A DNA stretch of 29,231 bases from a virus. Position numbers and translations under genes: made by a program. How positions within the stretch are numbered: position 1 is the stretch's first letter; each line of letters opens with the position of its first letter. The notes under the pieces were generated by a model that was given only the letters and a program-made list of their open reading frames with translations, was not told the DNA's origin and did not search any database. The stretch lies in IMG/VR virus record IMGVR_UViG_3300044613_001440, positions 1 through 29,231 of that record; one strand, given 5' to 3'. Shown piece by piece: positions 1 through 29,231 of this stretch.

Positions 1-1
1 A

Positions 2-631
2 ACAACAGCTTTTAAATTTAAAAAAGAAAGTACCGAAGTGAACGTAACCGATTACGCACTATTTAACAGCGTTAACACAACGGGGTTTTCACTTTGTTTC
101 GGTAACGAATTCAATATCGTAACGCAAGAAACAGAACCTAATAGCCTTTACCAAACTTACTATTCTAATCATTTAGGTAACCTTTACGATTTACAGCAAC
201 GGTTGTTTTCATTTACAGCGATGTTACCAACTGGTGTTTTGGCTAACTTGAAAATGAATGATAAAATTATTATTAAGGACAAGAGATATTTGATTAACGA
301 TATTTCAAGCACGTTGAATAACGGCGAAGTTAAAATGAATTTAATTAGAGAATTGGTAACGATACAGCCCGATTGTGAATGTATAATATTAACAATAACA
401 TTTGAAGAAACTGAAGAAACTGTTTCATACGAAATAACAAGTTATTATTCTGACGATGGAGGACGTCCTGTTTACGGCGAAGTTGTTGATATTTTCTATA
501 ACTATGAGCTAAATAGGTGGGATACAAATTTTGGTGCTTTTTTAGAATCTGAATCATTTTGTCCTTTTGGTACTTACACAGTCACAGAAGGTAGTGGATA
601 TTCAGCGTTTAAAGTAGAACCTTGTTATTAA
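2..631 (+). CDS. Phage tail/structural protein, C-terminal part (cut by window start)
   Basis: The reading frame is open from the first complete codon at position 2, with no stop upstream, so the GTG at 38 is probably internal and this is the C-terminal part of a larger protein. The visible part reads through a segment with the pattern RLFSF.A.LP.G.L..LK..D.I..K..RYLI (about residues 65-105), followed by a short beta-rich domain. From memory, that pattern recurs near the C-terminus of large tail structural proteins in Bacteroidota phages. The tape measure gene follows closely, which fits a tail role. The exact role (distal tail, baseplate or spike) cannot be told from this fragment. Confidence 0.6.
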   Translation, partial: TTAFKFKKESTEVNVTDYALFNSVNTTGFSLCFGNEFNIVTQETEPNSLYQTYYSNHLGNLYDLQQRLFSFTAMLPTGVLANLKMNDKIIIKDKRYLINDISSTLNNGEVKMNLIRELVTIQPDCECIILTITFEETEETVSYEITSYYSDDGGRPVYGEVVDIFYNYELNRWDTNFGAFLESESFCPFGTYTVTEGSGYSAFKVEPCY

Positions 632-635
632 TATT

Positions 636-794
636 ATGAGAATACACACAATTATACAGCTACTAAAAGTTAGCGACCATTTTAAGCAATCAAAGGCGAT
701 TGACGTGGCAAAAGGTTTGAACGAATACACAAGTTCAACAAAGAAAATATTGAAACAAGAATTAAGAAAGCATTATGGAAAAAAAGGTTATTGA
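636..794 (+). CDS. Small hypothetical protein (52 aa)
   Basis: ATG at 636 opens 4 nt after the preceding stop, and the frame runs 52 codons, overlapping the start of the tape measure gene by 20 nt. The product is basic and helical (MRIHTIIQLLKVSDHF at the start, many Lys/Arg towards the end) with no recognised domain. Its position between a tail structural gene and the tape measure, and its tight packing, suggest a real virion or tail-assembly gene. The function is unknown. A spurious frame is possible because of the small size. Confidence 0.5.
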   Translation: MRIHTIIQLLKVSDHFKQSKAIDVAKGLNEYTSSTKKILKQELRKHYGKKGY

Positions 795-2736
795 AATAGA
801 AATTCAGGATAATTCTAAGACGCTAAAACAACAATATAAAGAGGCGGTTTTAGAAGTTCAGAAATTAGCGGATGCTTTCGGTGCAACTTCAATCGAGGTG
901 CAAAATGCGTCTAAAAGAGCGGCGGAACTAAAAGACCAAATCGAAGACGTAAACGATGCAATTCAAGCGCAAAAAGGCGAGGGTGCATTTATTGCTTTGG
1001 GAAAATCTTTATCAACGGTTGCAAGTGGATTTAGTGCCGTTGAGGGTGCAATGGGTTTAGTTGGAGCAGAAAGTGAAGACGTGCAAAAAGCGATGCTACG
1101 TGTTCAAAGTGCAATGGCTTTGGCGCAAGGATTAGAGGGTTTAGAGGATGCAGGAAGAGCTTTTAAACAGTTAGGTGCGGTTGTAAAATCAACAACGGTT
1201 TACACTACGCTTTACAACTTTGTTATGGGTGTTTCGAATAAAGAAACAGCGACAAACGTAGCGTTAACCGAAGCGGATACAACAGCAAAAGTTGGTTTAA
1301 CGGGTGCAACGGCAGGAGTTGCAACGGTTACGGGAACAGCAACAACAGCAATGAAGTTGTTTAGGCTTGCGTTGATAGCTACGGGAATCGGTGCAATAGT
1401 TGTTTTGGTTGGTGCGTTGATAGCTAACTTTGACAAAGTAACTAAGGTCGTTACAACGTTAAGCGGTTACGTTGTAAAAGCTTATGACTATTTCGATAAT
1501 TTAGGAACGGCGATTAAAGTTTTAATAGGAATATTCTTTCCATTTATCGGAATTGTTTACGGTGCAATAAAAGCACTTGAATACTTCAATATTATCGACA
1601 CTAAAAACGAGCGTGATTTGTCAGCAAGGCACGTGGCTAATATGAAACGTGTTGATAAATCACTTGCTAAACAAGAACAAGCAAAGAAAGCACGTAAAAA
1701 AGCGTACGATGAAGAAACGGGAAATATTGACCGACAAATTAAGTTATTAGAAGCCCAAGGAAAATCAACGGAAGCACTTGAAAAGTTACAGCTTAAAAGG
1801 TCGTTAACAAATCAACGTGAACTAATAAAAGAAGCACGTTTAAACTTGCAAATTTTAAGAGCAACGAATATTGGCGGTGTTAACGATGAAATGATTGAGG
1901 AAACGTTGACGGCTATTGCTGAAATGAAACAAGCAATTTTAAACACTGAAACGGATATACAAATAGCAAGGATTGATTCAGGTAAAAAGGCAGTTGATAC
2001 AGCTAAAAAAACAAACGAGGAACTTTTTACAATTGACGATTCAGAACTTAAAAGACGTGAAGCGCAACGTAAAATGGACGCAGAAAATTTAGCTTTGTAT
2101 TTAGGAGATACGTCAATGGCTGAAATCAAATCAGCAAAAGACGGAATACAATTATTATCAGACACACGAACGGCTGAATTAGAGATTGAAAAAAATACAG
2201 CAGATAAAAAAAGGCAATTAGATGAAGACGAAATTGCACGTAAAAAGCTACTTAGAAACACACAACTACAATTAACAGCAGACGCATTCGGTGCAATAGG
2301 TCAACTAATAGAATCGTTTAATGCAAAAGACGAAGCGAGCGCACGTAGACAATTTAAAATATCAAAGGCGTTTAATTTGGCAGCCGCTTTAACAAATACT
2401 TATTTAGCAGTAACGGGTGCATTAACAGCAGGTGGAAATCCGATTAAATTAGCAACGGGTCAACAATTTGTTGAAGCAGGAATTGCAGGCACCGTTGGTT
2501 TGGCAAACGTTGTTAAAATTGCAAGTACACAATTTGGTGGTGGTGGTGGTGGTGGTGGTGTTGACGTTCCAAATCCGTCAAGTATTATCGCACCAAATTT
2601 GAACGTTGTAGGAAATACTGGAATAAACCAATTGGCAACCTTACAACAACAGCCCGTTAAAGCATACGTAGTAAGTAACGACATCACAAGCGCACAGCAG
2701 TTTGATATGAAAGTGCAACAAACGTCACAATTATAG
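775..2736 (+). CDS. Tail tape measure protein
   Basis: 653 aa. The N-terminal 60 residues are a coiled coil (KTLKQQYKEAVLEVQKLADAF). A hydrophobic region around residues 195-270 (LIATGIGAIVVLVGALIANF and a second segment) is the membrane-active segment usual in tape measure proteins. Long charged coiled coils follow at about residues 290-510. A second small-residue/hydrophobic region and a run of eight glycines occur near residue 590. This architecture is characteristic of tape measures, which set tail length and line the tail tube. At roughly 0.15 nm per residue the tail would be near 100 nm, if most residues span it. The gene lies among virion genes. The DNA of the Gly run is a perfect GGT repeat. 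Confidence 0.88.
   Translation: MEKKVIEIEIQDNSKTLKQQYKEAVLEVQKLADAFGATSIEVQNASKRAAELKDQIEDVNDAIQAQKGEGAFIALGKSLSTVASGFSAVEGAMGLVGAESEDVQKAMLRVQSAMALAQGLEGLEDAGRAFKQLGAVVKSTTVYTTLYNFVMGVSNKETATNVALTEADTTAKVGLTGATAGVATVTGTATTAMKLFRLALIATGIGAIVVLVGALIANFDKVTKVVTTLSGYVVKAYDYFDNLGTAIKVLIGIFFPFIGIVYGAIKALEYFNIIDTKNERDLSARHVANMKRVDKSLAKQEQAKKARKKAYDEETGNIDRQIKLLEAQGKSTEALEKLQLKRSLTNQRELIKEARLNLQILRATNIGGVNDEMIEETLTAIAEMKQAILNTETDIQIARIDSGKKAVDTAKKTNEELFTIDDSELKRREAQRKMDAENLALYLGDTSMAEIKSAKDGIQLLSDTRTAELEIEKNTADKKRQLDEDEIARKKLLRNTQLQLTADAFGAIGQLIESFNAKDEASARRQFKISKAFNLAAALTNTYLAVTGALTAGGNPIKLATGQQFVEAGIAGTVGLANVVKIASTQFGGGGGGGGVDVPNPSSIIAPNLNVVGNTGINQLATLQQQPVKAYVVSNDITSAQQFDMKVQQTSQL
2536..2559 (+). 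repeat. GGT trinucleotide repeat (8 copies)
   Basis: Eight uninterrupted GGT codons encode Gly8 within the tape measure gene. The repeat is in frame, so slippage would change only linker length. Confidence 0.9.
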
Positions 2737-2746
2737 TTTAAAAGGT

Positions 2747-3298
2747 ATGGAAGTTTACGAATTAGTAATTAAGGACGAAAAGAAAGATGGTGTTTTTGCC
2801 GTTTCACTTGTGGAAAAACCTGCAATGGAAGAAAACTTTATCGCACTTTCAAAGGACTTTGTTGAATTAAAAGCGATTGACGAAAAGCGAATTGTTTTAG
2901 GTGCGGCGTTAATTCCAAATAAAAAGATTTACCGTAAAGACAAAGATAAAGAGTTCGAAATATTCTTTTCAGAATCAACGGTAAAACGTGCAAGTGAGTT
3001 GGTATTTATGCGAGGTCAACATCAAAACACAACCGAACAACACGCTGTTAAAGTTGACGGAATGACAATTGTAGAATCGTGGATTATTGAAGATGCCGAA
3101 ATAGATAAATCTAAATTATATGGTTTTGATTTACCCAAAGGAACGTGGATGATAGCAATGAAAGTTGATAACGATGAAACTTGGAAAAAAGTAAAAGACG
3201 GCGAGTTAAAAGGATTCAGCATCGAGGGTTATTTTGCAGAACGTTACGAAATGAGCGCACGTGAAAAAGTAGTACAAATTATAAAATCATATAAATGA
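2747..3298 (+). CDS. Prohead protease, XkdF-like
   Basis: 183 aa. The protein starts with a segment typical of XkdF-type putative serine proteases (V.A.SLVEKPAMEENF, residues 17-32). A central conserved stretch carries His residues (RGQHQNTTEQHAV) and then VESWIIED, WMIAMKV and GFSIEGYF near residues 105-165. In this family the His and the Ser of the GFSIEG segment are candidate catalytic residues. The expected role is trimming the scaffold and capsid precursor during prohead maturation. It is followed by a coiled-coil protein, a scaffold candidate and the major capsid gene, a normal head-gene neighbourhood. The stop overlaps the next start by ATGA. Confidence 0.8.
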   Translation: MEVYELVIKDEKKDGVFAVSLVEKPAMEENFIALSKDFVELKAIDEKRIVLGAALIPNKKIYRKDKDKEFEIFFSESTVKRASELVFMRGQHQNTTEQHAVKVDGMTIVESWIIEDAEIDKSKLYGFDLPKGTWMIAMKVDNDETWKKVKDGELKGFSIEGYFAERYEMSAREKVVQIIKSYK

Positions 3299-3678
3299 AA
3301 ACAAGTTTAGAAATTATCAACAAGCTATCTGATAAAGAAGCTGTTAAGTTGGAATCACAAAAAGTAGAGTTGGGTTCAGCACAAGAAGTAGATGCAGAAT
3401 CTAAAAAAATGACTGAAAAATATGCACAATTAGCGAAAGCAATAGGTGACTATAACGCAAAAGCTAAAATTGTGCAAGATTTATCAAGAGGTATAAGAGC
3501 AAGTGTAAAAGGTAGCTTTAGTATTTTTGATAATTTCGAGAAAAAAGTAAAAGAATTAGGTTTAGAATTACCTAATGACTTTAAAACAAAAAGAAAAACA
3601 ATCGAAAACCTAAGTAAAATGGCTGAAAAATTAAGTTTAAAACCTTTTGAGGTTTCAGCTAATCCTGGTTCTTATTAA
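3295..3678 (+). CDS. Hypothetical coiled-coil protein
   Basis: 127 aa, start in an ATGA overlap with the protease gene, so translation is probably coupled. The product is very rich in Lys, Glu, Ala and Leu and almost entirely helical (for example EKYAQLAKAIGDYNAKAKIV and KTIENLSKMAEKLSLK). It has no recognised domain. Because it sits between the protease and the scaffold candidate, an assembly or internal head role is possible, but that is inference from position only. Confidence 0.7.
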   Translation: MKTSLEIINKLSDKEAVKLESQKVELGSAQEVDAESKKMTEKYAQLAKAIGDYNAKAKIVQDLSRGIRASVKGSFSIFDNFEKKVKELGLELPNDFKTKRKTIENLSKMAEKLSLKPFEVSANPGSY

Positions 3679-3689
3679 ACTAATTTAAT

Positions 3690-3869
3690 ATGCCAACAAA
3701 AACAACATCACCTAAAGGAGGAAAACGTGGTTGCTTGTGCAAGGACAACAAGTATCGCAAAGAGTGTTGTGAGGGCGAATTATCACAGCAAGGGATAGGT
3801 TCAACGGTAAGCGGTGGAACGCAAATAGTAATCAATCCAACTCAAAACGTAACCGTAATAATTCGCTAA
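3690..3869 (+). CDS. Cys-rich small protein (59 aa)
   Basis: ATG at 3690, 59 codons. The N-terminal half holds a compact Cys cluster (GGKRGCLCKDNKYRKECCEG, residues 10-29, with C-x-C and CC pairs) and the C-terminal half is a beta-like tail (GGTQIVINPTQNVTVIIR). The Cys pattern could bind a metal. From memory, small proteins of this GGKRGCLC type recur next to head genes in Bacteroidota phages, without a known function. It is not in an ATGA overlap, but it fills the gap between 3678 and 3915 well. Confidence 0.68.
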   Translation: MPTKTTSPKGGKRGCLCKDNKYRKECCEGELSQQGIGSTVSGGTQIVINPTQNVTVIIR

Positions 3870-3914
3870 AGTGCAACAGAACAAAAGTAGAATAGTTTAA
3901 TAAAAAAAAGTCAA

Positions 3915-4442
3915 ATGAATTATAAAGAAATTGTAAAAAAGATTTGTGTTGCTTTGAATATCGAAGTGAAATTCGAGCAAATGAAACTTAACGATGGCGT
4001 TACGGTAATCGAAGCGGATAGCTTTGAAGCTAATAACGAAATTTTTGTTGTTACGGAAGACGACCAAAGAATCCCTTTGCCAGTTGGGGAATACGTTGTT
4101 GAAAACGGAATGCTTTTAATCGTTACTCAAGAAGGTGTAATTGCTGAAATTAAAGAACAAGAAGCACCTGCAGAAGTTGAAGCACCCGAAGAGGAAATGA
4201 AAAAAGACGAAGAAAAAATGATTGAAAAATCAGCAGTTAAGAAAACAGTTGAATCAATGGTTAAAGAAACGTTCTTTTCAGAATACGAAGAGTTGAAAGC
4301 TGAAAACGAAGCATTGAAAACACAATTGGCACAAATGGAAGAACCGAAAGCAATCGTTCACAATCCAGAGCCAACGGAAAAAGTAAAGGTAGAAGCACCT
4401 AAAAGCACAAGAGATTTAGTAATGAAATTTATAAACCAATAA
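3915..4442 (+). CDS. Putative head scaffolding protein
   Basis: 175 aa and very acidic. An N-terminal globular part (to about residue 80) holds LPVGEYVVENGMLLIVTQEGVIAEI. A Glu/Pro/Ala-rich linker (EAPAEVEAPEEEMKKDEEK) follows, then a coiled coil (YEELKAENEALKTQLAQM, residues 125-142) and a conserved-looking C-terminal helix (STRDLVMKFINQ). An acidic coiled coil with a short basic C-terminal helix, located between protease and capsid genes, is the usual form of a scaffold. The role is inferred from composition and position. Confidence 0.6.
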   Translation: MNYKEIVKKICVALNIEVKFEQMKLNDGVTVIEADSFEANNEIFVVTEDDQRIPLPVGEYVVENGMLLIVTQEGVIAEIKEQEAPAEVEAPEEEMKKDEEKMIEKSAVKKTVESMVKETFFSEYEELKAENEALKTQLAQMEEPKAIVHNPEPTEKVKVEAPKSTRDLVMKFINQ

Positions 4443-4443
4443 A

Positions 4444-4866
4444 ATGAGCACAACTTATTTAGCAGTAACCAACGACACAGAACGTCAGTTGGCAGTAGTT
4501 GAAGCCGTTACAGGCGCAACAACTTTGACCGCAGAGGATAGCGGAAAAGTATTCATATTAAAAGCAGCAGCAGGAGCGCAAATTACACTTCCAGCAGTAG
4601 CAACATCAGCAGGTTTACGATTCAAGTTTATCGTAGGTCAATTGTTTGCGACTACAGATTGGACGGTAAAAGCGGCTACAAATGTTATTGAAGGAAGCGT
4701 ATTAGTTAACGGAGCGCACGTAGCGGGAGTTGACGAAAATACTATTTCTTTCGTAGCATCAGCAGAATCAATCGGTGACTTTGCAGAATTAGTTTGTGAC
4801 GGCACAAATTGGTACGTGAACGGTTCAGGTGTTACAGCAGGAGCAATCACTTTAACAGCAGTTTAA
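4444..4866 (+). CDS. Head decoration-like protein
   Basis: 140 aa, starting 2 nt after the scaffold stop. It is beta-rich with many Ala, Thr and Val, and reads LTAEDSGKVFILKAAAGAQITLPAV, then W.VKAATNVIEGSVLVNG and CDGTNWYVNGSGV at the end. This pattern (a small polypeptide with D.G..F.L.AA.GA.ITLP and a C-terminal DGTNW) resembles capsid decoration or fibre-adhesion domains. Its position directly before the major capsid gene matches decoration proteins such as lambda gpD. It could alternatively be a minor virion protein. Confidence 0.6.
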   Translation: MSTTYLAVTNDTERQLAVVEAVTGATTLTAEDSGKVFILKAAAGAQITLPAVATSAGLRFKFIVGQLFATTDWTVKAATNVIEGSVLVNGAHVAGVDENTISFVASAESIGDFAELVCDGTNWYVNGSGVTAGAITLTAV

Positions 4867-4885
4867 TTTAAAATAATATTATAAA

Positions 4886-5845
4886 ATGAGTACTACAACA
4901 TCAATAACTACTTCTTATTCGGGAGAATTTGCAGGTAAGTACATTGCAGCGGCTTTATTGCCCGCACCAACTTTGGCTAATAATTTAATTACGATTATGC
5001 CGAACGTTAAGTTCAAGTCGGTTATGAAAAGACTTGCAACTGACAAATTATTATCAAACGCATCTTGCGACTTTAACCCTGCAGGAACGATTACTTTGAC
5101 TGAAAGAGTAATCCAACCGAAAGAGCTACAAGTAAATAGACAGCTGTGCCGTACCACGTTTAGAAATGATTGGGATGCTTTAGAAATGGGTTACAGCGCA
5201 TTTGACGTTATGCCAAAATCATTTACTGATTTCTTATTAGCACAATACGCAGAAAAAGTAGCTTCAGAAAACGAAGTAAACATCTGGAGGGGGGTTGCAT
5301 CTAACAACGGAGAGTTTGACGGATTCACTACTTTGTTAGCTTTAGATCCTGCTTTACCTTCAGCACAAGAACTTGCATTAGTAGGTGGCGGTTTGTTATC
5401 AACTAACGTAATTGCAGAAATCGGAAAAGTACTTGATGCTACTCCATTAGCAGTTTCAGCACGTGAGGATTTTCATATTTATGTTTCAACAAACGTATTT
5501 AGATTGTACGTTCGTGCATTAGGTGGTTTCGCTACTAACTTAGGAGCAAATGGTATCGACGGTAAAGGTTCAATGTGGTTCAACGGTGGTGCAATTTTAC
5601 CTTTCGAGGGTGTTAAATTAGCACACGCACCGGGTTTACCTGCATCTACAATGATTGCAACAACTAAAGAAAATTTAGTATTCGGTACTGGTTTGATGAA
5701 CGATGCACAAGAAGTAAAACTTTTGGATATGGCAGATGTTGACGGTTCACAAAACGTTAGAATCGTTATGAGAATGACGGCAGGTGTTCAATATGGTGTC
5801 GTTGAGGACATCGTTACATACAATGTTACTAACTCTGTAAACTAA
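4886..5845 (+). CDS. Major capsid protein (HK97-like)
   Basis: 319 aa. It has the size, composition and context of an HK97-fold capsid protein: a short flexible N-terminus, then LLPAPTLANNLITIMPNVKFKSVMKR, an E-loop-like region (RVIQPKELQVNRQLCRTTFRNDW), a spine helix (KSFTDFLLAQYAEKVASENEVNIWRG), and a P-domain end with VKLLDMADVDGSQNVRIVMRMTAGVQYGVVEDIVTY. The order protease, scaffold candidate, decoration candidate, capsid supports the call. No long delta domain is present, in line with a separate scaffold. The fold assignment rests on pattern and context, not on an alignment. Confidence 0.85.
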   Translation: MSTTTSITTSYSGEFAGKYIAAALLPAPTLANNLITIMPNVKFKSVMKRLATDKLLSNASCDFNPAGTITLTERVIQPKELQVNRQLCRTTFRNDWDALEMGYSAFDVMPKSFTDFLLAQYAEKVASENEVNIWRGVASNNGEFDGFTTLLALDPALPSAQELALVGGGLLSTNVIAEIGKVLDATPLAVSAREDFHIYVSTNVFRLYVRALGGFATNLGANGIDGKGSMWFNGGAILPFEGVKLAHAPGLPASTMIATTKENLVFGTGLMNDAQEVKLLDMADVDGSQNVRIVMRMTAGVQYGVVEDIVTYNVTNSVN

Positions 5846-5851
5846 GAACTT

Positions 5852-6406
5852 ATGAGTTGCGACTTAGCCAACGGAAGATTAGAAGTTTGTAAAGATTCAA
5901 TTGCAGGATTAGACGCAGCATATTTCATCAACTTTGGGGATTTCAACCCCGAGGTTGATGTTACTTATGACAACACAAATACTGATTTAATCACAGCGAT
6001 TGCAAACGTTACAGCTTGCTTCAAATTCGAATTGAAAGGAACAAACAGCTACCAAGAAACTATCACAACAGATAGAAATAATGGTACTACTTTCTTTCAA
6101 CAAGAATTAACTATCACGCTTAAAAAACAAGATGCAACAAGCCAAAAAATAGTAAAATTACTATCTTACGGAAGACCGCATATAATTGTTAGAGGGCGTG
6201 ACAATACCTATCGAATTGCAGGACTTAAAAGAGGAATGGATTTAACAGCAGGTACTATTGGAATGGGTACAGAACCAGGGGATTTAAACGGTTATACTTT
6301 GACATTTACTGGAATGGAATCTTTACCAGCGAATTTCATTAATTGTTCAACAGAAGCAGGTTTATTAACTGACTTAACGGCTTTAGCTTCTTTCACAACA
6401 TCTTAG
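5852..6406 (+). CDS. Putative major tail tube protein
   Basis: 184 aa. The start, MSCDLANGRLEVCKDSIAGLDAAYFINFGDF, and the end, with GTEPGDLNGYTLTFTGMESLPANFI (residues 137-161), fit tube-like proteins of Bacteroidota phages. The pattern of G.....NGYT.TFTG.E is common to beta-sandwich tail tube proteins of siphoviruses. The gene follows the capsid gene by 6 nt and is closed by a strong terminator, so it probably ends the highly expressed capsid/tail operon. A neck or head-completion role is an alternative. Confidence 0.6.
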   Translation: MSCDLANGRLEVCKDSIAGLDAAYFINFGDFNPEVDVTYDNTNTDLITAIANVTACFKFELKGTNSYQETITTDRNNGTTFFQQELTITLKKQDATSQKIVKLLSYGRPHIIVRGRDNTYRIAGLKRGMDLTAGTIGMGTEPGDLNGYTLTFTGMESLPANFINCSTEAGLLTDLTALASFTTS

Positions 6407-6429
6407 CTTTTGTTTGATTGTCTCCATAG

Positions 6430-6460
6430 AAAGGGGTTGCAGAAATGTAACCCTTTTTTT
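6430..6460 (+). terminator. Rho-independent terminator after the capsid/tail-tube operon
   Basis: A 9-bp stem (AAAGGGGTT with AACCCTTTT, one G-T pair) has a 10-nt loop and runs into seven T residues. It lies 24 nt after the tail-tube stop. Confidence 0.88.
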
Positions 6461-6495
6461 ATGCAACAGTTTTCTACTTTGATAGTTTTAATAAT

Positions 6496-6801
6496 ATGAA
6501 TGTTTTACAAGTTAGTACATCAAACCAAATATTAAAATGTGCACCACGTAGCACAACGATAACAAGTATTGTAATAATCGACCAAGAAGCAGGAACAAGC
6601 GCAACTATTAACGCACCCACGATAATTGATTATGGTTACTATATCGGAGTACAAGCGGTGTATTCGTTAAAAGCAGGTCGTTTCTACATCGTGCAATTAT
6701 ACAACCTTACTAACTTTTTAGGTAGTGAGCAAGTTTGGTGTTACAAGGCAGGGTTGCAAACTGACGAACATTCTTCTAATAATGATTTTGTAATGCTATG
6801 A
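6496..6801 (+). CDS. Hypothetical virion-region protein
   Basis: 101 aa, beginning after the terminator, 36 nt downstream of its T-run. It is predicted to be beta-rich (TITSIVIIDQEAGTSATINAPTIIDYGYYIGVQAVYSLKAGRFYIVQLYN) with two Cys and no recognised domain. The last codons overlap the portal start (ATG at 6798), so the two are probably translated together. The position before the portal suggests a connector or neck role, but nothing in the sequence proves this. Confidence 0.65.
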   Translation: MNVLQVSTSNQILKCAPRSTTITSIVIIDQEAGTSATINAPTIIDYGYYIGVQAVYSLKAGRFYIVQLYNLTNFLGSEQVWCYKAGLQTDEHSSNNDFVML

Positions 6802-8537
6802 ATGTAGATGTAATCAATTTGGCTCAATACGAAGCCCCACAGATAATAGAATCGAAGCAAAAAGGTTATGTAACTTTTGGAGAAAACAATAGTTACTTTC
6901 AATTCCTTATAGACCGTTATCGAAAAAGCGCAACGAATCAATCTATTATAAACAACGTTACTCGTTTAATGTATGGTAAAGGATTAGGGGTAATTGATGC
7001 AAGTCGTAAACCTGCTGAATACGCACAAGTAATGGCTTTGTTCAATAAAGATTGTTTGAGAAAACTTTGCTTTGATTTAAAAACATTAGGTCAATGTGCT
7101 ATCCAAGTACACTACAACGACAAACACGATAAAATATTAAAGGCATTTCATATTGATATGAATCTTTTAGCGCCTGAAAAATGTGATGATGAAGGGAAAA
7201 TTAACAAATGGTACTATTCCAATAATTGGGAAGATATTAAGAAATTTCCACCTAAACCATTTGCTACATTTGGAAGCTCAAAAGACAAAGTTGAAATATT
7301 AGTCATTAAACCTTACGCAATTGGAATGAAGTATTTTTCTTTGCCTGATTACGTAGCAGGAACGTCTTATGCGTTACTTGAAGAAGAAGTTAGCGATTAC
7401 CTTATCAACGAGGTTCAAAATGGTTTTAGTGGTACGAAAGTAGTAAATTTCAACAACGGACAACCTGACATTGAAACGCAAAATTTATTACAATCACAAA
7501 TTAAAAACAAGCTAACTGGAAGTAAAGGTCAAAGAGTAATCGTTGGATTTAACAACAACAAAGAAACAGCAACAACGGTTGATGATATTCCTTTAAACGA
7601 TGCACCAGAACATTATCAATATCTTTCTACTGAATGCGAGCGCAAAATTATGGTTTCGCATTCTATTACAAGCGGTTTGTTATTAGGTTTAGGAAGCGCA
7701 AACGGTTTCGGAAGTAATGCAGATGAATTGAAAAATGCTTTTGTATTGTTCGATAATATGGTTATTAGACCGTTACAGCAACTTTTGATTGATGGATTAG
7801 AACAAATTACATCGTTCAATGGAAATACGGCTAAATTGTTCTTTAAAACGTTACAACCTTTGGAGTTTACTGATTTGGAAAACGTACAATCGAGCGAAGA
7901 TAAGCAAGAAGAAACGGGAACGGAATTAAGTTCACAAATCGACATTAGTGCATTCGGCGAAGAAGTTGGTAAAGATTGGGTTTTGATTGATATTAAAGAA
8001 GTTGATTACGAAAATGACGATGAAGAAAACGAAATGCTATCGAAGGACTTAGAACCGTCACTTTTGAGTAAGGTTTACAACTTTATAAGTACTGGCGATG
8101 CACGACCTAATATTACAAGTAAGCAAGACAAAACTATTGACGGAATTAAATTTTTGACACGTTACGTTTATGCAGGTAAAATGTCAGAAAATAGCAGGGA
8201 TTTTTGTAAAGCAATGATGAGTTCAGCTAAGGTATACCGCAAAGAAGATATTATTAAAATGGGAACGATGCCCGTTAACAAAGGTTGGGGCCCGAAAGGC
8301 GCAGATACTTATTCAGTATGGTTGTATAAAGGCGGTGGCGATTGTAACCATAGATGGAATAAAGCAGTTTACGCAACTTTTGAAGGCAAAGCAATTGACG
8401 TAGAAACAGCAAGACAAATAGCAGGTAAAAAAGCTGAAAAGTTAGGTTACAAAGTTGTTAATAATAAACTTGTTTCAACACTCCCAAAGGATATGCCTTT
8501 TAACGGATTTTTACCAACTAATAAACGCTTTCAATAA
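6798..8537 (+). CDS. Portal protein with C-terminal extra domain
   Basis: 579 aa. The N-terminal 380 residues have portal features: IIESKQKGYVTFGENNSYFQFLIDRYRKSATNQSIINNVTRLMYGKGL, a lower-affinity 'clip/stem' area, and ERKIMVSHSITSGLLLGLGSANGFGSNADELKNAFVLFDNMVIRPLQQLL (about residues 275-330). The last 150 residues are a separate domain with NSRDFCKAMM, WGPKGADTYSVWLYKGGGDCNHRW and a Cys/His-rich core. This resembles the metal-binding-like domain seen fused or encoded next to portals (MuF-like head morphogenesis). The portal forms the dodecameric ring through which DNA enters the head. The fusion is the only unusual trait. Confidence 0.8.
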   Translation: MNVDVINLAQYEAPQIIESKQKGYVTFGENNSYFQFLIDRYRKSATNQSIINNVTRLMYGKGLGVIDASRKPAEYAQVMALFNKDCLRKLCFDLKTLGQCAIQVHYNDKHDKILKAFHIDMNLLAPEKCDDEGKINKWYYSNNWEDIKKFPPKPFATFGSSKDKVEILVIKPYAIGMKYFSLPDYVAGTSYALLEEEVSDYLINEVQNGFSGTKVVNFNNGQPDIETQNLLQSQIKNKLTGSKGQRVIVGFNNNKETATTVDDIPLNDAPEHYQYLSTECERKIMVSHSITSGLLLGLGSANGFGSNADELKNAFVLFDNMVIRPLQQLLIDGLEQITSFNGNTAKLFFKTLQPLEFTDLENVQSSEDKQEETGTELSSQIDISAFGEEVGKDWVLIDIKEVDYENDDEENEMLSKDLEPSLLSKVYNFISTGDARPNITSKQDKTIDGIKFLTRYVYAGKMSENSRDFCKAMMSSAKVYRKEDIIKMGTMPVNKGWGPKGADTYSVWLYKGGGDCNHRWNKAVYATFEGKAIDVETARQIAGKKAEKLGYKVVNNKLVSTLPKDMPFNGFLPTNKRFQ

Positions 8538-9037
8538 TGGCAGAAGCACTAATAATAACAAGGACTGACGTAGTAGAATTCACGTCTTTAAACGGCAATG
8601 TTAACCCTGACAAATTTATTCAATATATAAAAATTGCGCAGGATATTCACGTTCAAAAGTATTTAGGAACGGATTTACTTGAAAAGATAAAAGCGGATAT
8701 TATTGCGAATACTTTAGGTGGTAATTATTTGACACTTGTAAATACTTATATCAAGCCTATGTTGATTCATTGGGCTATGGTGGAATATTTACCTTATTCA
8801 GCTTATACGATTGGAAACAAAGGTGTTTATAAGCACAACGCAGAACAAAGCGAAAACATCGACCGTTTAGAATTATCTTTATTGATTGATAAAGAAACAC
8901 AAACAGCGAATCAGTATAGCAGTAGATTTGTTGACTATATGTGCTTTAACCAAGCCTTGTTTCCTGAATACAACAGCAACAGCAACGGCGATATTTATCC
9001 GAGTTCAGATACTAACTTCACTAATTGGGTTTTATGA
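8537..9037 (+). CDS. Head-tail connector protein (DUF6712-like)
   Basis: 166 aa; its ATG shares the last base of the portal stop. The sequence MAEALIITRTDVVEFTSLNGNVNPDKFIQYIKIAQDIHVQKYLGTDLLEKI is the usual start of a small, helical head-tail adaptor in Bacteroidota phages (I recall the family as DUF6712). It continues with PMLIHWAMVEYLPYSAYTIGNKGVYKHNAEQSENID. Expected function: forms a ring below the portal to connect head and tail. The position directly behind the portal supports this. Confidence 0.72.
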   Translation: MAEALIITRTDVVEFTSLNGNVNPDKFIQYIKIAQDIHVQKYLGTDLLEKIKADIIANTLGGNYLTLVNTYIKPMLIHWAMVEYLPYSAYTIGNKGVYKHNAEQSENIDRLELSLLIDKETQTANQYSSRFVDYMCFNQALFPEYNSNSNGDIYPSSDTNFTNWVL

Positions 9038-9120
9038 AAAAGCGATCTAAAAAGAACATTGAAAAATTAATGGTTTTCCTTCAACAAATCGAACAAGAAA
9101 AACCAAAAGAAAAGAAATGA
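9034..9120 (+). CDS. Small basic peptide (28 aa)
   Basis: This frame is linked by ATGA overlaps to both the connector upstream and the next gene downstream. It encodes MKKRSKKNIEKLMVFLQQIE plus a Lys-rich tail. The double overlap argues that it is translated and couples its neighbours, but no function can be read from the sequence. Confidence 0.55.
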   Translation: MKKRSKKNIEKLMVFLQQIEQEKPKEKK

Positions 9121-9809
9121 GTTATTTTAAGATACTTGACACACTTAGAGCGCAGTTACAAGCGACTAACCTAATTTCTACAATTACGGACGGGCAAATT
9201 AGCGACATTGATTTGGCTAAACAAACGATTTTCCCTTTGGCGCATATCATTATAAATTCAGCAAGTATTGAAGGTAAAATGCAACGCTTCAATATTACTG
9301 TTTTAGCGATGGACATTTTAGACAGTAAAGAGAAATATGACCTTGAACCGTCTATAATGAATGCAATGTTGCAGGCGTTAAACCGAGTTCACGACATAAT
9401 GAAAAGAGGAGATTTAAATCCTGACTATATTATGATGGACGGCGACTCAACTTTAGAACCGTTTACTGATAGATTTGAGAATAAATTGGCGGGTTGGGCT
9501 ATGACTTTCGATGTTATTATGCCGTCCGATATGACTATTTGTGATACTGGTTTTACAAGCGGTTGTCCAAATGTTACGGTAACGGACGGCGCAAGTTCGG
9601 TACAAGTATTGGCAGGTGGCACTTATACTTGTTCTGGTAGTACAACAGAAATAACAGTTAGCAACTCAAACGATAGCTATTCAGTAACAACGGATGAGGA
9701 TTTGACGCTACCAAATACAACGGTTAACGTTTACGTTGACGGCATATTAAACCAAACGGGAAGTATTGTAACTTTAGACCCTAATTCAGTAATAAATATA
9801 ACGGTATGA
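9117..9809 (+). CDS. Tail completion/terminator-like protein with C-terminal beta domain
   Basis: 230 aa. Residues 1-145 match the type of tail-completion protein found after connectors (MSYFKILDTLRAQLQATNLI, then a middle with FNITVLAMDILDSKEKYD and a final FTDRFENKLAGWAMTFDVIMP). Residues 150-230 are a separate Thr/Ser/Val-rich beta domain (VTVTDGASSVQVLAGGTYTC...) like virion adhesion domains. The gene starts in an ATGA overlap with the small peptide gene and ends in an ATGA overlap with the tail fibre gene. The first half would cap the tail; the second half may be exposed on the virion. Confidence 0.6.
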   Translation: MSYFKILDTLRAQLQATNLISTITDGQISDIDLAKQTIFPLAHIIINSASIEGKMQRFNITVLAMDILDSKEKYDLEPSIMNAMLQALNRVHDIMKRGDLNPDYIMMDGDSTLEPFTDRFENKLAGWAMTFDVIMPSDMTICDTGFTSGCPNVTVTDGASSVQVLAGGTYTCSGSTTEITVSNSNDSYSVTTDEDLTLPNTTVNVYVDGILNQTGSIVTLDPNSVINITV

Positions 9810-11026
9810 GTTTAGATATAAATTTAACTGGAGTCGAAAAAACATCCAATAAGAAAACAAATTTAACTGATAATTCAGATACGTTTTACCCTACACAAAA
9901 AGCGGTAAAAACAGCAGTTGATGCGAAGGAAAATACAATAACAGCAGGTACAACAGCGCAGTATTTTCGTGGCGATAAAACGTTTCAGACGTTAGATAAA
10001 ACAGCAGTTGGATTAAGTAACGTTGATAATACAAGCGATGCGAATAAACCCGTTTCAACAGCTACTCAAACAGCATTGAATGCGAAGTTCAACAACCCAA
10101 CGGGTACAACAGCGCAGTATCTTCGAGGTGATGGAAGTTTAGAAACTTTTCCAACGATTCCAGATGCAAGCGATTTTGTTGAAAAATCCGATTTTACTTC
10201 GCATTCAATATTAGCCAAACAAAGTGGAGCAAGCGACCCTGTTGCAGTTTCAATTGGAAATAATGAAATTTTAGGAAGAAAAAGCGGTGGTGGTTCTAAT
10301 ATTGAAGGGCTTTCGGTTAGTGATGTTAAGAGTATTCTGAATTATACAGCATCCGATGTTGGAGCGGTTGCAACTAATTCAGCAATTACGGGAGCTACAA
10401 AAACAAAAATAACTTACGATGCGAAAGGACTTGTAACAAGTGGAGCAGACGCAACCACAGCAGATATTGCAGACTCAGTAAATAAACGTTACCAAACTGA
10501 CAACCAACAATCGTTCAACGATGCGACGTCTAGTATTCAAACACAATTAGATGCAAAGCAAAGTAAGTTGTTAGTCAAAAAATTAGGTGCATCAGCAACT
10601 ATCGCTACAACGGTTGAATCTATAATTGGTAATGTCGAGATTTTAGGTGGTACACTTGCAAGTACTGATTATTTGAATATTAGAAGTAGAGCAAGAAAAA
10701 CAGGTGCAATTGGTACTTATTTGCTTAGATACTATCTTAACACAACTTCTAATTCATTGACTGGCGCAACACAAATAGCAATTTCGGGTACTCAAACAAC
10801 AACATCTATAATTTCAACATCTTTTGAACGTGACTTCACAATTGATGGGGGAAATTTAATTGGTTTTCCATTTGGAACAGCAAGCAACGATGGTACAGCG
10901 TCAGCTTCAACAGTTAGTTCTGTTGCTTATACAGTTGGTGCGACTTACTATATAATTACTACAATTACTTTAGTTAGTGCTTTAGACACAGCAAGTTTAA
11001 TAGGTCAGAAAATAACAAATTTCTAA
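9806..11026 (+). CDS. Tail fibre / receptor-binding protein
   Basis: 406 aa, rich in Thr, Ser, Ala and Asn. It contains tandem fibre segments: TQKAVKTAVDAKENTITAGTTAQYFRGDKTF (about residues 31-61) and the repeat-like NPTGTTAQYLRGDGSLETF (about 97-115), with VGLSNVDNTSDANKPVSTATQTALNAK between them. These motifs are common in collar and fibre shafts of siphoviruses and prophages. The C-terminal 150 residues look like a globular receptor-binding head. No catalytic motif is visible. The fibre likely sets host range. The start is in an ATGA overlap with the preceding gene. Confidence 0.75.
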   Translation: MSLDINLTGVEKTSNKKTNLTDNSDTFYPTQKAVKTAVDAKENTITAGTTAQYFRGDKTFQTLDKTAVGLSNVDNTSDANKPVSTATQTALNAKFNNPTGTTAQYLRGDGSLETFPTIPDASDFVEKSDFTSHSILAKQSGASDPVAVSIGNNEILGRKSGGGSNIEGLSVSDVKSILNYTASDVGAVATNSAITGATKTKITYDAKGLVTSGADATTADIADSVNKRYQTDNQQSFNDATSSIQTQLDAKQSKLLVKKLGASATIATTVESIIGNVEILGGTLASTDYLNIRSRARKTGAIGTYLLRYYLNTTSNSLTGATQIAISGTQTTTSIISTSFERDFTIDGGNLIGFPFGTASNDGTASASTVSSVAYTVGATYYIITTITLVSALDTASLIGQKITNF

Positions 11027-11028
11027 TT

Positions 11029-11202
11029 ATGTACACAATAATAGATGAGTCAACTAACAAGGTATTATTCGCTAAATTTGATAATGAAGTTTTAGAAGGT
11101 CAAGTGGCTATTAATAAAGTTTGTATTATTGAAAGGGAAAACCCTTTTGAATCGGAAATATTTTATAATTTTGAAACCGAACAATTTTACACAAAACAAT
11201 GA
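11029..11202 (+). CDS. Small hypothetical protein (57 aa)
   Basis: ATG at 11029, 2 nt after the fibre stop; its stop overlaps the holin start by ATGA. The acidic product (MYTIIDESTNKVLFAKFDNE...FYNFETEQFYTKQ) has no recognised domain. It may be a tail-fibre accessory or simply a leader coupling fibre and holin genes; both are inference from position. Confidence 0.6.
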   Translation: MYTIIDESTNKVLFAKFDNEVLEGQVAINKVCIIERENPFESEIFYNFETEQFYTKQ

Positions 11203-11615
11203 AAACCAAACTACTTTTTTTAGCACCTCTTACAATTTTAGCACCAATAAAACCACTTGTTTTACTTGCGATAGCTTCAATCATTTTAGATACTTGCTTT
11301 GGTATTTGGCGAAGTTGGAAAAAAGGAAATAAGATTCGTTCCCGTAGACTTTCACATACAATTTCTAAGAGCCTTTTATATAGCGGTGCAATAGTATTTA
11401 TATTCTTATTAGAAAAGTTTGTTATAAGCGATATTTTAGGGCATTTTATAGCTATTGATTTGATTATGACTAAAATGTTTACTTTCTTTTGCATTGCTAC
11501 TGAATTGAAATCCGTTAATGAAAGTTACGAAAGTGTTACGGGTGTTGATATTTGGAAAAAAATGTTTGAATTCTTTAAAAGGAGTAAAGAAACTATCAAT
11601 GATTTGAAAGAATAA
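11199..11615 (+). CDS. Phage holin
   Basis: 138 aa with about three hydrophobic segments: residues 5-32, 58-78 (LLYSGAIVFIFLLEKFVISDIL) and 80-105. Between the first two lies a Lys/Arg-rich segment (WRSWKKGNKIRSRRLSHT). The C-terminal part is charged and ends in KETINDLKE. This order (hydrophobic N-terminus, basic loop, second and third helices, conserved TELKSVNES segment) fits the class of holins related to phage_holin_4. It would form the inner-membrane lesion that starts lysis. The endolysin and spanin candidates lie 4 kb away. Confidence 0.8.
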   Translation: MKTKLLFLAPLTILAPIKPLVLLAIASIILDTCFGIWRSWKKGNKIRSRRLSHTISKSLLYSGAIVFIFLLEKFVISDILGHFIAIDLIMTKMFTFFCIATELKSVNESYESVTGVDIWKKMFEFFKRSKETINDLKE

Positions 11616-11658
11616 TTAGTAAATTCGTACTTTCATATTCGTTTTTTTAAAGGTTAGG

Positions 11659-11690
11659 AAAACCGTTTGTTAATTCAGGCGGTTTTTTTT
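11659..11690 (+). terminator. Rho-independent terminator after the holin
   Basis: The stem AAAACCG with CGGTTTT (7 bp, 14-nt loop) ends in eight T residues. It closes the late virion/lysis operon. Its T-run lies directly ahead of the -7 box of the next promoter. Confidence 0.85.
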
Positions 11691-11699
11691 ATATATTTG
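11666..11699 (+). promoter_or_regulatory. Promoter of the tmRNA-like gene
   Basis: A perfect Bacteroidota -7 box (TATATTTG at 11692-11699, followed by C) stands behind a TTTG at 11666-11669. The spacing of 22 nt is on the long side. Transcription would start around 11705, just before the 3' acceptor half of the tmRNA-like gene. Confidence 0.65.
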
Positions 11700-11704
11700 C
11701 ATCG

Positions 11705-11959
11705 TTAAACTGTTAGTTTATATTTGGACGAGGGTTCGACTCCCTCCACCTCCACAAGTGTTGTCAAGCACTAAGTGAAAGTTAGGCAAACACAAACCTT
11801 TCACTTATTTATATTAGGGGGTGTACTTGGATTTCGACAGATGTAATAGGTTAAACAACAAATTTAAACGGAAACGTTATTCAAATGTATCCACAACTTA
11901 GAGCAACTGCCTAAATTGTAGAACAAAATTAAGCCACGAATAATAGTAGTGGCTTTTTT
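11705..11959 (+). ncRNA. ssrA: Circularly permuted (two-piece) tmRNA-like RNA
   Basis: The upstream part is a tmRNA 3' half: a T-arm (stem GAGGG at 11730-11734 with CCCTC at 11742-11746, loop TTCGACT) followed by acceptor strand CACCTCC (11747-11753) and discriminator A (11754). It matches Bacteroidota tmRNA 3' ends, but CCA is not encoded. The downstream part is a 5' half: GGGGGTG (11817-11823), then a D-loop-like TACTTGGATTTCGACAG. The two acceptor strands pair over 7 bp with one G-T. Helix P2 can form between 11845-11859 and 11712-11724. The linker (11755-11816) holds a perfect 10-bp hairpin. A possible tag frame starts at GGA 11870 (GNVIQMYPQLRATA, stop at 11912-11914), but this part is uncertain. 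The gene has its own promoter and terminator. This order (3' half, spacer, 5' half) is that of permuted tmRNA genes, which are cut into two pieces and rescue stalled ribosomes. Confidence 0.78.
11931..11959 (+). terminator. Rho-independent terminator of the tmRNA-like gene
   Basis: AAGCCAC (11931-11937) pairs with GTGGCTT (11949-11955) over 7 bp with an 11-nt loop and leads into TTTTTT. It defines the 3' end of the permuted RNA precursor. Confidence 0.85.
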
Positions 11960-12010
11960 ATGCCTAATTTTCAGATAGTTAAAAAATAATTGCAAAATAA
12001 TATCACATAA

Positions 12011-12043
12011 TTTGTGTATTAATACATAATTAATGTATATTTG
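12011..12043 (+). promoter_or_regulatory. Promoter with palindromic operator, ahead of the HTH gene
   Basis: A TTTG (12011-12014) and a perfect -7 box TATATTTG (12036-12043) are 21 nt apart. The spacer holds the perfect 12-bp palindrome TGTATTAATACA (12015-12026) and the overlapping inverted repeat ATACAT/ATGTAT (12022-12027 and 12033-12038). The first gene downstream encodes an HTH protein, so autoregulation at this site is likely. The box lies downstream of an in-frame ATG at 12033, so that ATG cannot be the true start. Confidence 0.68.
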
Positions 12044-12059
12044 TAGAAAAATAAACAAT

Positions 12060-12290
12060 ATGGACTACAAAGATTTAAGAAAAGAGTTAATGAGTTGGTT
12101 GCCCACACAAGGGATTTACACGTTAACTGAAGCTACAAGAATAGCAAACGTAAACTACAACGCTATTTACAATCAATTGAATGATAGGAGTGAAATAAAG
12201 CTATCAACAATCAACGAATTAGTGCAAAACTTAAATGAGAAATTTTGCATTAAAGTAATTGAGGGTAAACCTATAATTGTAAGGAGATGA
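12060..12290 (+). CDS. HTH-type small regulator
   Basis: 76 aa. The start at ATG 12060 is chosen because the promoter -7 box is at 12036-12043. Residues 18-60 (GIYTLTEATRIANVNYNAIYNQLNDRSEIKLSTINELVQNLN) read like a five-helix XRE/Cro-type HTH: T.AT.IANV.YN.IYN as helices 2-3 and LSTINELVQNLN as helix 5. The product would bind DNA, probably the palindromic operator just upstream. It is the first gene of a group of small early proteins, and its stop overlaps the next start by ATGA. Whether it represses or activates is not visible. Confidence 0.68.
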   Translation: MDYKDLRKELMSWLPTQGIYTLTEATRIANVNYNAIYNQLNDRSEIKLSTINELVQNLNEKFCIKVIEGKPIIVRR

Positions 12291-12535
12291 AAAAACACGA
12301 GATTAGAGTCACGATTGACTCATTAGAAAAGCAAAAAAAAGCTATTGAAATTCTGAATAAGTACGGTCAAAATATATTAGATTACAGCGACATTTTAGAT
12401 CCAGGATTTGAGGGAATAATTGGATTTTCAGACCACAATAATGTATGGTGCGAATTTTACACAATAGAGGGCGGAAAAGAAATAACCTTAGAAGAATTAG
12501 AAACAATCTTAAAAAACGAATTAAACCACTTATAA
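12287..12535 (+). CDS. Hypothetical early protein (82 aa)
   Basis: 82 aa in an ATGA overlap with the HTH gene. It is charged and probably alpha/beta (KKHEIRVTIDSLEKQKKAIEILNKYGQNILDYS and a C-terminal EITLEELETILKNELNHL). No domain is recognised. Being in the same transcription unit as the HTH protein, it is likely an early host-takeover or regulatory protein. Confidence 0.7.
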   Translation: MKKHEIRVTIDSLEKQKKAIEILNKYGQNILDYSDILDPGFEGIIGFSDHNNVWCEFYTIEGGKEITLEELETILKNELNHL

Positions 12536-12543
12536 CCACATTT

Positions 12544-12594
12544 AGCCGTTCGTCACAATAACACAAATCGGACGGCTTTTAACTTTAATTTAGC
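12544..12594 (+). terminator. Terminator-like hairpin, repeat copy 1
   Basis: AGCCGTTCG (12544-12552) pairs with CGGACGGCT (12569-12577) over 9 bp with one T-G, followed by TTTT. It is followed by TAATTTAGC (12586-12594), one base away from the -7 box TAnnTTTGC. A related element is at 18019-18070, so this may be a terminator-promoter unit between early operons. Confidence 0.65.
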
Positions 12595-12597
12595 GAT

Positions 12598-12780
12598 ATG
12601 AAACTAGACAGAGATCAAATTATCAGAATTATTTGCACGTATGAGCAAGAGTTAAAAAACAACTATGTAGAAAATAGAGACGCTTTCGGTTTAGCTGATT
12701 ACAGCACACAAAGAGCAGTTGAGAAATGGTTAGTAGTTGAGGAATTAATGGAACGACTAGAGTTAACAATTAATGATTAG
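12598..12780 (+). CDS. Hypothetical early protein (60 aa)
   Basis: 60 aa. ATG at 12598 is preceded by TTAGCGAT, a leader repeated in front of the next gene. The product is helical and charged (MKLDRDQIIRIICTYEQELKNNYVENRDAFGLADYSTQRAVEKWLVVEELMERL) with no recognised domain. The stop overlaps the next gene's longer possible start at 12773. Confidence 0.68.
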   Translation: MKLDRDQIIRIICTYEQELKNNYVENRDAFGLADYSTQRAVEKWLVVEELMERLELTIND

Positions 12781-12784
12781 CGAT

Positions 12785-13102
12785 ATGAAAAACGAAACAA
12801 TCCAGGAGAAACTCGCAAGACTTACAGCAGTTGAACGAAACTCACTATACAAGCAATGTGATATTTGCAAAGGCGATGCGACAATAGTAGTAAATTCTAC
12901 ATTTGACGACAATCCGATTTACGATGAAACGGAAAATTGCCCGAATTGTTCAACTGGTAAAGTAGGTAATAAAGAGGTGATTGAAGATAGAATGTTTGAG
13001 TACGAATGTTTGATTGTTGACATAAATACAAGAATTAAACGTTTGCACGAATTAGCGAATGAAGTTGAAGAACACAGATATTGGTTAAGAAAGAGGCTAT
13101 GA
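12785..13102 (+). CDS. Small zinc-ribbon-like protein
   Basis: 105 aa from ATG 12785; a longer start at 12773 is possible, but the TTAGCGATATG leader seen before 12598 recurs directly ahead of 12785. Residues 23-26 (CDIC) and 49-52 (CPNC) form a four-Cys zinc-binding knuckle pair around TIVVNSTFDDNPIYDETE. The C-terminal half is a coiled coil (EVIEDRMFEYECLIVDINTRIKRLHELANEVEEHR). The function is unknown; a nucleic-acid or protein adaptor is possible. The stop overlaps the next start by ATGA. Confidence 0.68.
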   Translation: MKNETIQEKLARLTAVERNSLYKQCDICKGDATIVVNSTFDDNPIYDETENCPNCSTGKVGNKEVIEDRMFEYECLIVDINTRIKRLHELANEVEEHRYWLRKRL

Positions 13103-13329
13103 AAACAATCACAATAAACCTAACTTGCGAAGATTCTCATTACCTTACTTTGGTACTTGAAAAAGCATCACAGCAAATCAAACAAGGTGGTGAAAAAGGT
13201 AGTTTTACTTCGCAAGGTATTCAAGTGAATTACACGGTCGAAACTATCGATTGCGCTAAACCTGAAAGAGAAATAAGGAGGGAAATAATCAACGGAGTTA
13301 TTCACGAAATTGTTAAATCTAATATATGA
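13099..13329 (+). CDS. Hypothetical early protein (76 aa)
   Basis: The start is ATG 13099, in ATGA overlap with the gene before; the upstream TTG at 13081 is not needed. The product begins MKTITINLTCEDSHYLTLVLEKASQQIKQGG and ends with an Arg/Glu-rich helix (KPEREIRREIINGVIHEIV). No family is recognised. It is tied by ATGA overlap to the next gene as well. Confidence 0.66.
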   Translation: MKTITINLTCEDSHYLTLVLEKASQQIKQGGEKGSFTSQGIQVNYTVETIDCAKPEREIRREIINGVIHEIVKSNI

Positions 13330-13553
13330 AAACCTATTTACTGAAAACAGAAACTAACGGAGTTGCAAACTATCAATTTGTTGAACAAAACCACACGTTA
13401 CCAAAAAATGTTAAATACTTTATCGTTTACCGTCCCTGCATTTACAAGAACGTTGAATGCGCAATTATTGAAAAATCGTTAAATACCTTAGTGGTTTTAT
13501 ACGAGGGAAAAGAAATTAGAACAAGTTACAGTTTAGTAAAAGAAATTGAATAG
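13326..13553 (+). CDS. Hypothetical early protein (75 aa)
   Basis: 75 aa, ATGA overlap at its start. It is beta-rich (KTYLLKTETNGVANYQFVEQNHTLPKNVKYFIVYRPCIYKNVECAIIEKSLNTLVVLYEGKEI). It has no recognised domain. It is the last gene of this early group. Its TAG stop shares a G with the first stem of RNA element 1, so the element is probably transcribed as the 3' end of this operon. Confidence 0.66.
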   Translation: MKTYLLKTETNGVANYQFVEQNHTLPKNVKYFIVYRPCIYKNVECAIIEKSLNTLVVLYEGKEIRTSYSLVKEIE

Positions 13554-13609
13554 GTACCTGAGAAATACCCAACCCCTCCGAGTAGAATCGGCAACTATTC
13601 CGAGGGGTT
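13553..13609 (+). ncRNA. Pseudoknot-type RNA element, copy 1
   Basis: A short hairpin (GGTA 13553-13556 with TACC 13566-13569, loop CCTGAGAAA) is followed by a strong stem AACCCCTC (13571-13578) with GAGGGGTT (13602-13609). Inside lies a second stem GAGTAG/CTATTC with loop AATCGGCAA. The first loop's CTGA can pair with TCGG (13588-13591). Copy 2 keeps the same layout with compensating base changes. It lies in tandem with copy 2, ahead of the adenine methyltransferase. The strong last stem plus TTTATT could also help termination. Confidence 0.6.
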
Positions 13610-13629
13610 TATTAAAACAAATTATACAA

Positions 13630-13702
13630 GGCACCTAGGAAATGCCAACCCCTGCAGTCACTCGAAGTCTGGCAATTAAATTAAAATACAGTTGCAGGGG
13701 TT
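13630..13702 (+). ncRNA. Pseudoknot-type RNA element, copy 2
   Basis: Same layout as copy 1: GGCA (13630-13633) with TGCC (13643-13646), loop CCTAGGAAA; then AACCCCTGCA (13647-13656) with TGCAGGGGTT (13693-13702). The loop's CTAG can pair with CTGG (13669-13672), which is followed by CAA as in copy 1. Three helices thus covary between the copies. The inner region is longer and A/T-rich. The methyltransferase start is 28 nt downstream, so control of that gene is possible. Confidence 0.6.
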
Positions 13703-13707
13703 TATTT

Positions 13708-13732
13708 AGTAATCAATAAAAAACACAATATG
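13708..13732 (+). repeat. Leader repeat AGTAATCAATAAAAA..., copy 1
   Basis: The sequence AGTAATCAATAAAAA, followed by an A-rich stretch and ATG, directly precedes the adenine methyltransferase. Near-identical copies lie at 14535-14561 and 17613-17637. Confidence 0.8.
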
Positions 13733-14536
13733 AAAGCAGAAATATTTAATGACCATTTCCAAAATTTTAAAAAATATGGAATACAAAAAGCACAATTAAT
13801 AATAGCTGATATTCCTTATAATTTAGGTAATAATGCTTATGCATCAAACCCCGCATGGTATAAAGACGGAGATAATAAAAATGGAGAAAGTGAATTAGCG
13901 GGAAAAACATTTTTTGATACAGATGAAAATTTTAAACCTGCTGAATTTATGCACTTTTGTAGTCAACTTTTAAAGAAAGAACCAAAGGAAAAAGGGCAAG
14001 CACCTTGTATGATTGTATTTTGCGCATTTGACCAACAAATGTATTTAATTGAATTAGCTAAAAGATACGGATTGAACAATTATATAAATTTAGTGTTTCG
14101 TAAAAATTTCAGTTCGCAAGTATTAAAAGCAAATATGAAAGTAGTCGGTAATTGCGAATATGGTTTAATCTTTTATCGTGAAAAATTACCAAAATTTAAT
14201 AATAATGGAAAAATGATTTTTAACTGTATTGATTGGGAACGTGATAATGTAACCGAAAAAATACACCCAACACAAAAACCCGTTCCTTTATTAGAGAAAT
14301 TAATTAAGGTTTTTACAGATGAAGGCGATGTTGTAATTGATCCTTGTTGTGGAAGTGGAACTACTTTATTAGCAAGTGTAAATACTAATCGAAAATCTTA
14401 TGGATTTGAAATTAAAAAAGACTTTTATAAAGATGCTTTGAGATTATTAGAAAGCAATAAAACAGATAAAAGAGAAATAAAAGAGTTAGGATTTGCAAAA
14501 ACGAGAATTAATAAAACGGCAGCAACTTTATTTTAG
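13730..14536 (+). CDS. DNA adenine/N4-cytosine methyltransferase
   Basis: 268 aa. The catalytic motif IV is DIPYN (residues 27-31, a DPPY variant), then HPTQKPVPLLEKLI (179-192), and motif I is VIDPCCGSGTTLLAS (202-216). Motif IV before motif I is the beta-type order of amino-methyltransferases that use S-adenosylmethionine. The role is probably self-modification of phage DNA against host restriction. There is no nuclease partner. The gene is bounded on both sides by copies of an AGTAATCAATAAAAA repeat and preceded by two structured RNA elements. Codon 28 gives Ile in place of the first Pro of DPPY; this variant exists in active enzymes. Confidence 0.85.
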   Translation: MKAEIFNDHFQNFKKYGIQKAQLIIADIPYNLGNNAYASNPAWYKDGDNKNGESELAGKTFFDTDENFKPAEFMHFCSQLLKKEPKEKGQAPCMIVFCAFDQQMYLIELAKRYGLNNYINLVFRKNFSSQVLKANMKVVGNCEYGLIFYREKLPKFNNNGKMIFNCIDWERDNVTEKIHPTQKPVPLLEKLIKVFTDEGDVVIDPCCGSGTTLLASVNTNRKSYGFEIKKDFYKDALRLLESNKTDKREIKELGFAKTRINKTAATLF

Positions 14537-14561
14537 TAATCAATAAAAACAAATAAATATG
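14535..14561 (+). repeat. Leader repeat AGTAATCAATAAAAA..., copy 2
   Basis: It overlaps the stop of the adenine methyltransferase and runs to the next start. With copy 1 it brackets the methyltransferase as direct repeats. Confidence 0.8.
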
Positions 14562-14966
14562 AACACTTACACAATTACAATAGGAGCTTTGAGCTTAATT
14601 ACAGTTGGATTTGGAACGTTGTTTCGATTCAAGTATAAAACGTTAAAACAGTACTACGATCTAAAGTGCGAACGTTACGATAACTTGAACCGACATTATT
14701 CGGAAACGCAAAAGATATTAAAGGACGTTTTAGCTGATAACAATAGAAAGTCGGAAAAGGTAAAAAAGAAAGACGAACAAATTCACAACCAGTCGTTAAT
14801 GATTAAAGATTTGGAAAACGAACTAAACGATTTGATATTAACGCACTCAATCGCTTCTAAGGAGGTAACTAAGTTAAATAATATATTAACTTACTTTCAA
14901 ACTAAAATGCAGGGAAACAAGCAATTTGAAAAGTTAGTAAAGGATTTAAAAGGACACGAAGAATGA
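14559..14966 (+). CDS. Membrane-anchored coiled-coil protein
   Basis: 135 aa. Residues 5-24 (TITIGALSLITVGFGTLFRF) form one membrane segment; residues 25-100 are a long charged coiled coil (YYDLKCERYDNLNRHYSETQKILKDVLADNNRKSEKVKKKDEQIHNQ) and a second helix pair follows. The predicted form is an inner-membrane protein with most of its mass in the cytoplasm or periplasm. There is no known family; i-spanins share this layout, but a spanin candidate exists two genes on. Its start follows a copy of the AGTAATCAATAAAAA leader. Confidence 0.62.
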   Translation: MNTYTITIGALSLITVGFGTLFRFKYKTLKQYYDLKCERYDNLNRHYSETQKILKDVLADNNRKSEKVKKKDEQIHNQSLMIKDLENELNDLILTHSIASKEVTKLNNILTYFQTKMQGNKQFEKLVKDLKGHEE

Positions 14967-15011
14967 AAACAGCAGTAATTAGAAAAGATTAACAATTTAA
15001 AAAGAAATAAG

Positions 15012-15176
15012 ATGACAGCAGTAGAATGGTTAGTTAAAGAATTAAACCTTGAAGGCTATGATTATACAGTTGAACAAGCCAAAAAAATAGAAAAAGAGCA
15101 GATAATGAATGCACATTATGAAGGTAGTGAAAATTACAAAAGACAATACTACAACGAAACCTTTAAATCAGAATAA
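15012..15176 (+). CDS. Small phage protein (54 aa)
   Basis: ATG at 15012 opens 54 codons, MTAVEWLVKELNLEGYDYTVEQAKKIEKEQIMNAHYEGSENYKRQYYNETFKSE. The start pattern MTAVEWLV plus a helix with KEQI..A is one I recall from many Bacteroidota phage and prophage small proteins of unknown function. The next gene begins 1 nt after its stop. Confidence 0.72.
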   Translation: MTAVEWLVKELNLEGYDYTVEQAKKIEKEQIMNAHYEGSENYKRQYYNETFKSE

Positions 15177-15177
15177 G

Positions 15178-15612
15178 ATGAAAGCAAGAATAATAATTTT
15201 AATTTGGTTCACGCTAATCGGTTTGCTTTTAATTATCGGAATTTATAGTTGTTCAGCAAGTTACCATTTTGGGAAATTCTTAAAGAAAGGCGGAACGATT
15301 GACACTACCGAACGAATTATTTCAGTTGAGAAAGTAATTAAGGTAAACGGCAAGGATTCAATTATAACCGTTTTAATGCCTTTAAATTGTCCAGAGATAC
15401 AAATACCTTTGACACGTCAAGAAATACGCTACAAATACAGAATAAAACGTGATTCAATTGAGACAATTAGATACGTAACGAAGTGGAAAACTAAAGAAGT
15501 TGTAAAAGTTGCTAAAATTCAACAACGTAAAACGTTCAATTGGTTCTGGATAGGTTTGGGAATAGGTTTAATTATTCCGATTTTATTTAGATTTGTAATA
15601 AAGAAATTATGA
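15178..15612 (+). CDS. Putative unimolecular spanin (u-spanin)
   Basis: 144 aa from ATG 15178; the upstream ATG at 15109 is less likely because it lies inside the previous gene. Residues 1-24 are a hydrophobic signal segment ending in the lipobox IYSC (Cys25), so the mature protein would be lipid-anchored. Residues 120-141 (FNWFWIGLGIGLIIPILFRFV) are a C-terminal membrane segment, and the middle is beta-rich and charged. A lipobox at one end and a membrane segment at the other is the hallmark of u-spanins, which bridge outer and inner membranes and finish lysis. The endolysin candidate follows 70 nt later. This is from architecture only; no homology was checked. Confidence 0.55.
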   Translation: MKARIIILIWFTLIGLLLIIGIYSCSASYHFGKFLKKGGTIDTTERIISVEKVIKVNGKDSIITVLMPLNCPEIQIPLTRQEIRYKYRIKRDSIETIRYVTKWKTKEVVKVAKIQQRKTFNWFWIGLGIGLIIPILFRFVIKKL

Positions 15613-15686
15613 CAATTAAACCACGACACGAATTATTAATTGCACTAATTTTGTGCTATATTTTTTACTTAATATTTTTAAAATGA
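15609..15686 (+). CDS. 25-aa membrane peptide in the lysis group
   Basis: Linked by ATGA overlaps to the spanin candidate before and the endolysin candidate after. The peptide, MTIKPRHELLIALILCYIFY plus LIFLK, is one hydrophobic helix. The double overlap and the position speak for translation, and a holin- or antiholin-like role in lysis control is possible but unproven. Confidence 0.5.
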   Translation: MTIKPRHELLIALILCYIFYLIFLK

Positions 15687-16252
15687 AACCAACAATTGAA
15701 CAAGTAATTAAAGGAATGGAAAAAATTAAAGCGGTTGTTTTTCGTGAACCATTTTCAATTAACCTTTTCGGAGTGCGCACAAATGAAAATACAGCGGACA
15801 CGTTCAACGATTGGGGAGGTGCTTTCTATTGGGACGAACAAGGGAAACGACACGATCTAATTATTCCAATTACAACAGATGCAGGGGTTTATTACAGATT
15901 GAAGCCAATGAACAAATTAGGAACGGCGATTCTGGTACACGATAAACAGTATCGCAGTTGTTATCATTTACTCGATAACGGGCACATGGGTAAAAAAGCA
16001 TTTAGACAAATCAAACCAATGTGGTATTGGAGAGATAACGATAAGGATTCAAGTCTGGAAACGGGCGGGACAATTTACAACGAAGTAGCATTTACGAACT
16101 TTCATTATATGGGAAAAGGTAATAAGGTCGGTAATTGGAGCGCAGGTTGTCAAGGGGCAAATATGGCGAATATGAATGCACTTTATAAGTTTGTTGAGGT
16201 GCAGAAATCGAGGGTTTACAGTTACACTTTATTACACGAAACGACACTATAA
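15683..16252 (+). CDS. Putative endolysin / YkuD-like cell-wall enzyme
   Basis: 189 aa from ATG 15683, in ATGA overlap with the 25-aa peptide. The active-site-like motif is NFHYMGKGNKVGNWSAGCQ (residues 139-157), with His141, Ser153 and Cys156. This matches the His...S-x-GC signature of YkuD-type L,D-transpeptidases and related phage peptidoglycan enzymes. The middle contains ITTDAGVYYRLKPMNKLGTAILVHDKQY, also typical. No signal peptide, so release would depend on the holin. The next element is a terminator, so this ends the operon. The catalytic type (transpeptidase-fold peptidase or amidase) is not certain. Confidence 0.65.
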   Translation: MKPTIEQVIKGMEKIKAVVFREPFSINLFGVRTNENTADTFNDWGGAFYWDEQGKRHDLIIPITTDAGVYYRLKPMNKLGTAILVHDKQYRSCYHLLDNGHMGKKAFRQIKPMWYWRDNDKDSSLETGGTIYNEVAFTNFHYMGKGNKVGNWSAGCQGANMANMNALYKFVEVQKSRVYSYTLLHETTL

Positions 16253-16277
16253 ATTCGGAGTTGAACGCCTGAATTTT

Positions 16278-16309
16278 GAGCCTACCTATTTATTAGTGTA
16301 GGCTTTTTT
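16278..16309 (+). terminator. Rho-independent terminator after the endolysin candidate
   Basis: AGCCTAC (16279-16285) pairs with GTAGGCT (16298-16304) over 7 bp, followed by TTTTT. Confidence 0.87.
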
Positions 16310-16310
16310 G

Positions 16311-16318
16311 TATCTTTG
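16311..16318 (+). promoter_or_regulatory. Promoter of the 16323-16457 ncRNA (-7 box)
   Basis: TATCTTTG followed by C is a perfect TAnnTTTGC box immediately after a terminator. No clear TTG is seen at the -33 position. Transcription would begin around 16323, and no protein gene follows before the next terminator. Confidence 0.55.
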
Positions 16319-16322
16319 CTAT

Positions 16323-16457
16323 AACAGTACCTGTTACGGTTCTCGTTGGAACACCGCACCCGAATAGGTCATTTTACGTAAAGGAAAGCGGAAACGTATA
16401 ACTTATGACGAACCCCCTTGTAAGACTATTGACGAATAGAAACTGCAAGGGTTTTTT
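16323..16457 (+). ncRNA. Structured non-coding RNA, about 135 nt, unassigned
   Basis: A transcript from the -7 box at 16311-16318 to a terminator at 16411-16457 would contain no ORF of note. It folds into successive hairpins: AACAG/CTGTT; CGGTTC with GAACaCCG; GTCAT/ATGAC enclosing TACGT/ACGTA with loop AAAGGAAAGCGGAA; and the terminator stem with inner CTATT/AATAG. Flanking terminators and its own promoter mark it as an independent gene. I do not recognise the family. Confidence 0.6.
16411..16457 (+). terminator. Terminator of the ncRNA
   Basis: CCCTTG (16415-16420) pairs with CAAGGG (16446-16451), extended by outer A-T pairs, and leads into TTTTTT. The 25-nt interior holds a small hairpin CTATT/AATAG. 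Confidence 0.75.
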
Positions 16458-16497
16458 ATGCTCAATAATTTATTTTCAATTATTTTTAATAAAAGTA

Positions 16498-16527
16498 TTG
16501 TTTATTAAAAAAATGTACTTATATTTG
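16498..16527 (+). promoter_or_regulatory. Strong Bacteroidota-type promoter
   Basis: TTG (16498-16500), exactly 19 nt, then TATATTTG (16520-16527) gives a consensus -33/-7 promoter. It drives the operon from 16550 on (small proteins, C5 methyltransferase, DUF3127, ERF). Confidence 0.78.
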
Positions 16528-16549
16528 TGGACACTTTAAAACAAACACA

Positions 16550-16630
16550 ATGGAAGGAAAAATCGTTTACTTATTAATACTATATTCAATAGTAGCAACT
16601 ATCAAAATTTTAATTCTTAAAACAAAATGA
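16550..16630 (+). CDS. 26-aa membrane peptide
   Basis: First ATG (16550) behind the consensus promoter at 16498-16527; A-rich leader (AACAAACACA). The peptide MEGKIVYLLILYSIVATIKI plus LILKTK is a single hydrophobic helix with a basic end. Its stop overlaps the next start by ATGA. It could be a membrane microprotein or a leader peptide coupling translation. Confidence 0.55.
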   Translation: MEGKIVYLLILYSIVATIKILILKTK

Positions 16631-16755
16631 AAAACACCAGAAACGCAGGTCGTAAAAAAGTCAAGGACGGAACAAAATTAATTATTACCGTTCCAAAGTT
16701 CAACAAAGCAAAAATAATCGAGTTAATTAAACCTTTAATAGTTTACGACAAATGA
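16627..16755 (+). CDS. Small basic protein (42 aa)
   Basis: 42 aa in ATGA overlaps at both ends. MKNTRNAGRKKVKDGTKLII continues into TVPKFNKAKIIELIKPLIVYDK. The start NAGRKKVKDGTK, followed by a beta strand and a helix, looks like the short ribbon-helix-helix-like or DNA-binding peptides seen in phages, though no clear family match can be claimed. Confidence 0.6.
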   Translation: MKNTRNAGRKKVKDGTKLIITVPKFNKAKIIELIKPLIVYDK

Positions 16756-16988
16756 CACAAGAACAGAAAATCCTCGCAGTCGTTGGTTTGTTACCTGTAC
16801 TTGCTGATTTACTCGAAGATGTTGAACTATTCAGAAACTCAAAGAAGTACGCTAACTTGTTCTTAAATGAAGTCCGCAAAGTTGATAATATCATAATCAA
16901 AGATGCTGAACTCGAAGCGCAATCACAACAAGTGAACATACAACGAGCTTTCAGACAATGGTTAAAAACTGAATTTGTAGCGGAATGA
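16752..16988 (+). CDS. Hypothetical protein (78 aa)
   Basis: 78 aa with ATGA overlaps at both ends. It is helical and acidic (TQEQKILAVVGLLPVLADLLEDVELFRNSKKYANLFLNEVRKVDNIIIKDAELEAQSQQVNIQRAFRQWLKTEF). No domain is recognised. Coupling to the C5 methyltransferase is clear from the overlap. Confidence 0.68.
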   Translation: MTQEQKILAVVGLLPVLADLLEDVELFRNSKKYANLFLNEVRKVDNIIIKDAELEAQSQQVNIQRAFRQWLKTEFVAE

Positions 16989-17614
16989 AAGTATTAAATT
17001 TATACGCTTGTTTAGGGGGAAATAGAGCAAAGTGGACGGATTGCGAAGTTACAGCCGTTGAACTTGACCCCGAAGCAGCACGATTGTACCAAGAACGATT
17101 CCCAAATGATACGGTAATAGTTGCAGATGCACACCAATATTTATTAGACCATTACAAAGAGTTTGATTTTATATGGAGTTCACCACCTTGCCCAAGTCAC
17201 TCCAGAGCAAGATTTGCAAGAAGAAACACAACCGCACCAATGTATCCCGACCTAAGACTATATGAAGAAGTTTTATTTTTAGAAAACTACTTTGAAGGTA
17301 AATATTGTGTCGAAAATGTTATTCCTTATTACGAACCATTAATACATGCACAGAAAAGAGGAAGACACCTGTATTGGACAAACTTTATATTACCTAATGA
17401 TTTAGGAGAAAGAAAGTCTTCAATAATGGAAGGTAAAGACGAAGTAAAAAGATGGTGCGAATTTCACAATTTTGATTTTACAAAATATAAAGGAAATCAA
17501 AGAGTGGATAAAATGGCACGTAACCTTGTTGACTATGAAGCTGGATTAACTATTTTCAATACAGCACGTGGAATCATTCAAAAGTCAAACACTTCGCAAG
17601 GAGAATTATTTTAG
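16985..17614 (+). CDS. DNA (cytosine-5-)-methyltransferase, short form
   Basis: 209 aa. It shows motif I (VLNLYACLGGNRA, residues 3-15), an acidic E residue for S-adenosylmethionine at EL.PEA (26-32), motif IV SSPPCPSHS (65-73) with catalytic Cys69, and motif VI VENV (109-112). It is short compared with typical C5 enzymes (usually above 300 aa), with RGRHLYWTNF in place of a full target-recognition region. Probably modifies phage DNA for protection. Its end overlaps the third copy of the AGTAATCAATAAAAA repeat. Confidence 0.83.
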   Translation: MKVLNLYACLGGNRAKWTDCEVTAVELDPEAARLYQERFPNDTVIVADAHQYLLDHYKEFDFIWSSPPCPSHSRARFARRNTTAPMYPDLRLYEEVLFLENYFEGKYCVENVIPYYEPLIHAQKRGRHLYWTNFILPNDLGERKSSIMEGKDEVKRWCEFHNFDFTKYKGNQRVDKMARNLVDYEAGLTIFNTARGIIQKSNTSQGELF

Positions 17615-17637
17615 TAATCAATAAAAACAAATATATG
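17613..17637 (+). repeat. Leader repeat AGTAATCAATAAAAA..., copy 3
   Basis: It starts within the stop of the C5 methyltransferase and ends at the next ATG (17635). It is nearly identical to copies 1 and 2 around the adenine methyltransferase. Confidence 0.8.
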
Positions 17638-18000
17638 TTTAAAATTAACGGAACGCTCAAGGTAGCGAACGCAACACAAGTAGTAAGCGAGAAATTCTCA
17701 AAGAGGGAATTCGTAATCGAAACAACGGATCAATATCCTCAACAAGTAATATTTCAGTTGACGCAAGACAAATGTAATCTATTGGACGCTTTTAAAGTAG
17801 GAAACCAATTAGAAGTTAGCTTCAATTTGCGAGGGCGCGAATGGACATCACCAGCAGGCGAAGTAAAGTATTTCAATACGCTTGAAGCGTGGCGACTTGA
17901 ACGATTAGACGGTAACGGAGAAAGTATTCAGGACAAAGCACGTGTTGACCAAATGAAAGCACACGCACCAAACGAAGAAGAAGACGATCTCCCGTTTTAA
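17635..18000 (+). CDS. DUF3127 family ssDNA-binding protein
   Basis: 121 aa. KINGTLKVANATQVVSEKFSKREFVIETTDQYPQQVIFQLTQDKCNLLDAFKVGNQLEVSFNLRGREW (residues 3-70) is the pattern of DUF3127, an OB-fold family of Bacteroidota taken to bind single-stranded DNA. The end EEEDDLPF is an acidic SSB-type tail that normally recruits partner proteins. Next to an ERF annealing protein and before the replication genes, it likely coats ssDNA in recombination and replication. Confidence 0.82.
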   Translation: MFKINGTLKVANATQVVSEKFSKREFVIETTDQYPQQVIFQLTQDKCNLLDAFKVGNQLEVSFNLRGREWTSPAGEVKYFNTLEAWRLERLDGNGESIQDKARVDQMKAHAPNEEEDDLPF

Positions 18001-18018
18001 CCACTTATCATTGATTTA

Positions 18019-18070
18019 AACCGTTCATCACATAACCACGTTTTGAACGGTTATTTAAAAGTAAATTAGC
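18019..18070 (+). terminator. Terminator-like hairpin, repeat copy 2
   Basis: AACCGTTCA (18019-18027) pairs with TGAACGGTT (18044-18052), a perfect 9-bp stem, and is followed by TAAATTAGC (18062-18070). It corresponds to the element at 12544-12594, with the same ACCACTTAT lead-in, a similar TCACA..AAC loop and compensating stem changes. Confidence 0.65.
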
Positions 18071-18084
18071 AAAAAAAAACAAAT

Positions 18085-18600
18085 ATGGAAACAAAAAACA
18101 TTTATCAGAAATTACACGAGGCAAAACTCGAAATTGGAAAAGTAGCAAAGAATGCTAAAAATCCACACTTCAAAAACACGTATGCGGATTTAAACGCATT
18201 AATTGAAGCAGTTGAACCAATCCTACTTGAAAAAGGTTTAGTGCTATTACAGCCAATTAAAGAGGGTAAAGTGTTCACTGTAATAACAGATATTACAAAT
18301 AGTTATTCAATTGAAAGCTACATTGATTTAACCCAAGGACTTACAGCCCAAGCACTCGGGTCTCAAATTACCTATTTTCGTCGTTATACTTTGTCAAGCC
18401 TTTTGACTTTGCAAGCAATAGATGACGACGGTCAACACGCTTCGCAACCCGTTAAGGTAGCTAAAACTGAATGCGATGATAAAACGTTTGAAGCTATTAA
18501 ACAAGCAATCATTGACGGTAAACGAACAATCGAACAAGCGAAAGAGAAATTTATATTTACTGGTACACAATCAATTGAACTTTTAAACCTTAAGAAATGA
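18085..18600 (+). CDS. erf: ERF family single-strand annealing protein
   Basis: 171 aa. It has the Erf pattern: IYQKLHEAKLEIGKVAKNAKNPHFKNTYADLNALIEAVEPILLEKGLVLLQP (residues 6-57), then QALGSQITYFRRYTLSSLLTL (91-111) and DDDGQHAS. The SxxTYxRRYxL-like and DDDG parts are the most conserved in the family. Function: anneals complementary single strands in phage recombination and circularisation. It pairs with the DUF3127 protein upstream. Its stop overlaps the next start by ATGA. Confidence 0.88.
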   Translation: METKNIYQKLHEAKLEIGKVAKNAKNPHFKNTYADLNALIEAVEPILLEKGLVLLQPIKEGKVFTVITDITNSYSIESYIDLTQGLTAQALGSQITYFRRYTLSSLLTLQAIDDDGQHASQPVKVAKTECDDKTFEAIKQAIIDGKRTIEQAKEKFIFTGTQSIELLNLKK

Positions 18601-18692
18601 ATTTAGCAGACATAGAAGCGTTCTGGAACAATCGAGGACACTTTAACATTGAATTATATTTGAATTATTTACGAGCAAAAAACAACAAATAA
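18597..18692 (+). CDS. Small hypothetical peptide (31 aa)
   Basis: ATGA overlap with the ERF gene, 31 codons: MNLADIEAFWNNRGHFNIEL plus YLNYLRAKNNK. No domain. The overlap and the close next start (18695) support its translation. Confidence 0.5.
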   Translation: MNLADIEAFWNNRGHFNIELYLNYLRAKNNK

Positions 18693-18694
18693 AT

Positions 18695-19162
18695 ATGGAA
18701 CACTTAGAACAAATCGACATCGATTTACAAGCAAAAGAACACGATTACCAAACAGCACAACCGAACGTAATCGAAAAAACAACGCAAGGTATAAACGCGA
18801 TCGTTGAAGCCGTTGAAGCTGGAGTAGTTAATCCTTTAGATGCGTTTGCATCTTTCAATAAACTTGAAAAACTATTCAAGGAGGCTAAGGTAAAGATTGA
18901 CGAATTAGCACGTGACGAAGCAGAAAAGTACACAGCGAAAACTTTTACTTTCGGTAACGTTGAATTTACACGCAAAGACGGTGCGAAGAAACTAAACTAC
19001 TCAGAAGATTTACTTTATAGCAACATACAAGCACAATTGAAAGCACGTGAGGAACTGTTAAAGGTAGCGCAGAAATCCACTATTTACGATGACGAAGGAG
19101 TTGAAGTGCCTAAGGTGTCGATTAGCTACAATAAAGATTCGTTAATGGTTAAATTCAAGTAA
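18695..19162 (+). CDS. Hypothetical phage protein with coiled coil
   Basis: 155 aa. The N-terminal 90 residues are helical (NVIEKTTQGINAIVEAVEAGVVNPLDAFASFNKLEKLFKEAKVKIDELARDEAEKY). The middle strand KTFTFGNVEFTRKDGAKKLNYSEDLLYSNI and the end VEVPKVSISYNKDSLMVKF are of a type I recall in phage proteins encoded near recombination genes. The function is unknown; the position suggests a recombination or replication accessory. Confidence 0.7.
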   Translation: MEHLEQIDIDLQAKEHDYQTAQPNVIEKTTQGINAIVEAVEAGVVNPLDAFASFNKLEKLFKEAKVKIDELARDEAEKYTAKTFTFGNVEFTRKDGAKKLNYSEDLLYSNIQAQLKAREELLKVAQKSTIYDDEGVEVPKVSISYNKDSLMVKFK

Positions 19163-19180
19163 CACGATCCAAATTAATTG

Positions 19181-19210
19181 AAAGCCTTGCATAAATGTGA
19201 GGCTTTTTTT
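19181..19210 (+). terminator. Rho-independent terminator
   Basis: AAAGCCT (19181-19187) pairs with AGGCTTT (19200-19206), 7 bp with a 12-nt loop, followed by further T residues. It separates the recombination operon from the origin region. Confidence 0.85.
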
Positions 19211-19215
19211 ATGGG

Positions 19216-19472
19216 TTTACCTTTGTTTTGTTTTTTACCTATGCACAAAAACCATTGATTTTATTGGGTTTGCAAAGGATGCATAGGTAAAACAACTAAA
19301 ACGTATAGAGATATTATAAAACAATTTTATTTTTTATTTTCTAAAATATATTTTTATTACTCTTGTTATATTATAAAATTTTACCTTTTATCTTATACTA
19401 TCCTTTGCAAAGCCACACCACTATTGACTTTTTAAAATATTTTTACCTATGTTTTACCTATACCTACCTTTG
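19216..19472 (+). other. Candidate replication origin (iterons plus AT-rich block)
   Basis: This non-coding stretch has repeated TTTTACCTAT-type units: TTTTACCTATGCA at 19233-19245, its perfect inverted copy at 19280-19292, TTTTACCT at 19379, TTTTACCTATG at 19441 and TTTTACCTAT at 19452. A second motif, TTTGCAAAGGAT, is at 19269-19280 with its inverse at 19400-19411. Between them (about 19310-19382) the DNA is almost pure A/T, like an unwinding element. The primase-helicase gene is directly downstream. I see nothing else in this gap. Confidence 0.6.
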
Positions 19473-19496
19473 TTTTAGAAATTATTATTATATTTG
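19469..19496 (+). promoter_or_regulatory. Promoter of the replication operon
   Basis: TTTG (19469-19472), 16 nt, then TATATTTG (19489-19496) followed by C. The box overlaps a TTTGCAAAG motif shared with the origin region, so an initiator bound there could also control this promoter. Confidence 0.65.
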
Positions 19497-19498
19497 CA

Positions 19499-19565
19499 AA
19501 GTGCAGTTTTGATTTAGCGGTCAAATGCAAAGGGTTCACGTTCCCACTGCACTTATTTTTTATTT
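19499..19565 (+). promoter_or_regulatory. Structured leader / attenuator ahead of the primase gene
   Basis: AAGTGCAGT (19499-19507) pairs perfectly with ACTGCACTT (19546-19554), followed by ATTTTTTATTT. Inside are two arms: TTTGA/TCAAA with loop TTTAGCGG, and GGG/CCC with loop TTCACGTT. It starts at the transcription start of the promoter at 19469-19496. It could terminate early or act as a small RNA; the shape recalls a tRNA without anticodon arm, but the T-loop does not fit. Confidence 0.55.
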
Positions 19566-19590
19566 ACAACGTGAGTTAAAAACGTATCTT

Positions 19591-21705
19591 ATGTTTATAT
19601 CCTATTGGAGTGGAGTCAACCACGTAAAAAAAGACATTGAAAGAACTACTATTGATGAGTTTTTAGAACGCATTAAAAATGGTTATTGGAAAGACCAAGT
19701 TTCTTTGATTCGTTCAGAAAATGATACTGAAAGAAAAAAGTTACACAAGAAAACTTTACCAGCCGTAACTATTGGAGGTACATTTTACGAACGTTCAGAA
19801 TCAAAACTTGAAAAACATAGCGGTTTTATTTGTATTGATGTTGATAATTATTCAGATAGGACACGAATAGACCAAGACGAATACACTTATGCTTCTTTTA
19901 TTTCAACTGGAGGAAATGGAATCGCAGTAATTTGTAAATGTGACCCGTTAAAGCATAAAGAAAGCTATAATTTTTTAGCAGAACATTACTTTGAAAGTTT
20001 TGGAATTACAGTTGACCCAGCACCAAAAAACGTAGCTTCAGCGCGATTTGTTTCTTTTGACGAAAATTTGTTTTTGAATCCTAAATCAAAGAAGCTAAAA
20101 ACCAAAACCGAAAAGAAAAAATTACCACCTAATTTATCAATATTAATTCCTAAGGGGGATATTGGTGAACTTGTAAACCAAGTTAACATTTCAGTAGTTG
20201 ATAATTATTCAGATTATTTGAATTTATCTTTTGCGCTTGCAACGGGTTTTAGCGAAGATGGACGCGCATACTTTCATAAAATTTCCTCACTATCTGAAAA
20301 ATATAATTCTGAACAAGCCGAAAAACAATACGATATTGCATTAAGACGTAATAATTTTGGCATAACCGTTGGTACTTTTTACTATTATCTGAAACAAGCA
20401 GGAGTTGATTTAAGTCAATACAATTCAGATAAAGCAATTTCAAAAGTGAAATTGAATAAAAGAATGAATACCCCAATAATTGAAGCGGTTAAAGAGTTAG
20501 CAATTGAAAGAGGTATTGCAGAAAGTGAAGCGCAAGAGATAGTTAATGAGGTTTATTCGCGAAACGATTTAGATATTCGTCACGAATCCAGCGCGGAAAA
20601 CATTATTATAAATGTGACAAATTATGTCATAAAAAAGTACAGCATTAAATACAATGTAATTACTCGAAAGAATGAATTGAACGGTAAACCTATGACCGAT
20701 AAAGATTCAAATACTTTGTTTTTAGATTGCAGAATGACTTTTGACGATACGGCAATAACTTTTGATTTGGTTAATAGAATTATTGAAAGTAAAGCGGTAA
20801 CGGATTACAACCCGTTTTTACTTTACATTGAAAATAATAAACATAAAATTTCGGGCGGTAATATTGATTTAATTTGTCAAACAATTGAAAGTGAAACGCA
20901 TATTAAAAACCGATTTATTCGTAAATGGTTAATAGGAATTATAGCTTGCGTTTATGGTCACCCCGTTAGATATGTACTTGCGTTAACAGGTGGTCAAAAT
21001 ACTGGAAAAACGGAATGGTTTAGAAGATTATTACCTGCATCACTACAAGCATATTATGGGGAATCTAATTTGGATCGTGGAAAAGATGATGAACTTTTGA
21101 TGTGTGAAAAATTGATTGTTGTTGATGACGAAATGGGAGGTAAATCAAAGCAAGACGAAAAGCGATTTAAAGAGTTGACCTCAAAAAATTACTTTTCTTT
21201 GCGCGCGTCTTATGGTAGGCATAACCAAGATTATAAGCGTTTAGCAATTTTAGCAGGAACTTCAAATGACCCTCAACTCATAAATGATAGCACTGGTAAC
21301 ACAAGGATTTTACCTATAAATGTAAAGTCAATAAATCACGATTTATATAATTCTATTGATAAAGATGAATTGTTTATGGAGTTGGTGCGCGCTTATGCAA
21401 GTGGCGAAGCGTACCAATTAGAAGAAACAGAATTTCAGATTTTAAATGAAGTTTCGCGCGAATTTGAAAACATAGCTTTTGAACGCGAGTTGATAAACAA
21501 GTTTTTTAAATTAGTTGTTGACCAAGGCGAATTTTTAACAGCAACCGAAATAAAAGATATTATTGAAATAAATACCAAACAGCGAATAATGTCAATGAAG
21601 AAATTTGGTAGTGAATTACGTAATTTATTTGGAACACCAAAACACCGCGACAAGGCACAAAAATATTGGGTTCAACGTAGAAAATTTAATCCTGAAATAT
21701 TATGA
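19591..21705 (+). CDS. Primase-helicase (VirE/BT4734-type N-terminus, VirE-like ATPase)
   Basis: 704 aa from ATG 19591; the in-frame start at 19525 lies inside the leader hairpin and is unlikely. The N-terminal domain (MFISYWSGVNHVKKDI..., then GFICIDVDNY and FISTGGNGIAVICKC) is of the BT4734/VirE N-terminal type and is related to primase-polymerases; DVD residues could bind metal. The C-terminal domain is a virulence-associated-E ATPase: Walker A GGQNTGKTEWF (about residue 467) and Walker B KLIVVDDEMGG (about 509), with AGTSNDPQLINDSTGNTRILPI as sensor region. Function: initiates and drives phage DNA replication. It follows the candidate origin, and its stop overlaps the SF2 helicase start by ATGA. 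Confidence 0.85.
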   Translation: MFISYWSGVNHVKKDIERTTIDEFLERIKNGYWKDQVSLIRSENDTERKKLHKKTLPAVTIGGTFYERSESKLEKHSGFICIDVDNYSDRTRIDQDEYTYASFISTGGNGIAVICKCDPLKHKESYNFLAEHYFESFGITVDPAPKNVASARFVSFDENLFLNPKSKKLKTKTEKKKLPPNLSILIPKGDIGELVNQVNISVVDNYSDYLNLSFALATGFSEDGRAYFHKISSLSEKYNSEQAEKQYDIALRRNNFGITVGTFYYYLKQAGVDLSQYNSDKAISKVKLNKRMNTPIIEAVKELAIERGIAESEAQEIVNEVYSRNDLDIRHESSAENIIINVTNYVIKKYSIKYNVITRKNELNGKPMTDKDSNTLFLDCRMTFDDTAITFDLVNRIIESKAVTDYNPFLLYIENNKHKISGGNIDLICQTIESETHIKNRFIRKWLIGIIACVYGHPVRYVLALTGGQNTGKTEWFRRLLPASLQAYYGESNLDRGKDDELLMCEKLIVVDDEMGGKSKQDEKRFKELTSKNYFSLRASYGRHNQDYKRLAILAGTSNDPQLINDSTGNTRILPINVKSINHDLYNSIDKDELFMELVRAYASGEAYQLEETEFQILNEVSREFENIAFERELINKFFKLVVDQGEFLTATEIKDIIEINTKQRIMSMKKFGSELRNLFGTPKHRDKAQKYWVQRRKFNPEIL

Positions 21706-23117
21706 TAAACTTATACGATTATCAAGAGCAATACATTTCAGAAATTAAACGCTCATTTGCACAAGGTAAAAAAAAGATAGTTTTGTGTTCAGCAACTGGA
21801 AGTGGTAAAACGGTTATGTTTTCATTTATGACAAAACAAGCGTTTGAACGAAATAAAAAGATTTTGATTTTGACCGACCGAAAAGAATTGTTTTCTCAAA
21901 GTAGCGGTTCACTTATTAAAATGGGTTTACACGCTAAAGAAATAAAACCAAACTCAAAAGATAAACTAACGGGTAATTTATTTGTCGCGATGTCGCAAAC
22001 TATTCAAAGACGAATACACAAGCAAGAGTATTTGGATTTGTTTTTAGAGTTGGATTTGATAATTATTGACGAAGCGCATAAATCTTCATTCGATTACATT
22101 TTTAAATACGTTTCAGAACGCACTTATGTAATTGGTGCGACAGCAACACCACACCGCGAAGGTAAACAAGAAAGTTTAGAATTGTTTTACGATGACATTA
22201 TTCAAGTAATAGACACGCCCGATTTAATCGAAAAGGGTAAATTGTCAAGTTGCAAAACGTATGGAGTAAAAGTTGATTTATCGAGCGTAAAAACAAAAGG
22301 CGGTGATTACGATGAAAAAAGTATGGCAGATAAATTTTCAGAAATACAACTTTACCACGGCGTTTATGAAAATTATACGCGTATTGCACCAAATCAAAAA
22401 GCTATAATATTTGCGCCAAATATTCAAAGCAGTTTAGAACTTGTTAAGGATTGGCAAAACAAAGGTTTACCGATTAAACACGTTGATTGTTATATGAATG
22501 ACCGCGAAGAAGTTGTTAAGTGGTTTACTGAAACTGAAAACGCAATAATTTCAAACTATGGAATTTTAACAACTGGTTTTGATGTGCCAAATATTCAAGT
22601 AGTTATTCTTTACCGCGCGACAAAATCACTACCTTTATTCTTGCAAATGGTCGGGCGTGGTTCACGCGTTACAGATAGTAAAAGTTCTTTTACTTTATTG
22701 GATTTTGGCAATAACGTAAAACGCCACAACTATTGGGAATTTCCTCGAAGTTGGACTTTGAAGAAAAAAGAAAAAAAAGAAGGAGTTGCACCGATTAAAG
22801 AATGTCCTGAATGCGCTTATTTGATGCCAGCGCGAATTATGCAATGTCCTGAATGCGGTCACGAATTTGAACTAAGCCAAAAGGAAAAGGAAGAAAAACA
22901 AATTGCAGAATTGGTTTTAATGCAAGGAATTGAAATAGATAAAATAGCAAAACGTTGTAATATAGAGCAATTGATTTGTATTCAAGAAGTCAAAGGTTAC
23001 CCTAAACAATGGATTTACCACTATTTGAAAACAGCAAAAGATTTTAAGGAATACGGTAAAATAATGAAATACCACTATAAATGGGCAGAACATCAAATAA
23101 AAATGAGAAATTTATGA
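21702..23117 (+). CDS. SF2 DNA helicase (DEAH) with C-terminal zinc ribbon
   Basis: 471 aa. Walker A SATGSGKT (residues 30-37), Walker B IIDEAH (121-126), motif III GATATPHREG (145-154), motif V LTTGFDVP (289-296) and motif VI QMVGRGSR (315-322) are all intact, matching UvsW/RecG-like SF2 helicases of phages. A four-Cys zinc ribbon (CPEC 368-371 and CPEC 382-385) follows, then a helical tail. It probably remodels forks or recombination intermediates. It lies between the primase-helicase and a VRR-NUC nuclease. Confidence 0.9.
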   Translation: MINLYDYQEQYISEIKRSFAQGKKKIVLCSATGSGKTVMFSFMTKQAFERNKKILILTDRKELFSQSSGSLIKMGLHAKEIKPNSKDKLTGNLFVAMSQTIQRRIHKQEYLDLFLELDLIIIDEAHKSSFDYIFKYVSERTYVIGATATPHREGKQESLELFYDDIIQVIDTPDLIEKGKLSSCKTYGVKVDLSSVKTKGGDYDEKSMADKFSEIQLYHGVYENYTRIAPNQKAIIFAPNIQSSLELVKDWQNKGLPIKHVDCYMNDREEVVKWFTETENAIISNYGILTTGFDVPNIQVVILYRATKSLPLFLQMVGRGSRVTDSKSSFTLLDFGNNVKRHNYWEFPRSWTLKKKEKKEGVAPIKECPECAYLMPARIMQCPECGHEFELSQKEKEEKQIAELVLMQGIEIDKIAKRCNIEQLICIQEVKGYPKQWIYHYLKTAKDFKEYGKIMKYHYKWAEHQIKMRNL

Positions 23118-23482
23118 CCCCTGAAGATGTGGAGCAACAGAAATTTTATATGTGGTTTAACAATATGTTTTGTTTAGCCACAAAAAAACCTAGATATTTA
23201 ATTTTTTCAGTTCCAAATTCGGGAAAGGATAAAAAAGAACAATTGTACAAAGTGGCTACTGGTTTACGTGCTGGAGTTTCAGACCTTATAATTGACTTTG
23301 GAGTGCTACTTGTTTATTGTGAAATGAAAATTAAAAAAGGTGGCGTTCAATCTGATAAGCAAAAAGAATTTGAGCAAAGAGTAAAAGAATTGGGTAGGAT
23401 TTACATAATTTGTGAAGGTTTTGAAGATGCTAAAGAAAAAATTACTAATATTATGATTGAGTACAATTTACTACCTTTGTAA
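23114..23482 (+). CDS. VRR-NUC domain nuclease
   Basis: 122 aa from ATG 23114, an ATGA overlap with the helicase; a longer start at 23081 adds 11 residues. It contains FSVPNSGKDKKEQLYKVATGLRAGVSDLIIDFG...VYCEMKIKKGGVQSDKQKEFEQRVKELGRIYIICEGFEDAKEKI. The G.SDL, E-x-K (CEMKIKKGG) and Q (SDKQKEF) residues are those of the PD-(D/E)XK VRR-NUC fold, found as structure-specific nucleases or Holliday-junction resolvases. Coupled to a helicase, it probably resolves branched replication products. Confidence 0.83.
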   Translation: MTPEDVEQQKFYMWFNNMFCLATKKPRYLIFSVPNSGKDKKEQLYKVATGLRAGVSDLIIDFGVLLVYCEMKIKKGGVQSDKQKEFEQRVKELGRIYIICEGFEDAKEKITNIMIEYNLLPL

Positions 23483-23536
23483 ATGGCACAGCTTCGAGCA
23501 GTTCCAAACTGAAATACAGAATTTAATACCGATAGA

Positions 23537-23743
23537 ATGAAAGCGAATAAAGTAGCAATTATTGACGTTTACGAAAATGGTATTTTTGTGCGTAAATTAG
23601 AATCCGTTTGGGCAAATTTGCCCGATTTAGAATTACAATGTACCTTTGAAATAACTACTCAAAAATTAGAATGCAAAACACAAATTGACAAACAACTTTT
23701 TGATTTTATAGAAAATGAAGTTATAAAATTTTTAACGATATGA
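23537..23743 (+). CDS. Hypothetical protein (68 aa)
   Basis: 68 aa, MKANKVAIIDVYENGIFVRKLESVWANLPDLELQCTFEITTQKLECKTQIDKQLFDFIENEVIKFLTI. It is alpha/beta without a known domain. Its stop overlaps by ATGA the start of a truncated ParB-like frame, so it once sat directly ahead of that gene. Expression as part of the replication operon is likely. Confidence 0.66.
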   Translation: MKANKVAIIDVYENGIFVRKLESVWANLPDLELQCTFEITTQKLECKTQIDKQLFDFIENEVIKFLTI

Positions 23744-23808
23744 AGGCAATCAAAACAAAACTAAGTGAGGTTAAGCTAAACCCAAACAACCCACTAGTAA
23801 AACGGTAG
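23740..23808 (+). pseudogene. Truncated 5' end of a ParB-like/methyltransferase gene
   Basis: A 22-codon frame in ATGA overlap with the preceding gene reads MKAIKTKLSEVKLNPNNPLV plus KR and then stops at TAG (23806). The pattern K.SEVK.NPNNP is the standard start of phage ParB-nuclease/methyltransferase proteins, which normally continue with R.IKDDKF. Here it stops just before the HNH gene's promoter. A complete ParB-methyltransferase gene follows the HNH gene, so this is probably the remnant of the original gene. Confidence 0.68.
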
Positions 23809-23826
23809 GTTAATGGTATTTATTTG

Positions 23827-23834
23827 TATATTTG
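23827..23834 (+). promoter_or_regulatory. Promoter -7 box directly ahead of the HNH gene
   Basis: TATATTTG lies 4 nt before the ATG at 23839, so the transcript would be nearly leaderless. No good -33 TTG is seen. It also rules out the TTG start at 23824. Confidence 0.5.
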
Positions 23835-23838
23835 TAGT

Positions 23839-24474
23839 ATGAAAAATATTGTTTGTAATACTTGCTCAAAAGAATTTGAAACAAAAAAAAATTGTAAAAC
23901 AAGAATTGTTAAATTTTGCTCTAAAGAATGTTATAGTGTTTCATTAAGAAAATACAAAGTTTGTGATTATTGTAAAACTGAATTTTATAATTTTAAAAAC
24001 ACTAAATTTTGCAGTAAAGAATGTTCTAAAAATAATTTAAAAAATACTAAATTAACTGACGAACATAAAAGTAAGATTAGTATTGCAAGAATTAATTCTG
24101 AAAAATGTAAAAAAGAAAACCTTTATAATTGGAAAGGTGGAAAAGAAACAGAAGCTGTAAGAATTAAACAATCTTTTTATAAAAGAAAGTTAGGATTAAA
24201 ATTAAAAATGCCTTTAGAATACTTAAAAAATGTTTTAAAGGCACAAGAAAATAAATGTTTTTTTTGTGAAAATGATTTAACTAATTATAAAGCAATAGAA
24301 CATTTAACCCCAGTTACAAAGGGAGGAGATAATCAAAATTACAACTTAGTTTATTCTTGCAAAAGCTGTAATTCACAAAAAAGACAAAGTACTTTGGAAC
24401 AATTTGCTATTAAAAAAAATAGATTTGATTGGTTAAATAAATTTGATAAAATATATGCAAACGCAATTAGTTAA
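23839..24474 (+). CDS. HNH homing-type endonuclease
   Basis: 211 aa from ATG 23839. The N-terminal half has paired zinc knuckles (CNTC 6-9, CSKEC 27-31, CDYC 42-45, CSKEC 58-62). Then come a NUMOD3-like DNA-binding segment (TDEHKSKISIAR, 73-84) and YNWKGG (97-101). The HNH core is KCFFCENDL (139-147), EHLTPVTKGGDNQNYNLV (154-171) and CKSCNSQK (174-181). Known relatives are free-standing homing endonucleases of phages. It is inserted right after a truncated ParB start and overlaps the next gene by 20 nt. Its DNA is richer in A/T than its neighbours, a sign of recent arrival. Confidence 0.85.
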   Translation: MKNIVCNTCSKEFETKKNCKTRIVKFCSKECYSVSLRKYKVCDYCKTEFYNFKNTKFCSKECSKNNLKNTKLTDEHKSKISIARINSEKCKKENLYNWKGGKETEAVRIKQSFYKRKLGLKLKMPLEYLKNVLKAQENKCFFCENDLTNYKAIEHLTPVTKGGDNQNYNLVYSCKSCNSQKRQSTLEQFAIKKNRFDWLNKFDKIYANAIS

Positions 24475-25678
24475 AGTTAAAGACTTAAAAAACAACACAG
24501 GGCAAATTGAAGGTTTACCTAAAAACCCTCGTATTTTAAAAGACGATAAATTTATTAAGTTAAAAAAGTCTTTAGAAGATGACCCAGAAATGTTGCAACT
24601 TCGTGAGGTTATTGTTTATGATAACAATGGTGAGTTAATTGTTATTTGTGGTAATATGCGTTTAAAAGCATTAAAAGAATTAGGTATTAAAGAAGTTCCA
24701 ACAAAAATATTACCTAGCGACACACCTATTGAAAAATTAAAAGCATATACAATAAAAGACAATGTTTCTTTTGGTGACCACGATTGGAGTTTACTAAATG
24801 ATTGGGATTCGGAGCAGTTGGAAGATTGGGGGTTGGAATTGCCGAGTTTTGAAACGGAAGTTTTAGAAGCTGAAGAGGATGATTTTGATACAACACCACC
24901 AGAAGAACCTGTTACGGTTTTGGGCGACCTTTACGAAATTGGAGAGCATCGTTTGCTTTGTGGTGATAGTACAGATTCAGATTCAGTTGCTTTGTTGATG
25001 AATGGAAATAAAGCGGATATGGTATTTACAGACCCACCTTATGGAATGGCTTATGAAAGTAACGCTTGGGATAGTAAAAAAAATGAAGTAAAACAAAAAC
25101 GAACTGACACGCAAATATTAAACGATGAAAATACAAATGTAGGACAAGACGCATTAAATTTAATTCCTTTATTTTTAGAAAATAATCGACATTTTTACAT
25201 TTGGTGCAGATGGGATTGTTTTAATGATTTTAAAGAAGTGTGTGAAAATATAGGTAAAATTAAAAGTGTTATTGTTTGGGATAAAGGCGGTCCAGGATTA
25301 GGGGATTTAAAAGGTTCTTATGGAGATAGTGAATGGGCAATATTTGGTATGATTGGGAGAAGGGAATTAAAAGAAAGGCAAAATGGCGTTTGGCAAGTTA
25401 ATAGAATGAAAGGTTTACAAATGCAACACCCAACACAAAAGCCATTAGAAATTTGCGAAAGAGGTATAAATAATAGCTCAAAAGTTAACGAATTAGTCTT
25501 AGATTTATTTCTCGGTTCAGGTTCAACAATGGTGGCATCACACCAACTTAAACGCAAATGTTACGGAATGGAATTAGACCCTAAATACTGCGATGTAATT
25601 GTAAAAAGAATGGTTAAACTTGACCCTACATTGATAGTTAAACGTAACGGAGTAGTAACGAAAGACTTTGAATTATAA
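24455..25678 (+). CDS. ParB-like domain fused to DNA methyltransferase
   Basis: 407 aa from ATG 24455 (TTG 24443 is a poorer start). Residues 1-115 form a ParB-type nuclease fold (LPKNPRILKDDKFIKLKKSLED..., ICGNMRLKALKELGIKEVP with GNMR at 66-69). A linker and VLGDLYEIGEHRLLCGDSTDSDSVALLM lead to the methyltransferase: motif IV DPPYGM (193-198), MQHPTQKPLEICERGI and motif I VLDLFLGSGSTMVAS near the end. Beta-type order as in many phage ParB-MTase fusions. It probably modifies adenine for protection from restriction. A short ParB remnant upstream (23740-23808) suggests this copy replaced or displaced an original gene. Confidence 0.88.
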   Translation: MQTQLVKVKDLKNNTGQIEGLPKNPRILKDDKFIKLKKSLEDDPEMLQLREVIVYDNNGELIVICGNMRLKALKELGIKEVPTKILPSDTPIEKLKAYTIKDNVSFGDHDWSLLNDWDSEQLEDWGLELPSFETEVLEAEEDDFDTTPPEEPVTVLGDLYEIGEHRLLCGDSTDSDSVALLMNGNKADMVFTDPPYGMAYESNAWDSKKNEVKQKRTDTQILNDENTNVGQDALNLIPLFLENNRHFYIWCRWDCFNDFKEVCENIGKIKSVIVWDKGGPGLGDLKGSYGDSEWAIFGMIGRRELKERQNGVWQVNRMKGLQMQHPTQKPLEICERGINNSSKVNELVLDLFLGSGSTMVASHQLKRKCYGMELDPKYCDVIVKRMVKLDPTLIVKRNGVVTKDFEL

Positions 25679-25697
25679 ACAACGAATTAACAACGAA

Positions 25698-26012
25698 ATG
25701 GCAGGTTATAAAGAAATAGAACCAAAATGGGATAAAGGACAAAGCGGAAACCCCAACGGACGCCCAAAAGGTAGTCGTAATCGTTCGACCATTGCACGTC
25801 AATGGTTGGAAGCTTCGGAGAAAGTTAAAAACCCTTTAACGCAAGAAACACAAGAATTATCGCAAGAAGATATTATGACACTTGCACTGATAAACAAAGC
25901 ACGTAAAGGAGATGTTAACGCTTACAAGGCGTTAATGGATTCGGGATATGGAGCACCTTTACAAGCTATTGAAAACACGATTATCGAACAACCACTTTTC
26001 CCAGATGAATAA
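25698..26012 (+). CDS. DUF5681-type protein, putative terminase small subunit
   Basis: 104 aa from ATG 25698 (a TTG at 25668 overlaps the methyltransferase end and is unlikely). PKWDKGQSGNPNGRPKGSRNRSTIARQWLEA (about residues 9-39) is the DUF5681 signature, a basic DNA-binding arm. The C-terminal half is helical (EDIMTLALINKARKGDVNAYKALMDSGYGAP). Such proteins sit next to terminase genes and are candidates for the small subunit. The next gene starts right after its stop. Confidence 0.75.
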   Translation: MAGYKEIEPKWDKGQSGNPNGRPKGSRNRSTIARQWLEASEKVKNPLTQETQELSQEDIMTLALINKARKGDVNAYKALMDSGYGAPLQAIENTIIEQPLFPDE

Positions 26013-26537
26013 ATGGAATGGTTAGGCGAAGTTGCTAAACATCATAAGGATTACGTTCGAACTATTAACAAGTTCGGGGAGTATTTCTACGCTGAAGATT
26101 TGGTACAGGAAATGTACCTTAGACTAGACCGAAACAAGCGACCCGAAGACATAATAGTTAACGGAAAAATAAACCAATACTTCATTCACTTAACCCTTAA
26201 ATCTATATTCTTAAATTTTCTAAAAGCAAAAAAGCAAATATCTAAGATAAATAATTTACCTTTGGAAATTGCAGACGTTGATAATAGCGAATTTTACGAA
26301 GCACAAAATAGGTTTAGAGCGAAGATTAACGCCGAAATAAACAACTGGCATAGTTACGACCAAACCTTGTTTCGTTTGTATTTAACGGGCAACCATTCAA
26401 TGAGGGATATTGCAAACGGAACGGATATTAGTTTGCGTTCAATCTTTGAGGTGATAGGAGAGTGTAAGGAACGGATTAGAGTAAATTGTGGTGATGACTA
26501 TTTAGATTTAATAAACAATGATTTAGAATTGATATAA
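26013..26537 (+). CDS. Sigma-70-like (ECF-type) factor
   Basis: 174 aa, start directly after the previous stop. Residues 27-40 (YAEDLVQEMYLRLDR) match sigma region 2 and FIHLTLKSIFLNFLKAKKQ (57-75) its end. Residues about 119-160 (QTLFRLYLTGNHSMRDIANGTDISLRSIFEVIGECKERIR) match region 4, an HTH for -35 recognition. The form is that of small ECF-like sigma proteins encoded before terminase genes in Bacteroidota phages. It could direct late transcription or could have become a terminase/packaging partner; both remain open. Its stop overlaps the next start by 1 nt. Confidence 0.68.
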   Translation: MEWLGEVAKHHKDYVRTINKFGEYFYAEDLVQEMYLRLDRNKRPEDIIVNGKINQYFIHLTLKSIFLNFLKAKKQISKINNLPLEIADVDNSEFYEAQNRFRAKINAEINNWHSYDQTLFRLYLTGNHSMRDIANGTDISLRSIFEVIGECKERIRVNCGDDYLDLINNDLELI

Positions 26538-26923
26538 TGGCACGAAAAAAAGCACAAGGATTAGGAGATACAATCGACCAAATCACAACAGCAACTGGAA
26601 TCAAAGCACTTGTTAAATTTGTAGCAGGAACTGACTGTGGTTGCAGTGAACGAAAGGAAGCGTTAAACAAACTATTTCCATATTCAAAACCTAATTGTTT
26701 AAGCGAAGCAGATTACAACTTTCTTAAGGAATTTTTTGAAGTTACAAGGGGTTCAGTAGTTCCAACGGTTCAGTACCGATTAAACCAAATTTACACAAGT
26801 ACGTTTAACAAACACGCTGAATTCACGAATTGTGGCAGTTGCTTGTTAGATAGGATTAGTGAACTAAAAAAAGTATTCTACCAATATGTTCAAGAGAACG
26901 ACAGCAGTCAACAGAATACTTAA
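26537..26923 (+). CDS. Hypothetical protein beside the terminase gene
   Basis: 128 aa. It has conserved-looking Cys residues in KFVAGTDCGCSERKEALNKLFPYSKPNCLSEADYNFL (residues 27-63) and NCGSCLLDRISELKKVFYQYV near the end. Four or five Cys could form a zinc site. From memory, proteins with DCGC..RKE..N..FPY are common beside terminases in Bacteroidota phages. The last 38 nt overlap the large-terminase start. Confidence 0.7.
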   Translation: MARKKAQGLGDTIDQITTATGIKALVKFVAGTDCGCSERKEALNKLFPYSKPNCLSEADYNFLKEFFEVTRGSVVPTVQYRLNQIYTSTFNKHAEFTNCGSCLLDRISELKKVFYQYVQENDSSQQNT

Positions 26924-28040
26924 AATGCAATCCCGTATCCGAGTGATACAAGGGGGAACGAATGCAGGGAAAACATACGCTATAATTCCTATTCTAATTA
27001 ATAGGGCAATCAAAGAACAACGAATTAAAATAACCGTTGTTGCAGAAACATTACCAGCAGTTAAAGAGGGAGCGTTAGATATTTTCAAAACGATAATGGT
27101 TGAAACAAATCGATGGATTGAGAACAATTGGAACGCTTCAGCTTTGATTTATACTTTTACTAACGGTTCACGAATGCAGTTCAAATCGTTTGATTCAGAT
27201 GGTAAAGCAAAGGCAAGTGGTAAGCGTGATATTCTATTTCTTAACGAAGCGAATCATATTCCTTTTATAATTGCAGATGCTTTAATGATTAGGAGTTCTG
27301 AAACGTATATTGACTTCAATCCCGATAACGAATTTTGGGTGCATACCGAAATATTACCACAGCACAACGCAGAATTTTTACTACTTACTTATTTAGACAA
27401 CGAGGGTATTTCTAAAGAAACTTTGGAAGATTTAATGATTAAAAAAGAGAAAGCCAAAACGTCAAACTACTGGGCGAATTGGTGGAGGGTTTACGGAGAA
27501 GGTCAAATCGGAAACTTACAAGGGGTTGTATTCAGCAACTGGCAAACAATAGACACGATACCAAGCGAAGCCCGTTTATTAGGAATTGGATTAGACTTCG
27601 GATATACCAACGACCCTACTTCGGCGATTGCAGTTTACAAATGGAACGACAAGCGAATTGTTAAAGAATTGTTTTATCGTACTGGAATGGTTAACGGTGA
27701 TATTGCAAATGCACTACCAAAAGATGCGGTAATTTATGCAGATTCAGCAGAGCCAAAAAGCATTGAAGAAATAAGACGTAGAGGTTTACAAATTTACCCT
27801 GTAACAAAAGGTAAGGATTCAATCAATTACGGTATTGACGTAATGCAACAGCAAGAATACTTAGTTACAAGCGATAGCACAAATCTAATTAAAGAACTTC
27901 GAGGGTACTGTTGGGATGTTGATAGAACGGGAAAAACAACCAACAAACCACAAGGTGGAAACGACCACGCAATTGACGCACTTCGGTACCACGAAATGGA
28001 ATCTATAAGCACAAATAAAGGCGTTTACAACATTTATTAA
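26886..28040 (+). CDS. Terminase large subunit
   Basis: 384 aa. The ATPase has a Walker A GGTNAGKT (residues 23-30), and Walker B DILFLNEANH (115-124) with the catalytic Glu121. The C-terminal nuclease has the expected acidic residues: DFGYTNDP (237-244), ADSAEP (Asp286) and NDHAIDALRY (Asp360/Asp364). This is a complete but rather short TerL, which packages DNA into the prohead and cuts concatemers. Upstream are the small-subunit candidate and the sigma-like gene. Confidence 0.93.
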   Translation: MFKRTTAVNRILKMQSRIRVIQGGTNAGKTYAIIPILINRAIKEQRIKITVVAETLPAVKEGALDIFKTIMVETNRWIENNWNASALIYTFTNGSRMQFKSFDSDGKAKASGKRDILFLNEANHIPFIIADALMIRSSETYIDFNPDNEFWVHTEILPQHNAEFLLLTYLDNEGISKETLEDLMIKKEKAKTSNYWANWWRVYGEGQIGNLQGVVFSNWQTIDTIPSEARLLGIGLDFGYTNDPTSAIAVYKWNDKRIVKELFYRTGMVNGDIANALPKDAVIYADSAEPKSIEEIRRRGLQIYPVTKGKDSINYGIDVMQQQEYLVTSDSTNLIKELRGYCWDVDRTGKTTNKPQGGNDHAIDALRYHEMESISTNKGVYNIY

Positions 28041-28059
28041 ACTTTGTAGTTTATAAGGT

Positions 28060-28806
28060 ATGAAGATAGAATTAAACATACCAACATCTATTGCAGAAAT
28101 ACCACTTAGTGCTTATCAAAAATTCGTTAACGTTTCTCAAAATAGTAACGATGAGGATTTTTTGATGGAGCAAATGGTGCAATGTTTCACTGGATTAGAA
28201 TTGAAGTCAATAGCTAAAATGCGAATGACTGATTTAACCGAACTTATAATTTCCCTTACAAAAACTTTAGAAGCTGAAGGAACGTTCCAACAGCGTTTTA
28301 AAATTAAAGATTTGGAGTTTGGTTTTATTCCAAATTTAGAAGAGATTAGTTTTGGCGAGTACGTGGATTTAGAAAAGTACTTGCAAGACGTTTCGACTTT
28401 TCACAAAGCAATGGCGGTTATGTACCGACCAATTAAAGAAACTTTTAAAGATAGGTATTCAATTCACGATTATAACGGAAGCGATGAATACAGCGATTTA
28501 ATGAAGTTTGCACCGTTACAAATCGTTAAGGGAGCGAATGTTTTTTTTTGCACTTTAGAAAAAGACTTATTGAAAGCTACCCTGACATTTTTGGAGACGG
28601 AGATGAATCAGGAAATCAAAACTCACTTAGTGAAAGAACTCAATTTGGAAAACAATGGGGGTGGTATGGAAGCCTACATGTACTCGCTCAAGGCGACGTT
28701 ACAAGATTCGATGCAATCACCAAATTGGGAATTAGAAAATGCCTCACTTTTCTCACGTTTACGAAACAAAGCGATGAATTACAGCAACGAGAATTTAAAC
28801 GCTTAA
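28060..28806 (+). CDS. Putative tail assembly chaperone, frame 1 product
   Basis: 248 aa. The N-terminal 163 residues (MKIELNIPTSIAEIPLSAYQKFVNVSQNS..., then KIKDLEFGFIPNLEEISFGEYVDLEKYL) contain the region common to Bacteroidota phage proteins of the tail-chaperone position. At residues 160-165 the codons GTT TTT TTT TGC lie in a run of nine T residues, where a -1 frameshift would join the frame that carries a conserved-looking C-terminus (28548-28814). Without the shift the frame continues for 85 more residues to a stop at 28806. The gene is the first after large terminase; a chaperone with two products before the tape measure is the normal pattern, though the tape measure is not adjacent here. 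Confidence 0.62.
   Translation: MKIELNIPTSIAEIPLSAYQKFVNVSQNSNDEDFLMEQMVQCFTGLELKSIAKMRMTDLTELIISLTKTLEAEGTFQQRFKIKDLEFGFIPNLEEISFGEYVDLEKYLQDVSTFHKAMAVMYRPIKETFKDRYSIHDYNGSDEYSDLMKFAPLQIVKGANVFFCTLEKDLLKATLTFLETEMNQEIKTHLVKELNLENNGGGMEAYMYSLKATLQDSMQSPNWELENASLFSRLRNKAMNYSNENLNA
28541..28549 (+). promoter_or_regulatory. Poly-T (T9) slippery site for -1 frameshifting
   Basis: Nine T residues in the reading G TTT TTT TTT G fit the X XXY YYZ slippery heptamer. It lies where the frame-1 gene (from 28060) meets the frame-0 ORF (28548-28814). Confidence 0.5.
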
Positions 28807-28814
28807 CGAAATGA
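28548..28814 (+). CDS. Frame-0 extension of the tail assembly chaperone
   Basis: 88 codons, opened at a TTG at 28548 within or at the T-run, with no proper start of its own. It reads RLIESYPDIFGDGDESG..., FGKQWGWYGSLHVLAQGDVTRFDAITKLGIRKCLTFLTFTKQSDELQQREF. The pattern FGK.WGWY.S...LAQGDV.RFD..TKL....CL..L.F.K...EL is well conserved, as I recall, in Bacteroidota phage proteins at this locus. It is most likely made as a fusion of about 251 residues by -1 shift from 28060. Both frames stay open together for about 260 nt and end within 8 nt of each other, so dual coding is possible. Confidence 0.6.
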   Translation: MHFRKRLIESYPDIFGDGDESGNQNSLSERTQFGKQWGWYGSLHVLAQGDVTRFDAITKLGIRKCLTFLTFTKQSDELQQREFKRLTK

Positions 28815-29231
28815 GTCAAGACCCACGAGCGGAAGCACTTCAAAAGTTTGTAGACGGCGTTGTTAAACAAGCAAGAACGAATTTAACGAAACGTAAAAAG
28901 AACGCATCTAAGAAACTTTATAATTCGATTAAAGGAGAAAGTAAGGTTTACCCAAATTCTATTCGCATAGGCTTTCAAATGGAAGATTACGGATTCTTTC
29001 AAGACCAAGGGGTAAAAGGTGCAAACCCTAGTAAGGTATCAAAGAACGCAAAGATAAGAGGGCAACAAGCACCCAATAGCCGTTTTAAATTTGGTTCTGG
29101 AAATTATGCAGGAAGTTGGCAAAGTTTTGTTACAAACATTGAAGTTTGGGCAAAGCGAAAAAATATAAGATTAAGAGACGAACAAGGCAAATATAAAAAA
29201 GGTAATTATAGAACAATAGCGCAAATAATAG
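28811..29231 (+). CDS. Virion morphogenesis/tail completion protein (cut by window end)
   Basis: ATG at 28811 starts just before the stop of the frame-0 ORF (ATGA overlap), and the frame stays open to the last base. The 140 visible residues are basic (KQARTNLTKRKKNASKKLYNSI) and hold GFQMEDYGFFQDQGVKGANPSKVSKNAKI and APNSRFKFGSGN. The QMEDYGFFQDQGVKG segment is known to me from Bacteroidota phage proteins that look like HK97 gp10 tail-completion proteins. The C-terminus lies beyond the window. Confidence 0.7.
   Translation, partial: MSQDPRAEALQKFVDGVVKQARTNLTKRKKNASKKLYNSIKGESKVYPNSIRIGFQMEDYGFFQDQGVKGANPSKVSKNAKIRGQQAPNSRFKFGSGNYAGSWQSFVTNIEVWAKRKNIRLRDEQGKYKKGNYRTIAQII

Follow-up and report, generated by a model that had tools for sequence, protein, structure and literature searches.

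Results

A two-piece tmRNA gene in a Bacteroidota phage

An IMG/VR virus record with a length of 29,231 bases (hereafter the window) contains, at positions 11704 to 11959, a stand-alone gene for a tmRNA (the RNA that frees stuck ribosomes) of the two-piece, circularly permuted type. Very probably, the phage uses this gene to make a minimal two-piece tmRNA that performs ribosome rescue with a tag of its own. The window is a virus of Bacteroidota bacteria, possibly with an incomplete genome, as a 29-kb record may be a fragment. Terminase, portal, capsid, and tail genes are present, and the nearest relatives of the terminase belong to Flavobacterium phages (45%). The tmRNA gene is flanked by a holin gene (11199-11615) on one side and by a small, regulator-like gene on the other, and no SmpB gene was found in the 29-kb record. 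Three DNA methyltransferase genes also lie within this 29-kb phage record (13730-14536, 16985-17614, and 24443-25678).

All parts of the gene are on the plus strand. A preliminary description had proposed a promoter and a terminator of the gene's own, and both are there. The −7 promoter element, TATATTTG at 11692-11699, is of the Bacteroidota type (TAnnTTTG) and is preceded by an upstream TTTG at 11666-11669; transcription is expected to start near 11704. Of 44 family members, 19 have TAnnTTTG at this position, where 1.3 would be expected. The intrinsic terminator (11931-11959; AAGCCAC-loop-GTGGCTT, then a T run) has a folding z of −4.1. The terminator loops of the window (11938-11949), L205, and L214 have GAATAATAGTAG / GAAGCATAGTAG in common across phages.

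The acceptor (3′) piece comes first (11704-11754) and comprises the 3′ strands of P2b and P2a, a T-arm (GAGGG-TTCGACT-CCCTC, 11730-11746) whose stem covaries in relatives, the acceptor 3′ strand CACCTCC, and the discriminator A11754. CAA follows A11754; CCA is not encoded, as had been noted before. The coding (5′) piece (11817-11956) contains the acceptor 5′ strand GGGGGTG, the D-loop, the 5′ strands of P2a and P2b, the tag frame, H5, and the terminator stem. The acceptor strands (G11817-G11823 with 11747-11753) pair at 7/7 positions, and the single G-T pair of the preliminary description is the sole wobble, G11819-U11751. This is G3-U70, the alanine identity pair. The D-loop-like sequence could likewise be located, as the motif GGATTTCGACAG at 11829-11840. 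P2, which had been thought able to form across the spacer, is better than claimed. Its 5′ strands (11838-11856; fixed-register pairing test and covariation) form P2a with 9 bp (11838-11846 with 11718-11726) and P2b with 7 pairs and one A-A mismatch (11849-11856 with 11704-11711). The tag reading frame, GNVIQMYPQLRATA*, runs from the resume codon GGA to the stop codon TAA (11870-11914), and the P5/H5 hairpin (11893-11919) has this stop codon in its 3′ strand.

Between the two pieces lies an intervening segment, a 62-nt spacer (11755-11816) that folds into two hairpins (z = −2.9), one of which had already been recognized. The stem of the second hairpin is kept by compensatory changes in the near-copy L092 (AAGTGAAAG/CTTTCACTT to AAGGGTAG/CTACCCTT), and a hairpin with the inner motif GUUAGG...CAAACC is common to the spacers of the window, L205, L209, and L190. 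The kept hairpin and the common inner motif suggest that the spacer has a role beyond filler. The spacers of L204, L120, and L088 contain CUAAC-CCGU-CGC-GUUAG-U-ACGG (and variants), which resembles a small pseudoknot with stems that covary by eye.

Family models and covariation

The Rfam model for permuted tmRNA (RF04321, tmRNA_permuted) matches 11695-11960 above its cut-off (48.4 bits versus 47; E = 8.4e-7 over all families), a score that is marginal when taken alone. None of the alpha-, beta-, and cyano-tmRNA models of Rfam reached its own cut-off, in a list that left out four lower-scoring tmRNA-clan matches. ARAGORN, also proposed as a check, called no tmRNA on the window; it called the relative L205, with the tag GNVIEMFPKLRAVA*.

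Viral contigs were scanned with sequence patterns, which yielded 94 permuted loci; further scans that did not constrain acceptor positions 5-7 yielded 14 and 48. G1-G4 and their partners were fixed in all scans, and the 94-locus scan fixed the whole acceptor by its pattern. Because the other acceptor letters were set by the search patterns, the acceptor covariation signal rests on positions 5-7. A covariance model and alignment were built from 36 loci, some of them from the 94-locus scan, chosen partly by exclusion of ANDE-type tags, with the window and its near-copies L084 and L092 left out. This held-out model scored 92.7 bits on the window (E = 2.5e-16), 94.4 bits on L084, and 89.5 bits on L092, and had no match in 80 other loci around the neighboring holin gene.

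Across the acceptor, T-stem, and P2a of the 36 loci, 87.9% of cells were paired versus 74.1% (SD 1.0) in shuffles, and 109 cells had changed on both sides versus 40.4. No shuffle reached the observed pairing or double-change value, and pairing fell to 48-57% when partners were slid out of register. The acceptor was 100% paired in these loci; two of its pairs are variable and show 10 and 16 double changes, and double changes occurred at all 8 pairs of P2. G3-U70 was present in 36/36 aligned relatives, its letters being demanded by the search patterns. Among 48 loci, fixed-register pairing of P2a was 73% versus 54% (SD 2.2) with shuffled partners (z about 8.7); a best-helix search without fixed register placed P2 barely above shuffled partners. 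Covariation in relatives, a check that the preliminary description had proposed, is strong, and with the RF04321 match and the held-out model, it bears out the proposal that a phage carries a circularly permuted tmRNA whose halves are very short. A chance fusion involving an integration remnant is ruled out, because the same permuted order recurs, with the tag, in dozens of unrelated phage contigs.

A conserved tag without PK1

The tag frame had been called speculative; it is now well supported by homologous tags, synonymous bias, and H5. Homologues of GNVIQMYPQLRATA* are GNVIEMFPKLRAVA (L205), GKVVNLFNAPLRATA (L194), GKVVQMYNPSLRAVA (L192 and L199), DKVINMFSPSLRAVA (L204), and GKTINFFRPTLRMAV (L088). 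All end at a stop codon, mostly with a conserved TAA(A/C)N-GG context before them, and for several relatives the tag predicted by ARAGORN is identical. Tag codons of the window and L205 differ by five synonymous and four non-synonymous changes (P = 0.014), and those of the window and L092 by three and one (P = 0.013); the one synonymous and two non-synonymous changes relative to L084 are not informative. The P5/H5 hairpin has a z of −3.4 in the window and −2.8 to −3.2 in L084, L092, and L205, with a mean of −1.2 over 36 loci. Many relatives have Leu-Arg codons (CUUAGA) in the H5 loop, and RNA structure may therefore explain part of the tag conservation.

The window tag ends in LRATA rather than the canonical C-terminal (A)LAA, and none of the 36 model members, a set from which ANDE-type tags had partly been excluded by choice, has a tag ending in ALAA. 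LAA is the tag end that ClpX reads. One-piece tmRNAs of five Bacteroidota genomes have the tags GENNYALAA, GEYNYALAA, or ADDYSYAMAA; judging from these sequences, the window tag is probably phage-specific, unlike that of the host. Two other permuted tmRNAs (L105 and L116) have unusually long tags of 28 residues, with ALAA at the end.

The 5′ half lacks PK1, as the preliminary description had suspected. P2a and the resume codon are 24 nt apart in the window and 23-38 nt apart in the group, versus 51-80 nt, with a PK1-like hairpin, in the ALAA-type permuted tmRNAs that served as controls. In 34 phage-type loci, this interval forms no stable hairpin (mean z 0.05), and the window has no PK1 of the kind that characterizes the alpha-, beta-, and cyano-type subgroups; PK1 is apparently missing throughout the phage group. 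Downstream of the tag there are only H5 and the terminator. The molecule would consist of a tRNA-like domain, P2, tag, and H5, and we infer a working, minimal two-piece tmRNA that is probably pseudoknot-free. A functional molecule of this size, roughly 54 and 140 nt for the two pieces, would rank as about the smallest tmRNA with a tag that we know of; it would also test naturally whether PK1 is needed and help to address why phages supply a ribosome-rescue tag of their own. The tmRNA of E. coli requires PK1 or a substitute hairpin, and fewer pseudoknots are known in two-piece tmRNAs (PMC3968760).

Proposed function and alternatives

One short transcript would extend from about 11704 to the terminator at about 11955, and host tRNA-processing enzymes would cut out the 62-nt spacer, with RNase P freeing G11817 and the 3′ side being trimmed at A11754 before CCA is added. 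The acceptor stem and P2 would hold the two pieces together. Host alanyl-tRNA synthetase would charge the RNA through G3-U70, and the charged RNA, with host SmpB and EF-Tu, would enter stalled ribosomes of the infected cell. Translation would resume at GGA 11870, add A-GNVIQMYPQLRATA, and end at TAA 11912 inside H5, so that tagged peptides are predicted to end in ...AGNVIQMYPQLRATA. The benefit to the phage would be extra ribosome rescue, with its own tag replacing the ...YALAA tag of the host. Counting against rescue by a minimal tmRNA are the lack of PK1, of SmpB in the record, and of LAA at the tag end, as well as the absence of the gene from most phages of the group and the marginal RF04321 score.

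It is unlikely that the RNA is instead a decoy, charged or SmpB-bound, that mainly blocks host tmRNA, as reported for molecules having only a tRNA-like domain (DS6A). The RNA is small and free of pseudoknots, its tRNA-like domain is intact, and phage RNAs reduced to a tRNA-like domain that resemble an inhibitor do exist (PMC4131195); however, the tag frame, stop codon, and H5 are conserved, the tag family is common to many phages, and a tag would be superfluous for blocking. Acquisition from a bacterial host of a two-piece tmRNA of the usual alpha, beta, or cyano type would explain the identical gene order and a match to RF04321, which was built from Alphaproteobacteria, Betaproteobacteria, and Cyanobacteria (PMC11915505), but is made very unlikely by the short, PK1-free stretch before the resume codon (23-38 versus 51-80 nt), the different tag, the Bacteroidota promoter, and the one-piece tmRNA of the Bacteroidota genomes that we looked at. 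A functionless remnant, either in decay or newly captured, would fit the low Rfam score, the absence from most relatives, and the ARAGORN miss, yet is highly improbable given the synonymous bias of tag changes, the compensatory changes of the spacer stem between near relatives, and the intact acceptor, promoter, and terminator.

Distribution and relation to known tmRNAs

The group was seen in 48 viral contigs and lives almost only in phages. Its pattern gave two matches, one of them false, in 84,980 bacterial and archaeal genomes, and permuted tmRNA was found in 2 of 395 Bacteroidota genomes, both within phage DNA (a prophage with integrase, antirepressor, and RecT; and beside phage-type DNA polymerase and helicase genes). 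Among six Bacteroidota genome matches of model R1, four were standard one-piece tmRNAs matched at the 3′ end. The Bacteroidota host tmRNAs that we read were one-piece, mostly with ...ALAA tags. We rejected an origin in a bacterial host, because bacterial genomes searched with the window terminase contained no relative and the matching Bacteroidota genomes carry permuted tmRNA in phage DNA only. Also set aside were a Cloacimonadota pattern match (L196), which has no tag, and the Cellulophaga phages phi38:1 and Calle_1 as a comparison, whose annotation and sequence fit standard-order tmRNA.

The novelty or rarity first ascribed to this gene was overstated. Genes of this kind were already known: Bacteroidota phages frequently carry permuted tmRNAs, and annotated ones exist in GenBank for crAss-like phages and MA9V-3. 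The crAss-like phages cr50_1, cr10_1, cr125_1, cr60_1, and cr114_1 have tmRNAs annotated as SsrA in GenBank. These are matched by model R1 and share with the window the permuted order, the short distance to the tag, the Gly-Asn tag start, and Bacteroidota phages as carriers, but mostly have longer spacers and tags such as GNFYVTDYTRIAA* and GNNFVTDYTQLAVA*. Chryseobacterium phage MA9V-3 (PV245944) has an annotated permuted tmRNA with a near-identical resume context, TAAACGGAAACGTTATT, and the tag GNVIDINKYVAKLEVAA*; it differs in the longer tag, the 103-kb phage, and another spacer. MA9V-3 was the nearest record when the L205 and L204 elements were blasted against phages, which gained no LRAVA-type isolate. 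Published two-piece tmRNAs of methylophage Melnitz and marine phages, also phage-carried but related to alphaproteobacterial tmRNA, limit novelty further (PMC9004378). A 2022 count comprised 53 two-piece phage tmRNAs, 50 from marine or aquatic samples (PMC9004378), and the entries of a tmRNA database from 2025 include 79 from phages and 11,946 that are permuted (PMC11915505). The tRNA-like-domain-only tmRNA of mycobacteriophage DS6A (PMC4131195) is likewise a reduced phage tmRNA, but has no tag, whereas the window RNA does. The window element resembles RF04321 in having the 3′ half before the 5′ half, the acceptor G3-U70, T-arm, D-loop, P2, spacer, and tag with stop; unlike RF04321, its coding piece is shorter, without PK1, its tag lacks ALAA, CCA is not encoded, and it is borne by a Bacteroidota phage.

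The group is already in databases; we found no published description of this Bacteroidota-phage tmRNA group, its missing PK1, or its tags in the accessible literature (few subscription journals), and the crAss-like phage papers that our search located do not discuss such tmRNAs, as far as the search showed. Two-piece tmRNA has been described as having arisen in three bacterial lineages. Our findings point to another two-piece lineage, one that resides in phages while their hosts retain one-piece tmRNA. We tentatively raise the possibility, without favoring it, that this is a fourth, phage-only lineage of Bacteroidota phages, pseudoknot-free and with a phage-specific tag (...LRAVA/LRATA/LRMAV), whose rescue would compete with the host one-piece tmRNA and whose products would have different fates.

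An insertable cassette

Comparison with relatives that have an empty site, such as L003, places the whole cassette at 11692-11954. In L003, L007, L009-L012, and L017, the counterpart of 11600-11692 joins straight to that of 11954 onwards; the L003 holin is 96% identical to that of the window. Near-copies of the element are present in L084 and L092 (90-91% identity), and L004 is the empty counterpart of L084. Because the empty site in close phage relatives is exact, the gene is an insertable cassette that carries its promoter and terminator along. It is also dispensable, since tmRNA was present in 0/80 neighbor-gene loci and is lacking in most phages of the group.

A second conserved cassette (AACAGTACCTGTTACGGTTCTCGTTGGAACACCGCACCCGAATAGGTC...), apparently non-coding, lies at 16311-16460 of the window, 4041-4180 of L005, and 5473-5611 of L092. 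It has a promoter-like TATCTTTG and a terminator and occurs in nine viral contigs besides the window; its L005 copy had no match in Rfam. This cassette directly follows the tmRNA in L092 and stands alone at the tmRNA insertion site in L005, while the window copy is elsewhere.
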